Origin: Archangium violaceum | GTDB taxonomy: Bacteria > Myxococcota > Myxococcia > Myxococcales > Myxococcaceae | NCBI RefSeq assembly: GCF_016859125.1 | Contig: NZ_CP069338.1 | Span: forward strand, 372,001-436,000 | Direction: 5' to 3' | DNA length: 64,000 nucleotides | Shown: in pieces, positions 1 to 64,000 of the stretch | Layout of the letters: the number at the start of each line of letters is the position of its first letter | Numbering within the stretch: position 1 is the first letter of the stretch | The notes under the pieces: model-generated | Told to the model about the DNA's origin: nothing | The model's database searches: none | Seen by the model: only the letters and a program-made list of their open reading frames with translations | Position numbers and translations under genes: made by a program

Positions 1-2
1 CC

Positions 3-2771
3 ATGGTCGTCTTCGTGGGCAGCCGGGAGCGGCGCCGCTGGCCGCAGATCGTGGCCTTCGTGCTGCTGACGCTGAGCGGCGCGGTGCTGGCCCAGCTCTT
101 CATCGGTAACCAGCCCGGCCAGGCCCACCCGCCCGGAGGCTTCGTGGGCGCCACGCTCGGCGGCATGCTGGTGGGGATGTTCTCCACCGTCGGCACCATC
201 ATCCTGGTGACGACCGTGTGCGCCGCCGCGCTCATCGTTGGCACCCAGTACACCTTCCTCAAGCTGTGCTCGCTGGCGTGGGCCGGAGCGTGCGTGCTCG
301 GCCGGCGCATCCAGGAGAACGCCCTCGCCATCTGGGAGCAGCAGAAGGTGGCCTACAAGGAGCGCCAGGAGCGCGCCGCCCAGGAGAGGGAGGAGGAGGC
401 CGCCTTCCTCGCGCAGCTCGAGGAGGAGGAAGCGGAGCTCGAGGAGGCCGAGCGACTGGCCGCCGAGGCCGAGGCCGCCGATGCGGAGGCCATGGCCGAG
501 GAGGCCGTACGCCTGGCCCGCCAGGAGGAGAAGGAGCGCGCCGCCGCCGCCAAGCAGGCCGCCAAGGACGCTCGCGAGGCCGCGAAGCAGGCGTCCCGCG
601 AGAAGAAGCCCACCGAGGCCGCCGCCCCCGCGCTCGCTCCGGGAGCGGATCCGGTGTGGGCCAACTTCCTGGCGCCCTCGGCCGCCGCCAACGCGGTGCC
701 CAACCCGCCTCCCGCCGACGCCGCGAAGGGCAAGCGCGGCAAGACGCCGAACATCGTCACCGGTCCGGTCCCCTCCGCGGAGCAGCCCGCCGCTCCGGCC
801 GCGGAGCCCGCGGTGGCCGCTCCGCCCGTGGCCGCTGCGCCCGCTCCGGCGGCGGCCCAGGCTCCGGCCTCGCCCGCGGCCATCGTCCCGGCCCAACCCT
901 CCGCGCTGGCGGCTCGCATGCCGCTCATCGTGGAGCCCAAGGCCCCGCCCAAGCCCACCGCCGTCGTCGCCAAGAAGAAGGACCAGGAGCAGTTCCAGTT
1001 CGTGGGCGGCCGCACCAGCTTCTCGCTGCCCCCGCTGGACGTGCTGGAGATCGAGAAGAAGGAGCGCTCCGCGCTGGACAAGGAGGCCTTCCTCACCACG
1101 GCGGAGAAGCTGCGCGCGAAGCTCGCCGACTTCGGCATCTCCGGCGAGGTGGTGGAGATCCGCCCCGGCCCCGTCGTCACCATGTACGAGTTCCTCCCGG
1201 GACCCGGCATCAAGGTGAGCAAGATCGCCGCGCTCCAGGACGACCTGGCCATGGCCATGGAGGCCATGCGGGTGCGTATCGTCGCCCCCATCCCCGGCAA
1301 GGGCGTGGTCGGTATCGAGGTGCCCAACCGCGATCGCGAGACGGTCTACCTCAAGGAGATCGCCGAGCAGGACGTCTTCCAGAAGTCGGCCAGCAAGCTG
1401 ACCATGTGCGTGGGCAAGGACATCGAGGGCATGCCGTACGTCTTCGACCTGGCCAAGGCGCCCCACCTGCTCATCGCGGGTACCACCGGCTCCGGTAAGT
1501 CCGTGGCGGTGAACTCGATGATCATGAGCATCCTCCTGAAGTCCACGCCGGAGGAGGTCCGCTTCATCATGGTGGACCCGAAGATGCTTGAGCTCTCCGT
1601 CTACGAGGGCATTCCCCACCTGCTGCTGCCGGTGGTGACGGATCCGAAGAAGGCGGCGCTCGCGCTGCGCTGGGCCGTGGAGGAGATGGAGCGGCGCTAC
1701 CAGATGCTGTCCGAGGCGGGCGTGCGCAACATCGCCGGCTTCAACAAGTTCGTGGAGACGCAGGACGCCGAGAAGGCCAACGCGAAGCCCGCCGAGGAGT
1801 CCGCGAAGAAGGCCACGCCGAAGAAGCCCAAGAAGGTGGTCGTGGTGGACGTGGCCACCCCCGAGGACGCCATCATCGAGGAGCCCGCGTCCGCCAGCGC
1901 CAGCTCGGGCCCCGGGGTCGCCGCGCCCAGGGACGACGTGGAGGAGCTGCGCGAGACCCTGCCCGAGCCCGAGGAGGCACCGGAGAGCGTCCAGGCCGCC
2001 GCCGAGGAGGACGACGACGACGGGATGTCCGACGCCGTGGAGGCCGCGCTCGAGGCCGCCGGCGCCGAATCGCCCCGCGAGGAGAAGAAGGAGTGGAAGA
2101 AGCTGCCCTACATCGTGGTCATCATCGATGAGCTGGCGGACCTGATGATGGTGGCCAGCCGCGAGGTGGAGACGTACGTGGCGCGCCTGGCGCAGATGGC
2201 TCGCGCGGCCGGCATCCACCTGATGGTGGCCACGCAGCGCCCGTCCACGGACGTCGTCACGGGCATCATCAAGGCCAACTTCCCCACGCGCATCAGCTTC
2301 ATGCTGCGCTCCAAGCCGGACTCGATGACGATCCTCGGCACGGTGGGCGCCGAGGCCCTGCTGGGCATGGGCGACATGCTCATCATGCCGCCCACGAGCG
2401 CGCACCTGCAGCGCGTGCACGGCGCCTTCGTCTCGGAGAACGAAATCAAGAAGGCGGTGGACCACCTCAAGTCGCAGGGCAAGCCCGTCTACGACGAGTC
2501 CATCCTCAAGCCGCGCGACGAGGAGGGCGAGGGTGGCGGTGGCGAGGAGGACGAGCTGTCCGACGAGCTGTACGATCAGGCGCTCGCGACGGTGAGCGAG
2601 ATGCGGGCGGTGTCCATCTCGATGCTCCAGCGCAAGATGCGCATCGGCTACAACCGCGCCGCGCGAATGATCGAGCGCATGGAGCGCGACGGTGTGGTGG
2701 GCCCGGCGGATGGCGCCAAACCGCGTGAGGTGCTCATCCGCGCCGTGGGAGAGATGCCCGGCGCCGCGTGA
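3..2771 (+). CDS. ftsK: FtsK/SpoIIIE-family DNA translocase (5' end outside window)
   Basis: Membrane-anchored ATPase that pumps chromosomal DNA through the division septum and positions dif for XerCD recombination. The first ~100 visible residues hold about three hydrophobic segments; a full FtsK N-terminus normally has about four, so the true start is probably upstream and the ATG at 3 is only the first visible Met. An Ala/Glu/Pro-rich linker (about 105-330) follows, then the motor with Walker A GTTGSGKS (493-500) and Walker B in IVVIIDELADLMM (about 703-715), and a C-terminal gamma winged helix (about 855-915) of the kind that reads polar KOPS sites. An insertion of about 115 charged residues (about 585-699) splits the motor between NIAGFNKF and LPYIVV. 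Family assignment is certain; the length is not. Confidence 0.95.
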   Translation: MVVFVGSRERRRWPQIVAFVLLTLSGAVLAQLFIGNQPGQAHPPGGFVGATLGGMLVGMFSTVGTIILVTTVCAAALIVGTQYTFLKLCSLAWAGACVLGRRIQENALAIWEQQKVAYKERQERAAQEREEEAAFLAQLEEEEAELEEAERLAAEAEAADAEAMAEEAVRLARQEEKERAAAAKQAAKDAREAAKQASREKKPTEAAAPALAPGADPVWANFLAPSAAANAVPNPPPADAAKGKRGKTPNIVTGPVPSAEQPAAPAAEPAVAAPPVAAAPAPAAAQAPASPAAIVPAQPSALAARMPLIVEPKAPPKPTAVVAKKKDQEQFQFVGGRTSFSLPPLDVLEIEKKERSALDKEAFLTTAEKLRAKLADFGISGEVVEIRPGPVVTMYEFLPGPGIKVSKIAALQDDLAMAMEAMRVRIVAPIPGKGVVGIEVPNRDRETVYLKEIAEQDVFQKSASKLTMCVGKDIEGMPYVFDLAKAPHLLIAGTTGSGKSVAVNSMIMSILLKSTPEEVRFIMVDPKMLELSVYEGIPHLLLPVVTDPKKAALALRWAVEEMERRYQMLSEAGVRNIAGFNKFVETQDAEKANAKPAEESAKKATPKKPKKVVVVDVATPEDAIIEEPASASASSGPGVAAPRDDVEELRETLPEPEEAPESVQAAAEEDDDDGMSDAVEAALEAAGAESPREEKKEWKKLPYIVVIIDELADLMMVASREVETYVARLAQMARAAGIHLMVATQRPSTDVVTGIIKANFPTRISFMLRSKPDSMTILGTVGAEALLGMGDMLIMPPTSAHLQRVHGAFVSENEIKKAVDHLKSQGKPVYDESILKPRDEEGEGGGGEEDELSDELYDQALATVSEMRAVSISMLQRKMRIGYNRAARMIERMERDGVVGPADGAKPREVLIRAVGEMPGAA

Positions 2772-2778
2772 GCCCTGG

Positions 2779-2810
2779 GCCCTCCGCTCCCATCCCCCGG
2801 GTCGGAGGGC
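2779..2810 (+). terminator. Stem-loop downstream of ftsK
   Basis: Perfect 8-bp stem GCCCTCCG / CGGAGGGC with a 16-nt loop, starting 8 bases after the ftsK stop codon. No T tract follows, so it could be a weak terminator or an mRNA-stabilising hairpin. Confidence 0.5.
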
Positions 2811-2914
2811 TCCATCCGATAGCAGTCATGAAAGAACCGGAAGAGTCGGGAATGTGAAGAAGAACCGCGTGTCCTCTTTCCCGTGCCGGTCCTTTCTCTA
2901 CCCTGCGAGTCCTG

Positions 2915-4384
2915 ATGAAACTTTACACCCCATCGGGTTCCATCTCCCGGGCGCTGGTGGTGCTCGCCACCCTGACGGGAGCGCTGTTCGCCCCGGCCGC
3001 GGAGGCCCAGAATGGCGCTCCGAGCCTGGACGTCAATCGCTTTCACCCCGCGCCGGGCTCCGGCCGTCTGCTCACCGTCGACCTCGCCGACGTGGGCCGC
3101 TCGCCCGGGGTGGTGTCCCAGTTCGTGCTGCACTACGCGGACCTGCCGCTCGCCTACACCTTCGGCGATGAAGTGACGGGCAAGCTGGTGAGGGATCGCA
3201 TCACGGCGGACCTGTCCTTCGCCTTCTCCCTGCTGGACAGGGTGCAGCTCAGCGTGGCCCTGCCGGTGACGCTCCACCAGGCTGGAGATCTCATCACCTA
3301 CCCGGACGTGGTGACGCGCGAGCCGCGCGCGCTTCCGGGCATCTCCGCAAGCGGGCTGGAGGACCTGCGGCTGGGCCTCAAGGGGCGCTTCTGGAGCAAC
3401 GAGCAGTTCGGGTTCGGCGGTGTGGCCGAGGTGGTGGCACCCACGGGCAACGCCGGGAGCTTCCTCGGCTCGGAGAGCGTGACAGGCACGGCGAGGCTCG
3501 TCGGCCACGCCCGGTTCCAGCGGCTGACGGTGGCGCTCAACCTCGGCTGGCGGTGGGCGGCGAGCGAGCAGCGGTTGCTCAACATCCGCTCCGGCAACGG
3601 CCTGCTCTACGGCGCGGGTGTGGAGGTCGAAGTCGCGCGCTACGCGAACATGCCCATCTCCCTGCTCGGTGAGGTGTATGGGCTGGCCGCTCCAGGGGCC
3701 ACCGATGGCGTGAGCAGCCCCGCCGAGGCGATGCTCGCGGGCAAGGCGCAGGTGCGTGACTGGAGCGTCTTCCTCGGCGCGGGCTCGGGACTCAACGCGG
3801 GCTATGGAGAGCCCCGGGTGCGGGTGATGGCGGGCCTGTCCTATTCGTGGCAGTACCGGCCGAAGCCGCCGCCGCTCGTTCCGCCCTCCGTGCTCCCGGT
3901 GATTCCGTCCCAGCCACCGAGCATCACCGTGGGCGAGCAGGACGTCCGCCTCCAGCTGTGGGAGCCGGTGTATTTCGCCTTCGCCAAGGACACCATCGAC
4001 CCGGTGAGCTTCCCGCTGCTCGACGAGGTGGCCCGCTTCATCCGCGAGCACCCCGAGCTCGGCCCCATCCGCATCGACGGCCACACGGATGACGTGGGGA
4101 GCGATCAGTACAACCTGGAGCTGTCGCAGCGCCGGGCCAAGGCCATCCGCGAGTACCTCGGCACCAAGGGCGTGCCGGCGGAGCGGCTGAGCCATGTGGG
4201 CTACGGCAAGCGTTGCCCCCTGCTCTCCAATGCGACCGAGGAGGGCCGTGCCGTCAACCGGCGGGTGGACTTCATCCTCGTCAACCGCGAGCGCCGCCAC
4301 CCTCGCCCCGGCGAGTGCCCCGAGCGGCCCACTCCGACCCCGGCCCCCACCCCCACCCCGAACCAGGCCCAGTCCCGAAAGTAA
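2915..4384 (+). CDS. OmpA-family outer membrane protein
   Basis: Predicted outer-membrane protein that anchors the envelope to peptidoglycan. There is a signal peptide (about 1-31, cleavage near AEAQN), then a region of alternating short hydrophobic strands resembling a beta-barrel (about 40-320). A C-terminal OmpA domain (about 351-460) carries the peptidoglycan-binding signature (IRIDGHTDDVGSDQYN, then LSQRRAKAIREYL and NRRVDF). A Pro/Thr-rich tail (TPAPTPTP) closes the protein. No clear Shine-Dalgarno precedes the ATG. The next gene starts 9 bases after the stop, so the two are probably co-transcribed. OmpA domain assignment is firm; the barrel is inferred. Confidence 0.92.
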   Translation: MKLYTPSGSISRALVVLATLTGALFAPAAEAQNGAPSLDVNRFHPAPGSGRLLTVDLADVGRSPGVVSQFVLHYADLPLAYTFGDEVTGKLVRDRITADLSFAFSLLDRVQLSVALPVTLHQAGDLITYPDVVTREPRALPGISASGLEDLRLGLKGRFWSNEQFGFGGVAEVVAPTGNAGSFLGSESVTGTARLVGHARFQRLTVALNLGWRWAASEQRLLNIRSGNGLLYGAGVEVEVARYANMPISLLGEVYGLAAPGATDGVSSPAEAMLAGKAQVRDWSVFLGAGSGLNAGYGEPRVRVMAGLSYSWQYRPKPPPLVPPSVLPVIPSQPPSITVGEQDVRLQLWEPVYFAFAKDTIDPVSFPLLDEVARFIREHPELGPIRIDGHTDDVGSDQYNLELSQRRAKAIREYLGTKGVPAERLSHVGYGKRCPLLSNATEEGRAVNRRVDFILVNRERRHPRPGECPERPTPTPAPTPTPNQAQSRK

Positions 4385-4393
4385 GGAGCAACC

Positions 4394-5443
4394 ATGCGCC
4401 ATGCCCCCTACTTGATGTTGGTGGTGCTCGCCGCCTCGGCCGCGCCGGCGTTCGCCTTCGAGGACGTCAACTGCAACGGCATCGATCGCTCGGTCGAGAA
4501 GGATCCCACGTCCTTCCCGCCGAGAGACTGCATCGACTATTCGCTCAACGGCCTGTCGTGCCGAGAGGGTGAGCTCCCCCCGTTGCGCGCGTGCGATGAC
4601 TATGTCGCTCAGGGCCCCGGACAGGCGGCCACCTGCGGCCCACAGCTCGCCGTGGACCAGGACGCGGATCGGCTCGGTGACGCGTGTGACAACTGCCCCG
4701 CCCTGGCCAATCCCGACCAACTGGACTCGGACGGAGATGGGGTCGGGGATGCCTGTGACATCTGCCCCGCCCAGGCCAATCCCGACCAGCTGGACTCGGA
4801 TGGAGATGGGATTGGTGACGCGTGTGACAACTGCCCTTCCCGGGCCAATCCCGACCAGCGGGACTCGGACGGGGACGGAGCCGGAGACGTGTGTGACGTC
4901 TGCCAGGGCCAATCCAATGCGGATCAGCGGGACTCGGACGGGGATGGGCTGGGCGATGTGTGTGACAACTGCTCGGGCCGCGCCAACCCCGACCAGCGGG
5001 ATGAAGACGGGGACGGGCTGGGGGATGTGTGCGATGTCTGCCCCGCGATCGCCAACAGCGGCCAGCAGGACGTGGACGACGATGGGGTGGGCGATGTGTG
5101 CGACATCTGCCCGTCAGTGCCCAACCCCCAACAGGAGGACACGGACGGCGATGGCCTGGGCAATGCGTGCGATGTCTGCCCCGCCAAGGCCGGCACCTCC
5201 CAGGTCGACGTGGACGGCGATGGCGTGGGCGATGCGTGCGACAACTGCCCGCAGGACGCCAACACCGACCAGGAGGAGTCCTCGCTCTACCCGGGGCTGG
5301 GCGCGGTCTGCACGCCGGGCATGAGGGGCGGCGGAGGCTGCTCGACGGACGGGGGCGGCCTGGGCGGAGTGCTGGGAGGGAGCGCACTCGGAGTCGTGGT
5401 GCTGCTGCTCGGCGTGAGCCGTCGGCGCAAGCGGACCCCCTGA
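4394..5443 (+). CDS. Thrombospondin type 3 repeat protein with MYXO-CTERM-like sorting tail
   Basis: Secreted, calcium-binding surface protein. A signal peptide (about 1-21, ending PAFAF) leads to eight complete TSP3 repeats of about 23 residues (pattern DxCPxxxNPDQxDxDGDGxGDxC, about residues 97-285) and a ninth partial one; the Asp-rich loops and paired Cys are typical of stacked Ca2+ sites with disulfides. The end (about 310-349) has Gly-rich sequence with a Cys, a hydrophobic stretch (GVVVLLLGV) and RRRKR, the three-part form of a MYXO-CTERM signal handled by myxosortase for cell-surface display. AAGGAG lies just upstream of the ATG. It is probably the partner of the OmpA protein encoded immediately before it. 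Confidence 0.9.
4677..5270 (+). repeat. Tandem ~69-bp TSP3-coding repeats
   Basis: About eight and a half in-frame units of roughly 69 bp, each encoding a Cys- and Asp-rich calcium repeat. Units diverge at synonymous and some coding positions but share blocks around gactcggacgg and ggtgacgcgtgtgac. Such an array is prone to unit gain or loss by recombination. Confidence 0.8.
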
Positions 5444-5478
5444 GCACCCGGGCACGGGGCGGGATACAACTCCCGCCC

Positions 5479-5646
5479 ATGACCGTTGCCCGCACGATGA
5501 TCGTCACCATCAACCGCTTCCGGACGTCCGCCGAGGAGGCCGAGCGCCTGGAGGCCTCCTTCCAGTCGGAGGATTTCAGGGCGACCAAGGCGGCCAGCGC
5601 CCGGCAGGACGCCATCTGCAGCATGTACGAAGTGGTGACGCAGTGA
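5479..5646 (+). CDS. Small protein resembling the N-terminal half of an antibiotic-biosynthesis-monooxygenase (ABM) fold
   Basis: Predicted 55 residues beginning MTVARTMIVTINRFR. The MIVTINRFRTSAEEAERLEASF stretch is like the first strand and helix of ABM-type dimeric alpha-beta barrel proteins, which are normally about 95-105 residues. It could therefore be a remnant or a short homologue. No clear Shine-Dalgarno was seen. It lies 35 bases after the TSP3 gene on the same strand. It may be a real small gene, a pseudogene fragment or chance; existence is uncertain. Confidence 0.4.
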   Translation: MTVARTMIVTINRFRTSAEEAERLEASFQSEDFRATKAASARQDAICSMYEVVTQ

Positions 5647-6880
5647 GCAGCTTCTGAAGAGCCGAACGGCTTTCCCGTTTGAAACCGGGCCAGCATCCGT
5701 TAAGGCGAGCCCCCCTATGGCTGAACGTCTCGCCCTCTTCGCCACCACCGCCCGCGGAACCGAGGACCTCCTGGCCGAGGAGCTCAAGGAGCTCGGCGCG
5801 CGCCGCATCCGTCAGGACCGGGGCGGGGTGCGCTTCATGGCCTCGCTCGACGAGGCGCTGAAGGTATGTCTCTGGTCGCGCATCGCCATGCGCGTGCTCT
5901 ACCCGCTGGGCGAATTCGAGGCCCGCGGCGCCGAGGGCCTGTACGAGGCCGTGGCCAGCGTCCCCTGGGAGGAGCACCTGACGCCGGAGACCACCTTCGC
6001 GGTGGAGGCGACGCTCAAGGACAGCGAGCACAGCCATACGGGCTTCGTGGCGCTCAAGGTGAAGGACGCGGTGGTGGACCGGATGCGTGACAAGCGGGGG
6101 GCCCGGCCGGACGTGGACCCCCGGAATCCGGACGTGCGCGTGGTGGCCCACCTGGTGCGCGAGCGGTTGTCGCTCTCGTTGGACCTCTGTGGCGAGCCCC
6201 TGCACCGCCGGGGTTACCGGGTGCGTCCAACGCCGGCCCCGCTGAAGGAGACGCTGGCCGCGGCCCTGCTGCGCGCCGCGGGCTACACGGGCGAGGAGGG
6301 GCTGGTGGACCCGATGTGTGGCTCGGGGACGATCCTCATCGAGGGGGGCCTCATCGCCCGGAGACGCGCCCCTGGCATCAACCGGGACTTCGCGGTGGAG
6401 AAGTGGCCCCACCTGGGCGCGCGTGCACGGGAGTTGCTCGACGACCTGCGCGCGGATGCCCGCCGCAGCGAGCGCAAGGTGACGGTGCCGCTGCTCGGCT
6501 TCGACAAGGATCCGGAGGCGCTGGAGGCCGCGCGGCGCAACGTGAAGGCGGCGAAGCTGGCGGAGGAGATCCACCTCGAGGAGGGCGACGCGACGAAGCT
6601 CCCTCCCCTGCCCGAGAGCGGCGGACTCATCCTCACCAATCCCCCGTATGGAGACCGGCTGGGCTCGGGCGGACAGAAGGGAATGAAGACCTTCTATTTC
6701 AAGCTGGGCGACAGCCTGCGCTCGCTGCCGGGCTGGCGCGTGTGGGTGCTCTCGGGCAACCCGGCCTTCGAGAGCGCCTTCCATGCGCGCCCGCGGAGCC
6801 GACGCGACCTGTGGAATGGCCCCATCGCCTGCACGCTGCTCGGCTACTCGGCGGTGCCGGTGCGCACGGGCGCGCAGGGC

Positions 6881-7462
<582 letters not shown>

Positions 7463-7470
7463 GGAGCCCC

Positions 7471-7902
7471 CTAGGCGAGCAGGTAGGGGAACTTCGCCTT
7501 CACCACCACCCAGGCGTAGTTGACGAGGACGATGGCGGCGGCGGCGATGCGGACCCAGTGCCACTCGGTGGGCGAGAGCTCGAGCTGGGGGATGGGCATG
7601 GCGAAGACGAGGTGCAGCAACATCACCACGATCATGAGGGCGAAGAAGAGGGCGGCCACCGTCCCGAGCGGGTTGGCGTCCCAGGCTCCGGCGAGGTTGA
7701 AGTGAGCCACCCGGTCCGCGACCCGCGTCAGCCCGCAGCCGAGGCAGGGCCACCCGGTGGTTTCCCGCAGGGCACAGCCCCAGAAGGGAATGAGCCTGGC
7801 CACGGGGATGTAGCGGGCGACGAACAACCCGACGAGACCCACGAGGCCGAGCACGTCGGCGAGACCGAAGGTGCGGTTGGGCTTGGGGAGGGAGACCTTC
7901 AC
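7471..7902 (-). CDS. DUF2752 family membrane protein
   Basis: Small membrane protein of 143 residues with about three hydrophobic segments. It has the DUF2752 hallmark CLGCGLTR (53-60), preceded by a lone Cys at 43 (WGCALRE); paired Cys near the membrane face suggest metal or redox chemistry, but the family's function is not known. The GTG start at 7902 gives a normal family length. It precedes plsY with an 8-base gap and is divergent from the DUF4920 gene 66 bases away, so a shared promoter region lies between 7903 and 7968. Confidence 0.85.
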   Translation of the reverse strand: MKVSLPKPNRTFGLADVLGLVGLVGLFVARYIPVARLIPFWGCALRETTGWPCLGCGLTRVADRVAHFNLAGAWDANPLGTVAALFFALMIVVMLLHLVFAMPIPQLELSPTEWHWVRIAAAAIVLVNYAWVVVKAKFPYLLA

Positions 7903-7968
7903 GTTGGGTAGTGTAACCGGGAAGGAGGGCTCCTTGCCCGGACAAAGGCTTCGGGCTATCGGTGAGGG

Positions 7969-8529
7969 ATGAAGACCTTCCGCTCCGCCCTGCTGACGCT
8001 GTTCGCCCTTCCCCTCGTGGCGCTCGCCGAGGCCCCCGCCCCGGCCGCGCAGAAGCCCGCCGAGGCCGCCGCGAAGTCGGGGAAGGTGCAGGAGGATTGT
8101 CCCCACCCGCCGCCCCCCGCGGATGCGAAGCCGGCCTCGGGCTGGACGCTGACGCGCGGCGAGGCGCTGAAGGGGGCCCCCGCGGTGACGCTCGCCGAGC
8201 TGCTGACGAAGCCGCAGGCCCACGACGGCAAGACGGTGCGCGTGGAGGGCCAGGTGCGCAAGGCCTGCCAGAAGAAGGGGTGCTGGATGGAGCTCGCCGA
8301 GGGCCAGAAGGGCGCCGGGGTGCGGGTGACGTTCAAGGACTACGGCTTCTTCGTGCCCGTGGACTCGGCGGGCTCGGCGGCGCGGGTGGAGGGAGTGGTG
8401 AAGGTGACGGAGCTGAGCGAGGCCATGGCGAAGCACTACGAGGCCGAGGGCGCCATGGTGCCGCGTGGCGGCGACGGCAAGCCGCGCGAGGTACAGCTGG
8501 TGGCCACGGGCGTTGAGCTGCGCCGCTGA
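7969..8529 (+). CDS. DUF4920 domain-containing exported protein
   Basis: 186 residues with a signal peptide (about 1-20, MKTFRSALLTLFALPLVALA) and an Ala/Pro-rich spacer. The DUF4920 domain has GKTVRVEGQV, then CQKKGCWMEL and GVRVTFKDYGFFVP. This OB-fold-like domain with a C-x4-C pair is found in periplasmic proteins of myxobacteria and Bacteroidetes; biochemical role unknown, the Cys pair hinting at metal binding. The following gene begins three bases after the stop, which points to an operon. Confidence 0.85.
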   Translation: MKTFRSALLTLFALPLVALAEAPAPAAQKPAEAAAKSGKVQEDCPHPPPPADAKPASGWTLTRGEALKGAPAVTLAELLTKPQAHDGKTVRVEGQVRKACQKKGCWMELAEGQKGAGVRVTFKDYGFFVPVDSAGSAARVEGVVKVTELSEAMAKHYEAEGAMVPRGGDGKPREVQLVATGVELRR

Positions 8530-8532
8530 ACG

Positions 8533-9132
8533 ATGGCACGCGGCTTCAGCATGAGGGGCGTGATGGGCGCGGCCGACCGGGCCGTGCAATACGCCCGGAA
8601 CTGGTTGCTATCGGCCGAGCCCGGCTCGCGGATCCACGACGTGCAGGAAGACCCGCGCTTCCAGCACCGCGGGGTGGATCTGCTGTGGGAGCTGCCCTCG
8701 GGAGAGGTGCGCGGCATCGAGGTGAAGGGTGACCGGCAGCCGCGCCGCCGGCGCTACTTCTTCGAGCTGGTCTCCAACCTGGAGCGGGACACACCGGGCT
8801 GCTTCCTCTACAGCGGCGCGGATCTGCTGGTGTACGTGTTCCTGGCGCAGGGGGAGCTGCACGTGCTGCCGTTGAAGGCGGTGCGCGAGTGGTTCCTGCC
8901 GAGGGCGAAGTCCTACGAGCTGCGGCACACCTTCACGCAGACGGGAGCCATCCGCTACACGACGGTGGGAGCGGTGGTGCCGGTGAAGGATGTGCAGGAG
9001 GCGGTGCCCGAGGTGAAGTTCATCCCCCTGCCCCGCCGGGGACGCACGGCGGAGGAGACGCAGTCGACGGGGGAAGGACCTCCCGTGCCACCGGAGGCCC
9101 AGGACAAGCCCGAGGAAGACGTGCCCTACTGA
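8533..9132 (+). CDS. Conserved hypothetical protein with PD-(D/E)XK-like motif
   Basis: 199 residues, soluble, no signal peptide. Residues about 35-68 contain GVDLLW (Asp49), then IEVKGD (Glu63, Lys65), spaced like the D...ExK active site of PD-(D/E)XK nucleases; the flanking strands (LLWELPSGEVRGIEVKGD) also fit that fold. The rest has no motif I recognise, and the C-terminus is Pro/Glu-rich and probably disordered. It is almost adjacent to the DUF4920 gene. The nuclease-fold assignment is inferred from motif spacing only; it could be a non-catalytic member. Confidence 0.7.
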   Translation: MARGFSMRGVMGAADRAVQYARNWLLSAEPGSRIHDVQEDPRFQHRGVDLLWELPSGEVRGIEVKGDRQPRRRRYFFELVSNLERDTPGCFLYSGADLLVYVFLAQGELHVLPLKAVREWFLPRAKSYELRHTFTQTGAIRYTTVGAVVPVKDVQEAVPEVKFIPLPRRGRTAEETQSTGEGPPVPPEAQDKPEEDVPY

Positions 9133-9165
9133 CCCTCGCCCCCTGGGAGAGGGACGGGGTGAGGG
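9133..9165. repeat. Dispersed GC-rich inverted repeat, copy 1
   Basis: CCCTCGCCCC ... GGGGTGAGGG inverted repeat around ctgggagaggga, immediately after a stop codon. Related intergenic copies lie at 49731-49770 and 55977-56014, so this is a short dispersed repeat family (CCCTCACCCC / CCCTCTCCC type). Confidence 0.6.
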
Positions 9166-9186
9166 TCTAGGGAACCCCGGTTTCAA

Positions 9187-9214
9187 CCCGTGGCCCCAAC
9201 CGAGGGACCACGGG
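9187..9214. terminator. Bidirectional stem-loop between convergent genes
   Basis: CCCGTGG / CCACGGG arms with an additional CCC/GGG pairing inside and one bulged base. It lies between the convergent gene ends at 9132 and 9225, so it can serve both strands. There is no long T tract. Confidence 0.5.
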
Positions 9215-9224
9215 CTGCAACCCG

Positions 9225-10142
9225 TCAGTGCTGGTGCTGGTGGCGCCGGTGGCCCGGGTGGGCCTCGTCGTGGGCCTTCTCGACGCGGGCGCGGTCCTGG
9301 GAGAGCGCCGCGAGCGAGGTGCGGTCGCCGAGCTGCTTATAGGCGTGCTCCAGGCGAGCGACGATGTCCAGCGCGAGGTGCCAGTCCTGGGCGCGCTCGG
9401 CCTCCTCCAGGATGGGGCGGCCCACGGCGGCGACCCTATCATTGGCACCCAGGTGCAGCAGGCCATCCACGGCGAGCACGCGAGAGATGGGCGCGCGCGA
9501 GCCATCCGTGGCCACCTTCTGCAGGTCCTCGAGCGCCGCGTCCCGCTCACCCCGGGCGGCGCGGATGATGGGCTTGGAAACACCGCGACGGTCGGGCAGG
9601 AGGAACTCCTCCAGGTCGGAGAAGGCCTCGGCGTGCTGGACGTGGCCGGCCTTGGCGAGCATCTCGGCGAGGTCGTCGAAGGCACGGGCGGCGCGCTCGT
9701 CGAACACGCGCAGGGCCTCCTGCATGAAGGCCGGCTCGGGCTCGCCCTTGTCATTGACGGGCACGCGCTGGCGCACCTCGTTCATGCGCGCGAAGGAGGA
9801 GTCCACGGGGGCCTGCTGCGAGCCCTGGAGGAGCTGGCCGAGGGCGCCCATGAGCTGGGCGAGGCTCTCGGAGAGCTCGTACGGGGCGAGCCGGTCGGAC
9901 AACCAGCGCTTCCACAGCTCCCCGGCGGCGGCATAGGGGAAGGGAGCGAACTGACCGGTGCCCTTCCACTGAGACATCCAGCCCTCGGCGATGCCGCTGG
10001 GATACTTCTTCTCGGCGAGCTGGCGGAAGTCCGCCTCGCTCACCTGGACGCCGTAGTGCCCGAGCGTCCCGATGATGGCCTCCGTCGAGTAGTCCTTCAG
10101 CCCCTTACGCTGCCACGCCTTGTCCACGCGATCCGTGCTCAC
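9225..10142 (-). CDS. Conserved hypothetical protein, helical-repeat-like
   Basis: 305 residues from a GTG start with AGGAGG 12 bases upstream. It has no signal peptide or membrane span. The second half (about 130-290) is a run of amphipathic helices rich in Ala, Leu and Glu (LDIVARLEHAYKQLGD and similar), resembling TPR or HEAT-like repeats. The C-terminus ends in a His-rich run (HPGHRRHQHQH) that could bind metal. I do not recognise a named family. It lies downstream of a radical SAM gene on the same strand with a 91-base gap. Confidence 0.75.
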   Translation of the reverse strand: MSTDRVDKAWQRKGLKDYSTEAIIGTLGHYGVQVSEADFRQLAEKKYPSGIAEGWMSQWKGTGQFAPFPYAAAGELWKRWLSDRLAPYELSESLAQLMGALGQLLQGSQQAPVDSSFARMNEVRQRVPVNDKGEPEPAFMQEALRVFDERAARAFDDLAEMLAKAGHVQHAEAFSDLEEFLLPDRRGVSKPIIRAARGERDAALEDLQKVATDGSRAPISRVLAVDGLLHLGANDRVAAVGRPILEEAERAQDWHLALDIVARLEHAYKQLGDRTSLAALSQDRARVEKAHDEAHPGHRRHQHQH

Positions 10143-10233
10143 TGCGGATGCAAGCCTCCTGGCGCCTGGAAACGGCGCACGCGGCCTTCTAACAGAGAGA
10201 AGGCGACCAGGGGCAAGGGTTGGCCGCGCAGTG

Positions 10234-11769
10234 TCAGACGTAATGCGGAGCGACGTTCTCCACCCGGGGCCACTCGGTGGGCCGGCGCCGCCCGTCTTCC
10301 ACGCGGCGGGCCAGGTAGGGCTGGCAGTTACGCTCCTGGAAGGCGCGCTTGAAGGCCGCGAAGCTCCCACCGGCCCTCCAGGCGTCCATGGCGGCCAGGC
10401 CGGCCTCGGGGCCACACTGGGCCAGCATGTACTCCACCCAGGCCCAGCGGGCCGAGGTGGGCCGCACCTCGGCGCGTCCCTTGAGGCCCCGCCGCAGTCG
10501 CTCCAGCCGGCCCTCCACCTCGCGGATGCCGGCGAAGGGCGCCCCATCCAGCGGCGTGTTGCGCTTGGCCACGAAGGGCGCCACTCCCAGCGCCACCGGG
10601 AGGATCTTCGACAGCTCCACGGTGAAGCGGGCCAGCTCGTCGATGTCGGCGTCCTCCTCCAGGGGCAGGCCGACGACGTTGTACACCTTGAGCTGCCGCA
10701 TCCCCGCCGTTCTGGCGAAGTTCGCCGCGCGGATGATCTGCTCCTCCGAATGCTTACGGTCGACCAGGTCGCGCATGCGCTGCGAGGCCCCATCCGCGGC
10801 CACGGTGAGGTTGGTGGCACCTCCGCGCCGCAGCTGATCCACCAGCTCCTGGGTGAGCCGATCCGCGCGCAGCGAGGACACGCCCACCTCGCGGCCCGAG
10901 TCCACGAGGGTCCGCAGCAGCTCGACGATGCGGGGGTGGTCCGTCACGGCCGCGCCCACGAGGCCCACGCGCTTCGCGTGCTCGGGGATGAGCGACAGCA
11001 CGCGCTCGGGCGGCACGGTGCGCATGCCCCCGTTGGTGGTGCGTCGCATGACGCAGTAGTGACACCCGCGCGAGCAGCCGCGCTCGGGCTCGATGAGGAA
11101 CATCGAGCGCAGCTCCGTGTGCGGGGTGATGATGGCCGAGCGGGCGGGCAGACGCGCGTCCGAGGCCTTGGCGACGTGGTAGCGCATGCCGCCACGGCCC
11201 GCCACTCGGAAGCCGGGGATGCCCGCCAGGTGCGTGAGGAGCGCGTCCTTCTCCATGGACGCCGCCGCTTCCACCAGCACGTGGATGAGATCGTCGGCCT
11301 CTCCCTGCACGAGCACGTCCACGAAGGGCTCGAGCGGATCCGGATTGGAGAAGGTGAGCGGCCCGCCGGCCACCACGAGGGGATGGCGCTCGTCCCGCTC
11401 CTCCTTGAGGAGGGGGATGCCGGACAGTTCGAGCATGGAGAAGAGCCCGGACAGCTCCAGCTCGTAGGCCACCGAGAAGGCCAGCATGTGGAAGCTGGAG
11501 ACGGGGGCCTGTGACTCGAAGGTGAAGAGGGACGTGCGCGTGCGGCGGTAGGCCTCCACGTCATCGGGCAGGAAGGCGCGCTCGGCGGTGGCCCCCGGGT
11601 GGGAGTGAATCTCCCGGTACATGGCCTGGTAGCCGAGCGAGCTCATCCCCACGTGGTAGGGGCTCGGGTAGCAGAGGGCCACCCGGTAGGGCGCCTCCTT
11701 GCGGAGCGTGCCCTGCTCGTCCGCCAGCAGCGCCGCGACACGTTCAACGAGTGAGTACCGACCCTCCAT
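10234..11769 (-). CDS. B12-binding-type radical SAM protein
   Basis: Predicted 511-residue radical SAM enzyme. The N-terminal half (about 25-190) is like the cobalamin-binding Rossmann region of this superfamily (YRVALCYPSPYHVGMSSLG, VVAGGPLTFSNPDPL, VDVLVQGEADD). The 4Fe-4S motif is ERGCSRGCHYC with Cys232, Cys236 and Cys239. This matches the group of uncharacterised B12/radical SAM proteins near TIGR03960; substrate unknown. The B12 region lacks the canonical DxHxxG, so a bound cobalamin is not certain. It is preceded by a strong terminator of the upstream operon, so it probably has its own promoter in 11770-11817. Confidence 0.85.
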   Translation of the reverse strand: MEGRYSLVERVAALLADEQGTLRKEAPYRVALCYPSPYHVGMSSLGYQAMYREIHSHPGATAERAFLPDDVEAYRRTRTSLFTFESQAPVSSFHMLAFSVAYELELSGLFSMLELSGIPLLKEERDERHPLVVAGGPLTFSNPDPLEPFVDVLVQGEADDLIHVLVEAAASMEKDALLTHLAGIPGFRVAGRGGMRYHVAKASDARLPARSAIITPHTELRSMFLIEPERGCSRGCHYCVMRRTTNGGMRTVPPERVLSLIPEHAKRVGLVGAAVTDHPRIVELLRTLVDSGREVGVSSLRADRLTQELVDQLRRGGATNLTVAADGASQRMRDLVDRKHSEEQIIRAANFARTAGMRQLKVYNVVGLPLEEDADIDELARFTVELSKILPVALGVAPFVAKRNTPLDGAPFAGIREVEGRLERLRRGLKGRAEVRPTSARWAWVEYMLAQCGPEAGLAAMDAWRAGGSFAAFKRAFQERNCQPYLARRVEDGRRRPTEWPRVENVAPHYV

Positions 11770-11817
11770 GCACCTTCCCGACGAGTCTCGAAACGGAGTT
11801 CAACCGTCCATAAACAC

Positions 11818-11868
11818 CGCGGCCCCGGGCTGCCACTCCCACGTGGGGGAAGAGCAACCGGGGCCGCG
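11818..11868 (-). terminator. Strong intrinsic terminator after the receptor-lipoprotein operon
   Basis: On the minus strand, a perfect 11-bp GC stem (CGCGGCCCCGG / CCGGGGCCGCG) with a loop that itself contains cccac/gtggg, followed by GTGTTTATGG. It lies between the lipoprotein gene (stop at 11913) and the radical SAM gene (start at 11769). Confidence 0.75.
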
Positions 11869-11912
11869 ATTCACTTCAGGCGTCTACGGCCGAGGCCGAG
11901 CTCGCCTCCTTG

Positions 11913-12596
11913 CTAGTCGACGAAGGAGGGAACGTCCTTGGCCAGCACGCAGAGCTTCAGGGTCGGGTGGCAGGTGACCGCCATGTCCGGGTTGATCAGC
12001 GAGCCCTTGCCGCAGTTGAGCGCCGGCTCCTCGGGGTGAGCGGGATCGCACGGACGGGCCGGCCACATGGCATGCACCTCGTACTCCGCGGTGCAGCCAT
12101 CGCGGGTGTAGGTGAGATCCGCCCTCAGCTGGGTTCCCGGAGCGCGGGGGGCCGAGTAGACCTCCACGTTGGAGAACTTGTAGCTGATCTGCGTCGCGTC
12201 CTCCGTATCACTGGAAGCAGCCGCCACCGAGGCCTCGCTCAGCGTCTCCGCCTTGCAGAAGTCGTTGGCATCCACTTCCGAGCCCAGGGAGCCGATCGCC
12301 GTCTGCTTGCTCTGGTCGCTGCTGGTGTCGCGGGCGCCGCGGGAGGCGAGCCCGGCCGGCCGCAGCGCCAGGACGTTGGAGTTCTCCTTGTTCGGATCCC
12401 GGTACTTGAAGACGCCAACCAGCTCACCCGGCGGCAGGGGCCGCACGCACGTCGGCTGCCCCTCCTTGAGGTCATACCGGGCGATCCAATTGATCGAGTC
12501 CTGCACGACGCAACCCGCGGAAGGCTGCTCGATATCGCAAGCCGTCACGAGGAGACCCGCCCCGAGCACGGCTACCACCGTTGAAACGCGCTTCAT
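11913..12596 (-). CDS. Lipoprotein of unknown function, receptor-associated
   Basis: 227 residues from the MKRVSTVV start (an in-frame ATG 6 bases upstream at 12602 is equally possible). It has a short lipoprotein signal with lipobox LVTAC (Cys20), then a globular domain with several further Cys (GCVVQD, TCVRPL, FCKAE, DGCTAEYE, CDP, NCGKG, TCHP, LCVL), so disulfides are likely. No family recognised. It starts 36 bases after the TonB-dependent receptor gene and shares its terminator, so it is probably an outer-membrane partner of that receptor, as SusD-type or other accessory lipoproteins are, though it has no SusD signature. Confidence 0.8.
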   Translation of the reverse strand: MKRVSTVVAVLGAGLLVTACDIEQPSAGCVVQDSINWIARYDLKEGQPTCVRPLPPGELVGVFKYRDPNKENSNVLALRPAGLASRGARDTSSDQSKQTAIGSLGSEVDANDFCKAETLSEASVAAASSDTEDATQISYKFSNVEVYSAPRAPGTQLRADLTYTRDGCTAEYEVHAMWPARPCDPAHPEEPALNCGKGSLINPDMAVTCHPTLKLCVLAKDVPSFVD

Positions 12597-12632
12597 GGTC
12601 ATGTGCTTGAGTTCCAATCCGTTTGGGGCTGC

Positions 12633-15600
12633 TTAGAAGGTGTACCGGACGCCGAAGCGAACCTGACGCGGCGACTGATACTGCGTCGGCTTCTTGAAGT
12701 TCGGGTTCACGTCATCCGCGGTCATCGCACGCTGGTCGCCATTGGAGCCCACGACGACCACCTTGTTCGGCAGGTCAGCCGGGGTGCCGTCCTTCACCGG
12801 CAGCACGGCCGCGTACGTGTAGTTCTCATCCACCAGCGTTTCCGTCTGGAAGTTGAAGATGTTGAACACGTCCAGGGTGAAGGACACCGTGCTGGTCTTG
12901 GTGACGCGGTAGTTCAGGCCAATGTTGGTGTCGATGTTGTTGACCCAGGGCGTACGGCCGGCGGAGCCGCGCGGCAGCACGAAGCCCTCGCCCTCACCGT
13001 AGTCCACGTGGCCGCCCAGGTAGTTGATGGGCGTACCCGAGTTACCGCGGTAGGAGAGACCGAGGCTACCCGAGAAGTCCTTGGTGAAGTTGAACTCCTT
13101 GGCACCGAAGACCTTGACGGAGTGGGTGCGGTCGTAGGGGAGCAGACCGGTCCGGTTGTCCAGCAGCGAGATGAGGTCGAAGTCGGACAGGATGTTCGGG
13201 TCGAGCTGGCCGGTCTCCGGGCGGAAGAGGCCCGGGTAGTTACCGTACAGCCGGGACCAGGTGTAGCTCGCCTGGGCCAGCCATCCCTCGCCGAAGGCGC
13301 GGGTCAGGGCCACCGTCACCGCGTTGTAGGTACGCTCCGGCGTCGGGAACTCCTTGGCGAAGCCCGAGCCCGGGTTGCCCAGGAAGTACGTGGCGCCGTC
13401 ATCGCGGCTCATGTCCTCGATGACCGAGTTCATGGCGCGGTGGGTGTAGGTCGCGGTCAGGCGGGTGTTGGCCAGGAGCTCGTACTCGGCGCCCACCAGG
13501 TACTCGGTGGACGACTGCGCCGAGATGTCCGGGTCGACCGAGAGGTTCTCGAGCTTACCGCCCGTGTAGAGACGGCTGGGGTTGCGGCTGCTCTCGGCGG
13601 ACTCGAAGATGTAGTCCGGATCCGCGCAGTTGCCACGCTGGCCCGCGAGCGTGCTGGGATCGCAGCCCTCGGCATCCGCGCTGGCGGCCACCCGGTAGGT
13701 GTTGTAGCGCGACTCACCCGGGAACTGGCGGTCCACCAGGTTGAGCGGCACCTGCTCGTAGTACCGCGCGTAGTTCGCGTAGACCTTCATCTGGCCGTTG
13801 CCGAGCGGATCCACGATCACGCCCACGCGCGGCGACCACTGGTTGCCCAGCACGAACGCGAGCTGATCACCACCGTACAGCGACTGCACGTCGTAGCGCA
13901 GACCGGCGTTGATCGTCACCCGGTTGGCGATGGACCAGCTGTCCTGCACGAAGCCACCGACGGTGATGCTGGAGTTCGTCGTGTGGAGGCTCGCCAGGTT
14001 GACCGGGGAGTCCGGACCCGTCTGGTAGCCGTAGCGGCGGAAGTCGGACCAGCCGATCTCACCGTTGCTGAGCTCCACCTCCTGGAAGGAGACTCCGCCC
14101 GAGATGGCCTTCGTCTGATCATAGACGAGCATCTCGGTGTCGGCGCCCGCCTTGATCACGTGCTGACCGAAGAAGTTCGCCAGGTAGGTGGCCTTGACGT
14201 TCGCCTGGTAGCGGTCGATCAGCGTCTTGGACATGCCGCCAAAGCCACCGATGTCGTAGGCCTGCACCGGGCAGCGCGCCAGCTGCTCTTCCGGCGTGGT
14301 GCCGCAGTACTCGGCCGTGGTGGCGATCCCAGGCAGGGACTCCAGGCCCACCAGCGAACGCGGGTAGACGTACGTCACGCGGGAAAGGCCCGCCAGACCG
14401 TTGCCCGAGAGAATCTCCTTGTCGCCCTCGGGGGTGCCCAGCAGATCTCCGCTGCCGTCGATGGGCAGGGTGGAGGCCGTCTGGTGGAACACACCGACGT
14501 TGGCGTCGAGCAGGAGCTTCTTCTCCATGAACGAGCCGGCGTACTTGAGGCCAACCGCCGTGCTGTTGGTGTTCACCTCCGACAGACCGGTCGCATCCGG
14601 GCTCGCGTCGATGCGGCTGATGACGCCACCGGTCAGGCGGTTGATCGTCAACCGGCCATTGCCACCGCTCGTGGTGGGCGAGGTGTTGACCGACAGCGAG
14701 AGGTTGTGGTCCTGGTTGATGAGGTAGGTCAACTTACCCATCGCCTGGACGCTGCGCTGATCGGCGAAGAAGGTGCGCTCGGAGCCGGGGATCAGGCGGG
14801 TGGCGGTGGGGTTGCCGTCCGCGTCGAACTCGGTGTAGGCGTTGAGGGTACGCAGGTGCTTCCACCGGGTCGCCGACGGAGCCACACCGGCGAAGAACCA
14901 CAGCTTGTCCTTGATGATCGGACCACCGAGGGTGGCGCCGAGGTCACCCAGGTTCGCCAGAGAGCTCTGGCCGGTGATGACCGAGCCGCTGCTGCTGATG
15001 GCGGTACGGGTCCCCTCGAGGGAGCCCGGGGTCCAGTTGGCGAACACCGTGCCGTGGAACTCGTTGGAGCCCGACTTGGTGACCGCGTTGACCACGCCGC
15101 CCGTGGAGCGGCCGTACTCCGGCATGTAGCCGCCGGTGATGATGTTGACGTCCTGCACGAACTCCACGCTCAGCGGGCTGGCGTTGATGCCGAACGCCGC
15201 GTCGTTCGTGGACAGGCCGTCCACCACGTAGCCGTTCTCAGGCGAGGTGGCGCCGTTGATGGACACACCGTACTGGTCGCTCTGCGCGCCAGGGGCCAGC
15301 TCGGCGAGGCTCTCGAAGGAGCGCGACGCGCCGCCACGGCCCGACGGACGGTTCACCGCGATGCGCTTGATGAAATCCTGGTCGACGCTGACGCCCGTGT
15401 TGGTCGAACCGACGTCGATGGTCGGCGGGCGGGCCGTCACCTCGATGAGCTCGGTGAAGCTCTCGGGCAGCAGCTCCACGTTCACGCGGATGGTACGGTC
15501 CAGGCGCAGCTGGATGTCCGGACGCGAGAACGGCTTGAACGACTCCTTGTCGAAACGCAGGGTGTAGACACCCGGCGGCAGCTGGGGAATACGGTACTGG

Positions 15601-15800
15601 CCCTGAGCGTCCGTAACGACGACCTGCTCGCCCAGAAGGTTGGGCGACGTCGCGGTGACGACCACATCTGCGACCGGCTTCTTGTTTTCGGCGCTAACGA
15701 CCGTACCGACGATAACGCTGTCGGCATAAGCCGCGGTCCCGTACGACAGACTCGCGACCACGACCACTCCAGTTGCCCGGAGCATCCGTCTTACTTGCAT
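12633..15800 (-). CDS. oar: TonB-dependent outer membrane receptor, Oar-like, with carboxypeptidase-regulatory-like domain
   Basis: 1055-residue outer-membrane transporter. It has a signal peptide (about 1-27), a carboxypeptidase regulatory-like beta-sandwich (about 30-110, VVVTATSPNLLGEQVVVTD and LPPGVYTLRF), a TonB-box-like ELIEVTA (about 118), a plug with GRSTGGVVNAVTKSGSNEFHG (about 225-245), and a C-terminal barrel ending in VRFGVRYTF. Size and domain order match Myxococcus Oar, a TonB-dependent protein needed for development and, by published work, for export of the protease PopC; orthology here is inferred. The start at 15800 has GGAGG 8 bases upstream and removes a 26-residue non-signal extension. 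It is divergent from tonB-exbBD. Confidence 0.9.
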   Translation of the reverse strand: MQVRRMLRATGVVVVASLSYGTAAYADSVIVGTVVSAENKKPVADVVVTATSPNLLGEQVVVTDAQGQYRIPQLPPGVYTLRFDKESFKPFSRPDIQLRLDRTIRVNVELLPESFTELIEVTARPPTIDVGSTNTGVSVDQDFIKRIAVNRPSGRGGASRSFESLAELAPGAQSDQYGVSINGATSPENGYVVDGLSTNDAAFGINASPLSVEFVQDVNIITGGYMPEYGRSTGGVVNAVTKSGSNEFHGTVFANWTPGSLEGTRTAISSSGSVITGQSSLANLGDLGATLGGPIIKDKLWFFAGVAPSATRWKHLRTLNAYTEFDADGNPTATRLIPGSERTFFADQRSVQAMGKLTYLINQDHNLSLSVNTSPTTSGGNGRLTINRLTGGVISRIDASPDATGLSEVNTNSTAVGLKYAGSFMEKKLLLDANVGVFHQTASTLPIDGSGDLLGTPEGDKEILSGNGLAGLSRVTYVYPRSLVGLESLPGIATTAEYCGTTPEEQLARCPVQAYDIGGFGGMSKTLIDRYQANVKATYLANFFGQHVIKAGADTEMLVYDQTKAISGGVSFQEVELSNGEIGWSDFRRYGYQTGPDSPVNLASLHTTNSSITVGGFVQDSWSIANRVTINAGLRYDVQSLYGGDQLAFVLGNQWSPRVGVIVDPLGNGQMKVYANYARYYEQVPLNLVDRQFPGESRYNTYRVAASADAEGCDPSTLAGQRGNCADPDYIFESAESSRNPSRLYTGGKLENLSVDPDISAQSSTEYLVGAEYELLANTRLTATYTHRAMNSVIEDMSRDDGATYFLGNPGSGFAKEFPTPERTYNAVTVALTRAFGEGWLAQASYTWSRLYGNYPGLFRPETGQLDPNILSDFDLISLLDNRTGLLPYDRTHSVKVFGAKEFNFTKDFSGSLGLSYRGNSGTPINYLGGHVDYGEGEGFVLPRGSAGRTPWVNNIDTNIGLNYRVTKTSTVSFTLDVFNIFNFQTETLVDENYTYAAVLPVKDGTPADLPNKVVVVGSNGDQRAMTADDVNPNFKKPTQYQSPRQVRFGVRYTF

Positions 15801-15850
15801 GCTGGGAACCCCTCCAAGGTGGGCTTGCACTGCAACTAAAATGGTCCGGG

Positions 15851-15878
15851 AAAATATCCGAGGTCCACCAGTTGTCAA
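15851..15878 (-). promoter_or_regulatory. Sigma-70-like promoter of the receptor gene
   Basis: On the minus strand, TTGACA (complement of 15873-15878), a 16-base spacer and TATTTT (complement of 15851-15856), 50 bases before the receptor ATG. The region is AT-rich compared with everything around it. Confidence 0.65.
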
Positions 15879-15948
15879 TATGCCGTTGCTTTTTGGTGAC
15901 TACTGGGGCATTGCGCGATCAAACAGGTGGCCTCCAGGGTGGGGTCAC

Positions 15949-15976
15949 TTGCACCCGTCCCCGGTTTTTGTAATGT
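15949..15976 (+). promoter_or_regulatory. Candidate promoter of the tonB-exbB-exbD-exbD operon
   Basis: TTGCAC at 15949-15954, 16-base spacer, TAATGT at 15971-15976, about 65 bases before the tonB start. The -10 is weak. It lies back to back with the receptor promoter in the 241-base intergenic region. Confidence 0.35.
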
Positions 15977-16041
15977 AGCGCGCCTTTTGCGATCCCGGTC
16001 AGGACGTGGTGGGAGTCCACCGGAGTAGAGGAGCGTAGCGC

Positions 16042-16809
16042 ATGTTCGACTCTGTCCTTGACCGCGGACAAGGCCCCAAGTCTCGCTTCGGCGTGGGCGC
16101 CGTCATCTCGGTCGTCCTTCACGTCGGCCTGTTCGCCGCTGCGGTCTGGCTTTCCACCCGTCCTCCGAAGGAGAAGGAGAAGGAGGTGGAGGTGACGTTC
16201 AAGCAGGCGATGGCGCCTCCGGCGATGGCCGCCCCGCCGCCGCCTCCGCCTCCGCCGCCTCCGGCGAAGAAGAAGAGCAACCCCACCAAGAAGCCGGTGG
16301 TGAAGAAGCCGGACGTCATTGTCCAGCCCAAGGAGATCCCCCAGGAGAAGCCGCCCGAGGTGGAGCCTGATCCGAACGCCGGCCAGGAGGAGGAGGAGGC
16401 CAGTGAGGAAGAGGTGGAGGGAGGAGTCGAGGGAGGCGTGCCGGGCGGTGTGATTGGCGGCGTGGTGGGAGGTGTGGTTGGTGGAGTGCTTGGTGGACAG
16501 GTGGGCAGCACGGGAACGGACGTGCTTCCGTTCGGCGCGGGAATGACTCGCCCCGAAAAGCTTTCTGGTCCTGCGCCTCAGTACACCCGCGAGGCCCTCG
16601 AGGCGCGCGTCCAGGGCCTGATGATCGTCAAGTGCGTCATCACCACCGAGGGAGCTATCGAGCGGTGCCGCATCATCAAGCCGTTGCCCCATATGGAGCA
16701 GGCCGTGTTGGACTCGCTGTATGCGCAGCGCTACAAGCCGGTGACGTTCCAGGGTCGGCCCGTCCAGGTCGACTATACCTTCAACATCCGTCTGAGCCTG
16801 CCCCGTTAG
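16042..16809 (+). CDS. tonB: TonB family energy transducer
   Basis: 255-residue inner-membrane protein that carries proton-motive energy from ExbBD to outer-membrane receptors. It has a single membrane anchor (about 17-38, GAVISVVLHVGLFAAAVWL) with the conserved His, and a polyproline stretch of ten Pro (about 65-74). A Lys/Glu/Pro periplasmic spacer and a Gly/Val repeat region (GGVEGGVPGGVIGGVVGG) follow. The TonB C-terminal domain (about 180-255) has LMIVKCVITTEGAIERCRI and ends YTFNIRLSLP, where it would meet the TonB box. GAGGAG lies before the ATG. It is first in a four-gene operon facing the receptor. Confidence 0.93.
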   Translation: MFDSVLDRGQGPKSRFGVGAVISVVLHVGLFAAAVWLSTRPPKEKEKEVEVTFKQAMAPPAMAAPPPPPPPPPPAKKKSNPTKKPVVKKPDVIVQPKEIPQEKPPEVEPDPNAGQEEEEASEEEVEGGVEGGVPGGVIGGVVGGVVGGVLGGQVGSTGTDVLPFGAGMTRPEKLSGPAPQYTREALEARVQGLMIVKCVITTEGAIERCRIIKPLPHMEQAVLDSLYAQRYKPVTFQGRPVQVDYTFNIRLSLPR

Positions 16810-16877
16810 TAGGGCTCCGCCGTTCGTCGTAACCGCCGTATCCCAACCGCGCTCGAGGAGGAGCGCTTCCCCCAGCC

Positions 16878-17558
16878 ATGCAATTCACGCTTACCGAAAT
16901 CTGGCACCACACGGGCCTCTTCGCCCGCTGCGTCATCTTCACTCTGGCGTTCATGTCCGTGTCGTCGCTGGTGGTGATGGCGGAGCGCATCATCGTCTTC
17001 CGTAAGACGCGCAAGGACTCGCGCAATTTCGCCGCCAAGATGGGCGCCATCCTGGCCAAGGGCGATCTGCAGCAGGCCGCCAACACCAACATGGGCAAGG
17101 AGATCGGCCACCTGGGCCGCGTCATCAGCTCGGGCCTGACGGCGTACCGCATCAGCCCGTCCGACAAGGACGTGGCGGTGGAGTCGGTGGCGCGTGCGCT
17201 GGAGCGCCAGGCGCAGCGTGAGGTGCAGAGCCTCAAGCGCGGTCTGGGCGTGCTGGCCACGGTGGGTTCCACGGCCCCGTTCGTGGGTCTGCTCGGCACC
17301 ACGATGGGTATCGTGAACGCCTTCCAGCTCATGGCGGCCGCGGGCTCCGGTGGTCTGGGCACCATCTCCGCCGGTATCGCCGAGGCGCTCATCACCACGG
17401 CCTTCGGTCTGCTGGTGGCCATCCCGGCGGTTATGGCCTACAACTTCCTGTCGGGTTGGGTGGACGCTCGCTCGGTGGACATCTCCGAGTCGTCCAACGA
17501 GTTCCTCGACGTGGTGGCGCGCAACCTGGGCGGCGGCTCGCACGCCCCCCAGGCCTAG
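16878..17558 (+). CDS. exbB: ExbB/TolQ-type proton channel protein
   Basis: 226-residue MotA/TolQ/ExbB family protein with three membrane segments (about 15-37, 130-150 and 165-190). The conserved core GVLATVGSTAPFVGLLGTTMGIVNAFQ and GTISAGIAEALITTAFGLLVAIPAV is intact, including the Thr residues lining the channel. With ExbD it forms the rotor-stator motor that powers TonB. A GAGGAGGAG lies 14 bases upstream of the ATG. It follows tonB by 68 bases and precedes exbD by 102. Confidence 0.95.
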   Translation: MQFTLTEIWHHTGLFARCVIFTLAFMSVSSLVVMAERIIVFRKTRKDSRNFAAKMGAILAKGDLQQAANTNMGKEIGHLGRVISSGLTAYRISPSDKDVAVESVARALERQAQREVQSLKRGLGVLATVGSTAPFVGLLGTTMGIVNAFQLMAAAGSGGLGTISAGIAEALITTAFGLLVAIPAVMAYNFLSGWVDARSVDISESSNEFLDVVARNLGGGSHAPQA

Positions 17559-17595
17559 TCACCCCGAGATTTCCCGGCCCGCCTCCTCGTGCAAC

Positions 17596-17618
17596 GGGTC
17601 TCCCGGAAGGGGAGACCC
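17596..17618 (+). other. Intercistronic stem-loop between exbB and exbD
   Basis: Perfect 9-bp stem GGGTCTCCC / GGGAGACCC with a 5-base loop, 38 bases after the exbB stop and 42 before the exbD start. No T run follows, so it is more likely to affect mRNA processing or stability than to stop transcription. Confidence 0.5.
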
Positions 17619-17660
17619 CACGTGGGGCGGGCGCTCTCATCTCTGGTAACAGGTGCACGC

Positions 17661-18086
17661 ATGGGAATGTCCGTAGGTGGTCCCCAGGGGGGCCCGAAGA
17701 GCGACATCAACGTCACGCCGCTGGTGGACGTGGTGCTGGTGCTCCTCATCATCTTCATGGTCGTCACGCCCATGCTCCAGCGTGGCAAGTCCGTCAGCCT
17801 GCCCAAGGCGGCCAAGGTCGAGGACGACAAGGGCAGCACGAACGATCCGGATCCGATCATCCTCTCCGTCACCACCGACAAGAAGATGTTCGTGGAGCAG
17901 GACGAGTACGACGCGGCGGGGCTGGAAGCCAAGCTGAAGGACACGCTGGCCTACCTGCCCAACAAGAAGATCCTCCTCAAGGGTGACAGCTCCCTCTCCG
18001 TGGGCGATGTGCGCCAGGTGATGGAAGTCACCCGCAAGGCCAAGGCCAAGAAGATCTTCCTGGGTGTCGAGGAGCTGAAGAACTAG
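17661..18086 (+). CDS. exbD: ExbD/TolR family protein, first copy
   Basis: 141-residue biopolymer-transport protein. SDINVTPLVDVVLVLLIIFMVVTPM contains the single membrane helix with the essential Asp that carries protons, followed by a periplasmic domain (about 45-141). The ATG at 17661 (AGGTG 7 bases upstream) gives the family-normal short N-tail; upstream in-frame starts would add non-conserved residues. It is separated from the second exbD by two bases. The pair shares the SxINVTPLVDVVLVLLIIFMVVTP block almost exactly and then diverges, so the copies arose by an old duplication. Confidence 0.93.
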   Translation: MGMSVGGPQGGPKSDINVTPLVDVVLVLLIIFMVVTPMLQRGKSVSLPKAAKVEDDKGSTNDPDPIILSVTTDKKMFVEQDEYDAAGLEAKLKDTLAYLPNKKILLKGDSSLSVGDVRQVMEVTRKAKAKKIFLGVEELKN

Positions 18087-18088
18087 CC

Positions 18089-18595
18089 ATGGCTACCTCC
18101 CGCAAGTTCGTCAAGCCGACGACCCCCCCGAACTCGGAGATCAACGTCACGCCGCTGGTGGACGTGGTGCTGGTGCTCCTCATCATCTTCATGGTCGTCA
18201 CCCCGCTCCTCGAGAAGGACATCGAGGTGCGTATTCCGGAGACGGAAGATGTGCCCGTGGAGCAGATGCCGCAGGACAACAGCCAGCTGATCGTCAAGCT
18301 GGACGCCGATGGCACCTACTCCATCAACACGGAGCCGGTGTCGGCGGGCGACTACGTCAACAAGCTCAAGCGCATGCTGGCCGCCAAGTCGAAGGAGGAC
18401 CGCATCGTCTTCTTCGTGGCGGACGACAAGGCCAACTACGGCAAGCTCGTGGCGGCCTTCGACGGCGCCAAGCAGGCCGGTGCCTTCGTGCTGGGCATGG
18501 CCACCGAGGACATCCCGGCCGGCGCCGCCGCTCCGGCGGGGGATCCGGCGGGTGACCCGGGCGCCGCAGCGCCGGCCCCCGCCCCGGCCCCGTAG
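18089..18595 (+). CDS. exbD: ExbD/TolR family protein, second copy
   Basis: 168 residues with the same membrane helix and proton-carrying Asp as the preceding gene. The periplasmic domain (about 45-140, LIVKLDADGTYSINTEPVSAGDY) differs from the first copy, and an Ala/Pro/Gly-rich tail (about 142-168) is probably disordered. Two different ExbD proteins with one ExbB suggest a heterodimeric D2 unit inside the pentameric B channel. It starts two bases after the first exbD stop, so translation is probably coupled. Confidence 0.93.
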   Translation: MATSRKFVKPTTPPNSEINVTPLVDVVLVLLIIFMVVTPLLEKDIEVRIPETEDVPVEQMPQDNSQLIVKLDADGTYSINTEPVSAGDYVNKLKRMLAAKSKEDRIVFFVADDKANYGKLVAAFDGAKQAGAFVLGMATEDIPAGAAAPAGDPAGDPGAAAPAPAPAP

Positions 18596-18646
18596 TCTCG
18601 GTGTGATTCACATCCAGGGGCTCGTCGGTTAGAGTGGGACATTCCC

Positions 18647-19270
18647 ATGCCCGACGAGCTCCTGGTTTTTGAGCAGACCCTCGAAGCGGTCTACGTGCGC
18701 GCTCTGCACGGGCGCCTCCCGCCTGCTTGCAAGGTGCGACTGCGCGAGGCGGGGTTGGACCTGGATCAAAAACTCCGCCCGGCGTACGCCTTCGACGCGT
18801 GGATGACGTTCCTGCGCATCACGGCCGAGGAGCTCTACCCCGGCGAGTCCCTGGAGCAGGGAGCCTTCAAGCTGGGCGAAGCCTGCATCGACGGCTTCCG
18901 TGAGACGATGCTGGGGCGCGCCGTGCTCTCGCTGCTGCGCGTGCTCGGGCCCCGCCGCGCCCTCATGCGCGCCACCCAGAACTTCCGTGCGGGCAACAAC
19001 TACACCGAGTCACGTCTCAAGGAGCTGGGCCCGCGCCAGTTCGAGCTGTGGATGAACGAGGTCGGCCCCCTGCCCTCGTTCACGGCCGGCATCCTCCACG
19101 CCGGCCTGCGCACGGCCGGCGCGGAGAACATCCGCATCGACATGACCGGCTACGACGGCCACGGCTGCACCTACTGCATCAGCTGGAGCGAGGCCTCCGT
19201 CTCCTCGGGCGTGGCCGGCAAGGGCGACTCCAGGGCCGCCACCAGATCCGGATCCATCAGCTCCCTGTAG
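18647..19270 (+). CDS. DUF2378 (TIGR02265) family protein
   Basis: 207-residue member of a paralogous family nearly confined to myxobacteria. Family features visible: VFEQTLEAVYVRAL at the start, LREAGLDLDQKLRPAY, ELYPGESLEQGAFKLGE, LLRVLGPRRALMRATQNFRAGNNYTES, and a C-terminal GLRTAGAENIRIDMTGYDGHGCTYCISW. Function unknown; members are cytosolic and occur in many copies per genome. It follows exbD by 51 bases but need not share its role. The last ~25 residues overlap the convergent gene and look like read-through. Confidence 0.85.
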   Translation: MPDELLVFEQTLEAVYVRALHGRLPPACKVRLREAGLDLDQKLRPAYAFDAWMTFLRITAEELYPGESLEQGAFKLGEACIDGFRETMLGRAVLSLLRVLGPRRALMRATQNFRAGNNYTESRLKELGPRQFELWMNEVGPLPSFTAGILHAGLRTAGAENIRIDMTGYDGHGCTYCISWSEASVSSGVAGKGDSRAATRSGSISSL

Positions 19271-19830
19271 ATGAACTCCGCGATGAGGCCCGTCACCATC
19301 CAGATGGGCAGGATGTAGAGCGACGTCATCTCCCAGAGGATGGCTCCGCTGTCCGCGTAGTACCAGATGCGGTAGCCCGTCAGCTTCTCCAGGAACAGCC
19401 CGCTGATGCCCTCGAAGAGGAGGATGGCGTGGCCGTAGAGCACCGCGCGCAGCAGGGTGTGCTGGCGGAAGGTGCGGCGGTAGATGGCCTCGATGAAGAA
19501 GAAGCAGGCCACGCCGTAGATGAGGAACATCCACAGCGAGCACTGGCCGTAGGCCGTGACGACGGGCGTGTCCCAGATGTCGTTGAGCCCCAGCCGGTCA
19601 TCCACCCGCCACTGGAAGCGGAAGAGCATCTCGAGCACCGGCACGTGCCGGGCGATGCGGACCAGGTTGTAGAAGAAGATCTCCGACGACAGGCCCACCA
19701 TTCCGTAGAGACAGAAGCGGAAGATGGCGAACGTCAGCTTCAGCCGCGCGTTGCGCTTCAGGTCCGCGCGACGGACGTGGAGGGCAGGGAGAGAACTCTC
19801 CGTATGAGGAGCAGGGACGGTGTGTTCCAT
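19171..19830 (-). CDS. TMEM229 / CmpB-like polytopic membrane protein
   Basis: 219 residues with about five membrane segments. The sequence pattern GLSSEIFFYNL, YGQCSLWMFLIYGVACFFFIE, LLRAVLYGHAILLFEGISG, WYYAD and YILPIWMVTGLIAEFIY follows that of bacterial putative ABC-transporter permease (CmpB, PF06541) proteins and of animal TMEM229 proteins. Function is unknown; no partner ATPase is nearby. The ATG at 19830 was chosen because upstream sequence is not membrane-like. The 3' end overlaps the DUF2378 gene by 100 bases. Confidence 0.75.
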   Translation of the reverse strand: MEHTVPAPHTESSLPALHVRRADLKRNARLKLTFAIFRFCLYGMVGLSSEIFFYNLVRIARHVPVLEMLFRFQWRVDDRLGLNDIWDTPVVTAYGQCSLWMFLIYGVACFFFIEAIYRRTFRQHTLLRAVLYGHAILLFEGISGLFLEKLTGYRIWYYADSGAILWEMTSLYILPIWMVTGLIAEFIYRELMDPDLVAALESPLPATPEETEASLQLMQ

Positions 19831-20027
19831 GGCCCGTGAGATTAACCGAATTCCACGTTGGCCGTCCGCTTCCTGCCCTGCGGTACGAGCATGACTTCCG
19901 GATGCAGGTGCTCGACCCATGGGACGCGCCATCCGCGCCCGGGGACCTGAAGGAGAGAGCCGATCCTCGGAGAGGGACCGGTACGCGCATTGCTCCCGCG
20001 TGGCGAAAACCCTTCGGAGGGCGGGAC

Positions 20028-21662
20028 ATGCTGGCGCGGGTACGGTCGGGCGCGTTGATGGGAATCGACGCGGTGGTGGTGGAGTGCGAGGTGGATATGG
20101 CCCTGGGACTTCCCTACTTCAACGTCGTAGGGCTCCCGGAAGGGGCGGTGCGTGAGTCCAAGGTGCGCGTCGTCTCCGCGCTCAAGAACTGCGGCTTCGA
20201 GCTGCCCTCCAAGCGCATCACCGTGAACCTGGCCCCGGCGGACATCCGCAAGGAGGGCGCGGCCTTCGAGCTGCCCATCGCGCTGGGGGTGCTGGCGGCG
20301 GCGAAGCTGATGGAGGAGGAGCCCCTGTCGCACTACCTCTTCGGAGGGGAGCTGTCGCTGGACGGGTGGGTGAAGCCCATCAAGGGCGTGCTGCCTCTGG
20401 CCGTAGCGGCGCGTGACGGGGGCTACGAGGGCGTGATGGTACCGACGGCGAACGCGGCCGAGGCGGCGCTGGTGGAGGGCATCCAGGTGCTGGCCGTCAG
20501 CCACCTGCGCGAGGCCGTGGACCACCTCACCGGGGAGAAGCCCCTGCTCCCCTTCACCCGCGAGAATGCCTCCCCTGCCCGCTCACGGGCGCGCCAGACA
20601 CCCCTGGACATGTCCGATGTCCGAGGGCAGGCGGACCTGAAGACGGCACTGGAGCTCGCCGCCGCCGGAGGTCACAACGTGCTGCTGTGCGGCCCTCCAG
20701 GCTCGGGCAAGACGATGCTGGCCCGGCGCCTGCCCGGCATCCTCCCCACCATGGGTTTCGACGAGGCCCTGGAGGTGACGAAGATCTACTCCGTGCTCGG
20801 CCTGCTGGGGGACGAACAGGCGCTGATGCGCGAGCGACCCTTCCGCGCTCCCCACCACACCATCTCCGACGCGGGCCTCGTGGGCGGTGGCCCGAACACG
20901 AGGCCCGGCGAGCTCTCCCTCGCACACCACGGGGTGCTCTTCCTCGATGAGTTGCCCGAGTTCCGCAAGAACGTGCTGGAAGTGTTGCGGCAACCGCTGG
21001 AGGAAGGCGCCATCCACCTGGCGCGCGCCACCCAGCATGTCACCTACCCCTGCCGGGTGATGCTGGTGGCGGCGATGAACCCCTGCCCGTGTGGCTACTT
21101 CAACGTCCCCGGTCAGCGCTGCACCTGCAAGGAGTACCGCATCCATGACTACCACTCCCGGGTGAGCGGCCCCCTGCTGGACCGCATCGACATCACCCTT
21201 CAAACGCGCCCGGTGGAGTACCACCACATCGCCCGGAATGGCGCTGAGGAGCCGACGAACGCGTACTACCGGGAGCGCGTGGAGGCCGCGCGCGAGCGCC
21301 AGCGGTTCCGCTTCCGCGACGAGCCGGGAGTGCATTGCAACGCCCAGATGCCGGTGCGGTTGCTGCACCGCTACTGCAAGCCCTCACCCAAGGCCGCGGA
21401 GAAGCTCGAGAAGGCCGTGCTCCAGTTCGGATTGTCCGCACGCGCCCATGACCGCATCCTCAAACTGGCTCTGTCCCGGGCGGACCTGGAAGGACACGAC
21501 CGCATCGAGGAGGTGGACATGAACCTGGCCATCGGATGCCGACAGCTCGACCGGAGGGGGTGGCTGAACACCAACACCCATGGAGGCCCACCCGGCCGAC
21601 AGGACGCCTTCAGCCAGCTGCTACCCCCCGCTCGGAGCTCCCGGCACCCGGACGATCCTTGA
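20028..21662 (+). CDS. comM: YifB/ComM-family Mg chelatase-like AAA+ ATPase
   Basis: 544-residue AAA+ protein. In naturally competent bacteria ComM is a helicase promoting branch migration during integration of incoming DNA; many non-competent species have it too. The N-terminal ChlI-like domain (MLARVRSGALMGIDA, VVGLPEGAVRESKVRV) is followed by Walker A GPPGSGKT (222-229), Walker B FLDELPEF (about 306-313), the Cys-rich NPCPCGYF and CTCKEY segment, and a C-terminal lid. The start at 20028 has GGAGG 8 bases upstream; the longer in-frame extension is not family-like. The 3' end overlaps the convergent ndh gene by 53 bases. Confidence 0.93.
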   Translation: MLARVRSGALMGIDAVVVECEVDMALGLPYFNVVGLPEGAVRESKVRVVSALKNCGFELPSKRITVNLAPADIRKEGAAFELPIALGVLAAAKLMEEEPLSHYLFGGELSLDGWVKPIKGVLPLAVAARDGGYEGVMVPTANAAEAALVEGIQVLAVSHLREAVDHLTGEKPLLPFTRENASPARSRARQTPLDMSDVRGQADLKTALELAAAGGHNVLLCGPPGSGKTMLARRLPGILPTMGFDEALEVTKIYSVLGLLGDEQALMRERPFRAPHHTISDAGLVGGGPNTRPGELSLAHHGVLFLDELPEFRKNVLEVLRQPLEEGAIHLARATQHVTYPCRVMLVAAMNPCPCGYFNVPGQRCTCKEYRIHDYHSRVSGPLLDRIDITLQTRPVEYHHIARNGAEEPTNAYYRERVEAARERQRFRFRDEPGVHCNAQMPVRLLHRYCKPSPKAAEKLEKAVLQFGLSARAHDRILKLALSRADLEGHDRIEEVDMNLAIGCRQLDRRGWLNTNTHGGPPGRQDAFSQLLPPARSSRHPDDP

Positions 21663-22953
21663 GCGTGCCCGCCTCCGCCCGCTTCTCGGGCCGCACCAGC
21701 TCGAGCAGCGGACCGGTGATGAGGCGGGCCGAGCGCTTGAAGGCGATGAACGAGTACGCCCAATCCAGGAGCACGGCCAGCTTGCTGCGGAATCCGATGA
21801 GGAAGAGGATGTGGATGCCAAGCCACGCCATCCACGCGCTGAAGCCCGAGGACTGGAAACGCTGGAAGGCCACCCCCACCGCCTTGCCTCGCCCGATGAC
21901 CGCGTAGGTGCCTCGGTCCCAGTAGCGGAAGGGCTCCATCCCCTTCCCCTCCAGGTGGCGGCGGATGTTGCGCGCGGCGTGCTTCCCCTGCTGGATGGCC
22001 GCGGGCGCCACTCCCGGAATGGGGCTGCCGTCCTGGACGAAGTGCGCCAGGTCCCCGATGACGAAGACGTCCCGGCGGCCGGGAATCGTGAGCTCGGACG
22101 ACACCTTGACGCGGCCCGCGCGGTCCAGCTCCGCCCCCAACGAGCCCGCCACCGGTGAAGCGGCCACCCCCGCCGCCCAGATGATGCACCGCGATGCGAT
22201 GTGCTCCTCGCCAATGTACACGCCCGTCTCGTCGATATGGGTGACGCGCGTGTGGGTTCGCACTTCCACCCCGAGCTTCTCCAATGCCCGCCGCGCCTTC
22301 TCCGAGAGCGGCTCCGGGTAGACGGGCAGCACGCGCGGCACCCCCTCCAACAACAGGATGCGGGCCTGGGAGGGGTCGATGTTGTGGAAGTCCTTCGCCA
22401 GCGTGTGGCGGGAAATCTCCGCCAGCGCCCCCGCCATCTCCACCCCCGTGGGCCCCGCTCCGATGATGACGAAGGTGAGCAACTCCCGGCGCCGTACCGG
22501 GTCGGACTCGCGCTCGGCCATCTCGAAGGCCAGCAGCACCCGCCGACGGATCTCCAGCGCGTCGTCGATCGTCTTCAACCCCAAGGCGTACTTCGCCCAC
22601 TCGTCGTGACCGAAGTAGGAGTGCGTCGCTCCGGTGGCGATGATCAGGTAGTCGTAGGACAGCTCACCGTCGGCGAGCAGGACGCGCTTGTTGGCCACGT
22701 CCACGCCCGTCGCCTCGGCGAACAGGACCGTCGACTCCCGGCTCAACAGGCCGCGGATGGGCGAGGCGATCTCCCCCGGGCTGAGCGTGGCCGTGGCCAC
22801 CTGGTACAGCAGGGGCTGGAAGAGATGGTGGTTCTGCCGGTCCACCACGGTGACGCGCACCGGAGCGTTGCGCAGCGAACGTGCCGCGTACAGGCCGCCA
22901 AAACCACCGCCGAGAATGACCACGTGGGGGTACTTGTCGCCTTGGGTCGCCAT
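21610..22953 (-). CDS. ndh: Type II NADH dehydrogenase (NDH-2)
   Basis: 447-residue single-subunit flavoprotein that passes electrons from NADH to quinone without pumping protons. The FAD-binding VVILGGGFGG (11-20), NHHLFQPLLYQVAT (about 44-57) and the NAD-binding IIGAGPTGVEMAG (about 162-174) are present. DVFVIGDLA (FAD contact) is followed by the quinone-site AAIQQGKHAARNI. The C-terminal region (about 375-420, FLIGFRSKLAVLLDWAYSFI) is the amphipathic membrane anchor. GGGAGGAA lies 11 bases before the ATG. It is divergent from plsC, 100 bases away. Confidence 0.93.
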   Translation of the reverse strand: MATQGDKYPHVVILGGGFGGLYAARSLRNAPVRVTVVDRQNHHLFQPLLYQVATATLSPGEIASPIRGLLSRESTVLFAEATGVDVANKRVLLADGELSYDYLIIATGATHSYFGHDEWAKYALGLKTIDDALEIRRRVLLAFEMAERESDPVRRRELLTFVIIGAGPTGVEMAGALAEISRHTLAKDFHNIDPSQARILLLEGVPRVLPVYPEPLSEKARRALEKLGVEVRTHTRVTHIDETGVYIGEEHIASRCIIWAAGVAASPVAGSLGAELDRAGRVKVSSELTIPGRRDVFVIGDLAHFVQDGSPIPGVAPAAIQQGKHAARNIRRHLEGKGMEPFRYWDRGTYAVIGRGKAVGVAFQRFQSSGFSAWMAWLGIHILFLIGFRSKLAVLLDWAYSFIAFKRSARLITGPLLELVRPEKRAEAGTLKDRPGAGSSERGVAAG

Positions 22954-23053
22954 GCACTGGAACTTCCTCCCGGCGAGTGGAAATTCAACGGAATCGACGT
23001 CCGCGCGTCTCCACCGTACACGGCGGCGATGGAGCGAGCTAGAAGGCCGCTTG

Positions 23054-23824
23054 ATGAAGCTCCTGTCTCCTTTCATCGCACTCTTCCAGGCCGTCTTCCT
23101 CATCCTGTGGCTGGTGTTCTGGATTACCCTTTCCGGACTCGCGGCGCTTCTCACCCTCAACGGAGAGGTGCCGCTGATGATGGCGCGGCGCTTCTGGGCC
23201 CCCATGCATTGGCGTATCACCGGCTCGCCGCTGCTCGTGGAACCGCTGCCCGACGTCGACTGGAGCAAGCCCCACATCTTCTTGATGAATCACCAGTCCG
23301 CCTTCGACATCCCCGTGGCGTTCGCGGTGATTCCCGTGAACATCCGATTCATCGCCAAGCACGTGCTCAAGTGGGTTCCCTTCCTCGGCTGGTACATGGC
23401 GGGCACGGGGATGATCTTCCTCAACCGCTCCAACCGGCGCGAGGCCATGCGCAGCCTCAAGGAGGCCGGTGAGCGCATCCGCGCCGGCTCCAACATCCTC
23501 GCCTTCCCCGAGGGTACGCGCTCGAAGGACGGACGCATCCTCCCCTTCAAGAAGGGCTCCTTCGTGCTGGCCGTGGAGGCCGGTGTGCCCATCATCCCGA
23601 TGGCCGTCGAGGGCACCAACGGCATGCTTCCTCCCGGCAGCATCCGGCTGCGCCGCAGTCCCATCCGCGTGAAGGTGGGCCCCCCCATCAGCACCGCGGG
23701 GCGCAAGGGAGCCGATCGCGAGGCCCTCATGCTCGAAGTGCGCGACGTCATCATCCAGCTCCATCGGGACATCGGTGGTGCGGGCGGAGAGCCCCAGGAC
23801 ACATCCACCGCGGGAAACAGTTGA
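23054..23824 (+). CDS. plsC: 1-acyl-sn-glycerol-3-phosphate acyltransferase PlsC
   Basis: 256-residue membrane-associated enzyme that acylates lysophosphatidate to phosphatidic acid, the step after PlsY. It has an N-terminal hydrophobic helix pair (about 5-35), the catalytic HX4D in NHQSAFD (about 78-84), FLNRSNR for glycerol-phosphate binding, FPEGTRS (about 152-158) and PIIPMAVEGT. The ATG at 23054 gives the usual length. It is a clean PlsC; LPS or ornithine-lipid acyltransferases share these motifs and are a minor alternative. Confidence 0.92.
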   Translation: MKLLSPFIALFQAVFLILWLVFWITLSGLAALLTLNGEVPLMMARRFWAPMHWRITGSPLLVEPLPDVDWSKPHIFLMNHQSAFDIPVAFAVIPVNIRFIAKHVLKWVPFLGWYMAGTGMIFLNRSNRREAMRSLKEAGERIRAGSNILAFPEGTRSKDGRILPFKKGSFVLAVEAGVPIIPMAVEGTNGMLPPGSIRLRRSPIRVKVGPPISTAGRKGADREALMLEVRDVIIQLHRDIGGAGGEPQDTSTAGNS

Positions 23825-24184
23825 GCCAGCCCAAGAACGGCCCTTCAGGGACCCGAACGACTCGTAAACAGGCGCCTCCCCAGGCTCAGTCTTCGGCGAC
23901 TTGTTGTCCGACTGTCGGACAAGTGGAAGAGACGTGCGGCCGGAGGTCGGCATGCGCTGGCTCCGGTTGTCACCCCTGACAGGATGCTCCTCTCCTGGCT
24001 CAGGAGTTCGCTCTCGCGCACCGCTCCACCCGGCGGGACACCTCGCACCCAATGAGACGCCCGCGCACCACGTGCTCCGAGTGAGCCGGGCGCGGCACGG
24101 CCGTTGCTCATGCTCCTCGCGGCGCGCCGGAGCCATTCCGGCTCCGAGGCGCGGCCCACTCATGAAGGGCGGCGAGGTGCGACG
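23825..24184. other. 360-base intergenic region upstream of recA
   Basis: No convincing gene; short open frames here lack coding character. It contains two palindromes: a 19-base one at 23904-23922 and CTCCTG-GCT-CAGGAG at 23992-24006. No clear sigma-70 hexamers were found near either. This is long for a housekeeping recA leader and is probably where damage regulation acts. Confidence 0.6.
23904..23922. promoter_or_regulatory. Perfect palindrome TTGTCCGA-CTG-TCGGACAA upstream of recA
   Basis: Two 8-base arms with a 3-base spacer, about 263 bases before the recA start. It has the symmetry of a dimeric repressor or activator site and does not resemble the LexA box reported for Myxococcus (ending GTTCAG-like). 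Confidence 0.5.
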
Positions 24185-25227
<1,043 letters not shown>

Positions 25228-25231
<4 letters not shown>

Positions 25232-25746
25232 GCGCCAGGGGCCTCAAGCGACACCGGCACCTCAAGGCGGCGCTGGCCGGCACGCAGATACAACTGGCCT
25301 CCCTCGTCCTGCTCCATCAACTCGCCGAGCTGGTACTGGGCGTCCCGGGAGAAGCGTGCCCCGGCCCGGCCGCCCTTCACCCGGCAGGTGAGGACGCCCT
25401 CGGCGTCCACGGCGAGGGTGGCTGGCTCGAGCGCCTCGGCGGTGCGGTCGCTCAGGCGCACGGATACCCGCTCGTCCGGGGTGACATCCACGGTGCGCAC
25501 CTCGTAGGCGGCGTCCTCCACCTGGACGTAGCACCAGTCCTTGCCAATCTGGAGCTGGTAGCGCCCCTGCTCGTCGAGGACGAGCGAGGTGTTGAAGAGC
25601 TCGATGATGCGCGGGTGCTCGATGGGCTCGTCATCGTGCCACCAACGCAGCCGCGCATCGAGCCGGATGCCGCTGTCCTCGCGGGTGTGCCAGCGCTTGC
25701 CGGGGGGAGGCGGTCCCGAGGGAGGTCCTGGAGGCGGTTGGGTCAC
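25228..25746 (-). CDS. DUF1285-like protein
   Basis: 172 residues, cytosolic. After a Pro-rich start ([14 protein letters not shown]) comes a domain with the DUF1285 pattern: [33 protein letters not shown] and [15 protein letters not shown] (about 34-95). The family has a two-domain beta fold of unknown function. Convergent with recA, with the two stop codons overlapping by four bases; no functional link follows from that. The assignment rests on residue pattern only. Confidence 0.7.
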
Positions 25747-25798
25747 GTCTCGTTATCTGCTCGCCCGAAGGCGGCCGGTCAAGCCAACGCGCCCGGCC

Positions 25799-27292
25799 CT
25801 ACCAGTTCCGGACAAGCTCGGTATAGCCGCGGAAGGCCACCGCGCCCCAGAAGTTCACCAATATTCCGAAGACCACCGTGGCCAGCACGGCCCGGTTGCG
25901 CAGGGACCAGCCGCTAAGGGCGAAGAGGAGCAGGAGGTAGGGCGTGTAGTCGATGCTGAACCGGAAGCCGAACTGCATGTAGCCGTCGTTCTGGTAGAAG
26001 AGCCCGGGCAACGCGGTCACGGCCACGGTGAGCCACAGCGGCCAGTGCAGGCGCGGCCTCAGCCTCGGCACCACCAGGAAGACGAGCAGCGGCAGCGTCA
26101 GCAGCAGCGACAGGCCATGCGGGTTGTACCCCAGCCGCAGCGGGTTCAACGACACCTTCGGCAGCAGGAGGAAGGCCGCCTCCAGGTTGCGAGGCAGGTA
26201 GACCAGGTCGAAGAGGCCCCAACGGTCGATGTCCACGTTGACGCGGTTGTTGTAGAGGAACGCGTGGCCGAACTCGCCCGGGCTGCCGAAGCGGTAGAAG
26301 TTGTAGGCCGCCGCCAGCAGCGCGAGCGGTGCCGCCCCGAGCGCGAACAGGCCCAGCTTGCGCAGCGCGGGCTTCCAATGGGAGCCCAGCGCCTTGAGCT
26401 GCTCGATCCGGTCCGGACCGGGGCACAGCGCCTCCAGCACGAAGAAGAGCCCGGTGAACAGCAGCGGCGTGCGGGTGAGCGTCGCCATGGAGAAGAAGAG
26501 GCCCGCGAGCACCGGACGGTGCGCCCGCACCGCGTTGCGCACGTAGAGGCACGTGAAGGCCACGCCCATGACTTCCGCGCTGAACCACACCTCGCCGCGG
26601 ATGGACGCGTAGAAGAAGAGCGTGCCGAAGGCCAGCACCAGCGCCAGGCCCACGTTCTCCATGCGATCTCGCGCCGTCTCCCCCTCCTTCGCGAGGAAGC
26701 GCAGCAGCGAGTAGAAGAGCGCCACCGCCAGCGCCCCCACGATGACCCCGAACGAGGTGTCGTTGAACTGGTAGCCGTGCAGCGCCACGAAGGGCAGCAT
26801 CACCACCGCCGGGAACGACGGGAAGCTCACGTACCAGCGGTCCCCCGGCCTCAGCCGCCCCTCGCACCGCACCTTCTTCCCCGCCACCTCGCGCACGCAC
26901 GCCCAGTCCTCGAGGTTCGGCAACACCTCCGGGTCCAGGTCCAGCCGCCCCTCCAGCCACGCCTTCGCCTGGTACACGAAGTGGGGAGCCTCGCTCTGCC
27001 GCAGGAAGCGCTGCGAGCTGAAGCTGGCCAGCACCGCGAAGCTCACCAGGAAGAGCACCACCTCCACCCGGTACGCCGCCAGCCACATCCTCAGCGCCGC
27101 CCCCACCACCCCACCCCGCTCGTCCGAGGACACGGTGGGCGCAACGGGCTGCTCCGGAGCTCCCGGCTCCGTGGGGCGCCCGGGCACGGGCGTGGCCGTC
27201 CGAGGCTCGGCGGTGGACTCGGGAGCGGACGCCACGGACTCGGGCGTCTGCGCGGCGGATGACTTGGGACGCTTGGACTTGGAGCGGCTCAT
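25799..27292 (-). CDS. Polytopic membrane protein, GT-C glycosyltransferase-like
   Basis: 497 residues. The first ~75 are a Ser/Pro/Ala-rich cytosolic tail; then about ten membrane helices separated by short loops, with a large first periplasmic loop (about 95-160, QSEAPHFVYQAKAWLEGRL and GDRWYVSFPSFPAVVMLP) carrying acidic residues. This layout resembles lipid-linked-sugar GT-C transferases (dolichyl-mannosyltransferase type), but no signature proves it. The start ATG overlaps the cinA stop (ATGA), so the two are translationally coupled. Confidence 0.8.
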   Translation of the reverse strand: MSRSKSKRPKSSAAQTPESVASAPESTAEPRTATPVPGRPTEPGAPEQPVAPTVSSDERGGVVGAALRMWLAAYRVEVVLFLVSFAVLASFSSQRFLRQSEAPHFVYQAKAWLEGRLDLDPEVLPNLEDWACVREVAGKKVRCEGRLRPGDRWYVSFPSFPAVVMLPFVALHGYQFNDTSFGVIVGALAVALFYSLLRFLAKEGETARDRMENVGLALVLAFGTLFFYASIRGEVWFSAEVMGVAFTCLYVRNAVRAHRPVLAGLFFSMATLTRTPLLFTGLFFVLEALCPGPDRIEQLKALGSHWKPALRKLGLFALGAAPLALLAAAYNFYRFGSPGEFGHAFLYNNRVNVDIDRWGLFDLVYLPRNLEAAFLLLPKVSLNPLRLGYNPHGLSLLLTLPLLVFLVVPRLRPRLHWPLWLTVAVTALPGLFYQNDGYMQFGFRFSIDYTPYLLLLFALSGWSLRNRAVLATVVFGILVNFWGAVAFRGYTELVRNW

Positions 27293-28551
27293 GGGGCGGA
27301 AACAGTCAGCAGGCGCTCACGCAACAGCTCGAGCGCGTTCGAGGCGGCGAAGAGACGCACGAGATCCCGATCGCCTGGAATGGAGAAGCGTTCGCAGCGG
27401 GTGGGGGCTCCCTCCGCGGCGAGCGCACAGTAGACGGTGCCCACGGGGTCCTCGGGCGTTCCCCCCGTCGGGCCCGCGAAACCCGTCACCGACAGGCCGT
27501 AGGTCGTCTTGCAGGCCGCGCGAATTCCCTCGGCCATGGCCACCGCCACCGGGCGAGACACCGCTCCGTGGCGCTCCAGCAGCTCGGCGGGCACTCCCGC
27601 CCAGGCCCTCTTCCTCTGCTCGGTGTAGACGACCGCTCCGCCCAACAGGAAGTTGCTCGCGCCGGACACCCCGGTGAGTTGCGCGGCGATGAGGCCCCCG
27701 GTGCAGCTCTCGGCGAGCGCCAGCGTGGCCCGGGCCTCCGTCAGCAGTCTCCCCAACACCTCGGGGTAGGTGTCCGCGTCCGAGCCGTACACCGCCAGGC
27801 CGAGCTCCCGGCGGGCCGCGGCTTCGGCGGCGGCCAGGGCGGCATCCGCCTCGGACTGCGAGGGCGCCTCCGCCATCAGCTTGAGCTGGTTCTCCGGCGC
27901 ATGCGTGCGGAAGCCGAACACCACCCGGGAGTGCGCCGCCGCCAGAGGGGCCACGCGCGCGTCGAGCACGGACTCGGGGATGCCCACCGTGCGCAGCAGG
28001 CGGAAGGCCCGGTACGTGCGCCCCGGCCGCTTCTCCAGCTCCGCCCGCACGCGCGGCAGCACCTCGCCGTCCACCAGCGCCCGGTACTCGCGGGGCACGC
28101 CGGGCAGGAAGAAGAGCCGGCAGCCGCCCAGCCGGAGGATGAACAGGGGCGCGGCCCCCACGGGGTTGGGTACCACCTCCGAGCCCTCGGGCACGAGCGC
28201 CATGCGGGCCACATTGGGTGTCAACTCCCGGCCCCGCTTCGCGACACGCTCGCGGAGGAACTGGAGTGTCCCGGCGTCCTCGACGAGCGGTACGCCCGCG
28301 GCCGTCGCGGCGCACTCGGCGGTGAAGTCATCCGCAGTGGGACCCAGCCCTCCCGAGACGATGACCATGTCCGACCGGGCGGCGGCCTCCCTCAGGGCGA
28401 GGGTGATGTCCTCCCGGACGTCGCCCACCAGCACCACCCGCCGCACCTTGACGCCCAGCTCGAAGAGCCGCGCCTCCAGGTAGGGGCTGTTGGTGTCGGT
28501 GGTCAGTCCGGTGACGAGCTCGTCACCAGTACACAGCAGCTCGACTCGCAT
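27289..28551 (-). CDS. cinA: CinA: nicotinamide-nucleotide amidohydrolase / ADP-ribose pyrophosphatase family
   Basis: 420-residue two-domain protein. The N-terminal MoCF-like domain (about 1-170; GDELVTG, NSPYLEARL, SGGLGPTADDFT) is the COG1058 pyrophosphatase part; the C-terminal PncC domain (about 255-415) has the ESCTGG motif (about 280) and the GFAGPTGGT loop, and deamidates NMN for NAD recycling. In many bacteria cinA lies beside recA and is called competence/damage-inducible; here recA is only three genes away. It is followed by an overlapping membrane-protein gene and preceded by pssA with a 55-base gap. Confidence 0.93.
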   Translation of the reverse strand: MRVELLCTGDELVTGLTTDTNSPYLEARLFELGVKVRRVVLVGDVREDITLALREAAARSDMVIVSGGLGPTADDFTAECAATAAGVPLVEDAGTLQFLRERVAKRGRELTPNVARMALVPEGSEVVPNPVGAAPLFILRLGGCRLFFLPGVPREYRALVDGEVLPRVRAELEKRPGRTYRAFRLLRTVGIPESVLDARVAPLAAAHSRVVFGFRTHAPENQLKLMAEAPSQSEADAALAAAEAAARRELGLAVYGSDADTYPEVLGRLLTEARATLALAESCTGGLIAAQLTGVSGASNFLLGGAVVYTEQRKRAWAGVPAELLERHGAVSRPVAVAMAEGIRAACKTTYGLSVTGFAGPTGGTPEDPVGTVYCALAAEGAPTRCERFSIPGDRDLVRLFAASNALELLRERLLTVSAP

Positions 28552-28606
28552 GGGCGGCGCATCCTAGCCGCACACCCCGCCCCCGGCACGTGCCAGGTCG
28601 CGGGTT

Positions 28607-29437
28607 CTACGCCACCTTCTGCTCGTCCTCCGACTCGTCGTCGATCTCCTCGAGGACGACGGCGGCGGCTGCTCCGCGCCCCAGCTTCCGGGCCACGAGG
28701 CGCTTGCGCACTCCGAAGGCGGACTCGATGAGGCCGAAGGCGAGGTAGGCGAACGAGTAGGCCACCAGCACGTAGGCCGGGTGGAAACGGGTCCCGATGA
28801 TGACGCCGCTGGCGAGCACCAGCATGAGGATGAGCGCCGAACGGGGGGACAGGCGCAGGTCCTTGAAGGTCCGGTAGCGGACGGTGGACACCATCAGCAG
28901 CGCGAGCGCCGTCGTCGCCACCGCCACGGGGCCCCGGGCCGACTCATCGAGCACCTCACCGCCCGTGGCGGCATGGTGGGCGATGATCATCGAGACGAGC
29001 ACGCCCGCGGCCAGGGGAATGGGCAGGCCGACGAAGAAGCTCCCGCCACCGCCATGGGGGCTGCGCATGGCGAGCACGTTGAAGCGCGCGAGCCGCAGCG
29101 CACCGCAGGTGGCGAAGCAGAAGGAGAGGAACAGGCCGAGGAAGCCAAGCGGCTCCAGCGCCCACTTGTAGATCAGGAGGCCAGGCGCGGCGCCGAACGA
29201 GACGACGTCCGCCAGACTGTCGAGCTGCATCCCGAAGTCGCTCTGCGTCTTCGTCAGGCGGGCCACGCGGCCGTCGAACCCGTCGAAGAACATGGCGAAG
29301 AGGATGGCGAGGGCGGCCTGGTAGAGCTGCGTCGGGCCCGCGTCCCCCGAGCACAACGTCATCGCGTAGAAGCCACAGAGGATGGAGGTGACGGTGAACA
29401 GATTGGGCAGGACGAACAACAACTTACGCGGTCTCAT
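28607..29437 (-). CDS. pssA: CDP-diacylglycerol-serine O-phosphatidyltransferase PssA
   Basis: 276-residue membrane enzyme making phosphatidylserine from CDP-DAG and serine, the precursor of phosphatidylethanolamine. The CDP-alcohol phosphotransferase motif is complete: Asp52-Gly53 and Ala59-Arg60 in DGFDGRVAR, then Gly69, Asp73 and Asp77. About seven membrane helices follow, and an acidic tail (EEIDDESEDEQK). The start at 29437 has AGGAGAAC 7 bases upstream; the longer frame adds a non-conserved extension. It is divergent from an alpha/beta hydrolase gene, with 103 bases between. Confidence 0.93.
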   Translation of the reverse strand: MRPRKLLFVLPNLFTVTSILCGFYAMTLCSGDAGPTQLYQAALAILFAMFFDGFDGRVARLTKTQSDFGMQLDSLADVVSFGAAPGLLIYKWALEPLGFLGLFLSFCFATCGALRLARFNVLAMRSPHGGGGSFFVGLPIPLAAGVLVSMIIAHHAATGGEVLDESARGPVAVATTALALLMVSTVRYRTFKDLRLSPRSALILMLVLASGVIIGTRFHPAYVLVAYSFAYLAFGLIESAFGVRKRLVARKLGRGAAAAVVLEEIDDESEDEQKVA

Positions 29438-29498
29438 CTGTTCTCCTGCCTCCTGGTGTTGGCCACTGGCCGTTCCGGTTGAAGCCGGGGGGGAACGG

Positions 29499-29504
29499 AT
29501 CATA
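29499..29504 (-). promoter_or_regulatory. Candidate extended -10 of pssA
   Basis: On the minus strand TGATATGAT reads as TG-N-TATGAT, an extended -10, about 62 bases before the pssA start, in an AT-rich stretch. No good -35 was found. Confidence 0.35.
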
Positions 29505-29540
29505 TCAGGGTTTTATTTGCCCGTTCTTCGCGGAGGGCTG

Positions 29541-30707
29541 ATGGACGCAGTGCGTTGGACCCTTTGGGTACTGCTCGCGGGACTCGCCCTGGTGGGTGTG
29601 AACGCCTTGTGGGTGTTGGGTGTGCGCTGGTGGTATCGCCTGCGCACACCTCCTCCCGAGCGGCTGCGGGTCCGCTGCCAGGATGGCTGGGAGCTCACCG
29701 TGTACGTGCGGCGTGCCGCGCACCGGCGCTTCGAGGAGCCGGTGCTGCTGTGCCATGGGCTGGCCGCCAACCGCTGCACCTTCGACTTCGAGCCGCCCTA
29801 CTCCCTGGCCCACGCCCTGACCGAGGCCGGCTTCGACTGCTTCAGCGTGGAGTGGCGAGGCATCGGCGCCTCGCGTCCCCCGCCCCGGGGCCGCCGCTGG
29901 CCGGACGTCACGGTGGATGACCTGGTCACCCAGGACGCGCCCGCGCTCATCGAGCTGGCGCTCTCCCAGACGGGGGCCCGGCGCGCCTTCTGGGTGGGCC
30001 ATAGTCTGGGGGGACTCGTGGGCTACGCGGTGGCGCAGGGCCCCGCGGGTGCGAAGCTCGCGGGGCTGCTCACGCTGGGCTCGCCGGTCTTCTTTCCGCC
30101 GGATCCGCTCATCCGCCGGCTCATCCACGTGGGCACCCGGGCCGCGTGGCCGCGCGGCTTTCGCAACGAGTGGCTGAGCTGCACGCTGGCCCCCTTCCTC
30201 GGCTACGTCCCCCTTCCCCTGTCCGACGTCATCATCAACCCCAGGCACATCCCCCCGCCCATCCAGCGCAAGGTCTACGCGAACATGATGGCGTCGATGA
30301 GCCGCAGCGTGCTCCGCCAGTTCCAGGATTGGATCGACCATGACGCCTTCCGTTCCTTCGATGGGAGCGTGGACTGGCGCGCGGGGCTGGCCCGGCTCTC
30401 GCTGCCGGTGATGGTGATGGGCGGGAGCGTGGACCGGCTGGCCTCGCCGAAGAACCTGCGCGCGCAGTACGAGCTGATCGGCTCCCCGGACAAGAAGCTG
30501 CACGTCTTCGGTTGCGAGCGCGGCGACAAGATGGACTACGGGCATGGAGATCTGCTCTTCGGCACGGGCGCGCCGCTCGAAATCCAACCCGAGGTGCGCG
30601 ACTGGCTGGTGGCCCGCGCCACACCCATCTCCGCGTCCCCCCGGAGCGAACCTCAGGGCGAGCCCCCCCCCATCACACACTTCGCCCCGGGCTCCGCGGC
30701 GACCTGA
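29541..30707 (+). CDS. Membrane-anchored alpha/beta hydrolase
   Basis: 388 residues. An N-terminal membrane helix (about 5-27) is followed by an alpha/beta-hydrolase fold: LLCHGLAANRCTFDF (oxyanion region), the nucleophile elbow GHSLGG (about 153-158), the acid in GGSVDRLAS (about 294-302) and the base in DYGHGDLL (about 332-339). The HGLAANR and GHSLGG arrangement is like bacterial lipases/polyesterases of the AB-hydrolase-1 group; substrate unknown. GGAGG lies 5 bases before the ATG. The 3' end overlaps the convergent beta-helix gene by 55 bases. Confidence 0.85.
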   Translation: MDAVRWTLWVLLAGLALVGVNALWVLGVRWWYRLRTPPPERLRVRCQDGWELTVYVRRAAHRRFEEPVLLCHGLAANRCTFDFEPPYSLAHALTEAGFDCFSVEWRGIGASRPPPRGRRWPDVTVDDLVTQDAPALIELALSQTGARRAFWVGHSLGGLVGYAVAQGPAGAKLAGLLTLGSPVFFPPDPLIRRLIHVGTRAAWPRGFRNEWLSCTLAPFLGYVPLPLSDVIINPRHIPPPIQRKVYANMMASMSRSVLRQFQDWIDHDAFRSFDGSVDWRAGLARLSLPVMVMGGSVDRLASPKNLRAQYELIGSPDKKLHVFGCERGDKMDYGHGDLLFGTGAPLEIQPEVRDWLVARATPISASPRSEPQGEPPPITHFAPGSAAT

Positions 30708-32107
30708 CCCGGACCCCGCCCCACCACGCGCTCCAGCTTCACCGAGGTGGCGCCCTGGCAGTCGGCCACCACGAGCCCCCCGGCGTTGTCCCGAACCAAG
30801 AGCGCGTCCACCCGCAGCACGCCGTCCTCCAGGGCGACCAGTGCGGGCCCGCCGGAGCCTCGGACCTCCAGGCCCTCGGCCGTCACCCGCGCCAGCGTCT
30901 CCGCCCACACTCCGGCCTCCCGGCACGCCTCCAGCGACACGTCGCGCAGCACCACCCGCGAGCCCTGCGCCGCCAGCACGCCCACGCCCGCCACGTCGCG
31001 CACCACGAGCCCCTCCACCTCCACCTCGGCGTCGCGCAGGTGCAGCCCGTCACCGGAGTCTCCCTCGCGCGTCGTCAGCCGGGTGATGAGCGTCCGCTGG
31101 AGCCGGAGCCGCCCGCGCGTGGCCGAGATGCCATACGCGTCCGCCCCATCCACCCGGATGCCACGCAGCACCATGTCCGAGCCCACCAGCGACACCGCCC
31201 CGAAGCCGCCACTGCCCAGCACCCACGAGTCCTCCAGCGTCCCCCGCGAGCCGATGAGCGCCACGCCCGCCCGGACCGCTCGCACCGAGGTGAAGCCGCG
31301 CGCCTCCAGCGTGGCCTCCAGGCCCTGGAGTCCATACTCGTGCCCGGTGACGGTGACATCCTCGAGCCGCAGCGTGCCCCGCTGAACGAAGAGCCCCACC
31401 TCGGACCCGCCCTCCACCGCGGCATGCCGCAGTCGCACCCGTCCACCGGCCTGGTAGAGCGCCGTCAGGGGCCCCCGAAACCGCACGGACTCCAGCTCCA
31501 CCTCCGAATCCCGTGCCTCCACGCCCCGCCGGAAGGCGCCGGCGAACGAGCCCTCCCGCACCTCCGCGCGCGAGCCCTCCACCAGCATCACCCCCACCGT
31601 CCCCGCGCCTCCAGCCTCGAACACGCCCCCCTCCACCGACAGGTGCCCCGCCTCCACCCGGACCGCCCCCGTGCCCTGCCCGCTGAAGCGCACCGCCGCC
31701 AGCCGCACCCCTCCGGCCGCCTCCAGCCCCCAGCTTCCCCCCTGGATGGCCAGGCTCCTCAACGAGGAACCCTTCGGAGCCCGTACCACCGGCCCTGCCC
31801 CCTCCCCCTGCAACACCGAGCCCTCCCCCGCCCCCACCAGCTCCAGCCCGGCGGGCAGGACGAAGGACCCCGGGTAACGCCCCGGTGACAGGTACACCCG
31901 GAACGGACGGCCGCCCTCCGCCCCACGCGTCAACGCTTCCGCCAGGGTGGAAAAGGGCCGCTCCCGCGAGCCATCTCCGGGCCCGTGATGGGCGCCGTCC
32001 ACCCAGACCTCGGCCCGTCCGGTGGGCGTCTCGGGGGCGATCACCGCGGCGGCGGCGCGGCGGGGTGCAAACGTCAGGCAGGCGATCATCAGCAGGCAGC
32101 GGAGCAT
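30653..32107 (-). CDS. Exported right-handed parallel beta-helix protein
   Basis: 484 residues. A short signal-like start (MLRCLLMIACLTFAPRRAAA) precedes a DUF1565-type entry motif (GPGDGSRERPFSTLAEALTRG and RVYLSPGRY), then about 20 short rungs of roughly 20 residues such as GVRLAAVRFSGQG and LEDVTVTGHEYG, typical of a pectate-lyase-like solenoid. The polysaccharide-lyase catalytic residues are not evident, so it may bind rather than cleave. An in-frame GTG at 32119 with AGG 8 bases upstream is an alternative start. Probably a cell-surface or secreted protein. Confidence 0.8.
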   Translation of the reverse strand: MLRCLLMIACLTFAPRRAAAAVIAPETPTGRAEVWVDGAHHGPGDGSRERPFSTLAEALTRGAEGGRPFRVYLSPGRYPGSFVLPAGLELVGAGEGSVLQGEGAGPVVRAPKGSSLRSLAIQGGSWGLEAAGGVRLAAVRFSGQGTGAVRVEAGHLSVEGGVFEAGGAGTVGVMLVEGSRAEVREGSFAGAFRRGVEARDSEVELESVRFRGPLTALYQAGGRVRLRHAAVEGGSEVGLFVQRGTLRLEDVTVTGHEYGLQGLEATLEARGFTSVRAVRAGVALIGSRGTLEDSWVLGSGGFGAVSLVGSDMVLRGIRVDGADAYGISATRGRLRLQRTLITRLTTREGDSGDGLHLRDAEVEVEGLVVRDVAGVGVLAAQGSRVVLRDVSLEACREAGVWAETLARVTAEGLEVRGSGGPALVALEDGVLRVDALLVRDNAGGLVVADCQGATSVKLERVVGRGPGQVAAEPGAKCVMGGGSP

Positions 32108-32426
32108 TCGATCGCCCACACTATTACCTGACAGCCTTCCCCGCTCGTCCGGATCAGCAACACCCACGCAAGTGATCGAAATGACAAAGAAAAACCCTCT
32201 CAATCGATCACATCCACACATCCCGGCCCCCGGAGCCACGAGGCTGGAGGACCGGTGCGCGACGTGCTCCTCCTCTCTAGAGGAGCCGGGCGATCCGTCA
32301 AATTCCTCGCGAATCGCGCGGAGGCCGATCTTCCGGCCTCGCAACGGTTTGCGAGCATTGACAGACAAAAGAGCGATTTGTTACCAACCTCGGGCTTTCG
32401 CATTTCAACGCGGCATGGAGGAGCGG
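32108..32426. other. 319-base divergent intergenic region before HU gene
   Basis: No gene seen. It is AT-richer than its surroundings in places and holds an inverted repeat with 8-base arms GTGATCGA (32172-32179) and TCGATCAC (32204-32211) separated by 24 bases, a compact hairpin-forming CTCCTCT-CT-AGAGGAG (32270-32285), and a candidate HU promoter at 32358-32386. Confidence 0.6.
32358..32386 (+). promoter_or_regulatory. Candidate promoter of the HU gene
   Basis: Perfect -35 TTGACA at 32358-32363 with a 17-base spacer, then TTACCA at 32381-32386, which is a poor -10. It lies about 40 bases before the HU start. Confidence 0.4.
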
Positions 32427-32696
32427 ATGACCAAGGCAGAGCTCGTGGAGGTGGTGGCGGCGCAGTCGCGGCTGACGAAGAAGTCGGCGGCGGAGATTCT
32501 CGACATCGTCTTCGCCAACATCGGCAAGGCGGTGAAGAAGGACCAGCGCTTCAGCTACCCCGGCTTCGGCACCTGGTCGGTCCGCTCTCGCAAGGCGCGG
32601 AAGATCCGCAACCCGCAGACCAACGAGATGATGAAGCTCAAGGCGTCGAAGACGATCGGCTTCCGGCCCGCCAAGGAGCTGAAGAACTCGCTGTAG
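32427..32696 (+). CDS. HU-family DNA-binding protein
   Basis: 89-residue nucleoid protein. MTKAELVEVVAAQSRLTKK is the dimerisation helix region; FGTWSVRSRKARKIRNPQT forms the DNA-gripping arm, and ASKTIGFRPAKELK ends it. It is a normal HU length. GGAGGAG directly precedes the ATG at 32427; an ATG at 32415 (MEERMTK) is possible but would bury the Shine-Dalgarno. Myxobacterial genomes often have more than one HU-like gene, so this may be one of several. It is followed by a terminator inside the convergent gene. Confidence 0.93.
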   Translation: MTKAELVEVVAAQSRLTKKSAAEILDIVFANIGKAVKKDQRFSYPGFGTWSVRSRKARKIRNPQTNEMMKLKASKTIGFRPAKELKNSL

Positions 32697-32727
32697 TCGG
32701 CGCAAAGCCCGCGAGCGCGCTCCGACC

Positions 32728-33753
32728 TCACCGGGGGCGTCGTCCGAGCATGGGACGGCGCCCCTTTCTCGTTCCCACGTCGTGCTGCTCGTGCCGCACG
32801 AAGGCGGGCTCCTCCCCGGACTCGGTGGGGCCCAGCTCGTCGAGCGGATCACACGGCTCGCCCCCGCGCCACAGCTCGAAGTGCAGGTGCACGCCGGTGG
32901 CCAGGCCCGTCTTGCCGGCCGCGCCCACCACGTCACCCGGCTCGAGCACCTCGCCCGGCGTCACCAGCACGCGCGACAGGTGGCTGTACCGGGTGGTGAC
33001 ATCCCCCTCGTGCTGGATGACCACCTGGTTGCCATGGGCGCCGTTCCACCCGGCGCGGATCACCACGCCCTTCGCCGCGGCCGAGACGAGCTGGCCCCGC
33101 TTCGCCGCCAGATCCAGGCCCAGATGATCCCTCTCCTTGCCGGTGATGGGGTGCACCCGGCTGCCGAAGACACTGGTGATGATGACCGGGTCCACCGGCC
33201 AGGTGAACCGAAGGGGCTGCTTCGAGGGCTTGAGCTGCAGGCGGCGCAGCTGGGCCATGCGCACCGCGAGCAGGTCCACCCGGGCGAGCACCGCGTCGGC
33301 CAGGTCCCCGGGGATGTCCCCGTAGGCGCGCGCGTCCTCCTCCAGCTCGGCCTCCAGCGTCACCCGGGCACGCACCACGTCCAGCGAGGACGTCTTGCGC
33401 GCGGATTGCCGGAGGAAGGCATCCAGGGTGGCGTTCATCCGCCGCCAGTTGTCCGCCTGCTCGCGCGGCATGGCACTGCCCCGCGGCACCTGCGCCCGTG
33501 AGGCGCGTGCCAGCGTGGCGAACTCCGCCAGCGCGGCCCGGAGCTCCATCGAAGCCGGGGCGTCCAGCAGCGGCTCGGCCTTCTTCGTCCGCAGCATGCC
33601 CTCGCCCGTGCCCTCCTGGGACGCACCCGCCGACAGGTCGGCCGGAGGCGACGTGTCCTCGGCATACAGCTCGTCGAAACTCATCTTCTGGCGCGCGCGA
33701 GGGGCGGCACACGCAGACAGGACGAGCAGCATGAGGGCGGCGAGACGACGCAA
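32728..33753 (-). CDS. M23-family metallopeptidase lipoprotein
   Basis: 341 residues. The lipobox is LSAC (Cys15). A helical middle region (about 60-175) is likely a coiled coil linking to the LytM/M23 endopeptidase domain (about 180-305). The zinc motif HLGLD (about 209-213) and HLHFE (about 291-295) are both present, so it is probably an active peptidoglycan hydrolase rather than an EnvC-type activator. A basic C-tail (GTRKGRRPMLGRRPR) ends the protein and its DNA forms the HU terminator. It has no close same-strand neighbours. Confidence 0.9.
   Translation of the reverse strand: MRRLAALMLLVLSACAAPRARQKMSFDELYAEDTSPPADLSAGASQEGTGEGMLRTKKAEPLLDAPASMELRAALAEFATLARASRAQVPRGSAMPREQADNWRRMNATLDAFLRQSARKTSSLDVVRARVTLEAELEEDARAYGDIPGDLADAVLARVDLLAVRMAQLRRLQLKPSKQPLRFTWPVDPVIITSVFGSRVHPITGKERDHLGLDLAAKRGQLVSAAAKGVVIRAGWNGAHGNQVVIQHEGDVTTRYSHLSRVLVTPGEVLEPGDVVGAAGKTGLATGVHLHFELWRGGEPCDPLDELGPTESGEEPAFVRHEQHDVGTRKGRRPMLGRRPR
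32734..32764 (+). terminator. HU intrinsic terminator embedded in the convergent M23 gene
   Basis: 12-pair stem GGGGCG-T-CGTCC / GGACG-G-CGCCCC (one G-T pair) with a 7-base loop gagcatg, followed by TTTCTC. It begins 38 bases after the HU stop and lies within the last codons of the M23 gene. Confidence 0.7.
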
Positions 33754-33959
33754 GGCGTCGCCAGTCTACCAACGCCCCGGGAATCGGCCAGCCAGCCGCC
33801 GAGTGGAGGCGGACCCACGCCTCGTCAATGTCCGGAACGGAACGGGGTCCGGCTCCCGTGCCGAGCCGCCTGGCCCCTGGAGGAGCACTCCACCGGGGTG
33901 TCCTGCGAGGTAGTGGAATCCTCTTTACGTCGCAGGTCGGTCTGGCATACAGCGGTCAC

Positions 33960-34643
33960 GTGGCACGCGAGACAGTGGAGTCGAAACGGAAACGGGCGGT
34001 GGAGGTGTTGGACCGGCTGGAGCGGGCCATGCCGGACGTGCGCATCGAGCTGGACTACCGCACCCCGTTGGAGCTGCTGGTGGCGGTCATCCTCTCCGCG
34101 CAGTGCACGGACAAGCGGGTCAACCTGGTCACCCCCGCCCTCTTCCAACGCTTCCCGGACGCGCGCGCGTACGCCCAGGCGGATGTCGGCGAGGTGGAGC
34201 CGTTCATCCAGTCATGCGGCCTGTACCGCGCCAAGGCGAAGAACATCATCGCGGCGGCCCAGGCCCTGGTGAAGGAGCACGGCGGAGAGGTGCCTCGCTC
34301 CCGGGCCGCGCTGGAGCAACTGCCCGGCGTGGGCCGCAAGACGGCCGGCGTGGTGTGCATCCACCTGGGAGGCGATGACGCCTTCCCGGTGGACACCCAC
34401 GTGAAGCGGCTGGCCTACCGGCTGGGCTTCACCCGTCACGAGGATCCGGACAAGGTGGAGGAGGACATGCAGGCCCTGCTGCCATCGGAGCGGTGGGCCA
34501 AGGGCCACCAGCTCCTGGTCTGGCACGGACGGAGGACCTGCCTGGCGAGGGCGCCCGCGTGCGAGCGCTGCCCCGTGGCGGACCTCTGCCCCAGGAAGGG
34601 CGTGACGACTAGACCGACAGCCGGTCCTCGCGAGACGCCTTGA
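33960..34643 (+). CDS. nth: Endonuclease III (DNA glycosylase/AP lyase)
   Basis: 227-residue base-excision repair enzyme removing oxidised pyrimidines. The helix-hairpin-helix LPGVGRKTAG contains the catalytic Lys127, and VDTHVKR the catalytic Asp145. The 4Fe-4S cluster Cys are C194, C201, C204 and C210 (C-x6-C-x2-C-x5-C), exactly the Nth spacing. The GTG at 33960 gives a length near E. coli Nth (211); an upstream extension lacks conservation. The final 35 bases overlap the convergent def gene. Confidence 0.93.
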   Translation: MARETVESKRKRAVEVLDRLERAMPDVRIELDYRTPLELLVAVILSAQCTDKRVNLVTPALFQRFPDARAYAQADVGEVEPFIQSCGLYRAKAKNIIAAAQALVKEHGGEVPRSRAALEQLPGVGRKTAGVVCIHLGGDDAFPVDTHVKRLAYRLGFTRHEDPDKVEEDMQALLPSERWAKGHQLLVWHGRRTCLARAPACERCPVADLCPRKGVTTRPTAGPRETP

Positions 34644-35130
34644 CGCGCTTCATCCGCTTGCGGATGAGCTCGCGCTTGAGCGTGGAGACGTGATCCACGA
34701 AGACGGTGCCGTTGAGGTGATCCGTCTCGTGCTGCACCGCGATGGCCAGCAGCCCGTCACACGTCAGCGTCTGCTCACGGCCCTCGGGGTCGAGGAACTT
34801 CACCGTCACCACCGCGGCGCGATCCACGTCCTCGGCCTCGCCGGGGATGGACAGGCAGCCCTCGGTGTAGGTCGTCTTCCCCTCCAGGGCGATGATCTCC
34901 GGGTTGATCATCGCCAGCGGCTGGGACTCGGGCTGGCGCGGACGGGTGTCCAGGACGATGACCCGCTGCAGGATGCCCACCTGCGGCGCGGCGAGCCCCA
35001 CGCCATCGGCGGCGTACATGGTCTCGAACATGTCCTTGACCAGCGTGCGGATGGAATCGTCGACCCGGGCCACCGGCCTGGCTTTCTGCTTCAGGATGGG
35101 ATCGGGCCAGATGAGGATTTCGCGAACCAT
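34609..35130 (-). CDS. def: Peptide deformylase
   Basis: 173-residue metalloenzyme removing the N-formyl group from nascent proteins. The three signature motifs are intact: GVGLAAPQ (43-50), EGCLS with metal-binding Cys92, and QHETDH with His134, Glu135 and His138. It is type-I-like. The start at 35130 has GAGGGG before the ATG. No fmt gene is seen next to it, unlike the common def-fmt pair. The 3' end overlaps nth. Confidence 0.95.
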   Translation of the reverse strand: MVREILIWPDPILKQKARPVARVDDSIRTLVKDMFETMYAADGVGLAAPQVGILQRVIVLDTRPRQPESQPLAMINPEIIALEGKTTYTEGCLSIPGEAEDVDRAAVVTVKFLDPEGREQTLTCDGLLAIAVQHETDHLNGTVFVDHVSTLKRELIRKRMKRVKASREDRLSV

Positions 35131-35391
35131 GGAGCCCCTCTTAACTCCCTGGTCACGGACGGGCAACCCGCCCCAGGCCCCCCCATGTGCCCCGCCTGTC
35201 ACCCGCTCGGGCAGGGCCCCCTGCCCCTCCAGCCGGATTCCCGAGCCGTGCTCCCGACTTCCAGGGAATCCGGTCCCTCACATCGAGGGCCGTGACAAAA
35301 AAGCAGCCGGGGTTCTTTACCAACGGGTGAGAGGAGGAGCACACTGAGCCAGTCCGGATTCCCCGGTAGGTCGGTTCAGGAGGAATTCGCC

Positions 35392-36105
35392 GTGCTCCGG
35401 AAGATCGCGCTGCTGTCCACCTCACTGCTCTACGCCTGTGGGAGCTACTCGTCGCCCGCCCCGAATATCGTCTCCATCGAGCCCGAGGAGGTGGTGAGCG
35501 GCGAGGCGTCGACGATCACCCTCGAGCTGGACGCGCCACTCCCCGTGAAGGTGGACTACGGCCAGCGGACGGCGACGGTGTTGACGCCGACCGTCCTGAT
35601 CGGCGGGCAGAAGGTGGCCATCGCGCTCCTGGAGCAAAAGGGGATGCTGCGGGCCAACGTGCCCACGAACCTCCCGGCCGGGCCCCAGGAGGTCCGGCTG
35701 GAGATGGAGGACGGAAACGAGTCGCACCGGGAACAGGAACTCACGGTGCTCCCGGTCCCTCCCGAGCTGAGTCCCCTCACCGGGGACACCGACCCGGGGA
35801 ATGACACGCCGACCGCCCCCGAGATCACCGGACTGAGCATCGACCCCATCGCGGACCAGGTTCGCGACGTCCCGTTCGTCATCACCCTGCGGGCCGAGGG
35901 CCCGGCGGCGGCCAGCTTCGCGGGGCAGGTGCAGATCTCCTCCAACAAGGGGCGCGTCAGCCCGAACCTGAGCAACGCCTTCAGTCAGGGCGTGCGGCGG
36001 GAACAGGTCGTCCTCGACAAACAGGGCGGACAGGTCGTGCTCACCGTGCGCGTCGGCAAGGACATCGTCGCCCAGTCCAACCCCTTCAAGGTCGCGCCGA
36101 AGTAG
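35392..36105 (+). CDS. Lipoprotein with IPT/TIG-like domain
   Basis: 237 residues from a GTG start with a near-perfect AGGAGG 8 bases upstream. The signal ends in lipobox LLYAC (Cys16). The first half (about 25-115) reads like an IPT/TIG-type Ig fold (NIVSIEPEEVVSGEASTITLEL, ANVPTNLPAGPQEVRLEM), then a Pro/Thr/Asp linker and a second beta-rich domain (ITGLSIDPIADQVRDVPFVITLRA). No specific family. Probably an outer-membrane surface lipoprotein. It converges on the large scaffold gene with a 19-base gap. Confidence 0.8.
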   Translation: MLRKIALLSTSLLYACGSYSSPAPNIVSIEPEEVVSGEASTITLELDAPLPVKVDYGQRTATVLTPTVLIGGQKVAIALLEQKGMLRANVPTNLPAGPQEVRLEMEDGNESHREQELTVLPVPPELSPLTGDTDPGNDTPTAPEITGLSIDPIADQVRDVPFVITLRAEGPAAASFAGQVQISSNKGRVSPNLSNAFSQGVRREQVVLDKQGGQVVLTVRVGKDIVAQSNPFKVAPK

Positions 36106-36124
36106 GACGGGCCGCCGCCGCCAC

Positions 36125-39100
36125 TCAGTCCATCAGGCTGCGAGCATACTCCTCGCGCAGCCGATCATCCGCGAGCGCCCGCGCCGCCTCGGACAGGGCG
36201 TTGGAGATCTGCTGGGCGCGGTGCTGGAGCGCCGGATCCGGATGCCCCGCGAAGCGCAGCGGGTGGAACTCGGCGGCCAGCAACGCGAAGGCACGCTTCA
36301 CCTCCTCGCTGCCCGCGCCGCGCGAGAGCCCGAGCACGGTGAAGTAGTCCGCGTCCTGGATCTCCTCGAACTTGGACTCGAGCCGGCGGACGTCCAGCTC
36401 GCCCGGAGCCTCCTGCGCGGAGGAGACCGCCGGGGCGGGCCGGAGGGTGATGAGGCCCAGGGCGCGCGCGACCGCGAGCACCTTGAGGGCGCTGTCCTGG
36501 GGCATGCCCGCGCCGAGCAGGAGCTGCTCGAGCGACTGCTCGCCATCGACCTCCTCCAGGAGCCGCAGCTCGCGCGAGGACAGCCCGAAGGCCTCCGGCG
36601 AGGGCTCGGGCTCACCCCGGACGACCACCGCGCGCAGGCCGCCGGCGGCCTCCACGAGGGAATCGGAGGAGACACCGTTGCGCAGGGACTCGGCCAACAG
36701 GTGCAGCAGCGGCCGGGTGGAGGCGGCGAGGGCCACCTCGTGCGGCGGCGGCTCCTCGGTGAGCCGGTACAGAGAGGAGGACTCCCCGAGCGCGTCCAGG
36801 GCGACCTGCTCGGTGTAGCGCTGCACGAGCGGGACGACCTCGTTCTCCCGCAGGTAGCCGCGGCCACGCATGGCGTCGATGAGAGCCCCCGTGGAGGCAC
36901 CACGCACCAGACGCAGCTCGTTCTCCTGGCGCGCGTCGATGAGCCCATCCGCCCGGGCGCGCTCCACGAGCGACTCGTCGGGGGCGGAGGACACCGCGCC
37001 CACCAGCACCCCGTCCTTCAACCAGAGGATGCGCAGGGCCCCGGTCACCTTGAGCTCGAGGCGCACCTGGGCACGCGCCTCCTGGAGCCGGGTGACGAGC
37101 CGCGCGAGCCCCTCCTGGTTGACGCTACCGCTGCGGGGGATGTCCACCTCGAACCGGCCGGGAACCTGGAGCGAGACGATCGCCGCGCGGGCCCGGGATG
37201 CCATCTCCTCGGCCTCGGCGCGGGCCTTCGCGAGGGCCGCGTCCGTCTCCGCGCGCACCCGGGTGACCGTCGCCTCGGCATCACGGACGGCCTTCTCCTC
37301 GGCCTCGCGGCGGGCCCGCTCGGCGCGGGCGAGGCGCTCGGCCAACTCCGCTTCCGCCTGGGCCCTCGCGGCCTCGAGCCGCTCCACTTCCTGGGAGAGG
37401 AACTCCCGCTCCTCGCGCTCCTGGGCCAGCGTCCGCGCGAGTTGCTCCGCTTCCTCCCGGGCCTCGCGAAGCTGGCGGGAGAGCCGCGCCTCCAGCTCCG
37501 AGCGCTCGCGGGAAAGCTCCTCGCGCGCCTGGGACTCCGCTTCCACCCGGGCCTGGGCCTCGGCATGAGCCTGCTCGGAGGCCTCGGCGCGCGCCTCCGC
37601 CTCCGCGCGCGCCTGCTTCTCTTCCGCGGCGCGAGCCTGCAGGGCGGCGCGAGCCTTCTCCACGCGCTCGAGCCGGGCCTCCATCTCGACACGAAGCCGC
37701 TCCATGTTGGCGGCCCGCGTCTCCGCGTCGACCCGTGCCCGCTCCAACTCCTCGGACTGCTCGTCCGACGTGGTCCGCGCCTTCTCCGCGCGCTCGAGCC
37801 GGGCCTCCAGCTCGACGCGCTGCCGCTCCATGTTGGCGGCCCGCGTCTCCGCGTCGACCCGTGCCCGCTCCAACTCCTCGGCCTGCCCGAGCGCCTCGGT
37901 GCGCTCCTGCTCCGCCTGGGAAGCGCGCGCTTCCGCCCGGGCCCGGGCCCGCGACTCCGCGTCGGCCCGCGATTCCGCCTCGGAGCGCGCCTTGTCCGCC
38001 GCGTCGGCCCGCGCTTCCGCGTCGGTACGGGCCTTCATCTCCGCCTGCACACGCGAATCCGCGTTGGAGCGCGCGCGTGCTTCCACCTCCGCCCGCGCCT
38101 TCTTCTCGGCGGCGACACGGGCCTCGGCCTCCGCCCGGGCCTTCTCCGCGGCCTCGGCTCGCGCCTCCGCTTCCGCCCGGGCCTTCGATTCCTTCTCGGC
38201 GCGCGCCGTCACGTCCTTGCGCGCCTTCGCCTCTCCATGCGCCCGGGCCTCCCACTCCTTGCGGGACTTCGTCTCCGCCTCGGCCCGTGCCTCCGCCTCC
38301 GCCCGCGCGGCCCTCTCCGCCTCGGCCCGTGCCTCCGCCTCCGCCCGCGCGGCCCTCTCCGCCTCCACCCGGGCTTCCACCCGGGCCCTCGCCTCCGCCT
38401 CGGACGCGGCCCGCTGCTCCGCCTCGGTGCGCCGCCGCTCCTGCTCCTCGGCCCGCTGCTCCGCCTCGGTGCGCCGCCGCTCCTGCTCCTCGGCCCGCTG
38501 CTCCGCCTCGGTGCGCCGCCGCTCCTGCTCCTCGGCCTTCGCACGCCATTCCGCGAGCTGCCGCTGCAGCTCCTCGAGCCCCTCGGCTTCCTTCTCCTGA
38601 CGCCGCTGGGCCTCGGCGGTACGTGCCTGCTCGAGCTCCGACTCCCGCGCCCGCGCCGCCTCCAACTGCCGCTCCACCTCGAGCCGCAGCGAGGCCTCGA
38701 GTCCCCGCTCCTCCGCGAGCGCCGCGAGCCGGCTCCGCTGCGCCTCGGCCTCGTGCCGCAGCGACTCCTCCCGGGCCCACGCCTCCTGCTTCAGCCGCTC
38801 CAGCTCGGAGCGCAGCGAGGCCTCGTTCGCGCGCGCCGCCTCCACCTCGCTCCGCAGCGACTCCTCCCGCGCGTTCGGCGCATCCGCCTGCTTCTCCAGC
38901 GAGGACCGGAGCTCCGCCACGAGCGTCTCGAGCTCCGACGCCTTGCTCTCCGCCTCTCGCCGGCGCGCCACCGCCCCATCGCGCTCGGACAGAATCTGCG
39001 AGATCCGCCGCTCCGCCCGCATCAGGCGCACTTCCAGCACCGCGATCGCGTCCTCCGCCGGAAGCGACTCCACATCCCGCGCACCCGCCGCTCCAGGCAC

Positions 39101-40462
39101 GGGCCGCAGCGGGAACTTCGACGTGGTCTCCGCCACGCCCCTCGGCACGGGACGGGCCTCCGCCACCGGCTCGTTCTTCACCGGCTCGCCGCGCGGCCCC
39201 CCGGTGGACTCGGAGCCGAACCAGTCCGAGCCCACGCTCTCCTGGTGCGGCTCCTCCCATCCATCCGGCGCATCGCCCTCCGGCGGCAGCGGCGCGTCCT
39301 CCGGAACGGGCTCCAGGTCCTCCGGGGGAAGGGCCGCCGTGCGCACCGTCGGGGTCGGCTCCAGATCGAAGAACCCCTCCTCCCCGAGCTGGGGCGAGGC
39401 ATTCCCGGACGACTCCGCCCGCTCCCGCGCCAACGCCGCTTCGATCTCCAGCTGCGCGAGGCGCTCGGCCTCCGCACGCGCCTCCGCCTCGATGTCGACG
39501 ACCTTCACCGGGGGCAGCTCGGGCAGCGCGGACAGGGGCTCGACGGACTCCGGCACCGGCGCCGCGTCCACCACGGGCCCCATCTCGACCGGAGACACCG
39601 CGGTGATGGTGGGAATCGCCGAGCCCATCGCGGGGGTCCGCGCGAAGAGCCCCGCCGACGACACGGGCAGCGAGGGCTCCTCCTTCTTCAACCGCCGCCG
39701 GGCAGCGGCCTCGCGACGCACGTCGTCCTCCATGCGCCGCATCTCGTCCTCGTCGGGCCCGGGGGGCGTCACCACCGGAACCTGGCCCGACACCACCACC
39801 GCCTGCTCCGTCGCGCCGAAGAGCGACTCCGCCTCGTCCCCGGAATCCTGCTCGGTCAGCCCCGGAACCCTCGGGATCTCGGCCGTGACCACCGCCTGCT
39901 CCGTCTGGGAGAACAGATCCTCCGCATCCAGGGAGGACGGGGACTGCCGGGCCCCTTCGGGCTTGGGCAGATCATCGAAGAGCGCGTGCTCCAACGCGGC
40001 GTTGCGGCTGGACACGGAGGACTTCTGGACGAGCCCCGGCGGCCCGGAGCGCGCGGGGACCGGCTCGGGAGCCGGAGGTTCCACCTCGTCCTTCACCGCG
40101 TACCAGGCCTCCGGGCCCGCGGGCGAGTTGATGACCGCGGCCACCTGCTCCATGAAGCCGGAGCCATCCAGGGGCAGCGGAGCCACCGGGGCTGCGCTGC
40201 CGGGGACGGGCTCGCCAAGCAGCAGCACGCGCGCGAGCCGCATGTCCGGGTGCAGCCCCAGTTCCTCCAGGACGAGGTGGCCGCGACCACTCTCCACCCC
40301 CGGTGCCAGGATGATGAGCACGGGCAGGTGATGGCCAAAGGCGATGAGGGCGTCCGCCACGGAGGTAGCGAGAATGACCTCATAGCCCTCGCGCGCGAGC
40401 AGGCGGCGCACGGTGGCGATGGTGGCGATGTCGTCGTGTACGAGGAGGACCGATTCGGCCAT
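36125..40462 (-). CDS. Giant pseudo-receiver / coiled-coil / DUF4388 / degenerate J-domain protein
   Basis: 1445 residues. Residues 1-115 form a CheY-like receiver ([19 protein letters not shown]) whose phosphoacceptor position reads [11 protein letters not shown], with Ala in place of Asp. An acidic, Pro-rich linker (about 120-460) twice carries the motif (D/S)LFxxTEQAVV (about 180 and 210). Residues about 465-1095 are an uninterrupted coiled coil rich in Ala, Glu and Arg. A DUF4388 (PATAN)-like domain follows (about 1100-1330; [36 protein letters not shown]), and the end (about 1360-1445) is J-domain-like but has HPL where HPD is required. AglZ and FrzS of Myxococcus share the pseudo-receiver plus coiled-coil plan. 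It starts 18 bases after priA. Confidence 0.9.
37701..37880. repeat. Direct repeat of 126 bases within the coiled-coil coding region
   Basis: A block starting TCCATGTTGGCGGCCCGC at 37701 recurs at 37827, giving a 42-residue duplication ([18 protein letters not shown] and following) inside the coiled coil. Confidence 0.6.
38410..38537. repeat. Triplicated 42-bp coding repeat
   Basis: Three near-identical 42-base units (gctccgcctcggtgcgccgc and following) encoding the 14-residue unit [14 protein letters not shown]. Immediately adjacent (38280-38360) are similar ~48-base repeats encoding [12 protein letters not shown]. Confidence 0.7.
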
Positions 40463-40480
40463 TGGAAATCGGGGGCGAGT

Positions 40481-42724
40481 CTACAGCATGGCCGCTGGAT
40501 CCACGTCGATCGTGACACGCACGGCGGACGGAATGTCGACCAGCTTCGCCTCCAGGCGGGCGAGCAACGGGGCGAGCGCCGCGTGGGTAGGGGCCTTGAG
40601 GAGCAACTGCCACCGGGTGCGACCCCGGATGCGCGAGATGGGGGCGATGGCCGGCCCCAGCAGACGCACGCCCCACGAGGCCGGGGGCATGTTGCGGCCG
40701 ATGAAGTCCCCGAGGAACCGGGCCACGCTGGCGGTCTGCTCGGCGCTCTCGCCCTCGAGCCGCACCGCCGCCATGCGCGTGTAGGGCGGCCAGGCGAGCA
40801 CCTTGCGCCGCTCCAGCTCCCGCTCGGAGAAGCCGTCGAAGTCGTGGGTGAGCACGCGCTTCACCGGATCCGCCTCTGGGTTGTACGTCTGCACGAGCAC
40901 CCGCCCCGGATCCTTCCCGCGTCCGGCGCGGCCGGCCACCTGGGTGAGGAGATGGAAGGTGCGCTCGGAGGCGCGGAAGTCGGGGATGGCCAGCGAGGTG
41001 TCCGCCATCACCACGCACACCAGCGTCACCCCGGGGAAGTCGTGTCCCTTGGCCACCATCTGCGTGCCCACCAGGACGTCGATCTCCCGGCGGGCGAAGG
41101 ACGCGAGCATCTCCGTGAGGCGCTCGGCGCTGGAGGCCGAGTCCCTGTCGAGCCGGGCCACGCGGGCCTGGGGAATCCGCTCGGCGACCTCGGCCTCCAC
41201 GCGCTCGGTGCCAATGCCCATCTTGAGCAGCGGCCCGGTGCACTCGCGGCAGTGCTCGGGCACGGGGTGGGCCACGCCGCAGTAGTGGCACACCAGCCGG
41301 TTCTGCGAGCGGTGGTAGGTGAGGCACACGTCGCAATCGGAGCACTTCACCGAGGTGCCGCACACCTCGCAGATGAGGAAGGTGCTGTGGCCGCGGCGGT
41401 TGAGGAAGAGGATGACCTGCTGGCCGCGCCCGATGGTCTCCGCCATGGCGTCGAGCAGTGGCGCGGAGAGGATGGGCGCCTCCTCCTGCACGAGCGGCTC
41501 GCGGGGGCGCTCCTGGCGCAGATCCACCAGCTCGATGGTGGGCATGGGCCGGTCATCGACGCGGTTCTTGAGCTCCAGCTTGCGGTAGCGACCGCGGCGG
41601 GTGTTCTCGAGCGTCTCCAGCGAGGGCGTAGCCGAGCCGAGCACCACCACGGCCCCGGCCTGCTTGGCACGCACCACGGCCAGGTCGCGCGCCTGGTAGC
41701 GCAGCTTGTCCTCCTGCTTGAAGGAGGGATCATGCTCCTCGTCCACCACGACAAGGCCGAGGTTCTCCACGGGGGCGAACACCGCCGAGCGCACGCCCAC
41801 GGCGATGCGCACCGTGCCCTTGCGCAGGGCCTGCCAGTGGAAGAGGCGCTCGCGGTCCTTGAGGGCCGAGTGCAGCACGGCCACGTCACCGCCGAAGCGG
41901 CTGCGGAAGCGGCCCACGAGCTGCGGCGTGAGGGCGATCTCCGGCACCAGGATGAGGCTGCCCCTGCCCCGCTCGAGGTTCCGCTCCACGGCGCGCAGGT
42001 ACACCTCGGTCTTGCCGCTGCCGGTGACACCGTGGAGGAGGAAGGGCTGGAAGCCCCCGGCGTCGATGGCCGAGTGGAGCTCCAGCACCGCGGCGGCCTG
42101 CTCGGGGGTGAGCTTCTCGGGACGGCCTTGAGCGAGCCCCTCCTTCACGCCCGGGGCGATGACCTCCTCGTCGATGCGGACGAAGCCCCGCTCGACGAGC
42201 TTGCGCAGCGTCTCGCGCGCGCCGGGGATGGCGTGGGCCACCTCCTCGATGGGGGCGCGGCCTCCCACGGCGAGGAGATAGGCCAGCGCGGCGGACTGAG
42301 CGGGGGCGCGGCGGAGGACGGCGGGGGCCTCGGCGACGAGCGCCACGGCGAACTCCTGCACGTCCGGCTTCGCCTCCTTCTCCTCCTCGGCCTTGGTGAG
42401 CCCGGGAGGCAGCGCGCTCTTGATGACCTCGCCGAGCGGGTAGCGGTAATGCTCGGCGGCGAAGCGCAGGAGCGCGATGAGATCCGGCGGGAGCGACGGC
42501 GAGTCCTCGAGCACCTTCATGATGGGCTTGAGCTTGACGCTCTCGCCATCGGGAGGAGGCGCGGCCGGCCCGAGGAAGAAGCCGAGCGACATGCTGCTGC
42601 CGAAGGGCACGAGGATGCGCTGGCCCGGCGACAGACGCCCGGAGAGGCCGTCGGGGACGACATAGGTGAACTCGCCCCGGACGGGACGGCCAACGGCGAC
42701 TGAGGCGAGGTTCGAGGGGCTCAC
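40481..42724 (-). CDS. priA: Primosomal protein N' (PriA helicase)
   Basis: 747-residue replication-restart helicase. The N-terminal DNA-binding domain (about 1-100, RGEFTYVVPDGL) is followed by Walker A GVTGSGKTE (about 231), DEEHD (Walker B), and an eight-Cys zinc region (CEVCGTSVKCSDCDVCLTYH, CHYCG, CREC). QVAGRAGRGKDPGRVLVQT is helicase motif VI. The GTG at 42724 was chosen because it places FTYVVP at the family position; a longer ATG start at 42808 adds 28 residues without conservation. No Shine-Dalgarno is evident. The scaffold gene downstream starts 18 bases after the stop, suggesting co-transcription. Confidence 0.93.
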   Translation of the reverse strand: MSPSNLASVAVGRPVRGEFTYVVPDGLSGRLSPGQRILVPFGSSMSLGFFLGPAAPPPDGESVKLKPIMKVLEDSPSLPPDLIALLRFAAEHYRYPLGEVIKSALPPGLTKAEEEKEAKPDVQEFAVALVAEAPAVLRRAPAQSAALAYLLAVGGRAPIEEVAHAIPGARETLRKLVERGFVRIDEEVIAPGVKEGLAQGRPEKLTPEQAAAVLELHSAIDAGGFQPFLLHGVTGSGKTEVYLRAVERNLERGRGSLILVPEIALTPQLVGRFRSRFGGDVAVLHSALKDRERLFHWQALRKGTVRIAVGVRSAVFAPVENLGLVVVDEEHDPSFKQEDKLRYQARDLAVVRAKQAGAVVVLGSATPSLETLENTRRGRYRKLELKNRVDDRPMPTIELVDLRQERPREPLVQEEAPILSAPLLDAMAETIGRGQQVILFLNRRGHSTFLICEVCGTSVKCSDCDVCLTYHRSQNRLVCHYCGVAHPVPEHCRECTGPLLKMGIGTERVEAEVAERIPQARVARLDRDSASSAERLTEMLASFARREIDVLVGTQMVAKGHDFPGVTLVCVVMADTSLAIPDFRASERTFHLLTQVAGRAGRGKDPGRVLVQTYNPEADPVKRVLTHDFDGFSERELERRKVLAWPPYTRMAAVRLEGESAEQTASVARFLGDFIGRNMPPASWGVRLLGPAIAPISRIRGRTRWQLLLKAPTHAALAPLLARLEAKLVDIPSAVRVTIDVDPAAML

Positions 42725-42890
42725 GGCGACTGGGGACCACTGTAGCGGCGGCCACTGACACCGGTAGTTTCCGACCGCGCTTCCCACCGCGGGCGCACAG
42801 GGACTCACCCATAGTGGGGCGAGAGGCTCACATGCATCCCGTGGCCATCAACACGGGTCGGAAACTGGACAACCACATTCCCAGGAATTG
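42725..42890. other. Intergenic region between priA and the DUF3883 gene
   Basis: It contains AT-richer sequence with no gene or hairpin I can support. It marks the left edge of the less GC-rich patch that continues to about 45.04 kb. Confidence 0.5.
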
Positions 42891-43466
42891 TTACGGAAGC
42901 CCGTAGACGTACTGAATGGGAGCAAGAGTGCCGCCATCCACATCCCAGGGCCAGAACACGGTTTGCACCCCGCCCAGGGGCTCGCCCTGATCTTCGCTCA
43001 TCTGGATGGAATGAAGGACGAACAAGACCATCCTGCTCTTGTTGTTCCTCGCGAACTCCACTTCGTTGCGGGTCAGGAAGACACTGGAACCCGCCGATTG
43101 AGTGCCCTTCACCTCGATGAAGACCTCGCGCGTCTCATCCTTCGCGTGAAGATCGAAGGGCATCCTGCTCGAGACGTCTTCGATCGAGGAGAAACCTTGC
43201 TCATGAAAGTACTCCCTGGCTCGCTTCATGGCGTAGAGCTCGACGGCCTTGCGCATCTGGGTGTTGGAGGAGAACCCCTGTCCCGAGGGCCTGCTCGTGT
43301 CGGCTGCCGCCGGCGAGGCCAGGGGCTCGGCATTCAGCGGCAGGGAGAGAGAGGGATTGGAGCCGCGAAGCCATGAAGCCCACATCTCCGGGGCCTCACG
43401 TTGCGTATCCTGAAGGGTTTGTGCCTCGCGACGTGCGTGCAACCAATTGACCGGCACCGGATCCAA
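42891..43466 (-). CDS. DUF3883 domain protein (PD-(D/E)XK nuclease-like)
   Basis: 191 residues. The C-terminal half matches DUF3883, a restriction-endonuclease-like fold: RKAVELYAMKRAREYFHEQGF, then Asp105 in PFDL, Glu118 and Lys120 in IEVKGT, and LTRNEVEFARNNKSRMVLFVL (about 72-150). The N-terminal ~65 residues are low complexity. DUF3883 proteins occur in mobile restriction and defence loci, but no helicase or methylase is adjacent here. Base composition is visibly less GC-rich than its neighbours. The start is the most upstream in-frame ATG and has no clear Shine-Dalgarno. Confidence 0.75.
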   Translation of the reverse strand: MDPVPVNWLHARREAQTLQDTQREAPEMWASWLRGSNPSLSLPLNAEPLASPAAADTSRPSGQGFSSNTQMRKAVELYAMKRAREYFHEQGFSSIEDVSSRMPFDLHAKDETREVFIEVKGTQSAGSSVFLTRNEVEFARNNKSRMVLFVLHSIQMSEDQGEPLGGVQTVFWPWDVDGGTLAPIQYVYGLP

Positions 43467-43683
43467 ACCCAGGATGCGAAGCCGGCAACGGTAGTTCTGG
43501 ACGAGATATCCCTTCGGTCACGACCTTAATCCGACCCTCCAATGCCGTAAACCCACGTGAGACCTGCTGGGTCCTCACGGGATGCCCCAGGCCCGCAAAC
43601 GGCCGCGCGGCGAGCCAGGCTCCGAGGAGCCCGACCCGCCGCGCCTGAGGCGGCCCAGTAAGGGGCCGCGCGTCTTCACTCCG
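43467..43683. other. 217-base gap with no supported gene
   Basis: Mixed composition, with a GC-rich imperfect hairpin around 43609-43645. Short open frames here have no coding features. Confidence 0.5.
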
Positions 43684-44010
43684 TCATGCCCTCAGCGGCT
43701 TCGCGTTCCGCGGGCACTCCCAATAGGTGTACTCGCACGTGGCGGTCGCGGGATTGCACGGCACCCGCATCACGGTGACGAGCTCACACGGGTGCTTCGG
43801 CTCGTCGAGCACCGGACCCGCCGGAACCTCGACCGGCGAGAGCGGCTCGGCTGCGTGGCCATCGAAAGGCTGGCCGGCCTGTCTCGAGACGCCTCCTCGC
43901 GTCTGCTCCTCCTTCGTCTGTTGCGTTGGAGCCACCGACGGCGCGCACACCACCGGAAGCACCGACGCCGTCCCCAACACCGCCCCCAACACACACAGCT
44001 TCGTTCGCAT
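43684..44010 (-). CDS. Small secreted Cys-containing protein
   Basis: 108 residues. It has a signal sequence (MRTKLCVLGAVLGTASVLPVVCA) and AGGAGG just 4 bases before the ATG. If the Cys at 22 (VVCA) is a lipobox it would be a lipoprotein, but the motif is poor. The mature part has a Pro/Glu-rich region and a C-terminal HPCELVTVMRVPCNPATATC plus EYTYWEC with four Cys, likely two disulfides. No family recognised. It is divergent from the duplicated-module gene, 436 bases away. Confidence 0.7.
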   Translation of the reverse strand: MRTKLCVLGAVLGTASVLPVVCAPSVAPTQQTKEEQTRGGVSRQAGQPFDGHAAEPLSPVEVPAGPVLDEPKHPCELVTVMRVPCNPATATCEYTYWECPRNAKPLRA

Positions 44011-44446
44011 GGAACCTCCTGGCCGACTGACACCCTCCTCCACGCCGATGGCGCGTCGGTTGCGGTTCAGCGGCAAGGATGCAAACTACTCGCCGGGTCT
44101 GACATCCCCCGGGGCATCCACCGCGGTGGAGCCGCTCCCCTCAGCGGCTCGCTCGAGCCCCCTATCCCCTGTTTTCAGGCACTTACAAAACTCTCGACAG
44201 GACACGGGCTCACATCGGCCCACTCCAGCGGTCATGTCTTCGCCGGGTGGTGTACGATGGACAGTCGGTGAGCGCCATCACCCCCGAACAAGCTCCATCT
44301 CTCTGGACGTCACTGGACGCCGTTGGACGTCAAGACCGCAAGGAACAATCCCCCTCAATGAGCACCAGACACACCGTCCTCGCGCCCATTGCGCTCGTGG
44401 CATCACCAGGAATTCCCTCCGAGCCCTACATCGCGGGGGTGTCGCC
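44011..44446. other. 436-base divergent intergenic region
   Basis: No gene supported. Contents: three consecutive 10-base direct repeats TGGACG(T/C)C.. at 44304-44333, and a short AT-rich stretch near 44170-44200 that could hold the minus-strand promoter. Confidence 0.55.
44304..44333. repeat. Three 10-bp direct repeats (TGGACG units)
   Basis: TGGACGTCAC, TGGACGCCGT and TGGACGTCAA in tandem with exactly 10-base spacing, so successive copies face the same side of the helix. They end 113 bases before the ATG of the downstream gene. Confidence 0.5.
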
Positions 44447-45043
44447 ATGAACAAGAGGACGCCCACCGCGGACGTGATGGACCTTCTCGCGCGGATTCGC
44501 GCCAATACGCAATCCGAGGAGGAACAGGAGCTCCTCGGGGTCGCCATCAACGCGCTCCTCTTCATTACTTCAACGGGCCAGCGATACGCCTTCGCGGACT
44601 TCCTCGAGTACCTCAAGTCCAAGGCTCCACCTCCCGTGGTGGCCTCGTTCAAGACACGCGAGGAGGCGGAAACCTGGCTGAACAGCCAGCCCGAACCACC
44701 CGATTCGACTCTCGTGCTGATCGCGGGCCAGTATCACACCGTCATGTACATCCGAGAGCTGAACCACCGTCGCCTGATCCCACTCGCCGTGATCGAATAT
44801 CACCTCGGCCGGCTCAAGCGCGAAGGCCTCCCTCCTGCCGTGGCCTCATTCGATACACGTGAGGAAGCGGAGGCATGGTTCACGAGTCAGACCGAGCCGT
44901 CTGCACAATCCCTCATCACGATTTCAGGTGAATCCTATCTCGCGGTGTACCATCGCAACATCAACCACCGCGCGCTCTACCCGTTCTCCATTGCCCTGGA
45001 TGAAGAGGAACAGGGCGAGGACGATGCACAGCAGCCGCAATAG
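44447..45043 (+). CDS. Protein with two tandem copies of a ~55-residue module
   Basis: 198 residues, soluble. After a helical N-terminus (MDLLARIRANTQSEEEQELLGVAINALLFITSTG) come two copies of one module at about 62-116 and 129-183 (offset 67): PP(V/A)VASFxTREEAExWxxSQxEP, then a beta-hairpin-like stretch and (L/I)NHRxLxPxxI. I do not recognise a Pfam domain, although I believe similar proteins occur in other myxobacteria. The end is acidic (DEEEQGEDDAQQPQ). It abuts the convergent RluD-type gene: the two stop codons touch. Confidence 0.75.
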   Translation: MNKRTPTADVMDLLARIRANTQSEEEQELLGVAINALLFITSTGQRYAFADFLEYLKSKAPPPVVASFKTREEAETWLNSQPEPPDSTLVLIAGQYHTVMYIRELNHRRLIPLAVIEYHLGRLKREGLPPAVASFDTREEAEAWFTSQTEPSAQSLITISGESYLAVYHRNINHRALYPFSIALDEEEQGEDDAQQPQ

Positions 45044-45964
45044 TCACGCCCGGAGCAGGGCCAGGGCTCTCTGGAAGTCCTCGGGCAGCGGCGCCTCGAC
45101 GCTCACCACTCCACCCGTGGCGGGGCTCGGCAATGACAGACGCACCGCGTGCAGCGCATGCCGGCCGAGCTCCTTCGCCGCCGGGTGCTCCCGCGTCTCC
45201 TCGGGGCCGTACAACGAGTCGGCCAGCACCGGGTATCCCGCCTCGGCCATCTGCACGCGGATCTGGTGCGTGCGTCCCGTCTCCAGCTCCACCTCCACCA
45301 GCGTCGCGCCCTTCAACCGCTCGCGCACCTCGTACGAGAGCGCCGCGCGCCTCGCCGAGCGCACCTTCGTCGTGAAGCGCCTCGGATCCTTGGGATCCCT
45401 CCCGTACGGCGCCTCGAGCCGGTCGCGCTCGGGCGTCTCTCCCAGCACCAGCGCCCAATAGCGCTTGTCCACGCGCTTCTCCTGGAACGCCCGGTCGAGC
45501 GCCCCCACGCCCTCGTCCGTACGCGCGAGCGCGAGGCAGCCGCTCGTCTCCCGGTCCAACCGGTGCACCACCCCGGGCTGCGCCACGCCCTCCACGTCGA
45601 ACGGAGGCATCCTCGCCGCCAGCAACTCCACCACCGAGGGCACGCTCCCCCCCTGGGGTTCCACCACCAGGCCCGCCGGCTTGTTCACGATGATCAGGGA
45701 GGCGTCGTCGTGGAGCACGGGCAGCTCGGGTCCCTCGACGGGGCGCCGCGCCGGGGCTCGCGGGGGGGGGCGGCTGAGCTCGATCTCCTCTCCGCCCCAG
45801 AGCTTGCGCGACATCTGGCACTTCTTGCCGCGAATGCGCACATGGCCCTGCTCGATGAGCACCCGCGCCCGCTCCAGCGAGAGCCCGGGCAGGTGCGCCG
45901 AGAGGAACTTGTCGAGCCGCTCACCTGCGGCCTCGCGGGGGACGGAGATCTTCTGGAGCGACAT
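45044..45964 (-). CDS. rluD: RluD-type 23S rRNA pseudouridine synthase
   Basis: 306 residues. It has an N-terminal S4 RNA-binding domain (about 15-60, ERLDKFLSAHLPGLSLERARVLI), then the RluA-family catalytic domain with HRLDRETSG (catalytic Asp137) and GRTHQIRVQMAEAGYPVLAD. The S4 plus catalytic layout is that of RluD/RluC, which modify helix 69 or other 23S sites; which one cannot be decided from sequence alone. The start ATG has GAGGGA upstream. Confidence 0.88.
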   Translation of the reverse strand: MSLQKISVPREAAGERLDKFLSAHLPGLSLERARVLIEQGHVRIRGKKCQMSRKLWGGEEIELSRPPPRAPARRPVEGPELPVLHDDASLIIVNKPAGLVVEPQGGSVPSVVELLAARMPPFDVEGVAQPGVVHRLDRETSGCLALARTDEGVGALDRAFQEKRVDKRYWALVLGETPERDRLEAPYGRDPKDPRRFTTKVRSARRAALSYEVRERLKGATLVEVELETGRTHQIRVQMAEAGYPVLADSLYGPEETREHPAAKELGRHALHAVRLSLPSPATGGVVSVEAPLPEDFQRALALLRA

Positions 45965-46052
45965 GAGGTCCCTCTTCTACGGCGCGGCCCTCCGGGAAAC
46001 CACCGGGACCTCCGCACATCTTCAGCCCTGGGGGAACCGCCGACGAAACCAC

Positions 46053-46910
46053 TCATCCCCCGCGCTGCCTGAGGCGCTCCAGCTCGGCCTGTGACTCCGC
46101 GAGGCGGCGCTCCAGTTCCTCCCTCCGCCGCGTCTCGTCCGCCAGACGCCGCTCCGCTTCCTGGCGCAGCTGCTCCGCTTCCTGGCGCAGCCGCTCCGCC
46201 GCCTCCAACTGCCGGGCTTCCTCATCCGCGCGCCGCTGCAACCCCTCCATCATCTCCTGCATCCGGGCGATGAGCTCCTCGTACTCCAGCAGCAACGCGT
46301 GCCCCGCCCAGAATCGCAGCCGCCCCTCTTCCACCTGCAACTCCAGCCCCAACACCTCCGAGCCGTAGCGGCCCTGCTCCGGTGTGATGGGCACGTATTC
46401 CCTCGCCTCGCTCGACGGCAGCCGATAACCCTCCAGCCGCTGACGGGCCCGGTCGTAGATGAAGTACTCGGGGATACCCAGTCGCGCGTAGCGCCTCACG
46501 TTGTACTCGGCGTCCTTCTTCCGATCGCCGCCGACGTGGACCTCCAGCACCCAGTCCAGCCCCTTGCCCTCGTGACTCACCACCCACTTGTTCCGAGGGT
46601 GTGTCTCGGCGTCCAGCACGGCCAGCAGGTCCGGCGCGAAGCGCCGCTCGGCGGGGTAGTACACCGGCAGCTCCGTGCCCAGGTACACCCGCCGCCGTTG
46701 CCGGGAGAAGAACCCCTTGAGGGCCTGCAACGCCCCCATCTTCGCCTGGGAGTGCAGGTCTCCCTCCGGCATCGCCATCTCATCCCACGTCACCTCCCCG
46801 GGCAGGGCCTCCACCACCCGGGCCCGCTCCTCCTCGCTCATCCTCGCCCACTCTTCCCGAGAGGGTGCCCGGGGAAAGGCGTCCTCCCGCTCCTGTTCGT
46901 CCCGTGCCAT
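46053..46910 (-). CDS. Uma2-family (DUF820) PD-(D/E)XK protein with coiled-coil tail
   Basis: 285 residues. The Uma2 nuclease fold spans about 45-200 (MPEGDLHSQAKMGALQAL, PDLLAV with Asp94, LDWVLEV with Glu123, YARLGIPEYFIYD). The expected Lys after Glu is replaced (LEVHVGG), so activity is doubtful. Residues about 225-285 form a coiled coil (ERLRQEAEQLRQEAERRLADE). Uma2 proteins are expanded in cyanobacteria and myxobacteria, and their role is unclear. Start chosen at MARDEQ; a longer frame lacks conservation. Confidence 0.85.
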   Translation of the reverse strand: MARDEQEREDAFPRAPSREEWARMSEEERARVVEALPGEVTWDEMAMPEGDLHSQAKMGALQALKGFFSRQRRRVYLGTELPVYYPAERRFAPDLLAVLDAETHPRNKWVVSHEGKGLDWVLEVHVGGDRKKDAEYNVRRYARLGIPEYFIYDRARQRLEGYRLPSSEAREYVPITPEQGRYGSEVLGLELQVEEGRLRFWAGHALLLEYEELIARMQEMMEGLQRRADEEARQLEAAERLRQEAEQLRQEAERRLADETRRREELERRLAESQAELERLRQRGG

Positions 46911-47077
46911 GCCCGCCAGGGTGAGGCGCGCGGCGGGCCCGGTCAATCGTCCCCGCGGCGCCGGTGAGCAAGCGGTGGGCCATGTGACACAGGCACGCCC
47001 CTCCGAGCGGGCGTCGCCGGGAAGCGCGGCGCGTCCGTTCCAGCTCACGCCCCGCGCGTCTCATTCGAGGGACGGAG

Positions 47078-47635
47078 TCAGGCTCGCGCCACCAGCCGGG
47101 CCTCGTGCCGACCCTCTTCCGTCCAGCCCTCGGTGTACGAGACGAGCTCCAGCCCCTGGATCAGGCTGGGCAGCTCACCATCCTCAAGCAGGAAGCGCGC
47201 CGAGGGATGCGCATGCCGCCGCAGGTTGCTCCGGGTGGGTTGGGCGAAGACGAGCAGGCCACCCGGCGCGAGCACCTTCGGGAACTCGGCGAACAGCGGC
47301 CGCCAGAGGAAGTTCAGGCAGAGGACGAGCGCGTAGGGCCCGGGAGGAAGTGGCTCCATCTCCACGTCCAGACGCTGGAGCCGGAGTTCCACCTTCGCCT
47401 CGCGCGCGGCCTCCCCGGCCCGCTCGAGCGCGACATCCGAGATGTCCGCCAGGGTGACGTCCAGGCCTCGTCTCGCGAGCCACAGGGCGTCATGTCCGGC
47501 TCCTCCCGCGACGTCGAGCGCCCGGCCCGTGCTCGGGAGCCGAGCATCGAGAGAACGGAGGAACCCGGAGGGCTCCCCTGTCCCCGTCTGTTCGCGGTAA
47601 CGGGTGTTCCACCTCTGCCGATCCTGCTCGGACAT
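47078..47635 (-). CDS. Class I SAM-dependent methyltransferase
   Basis: 185 residues, TehB-like size. It has the SAM-binding LDVAGGAGHDALWLARRG (about 40-57, a variant of DxGxGxG with Ala at the usual acidic position), DVTLADISDVAL (acidic loop II), and LVLCLNFLWRPLF. A strong GGAGGAGGGG precedes the ATG. The substrate is unknown. It begins 19 bases after the preceding lipoprotein gene, so the two probably form an operon. Confidence 0.85.
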   Translation of the reverse strand: MSEQDRQRWNTRYREQTGTGEPSGFLRSLDARLPSTGRALDVAGGAGHDALWLARRGLDVTLADISDVALERAGEAAREAKVELRLQRLDVEMEPLPPGPYALVLCLNFLWRPLFAEFPKVLAPGGLLVFAQPTRSNLRRHAHPSARFLLEDGELPSLIQGLELVSYTEGWTEEGRHEARLVARA

Positions 47636-47654
47636 GGCCCCTCCTCCGGAGCAC

Positions 47655-48389
47655 TCACTTCGCGTCCAGCTCGCGTTCCGCCTCCGGCGCCAACGCCCGG
47701 AAGGGGATCTCCTCCCCGGACGAGACCACGCAGTCGAGATCCTCACCACCGGAAGTCCATGGCAGGCACACCAGAGGCGTCCCCGCCGGTACGTTGCCAC
47801 GCGCCTGGCCCCTGACGCACAGGCGACGCTTCTTGCCGGAGTCCGCCGGATCACACTCCACGTCCGTCGCATCTCGCACTGGCCCGAGCCGCACCTTCCG
47901 CGACGTGCGCTCCCGACAGAGCGACATGCGCTCGCCAGGAGATTCGCAGGTCAGGGGCGCACCCGAGGTCGACGCGGAACCCTGGCCCAGGCTCGCACAT
48001 GACACCCGCGACACGCTCGCATTGCAGGAGCCGCGCCCCCCGGACACGTTGCTGTCGTACCAGAGCTCCCATCGCGATCCGTCCGCCTTGCGGACGTAAC
48101 CCGCGATGATCTCCGAGTCTATCCCCTGCAAGGTCACGAGCGCGCGGAAGGGACGGCCCTCGGCATCCGCCTTCCGCACGCATGCCGAGACCGTGCTCCA
48201 CGCCGCTGGCTCGCGACCCCACCCGCAGTCCACCGCCGAGGGCCCCGCCTCCTGGAGCACGAGCTCCTCGATGGAGCAGGGCGCACACTGGACCTCCACA
48301 TAGCGCACCGTCGCGGGAGGCTCGGACCGCCTCGTATGGCACGCCCCGGTGAGCCACAACAGCACCATTCCCATCAGGAGTCGTCTCAT
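47655..48389 (-). CDS. Cys-rich lipoprotein of unknown function
   Basis: 244 residues, lipobox LTGAC (Cys18 of MRRLLMGMVLLWLTGAC). The mature protein has at least 12 further Cys (QCAPCS, VDCGW, SACV, GSCN, VSCA, TCESP, LCRER, ECDP, LCVRG, VCLP, DCVV), so it is probably disulfide-stabilised and periplasmic-face. No known domain. It is divergent from the 416-residue gene at 48451; the 61-base gap must hold both promoters. Confidence 0.75.
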   Translation of the reverse strand: MRRLLMGMVLLWLTGACHTRRSEPPATVRYVEVQCAPCSIEELVLQEAGPSAVDCGWGREPAAWSTVSACVRKADAEGRPFRALVTLQGIDSEIIAGYVRKADGSRWELWYDSNVSGGRGSCNASVSRVSCASLGQGSASTSGAPLTCESPGERMSLCRERTSRKVRLGPVRDATDVECDPADSGKKRRLCVRGQARGNVPAGTPLVCLPWTSGGEDLDCVVSSGEEIPFRALAPEAERELDAK

Positions 48390-48450
48390 TCTCGTCACTC
48401 TTCCCGGAGGGCCGAGCCTACTCCGTGCGTACGGGTTACGCTCGCCAGGT

Positions 48451-49701
48451 ATGCAGCCCACGTCCGTCCCATCCTCGGACATCCGTCGCCAGCTCGAGGG
48501 CCGCTTCGATGCGTTGGAAGCGGCGCGGAAGCCCTATGCGGAACTGGAGGGGCTGCTGCGCTCCTGGAAATGGGAGCGCCTCCTGCATGCGAACCTGGAG
48601 CTGCTGCGGGAAGTGACCCGCCAGGAGCCCGTCCTCGAGGAGTTGCTCGTCCGTTTCCACAAGCGCGCGGAAGCGGAAGGTTGGCCCGAGGAGACTCCGG
48701 AGCTCCGGCTCTCACGCGAGTTGGAGGCCCGGCGTCAGCGGCTGGGCGGTCTCATCCACGAGCGGCTCCGCTGGTCCGAGAGGGAGGGCACCCTCGCCGA
48801 GGCGCTCGGTCAGCTCGCGCAGCACGTCCTCCAGGGCATCCCTTCGCCCCTCCATGCCCGGGAACGGCTGCTGTTCCGGGGAGCGTTCAGACCGAGTCTC
48901 AAGTCCCCCTTCTGGTTCTCCCTGGCCATCCCCCTCTCCCTTCATTCCTACCCCTCCGCTGGAGCCCTGTGGCTGCTGATGGCGCTGCTCTGGTTCGGCC
49001 TCCAGTACCGGCGCTCCGGGAACTGCTGGCTCACCCAGGAGCGGCTCGTGTGGAAGCCCCGGCGAGGTCAACCCGTCCAGGTGCTCCTGCGCTCCATTCC
49101 TCCCCAGGGCCTCCGGCGCATCCTCGACAGCGTGCGCGTGGAGGTGGAGGACGGCTTCCCCGTCCAGCTGGAGTCCCTCACGGATGCGGAACGGCTCATC
49201 ACCTTGATGGAGCTCTACCGCCAGCCCCCGCTCCTCGGTGCGGCCGTGTCCGAGCGTCCGCTCGAGGCCGTCTGCATCCCGGGGCTCCGCCGCCAGGTGC
49301 CCGGTGGTGCCTGGGTCGAGCCCCACGTCGAGCCGGGTTGTCTCGTCATCCGCCCCGACCGGGTCGCCTTCCTCCCGACGCAAGACGGAGCCCGCGTGCT
49401 CGCGGCACTCGGCGGAACCTGGAGCGCTCCCACTCGCGCGGGACTCACGGTCTCGCGGCTCCTCGAGCAGCTCCGCTGGCTACCCGACACCGAGTTCGAC
49501 AGGCTCCTCGCTCATGCGGCCGTGGAATCGGGCGGACTGCTGCGCGAGGCCCGCGAGCTCCGCGTGAGTCAGAGCGAGGAGAACGAGCCCCTGTACCTGC
49601 TCTCACGGGATGGCGTGGAGCTCTGTGGTAGACCCGGCCCCAAGGAGCGAGCGGAACTCTCGCTCCTGTGGAGCCGTCTGCGGGACGCCGGGCTCCGGTG
49701 A
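48451..49701 (+). CDS. Membrane-associated hypothetical protein with PH-like segment
   Basis: 416 residues. A helical N-terminal region (about 1-140) is rich in Leu, Glu and Arg. Two adjacent membrane segments follow (about 152-190, SPFWFSLAIPLSLHSYPS and GALWLLMALLWFGLQY). After them YRRSGNCWLTQERLVWKPRRGQPVQV resembles the first strands of bacterial PH (bPH) domains. The C-terminal half (about 270-416) is a soluble domain, no family recognised. A weak AGG precedes the ATG. It is followed by a GC-rich dispersed repeat copy. Confidence 0.7.
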   Translation: MQPTSVPSSDIRRQLEGRFDALEAARKPYAELEGLLRSWKWERLLHANLELLREVTRQEPVLEELLVRFHKRAEAEGWPEETPELRLSRELEARRQRLGGLIHERLRWSEREGTLAEALGQLAQHVLQGIPSPLHARERLLFRGAFRPSLKSPFWFSLAIPLSLHSYPSAGALWLLMALLWFGLQYRRSGNCWLTQERLVWKPRRGQPVQVLLRSIPPQGLRRILDSVRVEVEDGFPVQLESLTDAERLITLMELYRQPPLLGAAVSERPLEAVCIPGLRRQVPGGAWVEPHVEPGCLVIRPDRVAFLPTQDGARVLAALGGTWSAPTRAGLTVSRLLEQLRWLPDTEFDRLLAHAAVESGGLLREARELRVSQSEENEPLYLLSRDGVELCGRPGPKERAELSLLWSRLRDAGLR

Positions 49702-49730
49702 AGCCTGGATTTGAAGCAGTGTCGGCACGA

Positions 49731-49770
49731 CCCTCACCCCGACCCGCTCCCAGAGGGAGAGGGAGCGGTG
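49731..49770. repeat. Dispersed GC-rich repeat, copy 2, with terminator-like hairpin
   Basis: CCCTCACCCC followed by CCGCTCCC (49744-49751) and GGGAGCGG (49761-49768), a perfect 8-bp stem with a 9-base loop. It lies between the convergent gene ends at 49701 and 49772, so it can terminate both. Confidence 0.6.
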
Positions 49771-49771
49771 A

Positions 49772-50518
49772 TCAGAAGAGCGTGTCGGCGAGCGTCGCCC
49801 GCGTGTCTCCCGTGAGCACCGTGAAGCGCATCACCCGGTCCTCTCCGCGCCACACTTCGATGGTGCGCGGCAGGGCCCCACCCGTGGCCGGCGAGGAGTA
49901 GTCCAGCAGGCGCACGTCCCAGGCCGTGCCCTTCGCGTCCTTGTAGCGCAGCCGCGCCGGCCGGAAGTCCTCCTTGTACACCCAGAACTGCGGCTTGCCC
50001 TCGCCCTGCGGCCCCAGCACGTACACCACGTCACCGCCGAAGCGCGCCAGCGACGTCGAGCGCGGCTCGATGCCCAGCGAGCGCAGGTGCTCCTCCACCA
50101 CCTCGCGACTGTCCTGCACCGTCCCCGCGCGCACCGCCAGCAACGCGCACACCTGCTGAATCGCCTCCGACAACGCGGGAATCTCCGTGCCCTCCACCCG
50201 CTTGCGTCCCCCGGAGGACACCGACGCCACCGTGTTCCCCTCCGGCGCCTGCGCCTCGAAACGGCAGCGGCCCGGCAGCTTCACGTACAGCGAGCCATCC
50301 GCCTCGATGTCCGGCCGATCCGTGGGCAGCCCCAGTGCCGCTCCAGCCTCCTTCACCGCCGGCCCGTAGAAGTGCAGCGAGCCATCCACCTTCAGCGAGG
50401 ACACCTGCTGATCCGCGTTCGCCGCCGACATCCGGCGCAGGATGGAGCCCCCGGGCAGCACGTACGCGCCCGCGCTCAACGCCGCCAGCAGTCCCATGAC
50501 GAAGAGAGAGCGCTTCAT
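49772..50518 (-). CDS. Periplasmic protein, LolA-like
   Basis: 248 residues with an uncleaved-type or Sec signal (MKRSLFVMGLLAALSAGAYVL). The mature sequence alternates short strands (SSLKVDGSLHFYG, ADGSLYVKLPGRCRFEA, PQFWVYKEDFRPARLRYKD, LLDYSSPATGGALPRTIEVWRGED), a pattern like the open beta-barrel of LolA/LppX proteins that carry lipids or lipoproteins. This is inferred from secondary-structure pattern, not from a recognised signature. The start could also be the GTG just before the ATG. It is divergent from the outer-membrane protein gene at 50724. Confidence 0.65.
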   Translation of the reverse strand: MKRSLFVMGLLAALSAGAYVLPGGSILRRMSAANADQQVSSLKVDGSLHFYGPAVKEAGAALGLPTDRPDIEADGSLYVKLPGRCRFEAQAPEGNTVASVSSGGRKRVEGTEIPALSEAIQQVCALLAVRAGTVQDSREVVEEHLRSLGIEPRSTSLARFGGDVVYVLGPQGEGKPQFWVYKEDFRPARLRYKDAKGTAWDVRLLDYSSPATGGALPRTIEVWRGEDRVMRFTVLTGDTRATLADTLF

Positions 50519-50723
50519 CACGACCGCCCCATCCGAATCCCGCCCCGCGTCCACGACAGGGGTGTCGGTGTGTCGACGATCGGCGACGTCGTCTTCGGAA
50601 GGGCCTTCGTGGCCAACTCGACACACTGGCGGATGAGGAGTTCTCTCGTTGATGGGGTGGACATGGGGCGGCGAATCTAGTGATGGCCCACCCCTCCATC
50701 AAGACAGTTAGGATGTGCCCCCC

Positions 50724-51602
50724 ATGTGGCCTCGCCTGACTGTCCTGTTGGCCGTCCTTCTGTCCACCCTCGCCGCCGCCCAGGAGGATTCCGGGGCCGA
50801 TACCTCGATCCGTCCGCCCGCCGAGGACCTGAGAAACCTCATGAGTGCCCGGGGTGTGGGCATGGGCGGCGCCTGGCGCGCCCTGGGTGTCGGGGCCGAG
50901 GCGGGCACCGGCAACCCCGCGGCCCTCGCCGCCTTCCGCACCTACCGCATCGAGCTGACCGGCTCCTGGGACTGGGTAGGCAAGGATGCGCTCGGCATGG
51001 TGGCCGTGGCGGACTCGTCCACCAGCCTGCTCGCCGCCGGGGTGTCCTACCAGCTCATCACGCTCGGCAAGGGCACGCAGCGCGCCACCGGCCACCTCAA
51101 TACGTTGGCCCTCGCGCTGCCGCTGGCCAACAGCCTGATGATCGGCGCCTCCACGCGCTACCTGCTGCTGCGCGGCGCCCGGCAGGCCAATGCCCTCACC
51201 GCCGACGCCGGCATCCTCGTGCGCCCCAGCGACGCCTTCTCCATCGGCGTCTCCGCCCACAACCTCATCGGCACCGGCAACCCCGAGCTCACCCGGTACT
51301 ACTCGGCCCACGCGGGAGTGTTCGCCGGCCTGCTCACCGTCGCGGCGGACGTGCGCGCGGACTTCGAGACGAACGACCGCACCACGTTCACCTATAGCGG
51401 TGGACTCGAGTACGTCCTCGGACAGAGCTTCCCGCTGCGCGCGGGCTACACGTGGGATGGCTTCGCCCGTGCCTCCCAGCTCGGCGTGGGCATCGGCCTG
51501 CTGACGGGAGGAGGCGGCGGCATCGACCTGGCCTACCACCACGACTTCGGCGGAGAGCGGGGACGGCTCGTCGCCCTCACCTTCAAGGTGCAGGTGCGCT
51601 GA
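50724..51602 (+). CDS. PorV/UPF0164-like outer membrane beta-barrel protein
   Basis: 292 residues. A signal peptide (MWPRLTVLLAVLLSTLAAAQ) precedes ARGVGMGGAWRALGVGAEAGTGNPAAL, the characteristic start of PorV/PorQ and FadL-like barrels (GxGMGGA...NPAAL), then repeated amphipathic strands ending in an aromatic/hydrophobic final strand (LVALTFKVQVR). Outer-membrane location is likely. Substrate unknown. A GTG at 50715 in frame is an alternative start. The stop codon lies in a 14-base palindrome shared with the convergent gene. Confidence 0.8.
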   Translation: MWPRLTVLLAVLLSTLAAAQEDSGADTSIRPPAEDLRNLMSARGVGMGGAWRALGVGAEAGTGNPAALAAFRTYRIELTGSWDWVGKDALGMVAVADSSTSLLAAGVSYQLITLGKGTQRATGHLNTLALALPLANSLMIGASTRYLLLRGARQANALTADAGILVRPSDAFSIGVSAHNLIGTGNPELTRYYSAHAGVFAGLLTVAADVRADFETNDRTTFTYSGGLEYVLGQSFPLRAGYTWDGFARASQLGVGIGLLTGGGGGIDLAYHHDFGGERGRLVALTFKVQVR

Positions 51603-51612
51603 GCGCGCTCAG
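51599..51612. terminator. 14-base perfect palindrome spanning two convergent stop codons
   Basis: CTGAGCGCGCTCAG contains the stop of the gene ending at 51602 and that of the gene ending at 51609 on the other strand. It is too short and loopless to be a good terminator. Confidence 0.35.
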
Positions 51613-54600
51613 CCGCGCAGCGGGAGGTAGCGCTCGGAGGCGGAGAAGCGCACCAGCTCCACCAATTCCTGCTCGCTGGACTTGAGGGCACGCAGCGCCG
51701 CCACCGCGGGCCCCGGGCCTCCACAGGCGACGAGCCCCGCGCGATTCGCCGAATGACGGGCTGCCTCCGCGAGCGCCGAGGCATCGAACTCCCGCAGGGC
51801 CGACTCCATCAGCGCCAGCGCCCGCTCTCGGGACCGGGGATGCAGTGCCTCGCGCACCACCCGGGACTCGGGGCCGAACTCCGTCCCGCCGCGCAGCACC
51901 GAGGAGAGGATGGCCACCGCGCGCAGCAGCTGATCCTTCTTCAGGCAGCGCAGCGCGAGCAGGTCCGGCCCGAGACAGGACAGGGCGCGCCCGGCGAAGA
52001 AGCGCAGCTCCGGCTCCGGCAGCATCTGGCGCACCGCGAGCCGGCCCACCAGCAGGCGCGGGGCTCCCGGGTGGACGAGCGAGAAGGGAGGCCCCTCGTC
52101 CTCGGAGATGAAGATCTCGGGGAGCTGCACATCGAGCAGTCGAGCGACGGACTGCAGCACTTCCAGGGCGGCGCGAGCCCCCGGGCCCGAGTCCGGACGA
52201 AGCGGCTCGGAGGAACCCGCGGCCCTGCCGAAGGTGGGGAAGAGGCGGCAGAGGGCATGACCCACGGAGGCGAGCAGCTCGCCCGCGGGGTTGCGCAGAC
52301 CGGGGTGTCGCAGGCCCGCGCGCTCCTCGCGGGTGAGCGTGTGGCGCGGAGGCCGGGGCACGGCGCCCTTCTCCCCCACGAGCGCCGCAGCCACCTCCGC
52401 CATCAACGAGCCCCGCGCCGTGTCGCCCCGGCTCACGAAGAAGGCCGAGAGCTCCCGGTAGGCCGCCGCATCGAGCGGGCGCTCGCGCACACGCTCGATG
52501 GCCGCCGGACGAGCCGTCTCCAGCGGAGCCGGAACCGGAGCCGGCGCGGAAACCGGAGCGGGCCTGGCGGAAACCGAGGGAGCGACAGGAGCGGAAGACT
52601 CGGAGGCCACGGGAGATGGAGTCGCGGCTCCAACCCGGGCACGCCGGCGTACCGGGTCCATCTTCCCCGGAGGCGCCTCCCAGGCGATGAACCGGGTGCT
52701 CTCCACGGCCATCGGAGAGGAGGGCGGCTCGGGCGCGAGCTGGGGCGGAGGAGGGCTCGTGGGAGCAGAGCCCTTGCCCGCGGGGACCACGGGCATCTCG
52801 AGGAGGGTTGGCGCGGACTCGGGCGAGGGGACGGGGGCCGGGGCCTTCGGCGTGGGCGTGAGCTCCACCGTGCCGGGCGGCGGGACGAGGAGGGCGGTGC
52901 GAGAGCCGCTCGGCTCCCGCTTGGGGACGGCGCTGCGAGGCGGCTCGGGGTGCAGCGATGGAACCGCGCGCTCGGCGATGGCCTTGCGCAGGTTCTCCGC
53001 CCGGTTGGCGTACACCTGCGCGCGGGCCGGGTCCCCCAGCACCTCGCGACAGAAGCGCGCGAGACGATCCCAGCTGCCAAGCCGGGCCTCGTCGTCCTCG
53101 GTGGCGGTGGCGGCGTGCTCCATGGCCCACGCGGCCTCGCCGTTCCGCCCCAGCGAGACGAGACGATCCACGAGCAGCAGCCACGCTTCCCTGTGCCCCG
53201 GCTCGAAGCGCACCGCCTGGCGCAGCTCCGCCAGCGAGGCCTCGTGGTCCCCCGCGGCCTCCAGCGTGGCCACCAACTCCAGCCGGGCCTTGCGCGCCGC
53301 CGGTCCACGCGGCTCGCGAGCGAGACGGGCACGCAGCAGGCGGCTCAACCCGACCCTGTCCCCCAGCTGTCGCGTCAGCTCCAGGAGGTGGTCCTGCGCG
53401 AGCAGGTCCTCGGAGTTCTCCGCGAGCACCTCCGACCAGGCCCAGTGGGCGAGCCGCGCATCGGAGAGCGACCCTCCGGCGAGCTCCGCGAGGCACCGCA
53501 GCCCCTCTGCGCGGTGGGCGGTCCGGCGAGGTACGGCGGCGAGCGCGACACGCAGACGCTCGGCCATCCGGGCGCGGTCCGCCTCGGGCACGCACCGGGC
53601 GAGCCCCATCAAGGCCGGGAGCGAGTGGGGGGAGATGGCCACCACCGCCTCGAAGTCCGAGCGGGCGCGGGCCAGCTCGCCCATGGACAACAGCCGCTCG
53701 CCCCGAGCCAGGAACGCCGCGGCACGTGCCCTGGGGTTGCTCGCGCGCTGCACGGCTTCGTCGAGCACGCGCCGCACCACCCAGTCATCCCCATCGGCGC
53801 GCTGGGTCAGGAGCCGCACCTGCTCGGCGAGCGCGGCCTGGTCCCCCGTGAGTGAGACGATCTGGCCATACACCCGGGCCGCCTCCGCGGTGTCCTGCAG
53901 CTCGTCCTCGAGAAGCTCGGCGAGCCGGGTGAGGGTCTCGGCGCGGACCACCAGGTCCTGCGCGCGATCGGCCTGGGCCAGGTAGAACTGGGCCAGCTCG
54001 CGCCAGCTCCGGCGCGCGATGAGCTGGGCCTCGAGACGCGTCTCGTCCGGATTGGCCTGCCGGGGCACCAACTGACGGGAGGGCTCGGTGTCCTCGTCGC
54101 TGCTCCAGGGAATGGGTGCATCCGCCCTGAGCCCCGCCGGTGGAGCAATGAGCGGGGATACGGACCGGAACGCGGGAGCGTCGGAGGTGGACTCATCCTC
54201 CCCGGCGGAGTCGTCCCGCGGAGCGGAGGCGGGAGACGCGGCGAGCGAGACGGGCTGCTCGGACGCCTGGGAGGTGGTCTCGTCCTGCAACCAGGGAGCG
54301 GGCTGCTCGAGCAGGGTGGCGTGTCGCTCCTCGTCGGCGGCCTCGGGAGCCACGGCTCGGGGTTGGGGAGCCCGCGGGGTGAAGCGCGCATCGGGCGGAC
54401 CGAGGGATTCCATGGTGCGCTCATCCTCCGACCAGGGCGAGGAGGGCTCGCCGGTGCCCTCTCGAGAGAGCCGGCGGAGGAGGACGTCGAGGAGCCCGCG
54501 GGCGCGACGATCCTCGGGGGACTCGTCGACGAGCGCCTGGAGCACCTCGACGGCACGAGGAAGCTGCTCCACCCGGCGCAGCACGCGAGCGAGCTGCAGC

Positions 54601-54935
54601 CGTACGGCACGGCGGGTGGGGCCCTGGGTGTGGCCGAGCGAGGACGAGAGGAGCGCGATGGCGGAGGCCTCGGTGCCGGCGCGCAGCGAGAAGGTGACCA
54701 GCGCCGAGGCCAGACGCGGCGTCATGGGCAGGGAGCGGCTGGCGCGGACCAGCTCGCCGAAAGCCCGTGCGGCATGTCCCTGGTTCAGCAGACGGGCGGC
54801 GCTCTGGCGGTGACGTTCGACGAGCGCGGACACGTCGGCGCCCTCCCCGACCCGGGACAGGCCAGCGGGCGAGCGCTGGTGCGTATCGGCTGACTCCGAC
54901 GAACCGGCGTCGTTGCCGTTTCTCACGCCACCCAT
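51609..54935 (-). CDS. Large TPR-like protein, 1108 residues
   Basis: Cytosolic (no signal). Residues about 35-155 and 310-680 consist of helical repeats of TPR type (for example AEVLQALVDESPEDRRARGLL, ARSDFEAVVAISPHSLPALMGLA, LAELRQAVRFEPGHREAWLLLVDRL). The first block is followed by an acidic Pro/Ser linker with three PWxxDExT-like motifs (about 166, 214 and 275). A Pro-rich linker (about 690-830) leads to a C-terminal globular domain (about 840-1108) with FISEDEGPPFSLVHPGAPRLLVG and RFFAGRALSCL, unfamiliar to me. It may be a scaffold or regulator. Start ATG lies only 21 bases from the divergent glycosyltransferase gene. Confidence 0.8.
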   Translation of the reverse strand: MGGVRNGNDAGSSESADTHQRSPAGLSRVGEGADVSALVERHRQSAARLLNQGHAARAFGELVRASRSLPMTPRLASALVTFSLRAGTEASAIALLSSSLGHTQGPTRRAVRLQLARVLRRVEQLPRAVEVLQALVDESPEDRRARGLLDVLLRRLSREGTGEPSSPWSEDERTMESLGPPDARFTPRAPQPRAVAPEAADEERHATLLEQPAPWLQDETTSQASEQPVSLAASPASAPRDDSAGEDESTSDAPAFRSVSPLIAPPAGLRADAPIPWSSDEDTEPSRQLVPRQANPDETRLEAQLIARRSWRELAQFYLAQADRAQDLVVRAETLTRLAELLEDELQDTAEAARVYGQIVSLTGDQAALAEQVRLLTQRADGDDWVVRRVLDEAVQRASNPRARAAAFLARGERLLSMGELARARSDFEAVVAISPHSLPALMGLARCVPEADRARMAERLRVALAAVPRRTAHRAEGLRCLAELAGGSLSDARLAHWAWSEVLAENSEDLLAQDHLLELTRQLGDRVGLSRLLRARLAREPRGPAARKARLELVATLEAAGDHEASLAELRQAVRFEPGHREAWLLLVDRLVSLGRNGEAAWAMEHAATATEDDEARLGSWDRLARFCREVLGDPARAQVYANRAENLRKAIAERAVPSLHPEPPRSAVPKREPSGSRTALLVPPPGTVELTPTPKAPAPVPSPESAPTLLEMPVVPAGKGSAPTSPPPPQLAPEPPSSPMAVESTRFIAWEAPPGKMDPVRRRARVGAATPSPVASESSAPVAPSVSARPAPVSAPAPVPAPLETARPAAIERVRERPLDAAAYRELSAFFVSRGDTARGSLMAEVAAALVGEKGAVPRPPRHTLTREERAGLRHPGLRNPAGELLASVGHALCRLFPTFGRAAGSSEPLRPDSGPGARAALEVLQSVARLLDVQLPEIFISEDEGPPFSLVHPGAPRLLVGRLAVRQMLPEPELRFFAGRALSCLGPDLLALRCLKKDQLLRAVAILSSVLRGGTEFGPESRVVREALHPRSRERALALMESALREFDASALAEAARHSANRAGLVACGGPGPAVAALRALKSSEQELVELVRFSASERYLPLRG

Positions 54936-54956
54936 GGGTGCGGCAGTCTACACAGG

Positions 54957-55973
54957 ATGCAGCCTCCGGTCGTCACCACCCTCCTTCCCGCCCGAAACGC
55001 CGAGCGCACCGTGGCTCGCGCCGTGGAGAGCCTCCTCGAAGGCACCCTGCGTGAAATCCGGGTGTTGGCGGTGGATGACGGCTCCACGGACGGGACGCGC
55101 GCGGTGCTCGAGGGGCTGGCGGCGCGAGATGCCCGGGTGGAGGTGCTCGACGGAGGGGGCCGGGGCCTGGTCGCGGCGCTCAACCTGGCACTCTCGCATG
55201 CCACCTCGCCCTACGTGGCGCGGATGGACGCGGATGACGAGGCACTGCCGCGACGGCTGGAGGCGAGCGTCGAAGCGCTGGAAGAGGACCCGGGCCTCGG
55301 AGGCGTGGGCACGAGCGTGGAGTTGTTCCGCGAGGATCAGCCGGTGAGCCCCTCGATGCGGGACTACGCGGCCTGGCTCAACGGGCTCACCACCGCCGAG
55401 CGGCTCCACCGGGAGCGCTTCGTGGAGAGCCCCATCTGCCACCCCTCGGTGTGCCTGAGACGGGAGGCGGTGGTGGCGGCCGGAGGGTGGGAGTACGGCG
55501 ACTTCCCGGAAGACTACGACCTGTGGCTGAAGCTCATCGACAGGGGCCACCGGATGCGCAACCTGCCGGAGGTGCTGTTGCGCTGGCGGGACAGCACGGA
55601 GCGGCTGACGCGGACGGACCCGAGGTACGCGCACAAGCGATTCATCTGGGTCAAGGCGCGCTACCTGGCGCGCAGCCGCGAGGTAGCGGGACGTCCCCTG
55701 ACGATCTGGGGAACAGGACCTGGAGGGCTCATCCTCACGCGCTTCCTGCTGGCGGAGTGGGCGAGGGTGGAGCGCTTCATCGACGTGCACCCACGAAAGG
55801 TGGGCACGCGAATCCACGGGATACCGGTGTACCCACCGGAGTCACTGGGAGCACCGCCGGAGGACACCCACCTGATAGCGGCGGTGGGAGTGAGAGGAAT
55901 CCGAGACGAAATCCGAGGAGCCCTCACGAGCCGCGGCTGGGTGGAGGGAGTGCACTTCACCTGTGCCGCATGA
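54957..55973 (+). CDS. GT2-family glycosyltransferase with C-terminal Rossmann-like domain
   Basis: 338 residues. The GT-A fold holds DDGSTDG (40-46), the metal-binding MDADDE (90-95) and PEDYDLW. From about 247 a second domain begins with PLTIWGTGPGG and continues FIDVHPRKVGTRIHGIPVYPPESL, a Rossmann-like unit seen in PglD-type sugar acetyltransferases and in methyltransferase C-termini; it may bind a nucleotide. Probably acts in cell-surface polysaccharide or O-antigen synthesis; there is no other polysaccharide gene nearby. Only 21 bases separate it from the divergent TPR gene. Confidence 0.88.
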   Translation: MQPPVVTTLLPARNAERTVARAVESLLEGTLREIRVLAVDDGSTDGTRAVLEGLAARDARVEVLDGGGRGLVAALNLALSHATSPYVARMDADDEALPRRLEASVEALEEDPGLGGVGTSVELFREDQPVSPSMRDYAAWLNGLTTAERLHRERFVESPICHPSVCLRREAVVAAGGWEYGDFPEDYDLWLKLIDRGHRMRNLPEVLLRWRDSTERLTRTDPRYAHKRFIWVKARYLARSREVAGRPLTIWGTGPGGLILTRFLLAEWARVERFIDVHPRKVGTRIHGIPVYPPESLGAPPEDTHLIAAVGVRGIRDEIRGALTSRGWVEGVHFTCAA

Positions 55974-55976
55974 CCC

Positions 55977-56014
55977 GCCCCCCTCCCTCTCCCTCCGGGA
56001 GAGGGTCGGGGTGA
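55977..56014. repeat. Dispersed GC-rich repeat, copy 3
   Basis: CCCGCCCCCCTCCCTCTCCC and GGGAGAGGGTCGGGGTGACGG with a 9-bp hairpin at 55985-56005 (CCCTCTCCC / GGGAGAGGG, loop TCC). Located between convergent gene ends. Confidence 0.6.
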
Positions 56015-56039
56015 CGGTATCCGCCCCCGTACTCCCCCC

Positions 56040-56408
56040 TCAGGCCGTGCGCACCACGCCATTCTGGACCGTCACAGGCCACGGAGTCAGCCGAGCACCG
56101 GAACACGGCCCTCCGACGCACGCCCCATCCTCGATGCGGAAGAGCGCCCCATGCCACGAGCAGGAGATCAACCGGGCATCGGGAGTCAGATAGCCGTCGA
56201 GCTTCTGCGCGAGCGGCAGCCCCTGATGCGGGCAGCGGTCCACATAGCCCCGAACACTCTCTCCGGTGCGCACGAGGAAGCCATGAAAGAAGGCCTCATC
56301 GATCTGCAGGACGAAGTTGCGAGCACCGGGGTCCGCGAGCGAATCGAGCGTGCAGAGGGCAACGCCAGCGGGAGTCTCGAAGACGCGAGAGCGCGGCCCC
56401 TCACTCAT
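56040..56408 (-). CDS. Rieske [2Fe-2S] domain protein
   Basis: 122-residue soluble Rieske ferredoxin-like protein. The cluster ligands are Cys59 and His61 (CPH) and Cys83 and His86 (CSWH), the C-x-H ... C-x2-H arrangement. No signal peptide. It could supply electrons to an oxygenase. It is the last gene of the tyrosine operon, its ATG overlapping the FAH stop (ATGA), so translation is coupled. Rieske proteins are not part of the standard homogentisate route, which makes its role here unclear. Confidence 0.88.
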   Translation of the reverse strand: MSEGPRSRVFETPAGVALCTLDSLADPGARNFVLQIDEAFFHGFLVRTGESVRGYVDRCPHQGLPLAQKLDGYLTPDARLISCSWHGALFRIEDGACVGGPCSGARLTPWPVTVQNGVVRTA

Positions 56409-57418
56409 CTACGAGGCTCCGTGACGACCTGGTCGATCGCGCCGAACAGAGAGCGGCCCGCCGCATCCAGCATCTCGATGCGCACGCGGTCGCCGTGGCG
56501 GAGGAAGGGCGTCTTCGGAGCCCCGGTCAGGAGCGTCTCGACGGTGCGCACCTCGGCGATGCAGGAATAACCGAGCCCCCCATCACGGATGGGCTTGCCG
56601 GGACCCCCATCCGCATCGCGGTTGGACACGGTGCCCGAGCCGATGATGGAGCCCGCGCACAGGTCGCGCGTCCTGGCGGCGTGAGCGATCAAGGTGCCGA
56701 AGTCGAACGTCATGTCGACGCCCGCGTCCGCGCGCCCGAAGGGCTCCCCGTTCAACGAGACACGCAGGGCCCCGTGCAGCTTGCCCTCGCGCCAGGCCTC
56801 GCCGAGCGCATCGGGCGTGACGGCGACGGGCGAGAAGGAGGAGGCAGGCTTGGACTGGAAGAACCCGAACCCCTTGGCGAGCTCGGCGGGGATGAGGTTC
56901 CGCAGCGACACGTCATTGACCAGCATGACGAGCCGGATGGCCGCGAGCGCCTCCTCGCGGGTGGCGCCCTGGCGCACGTCTCCGGTGATGACGGCGACCT
57001 CTCCCTCCAGGTCACAGCCCCAGCTCACGTCCGCGAGCGGGATGGGCTCCCGGGGACCGATGAAACCATCCGAGCCGCCCTGGTACATGAGCGGATCGCT
57101 CCAGAAGCTCTCGGGCATCTCGGCCTTGCGAGCCTTGCGCACGAGCGCGACGTGGTTCACGTACGCCGAGCCATCCGCCCATTGATAGGCGCGAGGCAGC
57201 GGCGAGGCACACCCCTCCTCGGAGAACGGCATCCTCGGCGCGTCGCCACGATTCAGCGCCGCGGCGAGGGCACGGAGCGGCGCCTCACAGCGCTCCCACT
57301 CGTCGAGCGCGCGCTGCAACGTCGGCGCGATCACCGAGGCATCCGCACACCAGGCCAGATCATCCGAGACAACGACCAGGCGGCCGTCGCGCCCCGACTT
57401 CAGCGATGCGAGCCTCAC
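56405..57418 (-). CDS. fahA: Fumarylacetoacetate hydrolase family protein
   Basis: 337 residues. The catalytic domain has [44 protein letters not shown] and [30 protein letters not shown], which fit fumarylacetoacetase or the related FAH-type hydrolases. It cleaves fumarylacetoacetate to fumarate and acetoacetate, the last step of tyrosine breakdown. The GTG start overlaps the hmgA stop (GTGA). A gene for maleylacetoacetate isomerase is not seen nearby. Confidence 0.88.
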
Positions 57419-58731
57419 CGCGTCACCTTCTCCGAGCCCGCTCCGGGCAGCCGGGCCTTCGGGAAATCCGACCAGCAGGCGTCGTAGTCACGCTGCAGGG
57501 CGGGCGTCTCCATGGCGAAGCGCGTGGGGGCGATCACCCAACGGCTCTCGAACATGAACGCGAGCGTGTCGGTGATCTTCTGGGGCGCGAGCCGGGCCTC
57601 CACCGCGCGCGTATAGGTCTCGCGATCGGGGCCGTGGCCGCTCATGCAGTTGTGCAGCGACGCACCGCCGGGGAGGAAGCCCTCGGCCTTCGCGTCGTAC
57701 TCACCGTGCACGAGCCCCATGAACTCGCTCATGACGTTCCGGTGGAACCAGGGCGGGCGGAAGGTGTTCTCGGCGACCATCCACCGCGGCGGGAAGATGA
57801 CGAAGTCGCAGTTGGCGACGCCGGGAATCTCGCTCGGCGAGGTGAGCACCGTGAAGATCGACGGATCCGGATGGTCGAAGCTCACCGTGCCGATCGTGTT
57901 GAAGCGTGACAGGTCGTACTTGTACGGCGCGAGGTTGCCGTGCCAGGCCACGACGTCGAGCGGCGAGTGGTCGAGCTCGGCGGCCCAGAGGCGGCCCTGG
58001 AACTTCTGGATGACGCGCGTGGGCCGGTCGACGTCCTCGTACGCGGCGACCGGCGTGAGGAAGTCGCGCGGGTTGGCGAGCCCGTTGGAGCCGATCGGCC
58101 CGAGCTCGGGGAGCCGGAACAACGCGCCGTAGTTCTCGCAGATGTACCCGGCGGCCTGGCCGTCGGGCAGCTCGGCGCGGAAGCGCACGCCGCGCGGGAC
58201 GACCCCCACCTCACCCGGCGCGAGCCCGAGCACGCCCAGCTCGGTCACGAGCCGGAGCCGCCCGGACTGGGGGACGATCAGCATCTCCCCGTCGGCGTTG
58301 TAGAACACCGTGTCGGTCATCGACCGGTTGGCGAGGTACTGGTGGATCCCCACGCCCGCGCCCAGCGCCGGCGAGCCGTTCCCGCCGAACGTGACGAGCC
58401 CCTCGATGAAGTCGGTGGGCTGGGACGGACGCGGCAGCGGACTCCAGCGCAGGCGGTTGGGCGTGGCGGGAACCTCGGAGAAGGGACCGCTGCGCAGCAG
58501 TCCCTCCGGGAGCGGACGGAACGAGCCGTGGCTCGAGCTGGGGCGAATCCGGTAGAGCCAGCTCCGGCGGTTCTCACGCCGTGGCGCGGTGAACGCCGAG
58601 CCCGAGAGCTGCTCCGCGTAGAGGCCATAGGGCACGCGCTGGGGAGAGTTCTGTCCCTCCGGCAGAGCCCCCGCGACGGCCTCGGTCGCGAACTCGTTGG
58701 CAAACCCCGACAGGTATCCGTCCATCGCCAT
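57415..58731 (-). CDS. hmgA: Homogentisate 1,2-dioxygenase
   Basis: 438-residue cupin-type Fe(II) dioxygenase that opens the ring of homogentisate to maleylacetoacetate. The start [26 protein letters not shown] is diagnostic, as are [42 protein letters not shown] and NCMSGHGPD (metal-site His). GGAGG precedes the first ATG by 5-6 bases. It follows hppD with a 33-base gap and overlaps the FAH gene. Confidence 0.96.
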
Positions 58732-58764
58732 GGTTCCCTCCTCGGATTGCGCTCTGGCGGCCGA

Positions 58765-59838
58765 CTACTTCTGGGTGGTCACCTTGATGACGCCGCGCCG
58801 GATCTGATCCAGCTCGATGGACTCGAACAGGGCCTGGAAGTTCCCGTTGCCGAAGCCCTCGTTGCCCTTGCGCTGGATGATCTCGAAGAAGATGGGGCCG
58901 AAGAGGTTCTCGGTGAAGATCTGCAGCAGGAAGCCCTCCGTCTTGCTGCCGTCGATGAGGATGCGGTTCTTCTTCATCCGCGCCAGGTCCTCCTCGTGGC
59001 CCGGCACCCGCTTGTCCACCAGCTCGTAGTAGGTCTCGATGGTGTCCTGGAAGATGACTCCGCGCTCGCGCAGCTTCTCCACCGTGCCGTAGATGTCGTT
59101 GGTGGTCAGCGCGAGGTGCTGGATGCCCTCGCCGTTGTACTGGCGGATGAACTCCTCGATCTGCGACTTGTCGTCCTGGCTCTCGTTGAGCGGGATGCGG
59201 ATGGCGCGATCGGGGGCGATCATCGCCTGGGAGAACAGGCCGGTCGCCTGGCCCTTGATGTCGAAGTACTTCTGCTCGGTGAACCCGAACACGCGGTTGT
59301 AGAAGGTCGACCAGGTGCGCATCTCGCCGCGGCGCACGTTGTGCGTGAGGTGGTCGAGGATGTCGAGGCCGGTGCTGTTCTTCGCCTCCATCTCCCTGGC
59401 ACCGGGAATCTGGCGCCAGTCGTCATAGAGGGAGCCCTTCTCGCCGTAGCGGTCGACGAGATAGAGCAGGCTGCCACCGATGCCCTGGAGGACATAGCTG
59501 TCGGGGCCGAGCGTGCCCGCGTTCGGGTCCGCCGGACGAGCGCCACGCTCGATCGCCATCTCGTAGGCCTTCTTCGCGTTGGCCACGCGGAAGGCCATGC
59601 CGTTGGCCGACGGTCCGTGCACCGCCCGGAACTCGGCCGCCTGCCCGGTCGGCTCGCGGTTCACCAGCAGGTTGATGCCGCCCTGCTTGTAGCGGATGAC
59701 GTCCTTCGTCGGGTGCGTCGCGTACGCCGTGAAGCCCAACCGCTCGATGAGCTCGATCATCTTGCCGGGCTCCGGCGAGGTGAACTCAACGAACTCGAAA
59801 CCATTCAACCCGAGGGGATTCTCCGCCGTGGCGCTCAT
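58765..59838 (-). CDS. hppD: 4-hydroxyphenylpyruvate dioxygenase
   Basis: 357-residue Fe(II) dioxygenase that turns 4-hydroxyphenylpyruvate into homogentisate. It has the two-domain HPPD layout, with metal-binding residues in ILDHLTHNV, IQHLALTT and FGPIFFEIIQRKG, and the C-terminal FGNGNFQALFESIE helix. The start at 59838 (GGAGG 9 bases upstream) follows a promoter whose -10 lies in an operator-like repeat. It is the first gene of the operon. Confidence 0.95.
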   Translation of the reverse strand: MSATAENPLGLNGFEFVEFTSPEPGKMIELIERLGFTAYATHPTKDVIRYKQGGINLLVNREPTGQAAEFRAVHGPSANGMAFRVANAKKAYEMAIERGARPADPNAGTLGPDSYVLQGIGGSLLYLVDRYGEKGSLYDDWRQIPGAREMEAKNSTGLDILDHLTHNVRRGEMRTWSTFYNRVFGFTEQKYFDIKGQATGLFSQAMIAPDRAIRIPLNESQDDKSQIEEFIRQYNGEGIQHLALTTNDIYGTVEKLRERGVIFQDTIETYYELVDKRVPGHEEDLARMKKNRILIDGSKTEGFLLQIFTENLFGPIFFEIIQRKGNEGFGNGNFQALFESIELDQIRRGVIKVTTQK

Positions 59839-59865
59839 GACCCGTGACCTCCGTAAACGGCCCAG

Positions 59866-59920
59866 ATAGTAACATCTGAAACTATTGAATAAATAGTAAC
59901 GTCTGAAACTAAATCCGCAA
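59866..59920 (-). promoter_or_regulatory. hppD promoter with two operator-like repeats
   Basis: Two near-identical 19-base direct repeats ATAGTAAC(A/G)TCTGAAACTA at 59866-59884 and 59893-59911, 27 bases apart, each an imperfect palindrome (TAGT...ACTA). On the minus strand -35 TTGCGG (complement of 59915-59920) and -10 TACTAT (complement of 59893-59898), 16-base spacer. The -10 falls in the second repeat, as expected for repression. The likely ligand-responsive regulator is the MarR protein encoded next to it. Confidence 0.6.
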
Positions 59921-60009
59921 GACACCAGATGGGAGCCTGTTGAACCCGGAACGGGAGTGCCGGGGAACTGGTGCCTGGAGAGCGGACGGGTTGGAGCCGA
60001 CGCGGCGCG

Positions 60010-60465
60010 TCAGCGGCGAGCGAGCACGCGCTCGGCGGCCATCTCCAGGCGGCGGAGCACGTCCTTGAGGGCGGCGACCTCCCGCTCGCTGAGCCCCTCG
60101 AGCACCTCCGCCTCGAGCTCCAGCGCCGCGGGCGCGACCCGGGCGTAGAGCTTCTTTCCCTCGGCGGTGAGCGAGAGACGGAGGGAGCGGGCGTCCGCGG
60201 CGTTCGTCACACGGCGCAGGAGCTTGCGCCGCTCGAGCACCTGCGCGGCGCGGCTCACCGTCACCTTGTCCATCTTCGTGCGGCCGACGATCTCCTGCTG
60301 GGTGAGCTCACCGTCCTGCGCCAGCACGGTGATGACGCGCCACTCGTGCATCTTGAGGCCGAAGTGCTCCTCGTAGGCCCGGGCGATGACCTGACTCACC
60401 GCGTTGGAGGCAAGCGAGAGTCTGTAGGGGACGAATTCGTCGAGCTTGATATGGGAGCGTGCCAC
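60010..60465 (-). CDS. MarR-family transcriptional regulator
   Basis: 151 residues. A winged helix-turn-helix (about 38-105; LTQQEIVGRTKMDKVTVSRAAQVLERRKLLRRV, then wing DARSLRLSLT) flanked by dimerisation helices. The GTG start at 60465 has no clear Shine-Dalgarno. It lies directly upstream of hppD in the same direction; the 171-base gap contains two repeats suited to a MarR dimer, so it probably controls the tyrosine operon. It could be co-transcribed with the RluA-type gene upstream. Confidence 0.88.
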   Translation of the reverse strand: MARSHIKLDEFVPYRLSLASNAVSQVIARAYEEHFGLKMHEWRVITVLAQDGELTQQEIVGRTKMDKVTVSRAAQVLERRKLLRRVTNAADARSLRLSLTAEGKKLYARVAPAALELEAEVLEGLSEREVAALKDVLRRLEMAAERVLARR

Positions 60466-60523
60466 GGTACGTCCACAGGGTACGAGGAGGTTGGTGTAGG
60501 AGCAACCGGACCGTCCTTGGGAA

Positions 60524-61453
60524 TCAACGAATGGCCCCCAGGGGAGCCGGGACCCGCGCGGCCTCGAAGAAGCGCGCGAGGTCCTCCGGAACGGGCGCCT
60601 CGAACCGCACCGGTTGGCCCGTGCCCGGATGCCCCAACTCCAGCGCCTGCGCGTGCAGCAGGCAACGCGGAGCCGGAAGCCCTCCCGCCCGAGCCGCCCC
60701 GCCGTAACGCTTGTCCCCGAGAATGGGCGCGCCCAGCGCCGTCAGGTGCGCGCGCAACTGGTGGGTGCGTCCCGTCTGGGGCAACAGCTCCACCAGGCAG
60801 AAGTCCGAGCCCGCGTGCAGCACGCGGTACCGCGTGAACGCGGGAATGCCATTGGCCGCGCGGGTCGCGCGCCAGCGCCCCGGCCGGGACGGGTCCTTCG
60901 ACAGCGGCAGATCGATGGTGCCTTCAGAAGGCAGTGATACCGGCCCTACCGCCGCCAGGTAGCGCTTGCGGGCCCGGCCCTCGCGGAACTCCTCCGCCAG
61001 GGCGGTCGTCGCCCGAGGCGTCTTCCCGAACACCGTCACCCCGGACGTCTCCCGGTCCAGCCGGTGCACCAGCCCCGCCGGCCGCTTCAGGTGCTCACCC
61101 ACCTTGTCCACCAGACTGTCCCCTACCCGCCCTTCCGTGGGCTGCGCCGTCATTCCCGCCGGCTTGTCCACCGCGATGACGTCCTCGTCCTCGTGCAGCA
61201 CCCGGAGCGCCAGGGCGGGAGCCGCCGCCGCGGCGAGAGGGCTCTGTCCCCCCTCCTCCAGCACCACCGTCACCACCTGCCCCGCGGTCAGCCGCGTCCC
61301 CGCGTCCCGGCTCCGGCGCCCGGCCACGTACACCGCTCCCACGCCCACCAGGCGCGCGGCCTCCTCACGCGGCACGCCCAGCTCCGCCGCCAGCGCCTCT
61401 CCCAGGGCTCGGTTCACGTGGGCGGCTTCGACTCGAAAGGTGCGGCGCTTCAT
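60524..61453 (-). CDS. RluA-family pseudouridine synthase
   Basis: 309 residues. The N-terminal ~65 residues are a diverged S4-like domain (GVPREEAARLVGVGAVYVAGRR). The catalytic domain has HRLDRETSG (Asp133) and GRTHQLRAHLTALGAPILGD. It is a second paralogue of the gene at 45-46 kb; target site (rRNA or tRNA) cannot be told. Different N-terminal and C-terminal sequence shows it is not a recent copy. Confidence 0.85.
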   Translation of the reverse strand: MKRRTFRVEAAHVNRALGEALAAELGVPREEAARLVGVGAVYVAGRRSRDAGTRLTAGQVVTVVLEEGGQSPLAAAAAPALALRVLHEDEDVIAVDKPAGMTAQPTEGRVGDSLVDKVGEHLKRPAGLVHRLDRETSGVTVFGKTPRATTALAEEFREGRARKRYLAAVGPVSLPSEGTIDLPLSKDPSRPGRWRATRAANGIPAFTRYRVLHAGSDFCLVELLPQTGRTHQLRAHLTALGAPILGDKRYGGAARAGGLPAPRCLLHAQALELGHPGTGQPVRFEAPVPEDLARFFEAARVPAPLGAIR

Positions 61454-61501
61454 TCAGTGGGTTTCCTCGTGGCGTCCACGTGGGAACATACGGCCCCGGA
61501 C

Positions 61502-62893
61502 ATGGAAGACATCAAGACGAATCCCGGAATGGAAGCCTCCGATGGTCTCCCCACACCCCGCCGATACTGGGCAATCGTCGCCATCGTGCTCGCGATCTCC
61601 ATGGCCGTTCTGGATGGCGCGATCGCCAATGTCGCGCTGCCCGCCATCTCGCGGAACCTGAACGCCTCGCCCGCCGCGTCGATCTGGATCGTCAACGCCT
61701 ACCAGCTCGCCATCGTCGTCTCGATCCTCCCGTTCGCCTCGCTGGGCGACATCGTGGGCTACCGGCGGGTCTTCCAGATGGGCCTCCTGGTGTTCACGCT
61801 GGCCTCGCTGGCCTGCGCGCTGTCGGGCTCCCTCGTGGGCTTGACGCTCTCGCGAATCCTCCAGGGCTTCGGCGCCGCCGCGGTCATGAGCGTCAATGCC
61901 GCCCTCGTCCGCTTCACCTACCCGAACCGGTTGCTGGGCCGGGCCATTGGCATCAACGCCCTGGTGGTCGCGGTCTCCTCCGCCGTCGGTCCGACGATCG
62001 CCTCGGCCATCCTGTCCACCGCGTCGTGGCCCTGGCTCTTCGCCATCAACGTGCCCATGGGAACCGTCTCCCTGCTCATCGCGCGCCAGGCCCTGCCGCA
62101 CACCCGGCGCTCGGGGCTCCCGTTCGATTTCACGAGCGCGCTGCTCAATGCCCTGACGTTCGGGCTGCTGATCATCGGACTCGAGAGCCTGACGACCGGT
62201 GCGCTGCCTGGAGCCCTCGCGCTCGCCGGTGGCCTCACCGCGGGCATCGTGCTGGTGCGGCGCCAGCTCTCGAGGACCTCGCCGCTCGTCCCCGTGGACC
62301 TGCTGCGCATCCCGGTCTTCGCCTTCTCCATCGCGGCGTCCATCTGCTCCTTCTCGGCGCAGATGCTCGCCTTCGTCTCACTCCCCTTCTACTTCCAGAA
62401 CGTCCTGGGGCGCAGTCAGGTGGAGACCGGGCTGTTGATGACGCCCTGGCCGGTCGCCGTCGCCGTCATGGCGCCCATCGCGGGGCGGCTGGCGGATCGC
62501 TTCTCGGCGGCCATCCTGTGTGGCGTGGGCTCGATGGTGATGGCGACGGGATTGACGCTGCTCGCGCTCCTGCCGGCACATGCGGCGAGCGGCATCATCG
62601 TCCTCGGCATGACCCTCTGTGGCGTGGGCTTCGGATTCTTTCAGTCACCGAACAACCGCGCGATGCTCTCCTCCGCTCCGAAGGCGCGCAGCGGCGGCGC
62701 GGGAGGCATGCAGGCGACGGCCCGGCTCCTGGGGCAGACATGCGGTGCCACCCTCGTCGCCGTGTGCTTCCGGGCGTTCTCGAGCCACGGGCCCACGGTG
62801 GCCCTGGGACTCGGAGCGTGCGTCTCGGTCGCGTCGGCCGTGGTCAGCACCTTCCGGCACCATCGGCAGGTCGACGTCCAGGTGACACCGTAG
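61502..62893 (+). CDS. MFS transporter, DHA2 (EmrB/QacA) type
   Basis: 463 residues with about 13-14 membrane segments. It has the N-terminal DGAIANVALPAI (motif D1 of drug:H+ antiporters), the loop LGDIVGYRRVFQMG (motif A) and GPTIASAILS (motif C, antiporter). Probably a multidrug exporter. It lies divergent to the RluA gene. An alternative ATG at 61529 is possible; no good Shine-Dalgarno exists for either. No regulator gene is beside it. Confidence 0.88.
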   Translation: MEDIKTNPGMEASDGLPTPRRYWAIVAIVLAISMAVLDGAIANVALPAISRNLNASPAASIWIVNAYQLAIVVSILPFASLGDIVGYRRVFQMGLLVFTLASLACALSGSLVGLTLSRILQGFGAAAVMSVNAALVRFTYPNRLLGRAIGINALVVAVSSAVGPTIASAILSTASWPWLFAINVPMGTVSLLIARQALPHTRRSGLPFDFTSALLNALTFGLLIIGLESLTTGALPGALALAGGLTAGIVLVRRQLSRTSPLVPVDLLRIPVFAFSIAASICSFSAQMLAFVSLPFYFQNVLGRSQVETGLLMTPWPVAVAVMAPIAGRLADRFSAAILCGVGSMVMATGLTLLALLPAHAASGIIVLGMTLCGVGFGFFQSPNNRAMLSSAPKARSGGAGGMQATARLLGQTCGATLVAVCFRAFSSHGPTVALGLGACVSVASAVVSTFRHHRQVDVQVTP

Positions 62894-62925
62894 CGCCATG
62901 CCACCTGGACGCCTCGTGTCTCAAC

Positions 62926-64000
62926 TCACCGGAGGGAGACACCGAGCGGGCGCGGGTGCCCACTGGAGCCGAAGAGATTACGGTCCACCGACATCCAACC
63001 ACCACCGACGTAGCCGCTCCCACTATCGTAGGTCAGAGTGACGACACCGTGGCTCAGGCCCTCTTGTAGCGGCGCGAACGTCACGATCAGCGTGCAGCTC
63101 GCGCCGCTCTCGAGCGTCGTGCCGCAGGTGCCTCCGGTGCCTGGATAGGCTCCCCCCTTGAAGTCGAAGGGCGACCCAATGGGACGTGGCGTCATATTGC
63201 TGGCGGCCGTATCTCCTGTATTCCTGACCGTGAAGGTGTGCTCCGCGACCGCTCCGACGGCGACATCGCCGAAGTCGAACGGGTTCGCATCGGAGAGGGA
63301 GTCGGTGATGGAGAGGAAGGCGGGAGACACAACCGAACCGACGAGGGCGAGCGGGATGCTCCGGAAGGCGACGCCATCCTCATAGGAGATGGACAACGTG
63401 GTCTTCGCCACTCCCGTCTCGGAGGCAGTGAAGCCCAGGACGAGGGTGCAGCTCTCTCCAGCCGCCAGGGTGATCCAGCACGTGCCCCCCGTTCCAGGCT
63501 GGTAGCCGCCCTTGAAGGAGAAGGGCGCCGGAGGTGTACGAGCCGAGAGCTGGGTCGCGTCCACATCGCCGGTGTTCGTCAGGGTCACGGTGCGCCAACT
63601 CTGCCGTCCCTGAACCAGTGCTCCGAAGTCAACGATCGTGGACGTGGCCTGCACGAGCGCGGGAGCCAGCCCCTTCCCCGCGAGCGTCCGGACGACGGCC
63701 CCCTCCACCAGCCCCGTCGCGAACCGCACCGTGAGCGTTCCATTCGCGGCTCCTCGCTCGGTGGGATGGAACGCCACCGCGAACTGGCACGAGGCCCCGG
63801 GGGCGAGCTCCGCCCCGCACATACCTCCGATGCCCGGGAAGGTGCCGCCCGCGAACGTGAAAGGGGCGCCCGATAGCGACACCGCCAACGACGTCACCGT
63901 GCCCGCGCTCCGGTTGCGCAAGAAGAACCAGCGCTCGGCCGTGGTCCCGATGAGGGACGGGCCGAAGTCGAACCCGGGCGCATCGGAGACCTCGATCGCC
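62926..64000 (-). CDS. Choice-of-anchor D domain repeat protein (5' end outside window)
   Basis: The open frame runs to the window edge without a start, so the protein is longer than the ~358 residues seen. It has three ASPM/SPD-2/choice-of-anchor D units, each with FDFG/VDFG, (T/V)NTG or RNRS, PGTGG(T/M)C and SCT(L/F)xxxF (around 63980-63700, 63650-63390 and 63310-63060). These Ig-like repeats are typical of large secreted or surface adhesins of myxobacteria. The C-terminus (GYVGGGWMSVDRNLFGSSGH) has no sorting signal I recognise. Confidence 0.85.
   Translation of the reverse strand, partial: AIEVSDAPGFDFGPSLIGTTAERWFFLRNRSAGTVTSLAVSLSGAPFTFAGGTFPGIGGMCGAELAPGASCQFAVAFHPTERGAANGTLTVRFATGLVEGAVVRTLAGKGLAPALVQATSTIVDFGALVQGRQSWRTVTLTNTGDVDATQLSARTPPAPFSFKGGYQPGTGGTCWITLAAGESCTLVLGFTASETGVAKTTLSISYEDGVAFRSIPLALVGSVVSPAFLSITDSLSDANPFDFGDVAVGAVAEHTFTVRNTGDTAASNMTPRPIGSPFDFKGGAYPGTGGTCGTTLESGASCTLIVTFAPLQEGLSHGVVTLTYDSGSGYVGGGWMSVDRNLFGSSGHPRPLGVSLR

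Follow-up and report, generated by a model that had tools for sequence, protein, structure and literature searches.

In FrzS of Myxococcus xanthus, an N-terminal pseudo-receiver that carries Ala53 in place of the phosphoacceptor Asp and Gly in place of the Thr fails to bind Mg2+, and is followed by an acidic linker and a C-terminal helical rod (PMC1974792). SgmX reaches the pole by binding to this pseudo-receiver (PMC12632262, PMC11580455). AglZ likewise joins a pseudo-receiver to a very long coiled coil (PMC1974792); it is encoded by a separate gene, and no PATAN-winged helix-J head has been described for it. SgmX also co-occurs with two PATAN proteins, MXAN_3211 and MXAN_4965 (PMC11580455), which are not equated here with the protein described below. 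PATAN regulators of Synechocystis such as PixE, which share the PATAN and receiver module with it, bind the pilus motor PilB1; they are described as CheY-like response regulators, with no rod or J-like domain reported (PMC9090330, PMC7690835). The field has found the polarity parts of myxobacteria one by one.

We analysed a 64,000-nucleotide stretch of Archangium violaceum DNA (the window), in which a minus-strand open reading frame encodes a 1445-residue protein whose architecture agrees in outline with that given in a first-pass annotation: a receiver-like domain, a helical rod of about 620 residues, DUF4388 (PATAN) and a C-terminal J-like domain (Table 1). The ATG lies 18 nt past the TAG of priA, a spacing already given in that annotation, and is backed by orthologues that align from the same methionine. 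An antisense frame of 2160 aa is presumably a by-product of the high G+C content.

Table 1. Features of the 1445-residue protein and its neighbours, in window coordinates.
Feature	Position	Strand	Basis
Whole gene, 1445 aa plus stop	36125..40462	-	open reading frame; orthologues in 95/96 Myxococcaceae genomes
Pseudo-receiver domain, aa 1-115	40118..40462	-	Pfam, predicted structure, orthologue receivers
Pro/Glu/Ala-rich linker, probably disordered, aa 116-470	39053..40117	-	composition
Short linear motif (11 residues), aa 156-166, consensus LxxxLF[GD]D	39965..39997	-	conserved in orthologues
Charged helix (26 residues), aa 237-262	39677..39754	-	conserved, Myxococcaceae only
Helical rod, aa 471-1094	37181..39052	-	composition and periodicity; tandem DNA repeats inside
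Mid-rod, aa 646-855, Ala/Arg/Glu-rich, likely charged single alpha-helix	37898..38527	-	composition
DUF4388/PATAN, about aa 1106-1240	36743..37147	-	Pfam, predicted model, orthologue matches
Probable winged helix, about aa 1252-1345	36428..36709	-	model m0ce7fca6cc40 and structure match (borderline)
J-like domain, aa 1371-1441, HPL for HPD	36140..36352	-	Pfam, family profile
priA, primosomal helicase	40481..42808	-	immediately upstream, conserved context
def open frame (peptide deformylase, named from sequence)	34612..35277	-	conserved downstream neighbour

The likeness to FrzS and AglZ proposed in the first-pass annotation holds as an analogy, FrzS having the same Ala53 and Gly substitutions, and fails as kinship. 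The genome encodes its own FrzS elsewhere (C1:10504414), a protein of 564 aa with a 91% identical FrzS receiver and no PATAN, winged-helix or J-like domain. A single-sequence PDB search with the present receiver ranked FrzS first, and the family receiver profile gave FrzS 20.5 bits versus up to 27.0 bits for ordinary receivers. Given the separate FrzS and a profile no closer to it than to ordinary receivers, orthology was rejected. The genome also has a frame of 1351 aa, likely AglZ, at G000:C1:11372883; its acceptor residue is not Asp.

The receiver and J-like ends and their paralogues

The N-terminal 115 residues are predicted to adopt a receiver fold (pLDDT 83), and the best PDB match of the predicted structure is a receiver (Z = 17.5, rmsd 1.6 Å over 111 aa); the Pfam Response_reg model matches aa 5-70 at 14.2 bits, under its cut-off of 30.2. 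The signature of a phosphorylatable receiver comprises an acceptor Asp, a two-Asp pocket, a Thr/Ser and a Lys. In the predicted fold, the Ala that had been read at the phosphoacceptor position was recovered there as Ala53, with Gly83 at the Thr/Ser position and His9-Asp10-Asp11 in the acid pocket, whose first position is taken by His9. Among 57 orthologues with a complete start, 54 had a recognisable receiver, and in these the acceptor was Ala (31), Ser (11), Gln (6), Asp (3), Gly (2) or Asn (1); like the 92 C-termini considered below, these are related sequences, and the counts do not equal independent losses. All three Asp-bearing receivers had a broken acid pocket. Judged by its residues, the receiver fold is not phosphorylatable in the usual way.

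At the opposite end, the Pfam DnaJ model matches aa 1372-1439 over its cut-off, and a search with the family profile finds DnaJ structures (7.6e-13). The J-like part of the predicted C-terminal model is of low confidence (pLDDT about 40-60), and it is the sequence profiles that clearly identify a J fold despite this weak model. The HPD tripeptide expected of a J-domain co-chaperone is HPL here, in agreement with the earlier reading, and HPD occurs in only 2 of 92 distinct orthologous C-termini, HPL being the commonest form (47), followed by DPL (10). The position equivalent to DnaJ Lys31, on the DnaK-facing helix, holds Glu in this protein and in 85 of the 92, and that of DnaJ Lys26 is mostly acidic or Ala in the orthologues. 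The lack of defining catalytic residues, which had been noticed at both ends of this one protein, is thus family-wide; the present protein has neither an acceptor Asp nor an intact HPD, the two findings named beforehand as speaking against such a reading. The string 'GHPDP' at aa 1406-1410 might have been a displaced HPD, but it lies off the catalytic position and is not conserved, and was discarded. The sole HPD-intact orthologues, L117 (in genome G138) and L119 (in G136), are deep-branching and may be useful as naturally occurring controls when the loss of J activity is studied; an ancestor with HPD, followed by repeated loss, would fit these two cases. A J fold without HPD is also found in Pam16/Tim16, a degenerate J-like protein that pairs with Pam18 in mitochondria, in an unrelated context.

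The nearest paralogue in the same genome (L077, 683 aa; E = 1.2e-6 with the C-terminal query) is one of the Myxococcota proteins with the order receiver-PATAN-winged helix-J-TPR, which is that of the present protein apart from the rod and the TPR. In contrast to the present protein, it has an Asp in its receiver, an intact HPD and a TPR tail, and no long rod. Other paralogues in this genome are PATAN-J-TPR or J-TPR proteins in which HPD is present. By this comparison the present protein seems to be an offshoot, one from which catalysis and the TPR tail disappeared and to which a rod was added; we infer this sequence of events.

These HPD-bearing PATAN and TPR paralogues, encoded in the same genome, suit an alternative in which the protein regulates the chaperone network: its J-like domain would pair or compete with the true J domain of PATAN-J-TPR paralogues, while PATAN would select the client. 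A J fold kept after loss of HPD and alteration of the DnaK-facing basic residues is what such a regulator might look like, and the two deep-branching orthologues with HPD also agree with it, as does the Nostoc DnaK1/DnaJ3 system, which works with the pilus motor (PMC9239167). The long rod and the pseudo-receiver are left unexplained, and we regard a chaperone regulator as unlikely.

Linker, rod and head

Between the receiver and the rod, usually some 40-65 residues past the receiver, lies a short motif, LxxxLF[GD]D, that was found in 33 of the 54 orthologues against an expectation of 0.2 after local shuffling; the shuffle test was run on related sequences, and the stronger argument is the spread of the motif over six families (f1, f6, f7, f8, f10 and f11). 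It recurs in the otherwise variable linkers of L057, L115, L116, L119, L129 and L135, and L116 has five LF-type copies. The linker of the FrzS encoded in the same genome contains LLDNPFGDSL, which is loosely similar and is given here as a lead only.

Charge recurs along the rod about every 7 residues, and salt bridges at i,i+4 are twice as numerous as after shuffling, a trait of charged single alpha-helices. Few large hydrophobic residues occupy the heptad core positions of aa 646-855, and by composition this middle part is probably a charged single alpha-helix, with the rod not a coiled coil throughout. Of the coiled coil of more than 600 residues proposed earlier, the long helical rod (about 620 aa) stands, and a coiled coil along its whole length probably does not, the mid-rod being poor in large hydrophobic residues. 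Among orthologues, the rod between receiver and PATAN ranges from 81 to 1876 residues. Tandem DNA repeats of 42, 63, 84 and 126 bp lie within the rod (window 37585-38581) and provide a simple route to changes in length; one 42-bp array matches at 100% over about 3 copies, which suggests that the length may have changed recently.

DUF4388 (Pfam PF14332) matches aa 1112-1261 at 17.6 bits, below the cut-off of 25. The orthologues L115 and L139 pass this cut-off (45.3 and 41.3 bits), which makes the assignment safe, and the module named in the first-pass annotation is therefore retained. Between PATAN and the J-like domain, a segment of the model matches a winged-helix structure (Z = 7.7, 3.3 Å, 75 aa; borderline), pointing to a probable winged-helix domain that the annotation did not include. 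Foldseek, run with the C-terminal model, returned nothing at E <= 0.001. A Longin or GTPase-reading fold for PATAN was considered and found unsupported, the NPRL2/3-like Foldseek matches spanning the winged-helix part only.

Distribution and the priA-def neighbourhood

Genomes were searched with the C-terminal 352 residues. A homologue was present in 96 of 96 Myxococcaceae genomes, and in 95 of them the best match was clearly an orthologue by its strength; in G047, which is 78% complete, this query retrieved paralogues only. Myxococcus xanthus has its own orthologue (L015). An order-wide search found orthologues in further families of Myxococcota, and with a broader profile, matches spanning the whole C-terminal length appeared in other classes of the phylum; several families seem to have none. 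The protein is a phylum-level component of Myxococcota and no local oddity, and the search for the same architecture in other Myxococcota, suggested at the outset, found it recurring across the phylum. The impression that the scaffold was new-looking holds in that no description of the protein was found in a limited literature search, so that an earlier one may exist, and fails as to rarity. A contig titled Comamonas sp. KCTC 72670 (BNCN01000002.1, 969,165 bases; L007) carries a Myxococcaceae-type locus, and either its label or its assembly seems to be in error.

Both ends are about 67-76% identical across other Myxococcaceae genera, and a single copy is kept in nearly all genomes, including those of gene-poor Myxococcaceae (2.1-2.7 Mb). 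Purifying selection on the gene is indicated by these sequences. A decayed member of the receiver-PATAN-J-TPR group, under weak constraint and with little function left, would account for the missing catalytic residues at both ends and for the free variation of rod length and linker; ends that are about 70-75% identical between genera, near PriA, and single-copy retention even in genomes of 2.1 Mb make such a signalling remnant extremely improbable.

Near-universal retention, reduced genomes included, suggests a core role, and long charged helical rods are common among bacterial cytoskeletal proteins. Both points would suit a scaffold of the division site or of cell shape with no tie to motility, but no division or envelope genes adjoin the gene, and we consider this unlikely.

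Four Pfam domains or regions specific to PriA identify the upstream gene as priA. Both genes were located in 51 loci, and in every one of these they share a strand and the gene, with its full domain order, comes downstream of priA; the two frames are at most 350 nt apart in 48. Pairwise, the head and PriA diverge in parallel (r = 0.94, against at most 0.19 in 500 permutations), indicating that both genes descended together. The two genes have come apart in a few loci (L068, L071 and L141), and priA is 4 kb away in L060 and L084. On the other side, 19 of 31 representatives have def as the next gene downstream, in the same orientation. It directly adjoins the gene in most relatives and is 851 nt off here, with 35278-36124 between them. 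An Endonuclease III-like gene (HhH-GPD, Fe-S motif) lies near def on the plus strand (33735-34640), and other Myxococcales have homologous frames near this locus.

The gene order priA-def-fmt is common in bacteria, and the simplest account places an insertion of the gene, between priA and def, at an early stage of the phylum. The position behind priA, which the first-pass annotation called unexpected, is explained by such an insertion into an old operon. Since this position is inherited, the linkage is no sign of a role with PriA, and its weight as a mark of a PriA partner was downgraded once def proved to be the next gene. A rod linked to replication or genome maintenance and acting with PriA could draw on the conserved order, on the correlated divergence and on a winged-helix fold that could bind DNA. 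The inherited priA-def context and the broken linkages weigh against it, however, as does the weakness of the winged-helix match, in a fold that often binds protein, and a PriA-linked role appears quite unlikely.

A probable scaffold, possibly at the cell pole

Two conserved ends joined by a freely varying rod, with catalysis lost and folds kept, support a scaffold, so that the earlier idea of a scaffold with inactive ends is well supported. The protein is very probably a non-enzymatic cytoplasmic scaffold or tether. Our main reading, to which we give a probability of roughly 0.4, is that this scaffold is located most likely at the cell pole and links a polarity or signalling protein to the type IV pilus or motility machinery. 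In this model, one end would recruit a first set of partners through the LF[GD]D motif together with the pseudo-receiver, the rod would dimerise at its coiled-coil parts and space or cluster the two ends, and the PATAN-winged-helix-J head would dock another partner. The polar site, and with it the coupling to pilus or motility machinery, is put forward tentatively, by analogy with FrzS (SgmX binding and coiled-coil polar targeting) and with the cyanobacterial PATAN-PilB1 pair.

A more specific version would make the protein a core scaffold of Myxococcota that predates gliding. PATAN and a J-like domain independent of DnaK would form its docking head, possibly pairing with the true J domains of PATAN-J-TPR paralogues, and MglA/FrzS polarity would be linked to the pilus motor by way of the pseudo-receiver and LF[GD]D; we hold this version to be improbable as a whole. 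MglA was present in 35 of 35 genomes checked, whether the gene was present or absent, PilB and FrzS-like receivers also occur in genomes without it, and the 2.1-2.7 Mb Myxococcaceae genomes keep the gene together with MglA and a FrzS-like receiver. Being nearly universal in the order, these components make co-occurrence uninformative. The earlier idea that DUF4388 might read a small GTPase gains no support from the presence of MglA, and published PATAN proteins point to the motor PilB instead (PMC9090330, PMC7690835).

If the polar scaffold is correct, the protein would be a nearly universal, so far undescribed component of myxobacterial cell organisation. The family also offers a natural series of receivers and J domains that gave up catalysis and remained folded and conserved, which makes the binding partners of pseudo-receivers and pseudo-J domains directly testable, and the orthologue in Myxococcus xanthus provides a practical test organism. 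Elsewhere in the Archangium genome (L083, G000:C1:6664000-6682000), two more frames, of 899 and 1599 aa, match DUF4388 and are close neighbours; the shorter also bears a receiver with Asp (L155).
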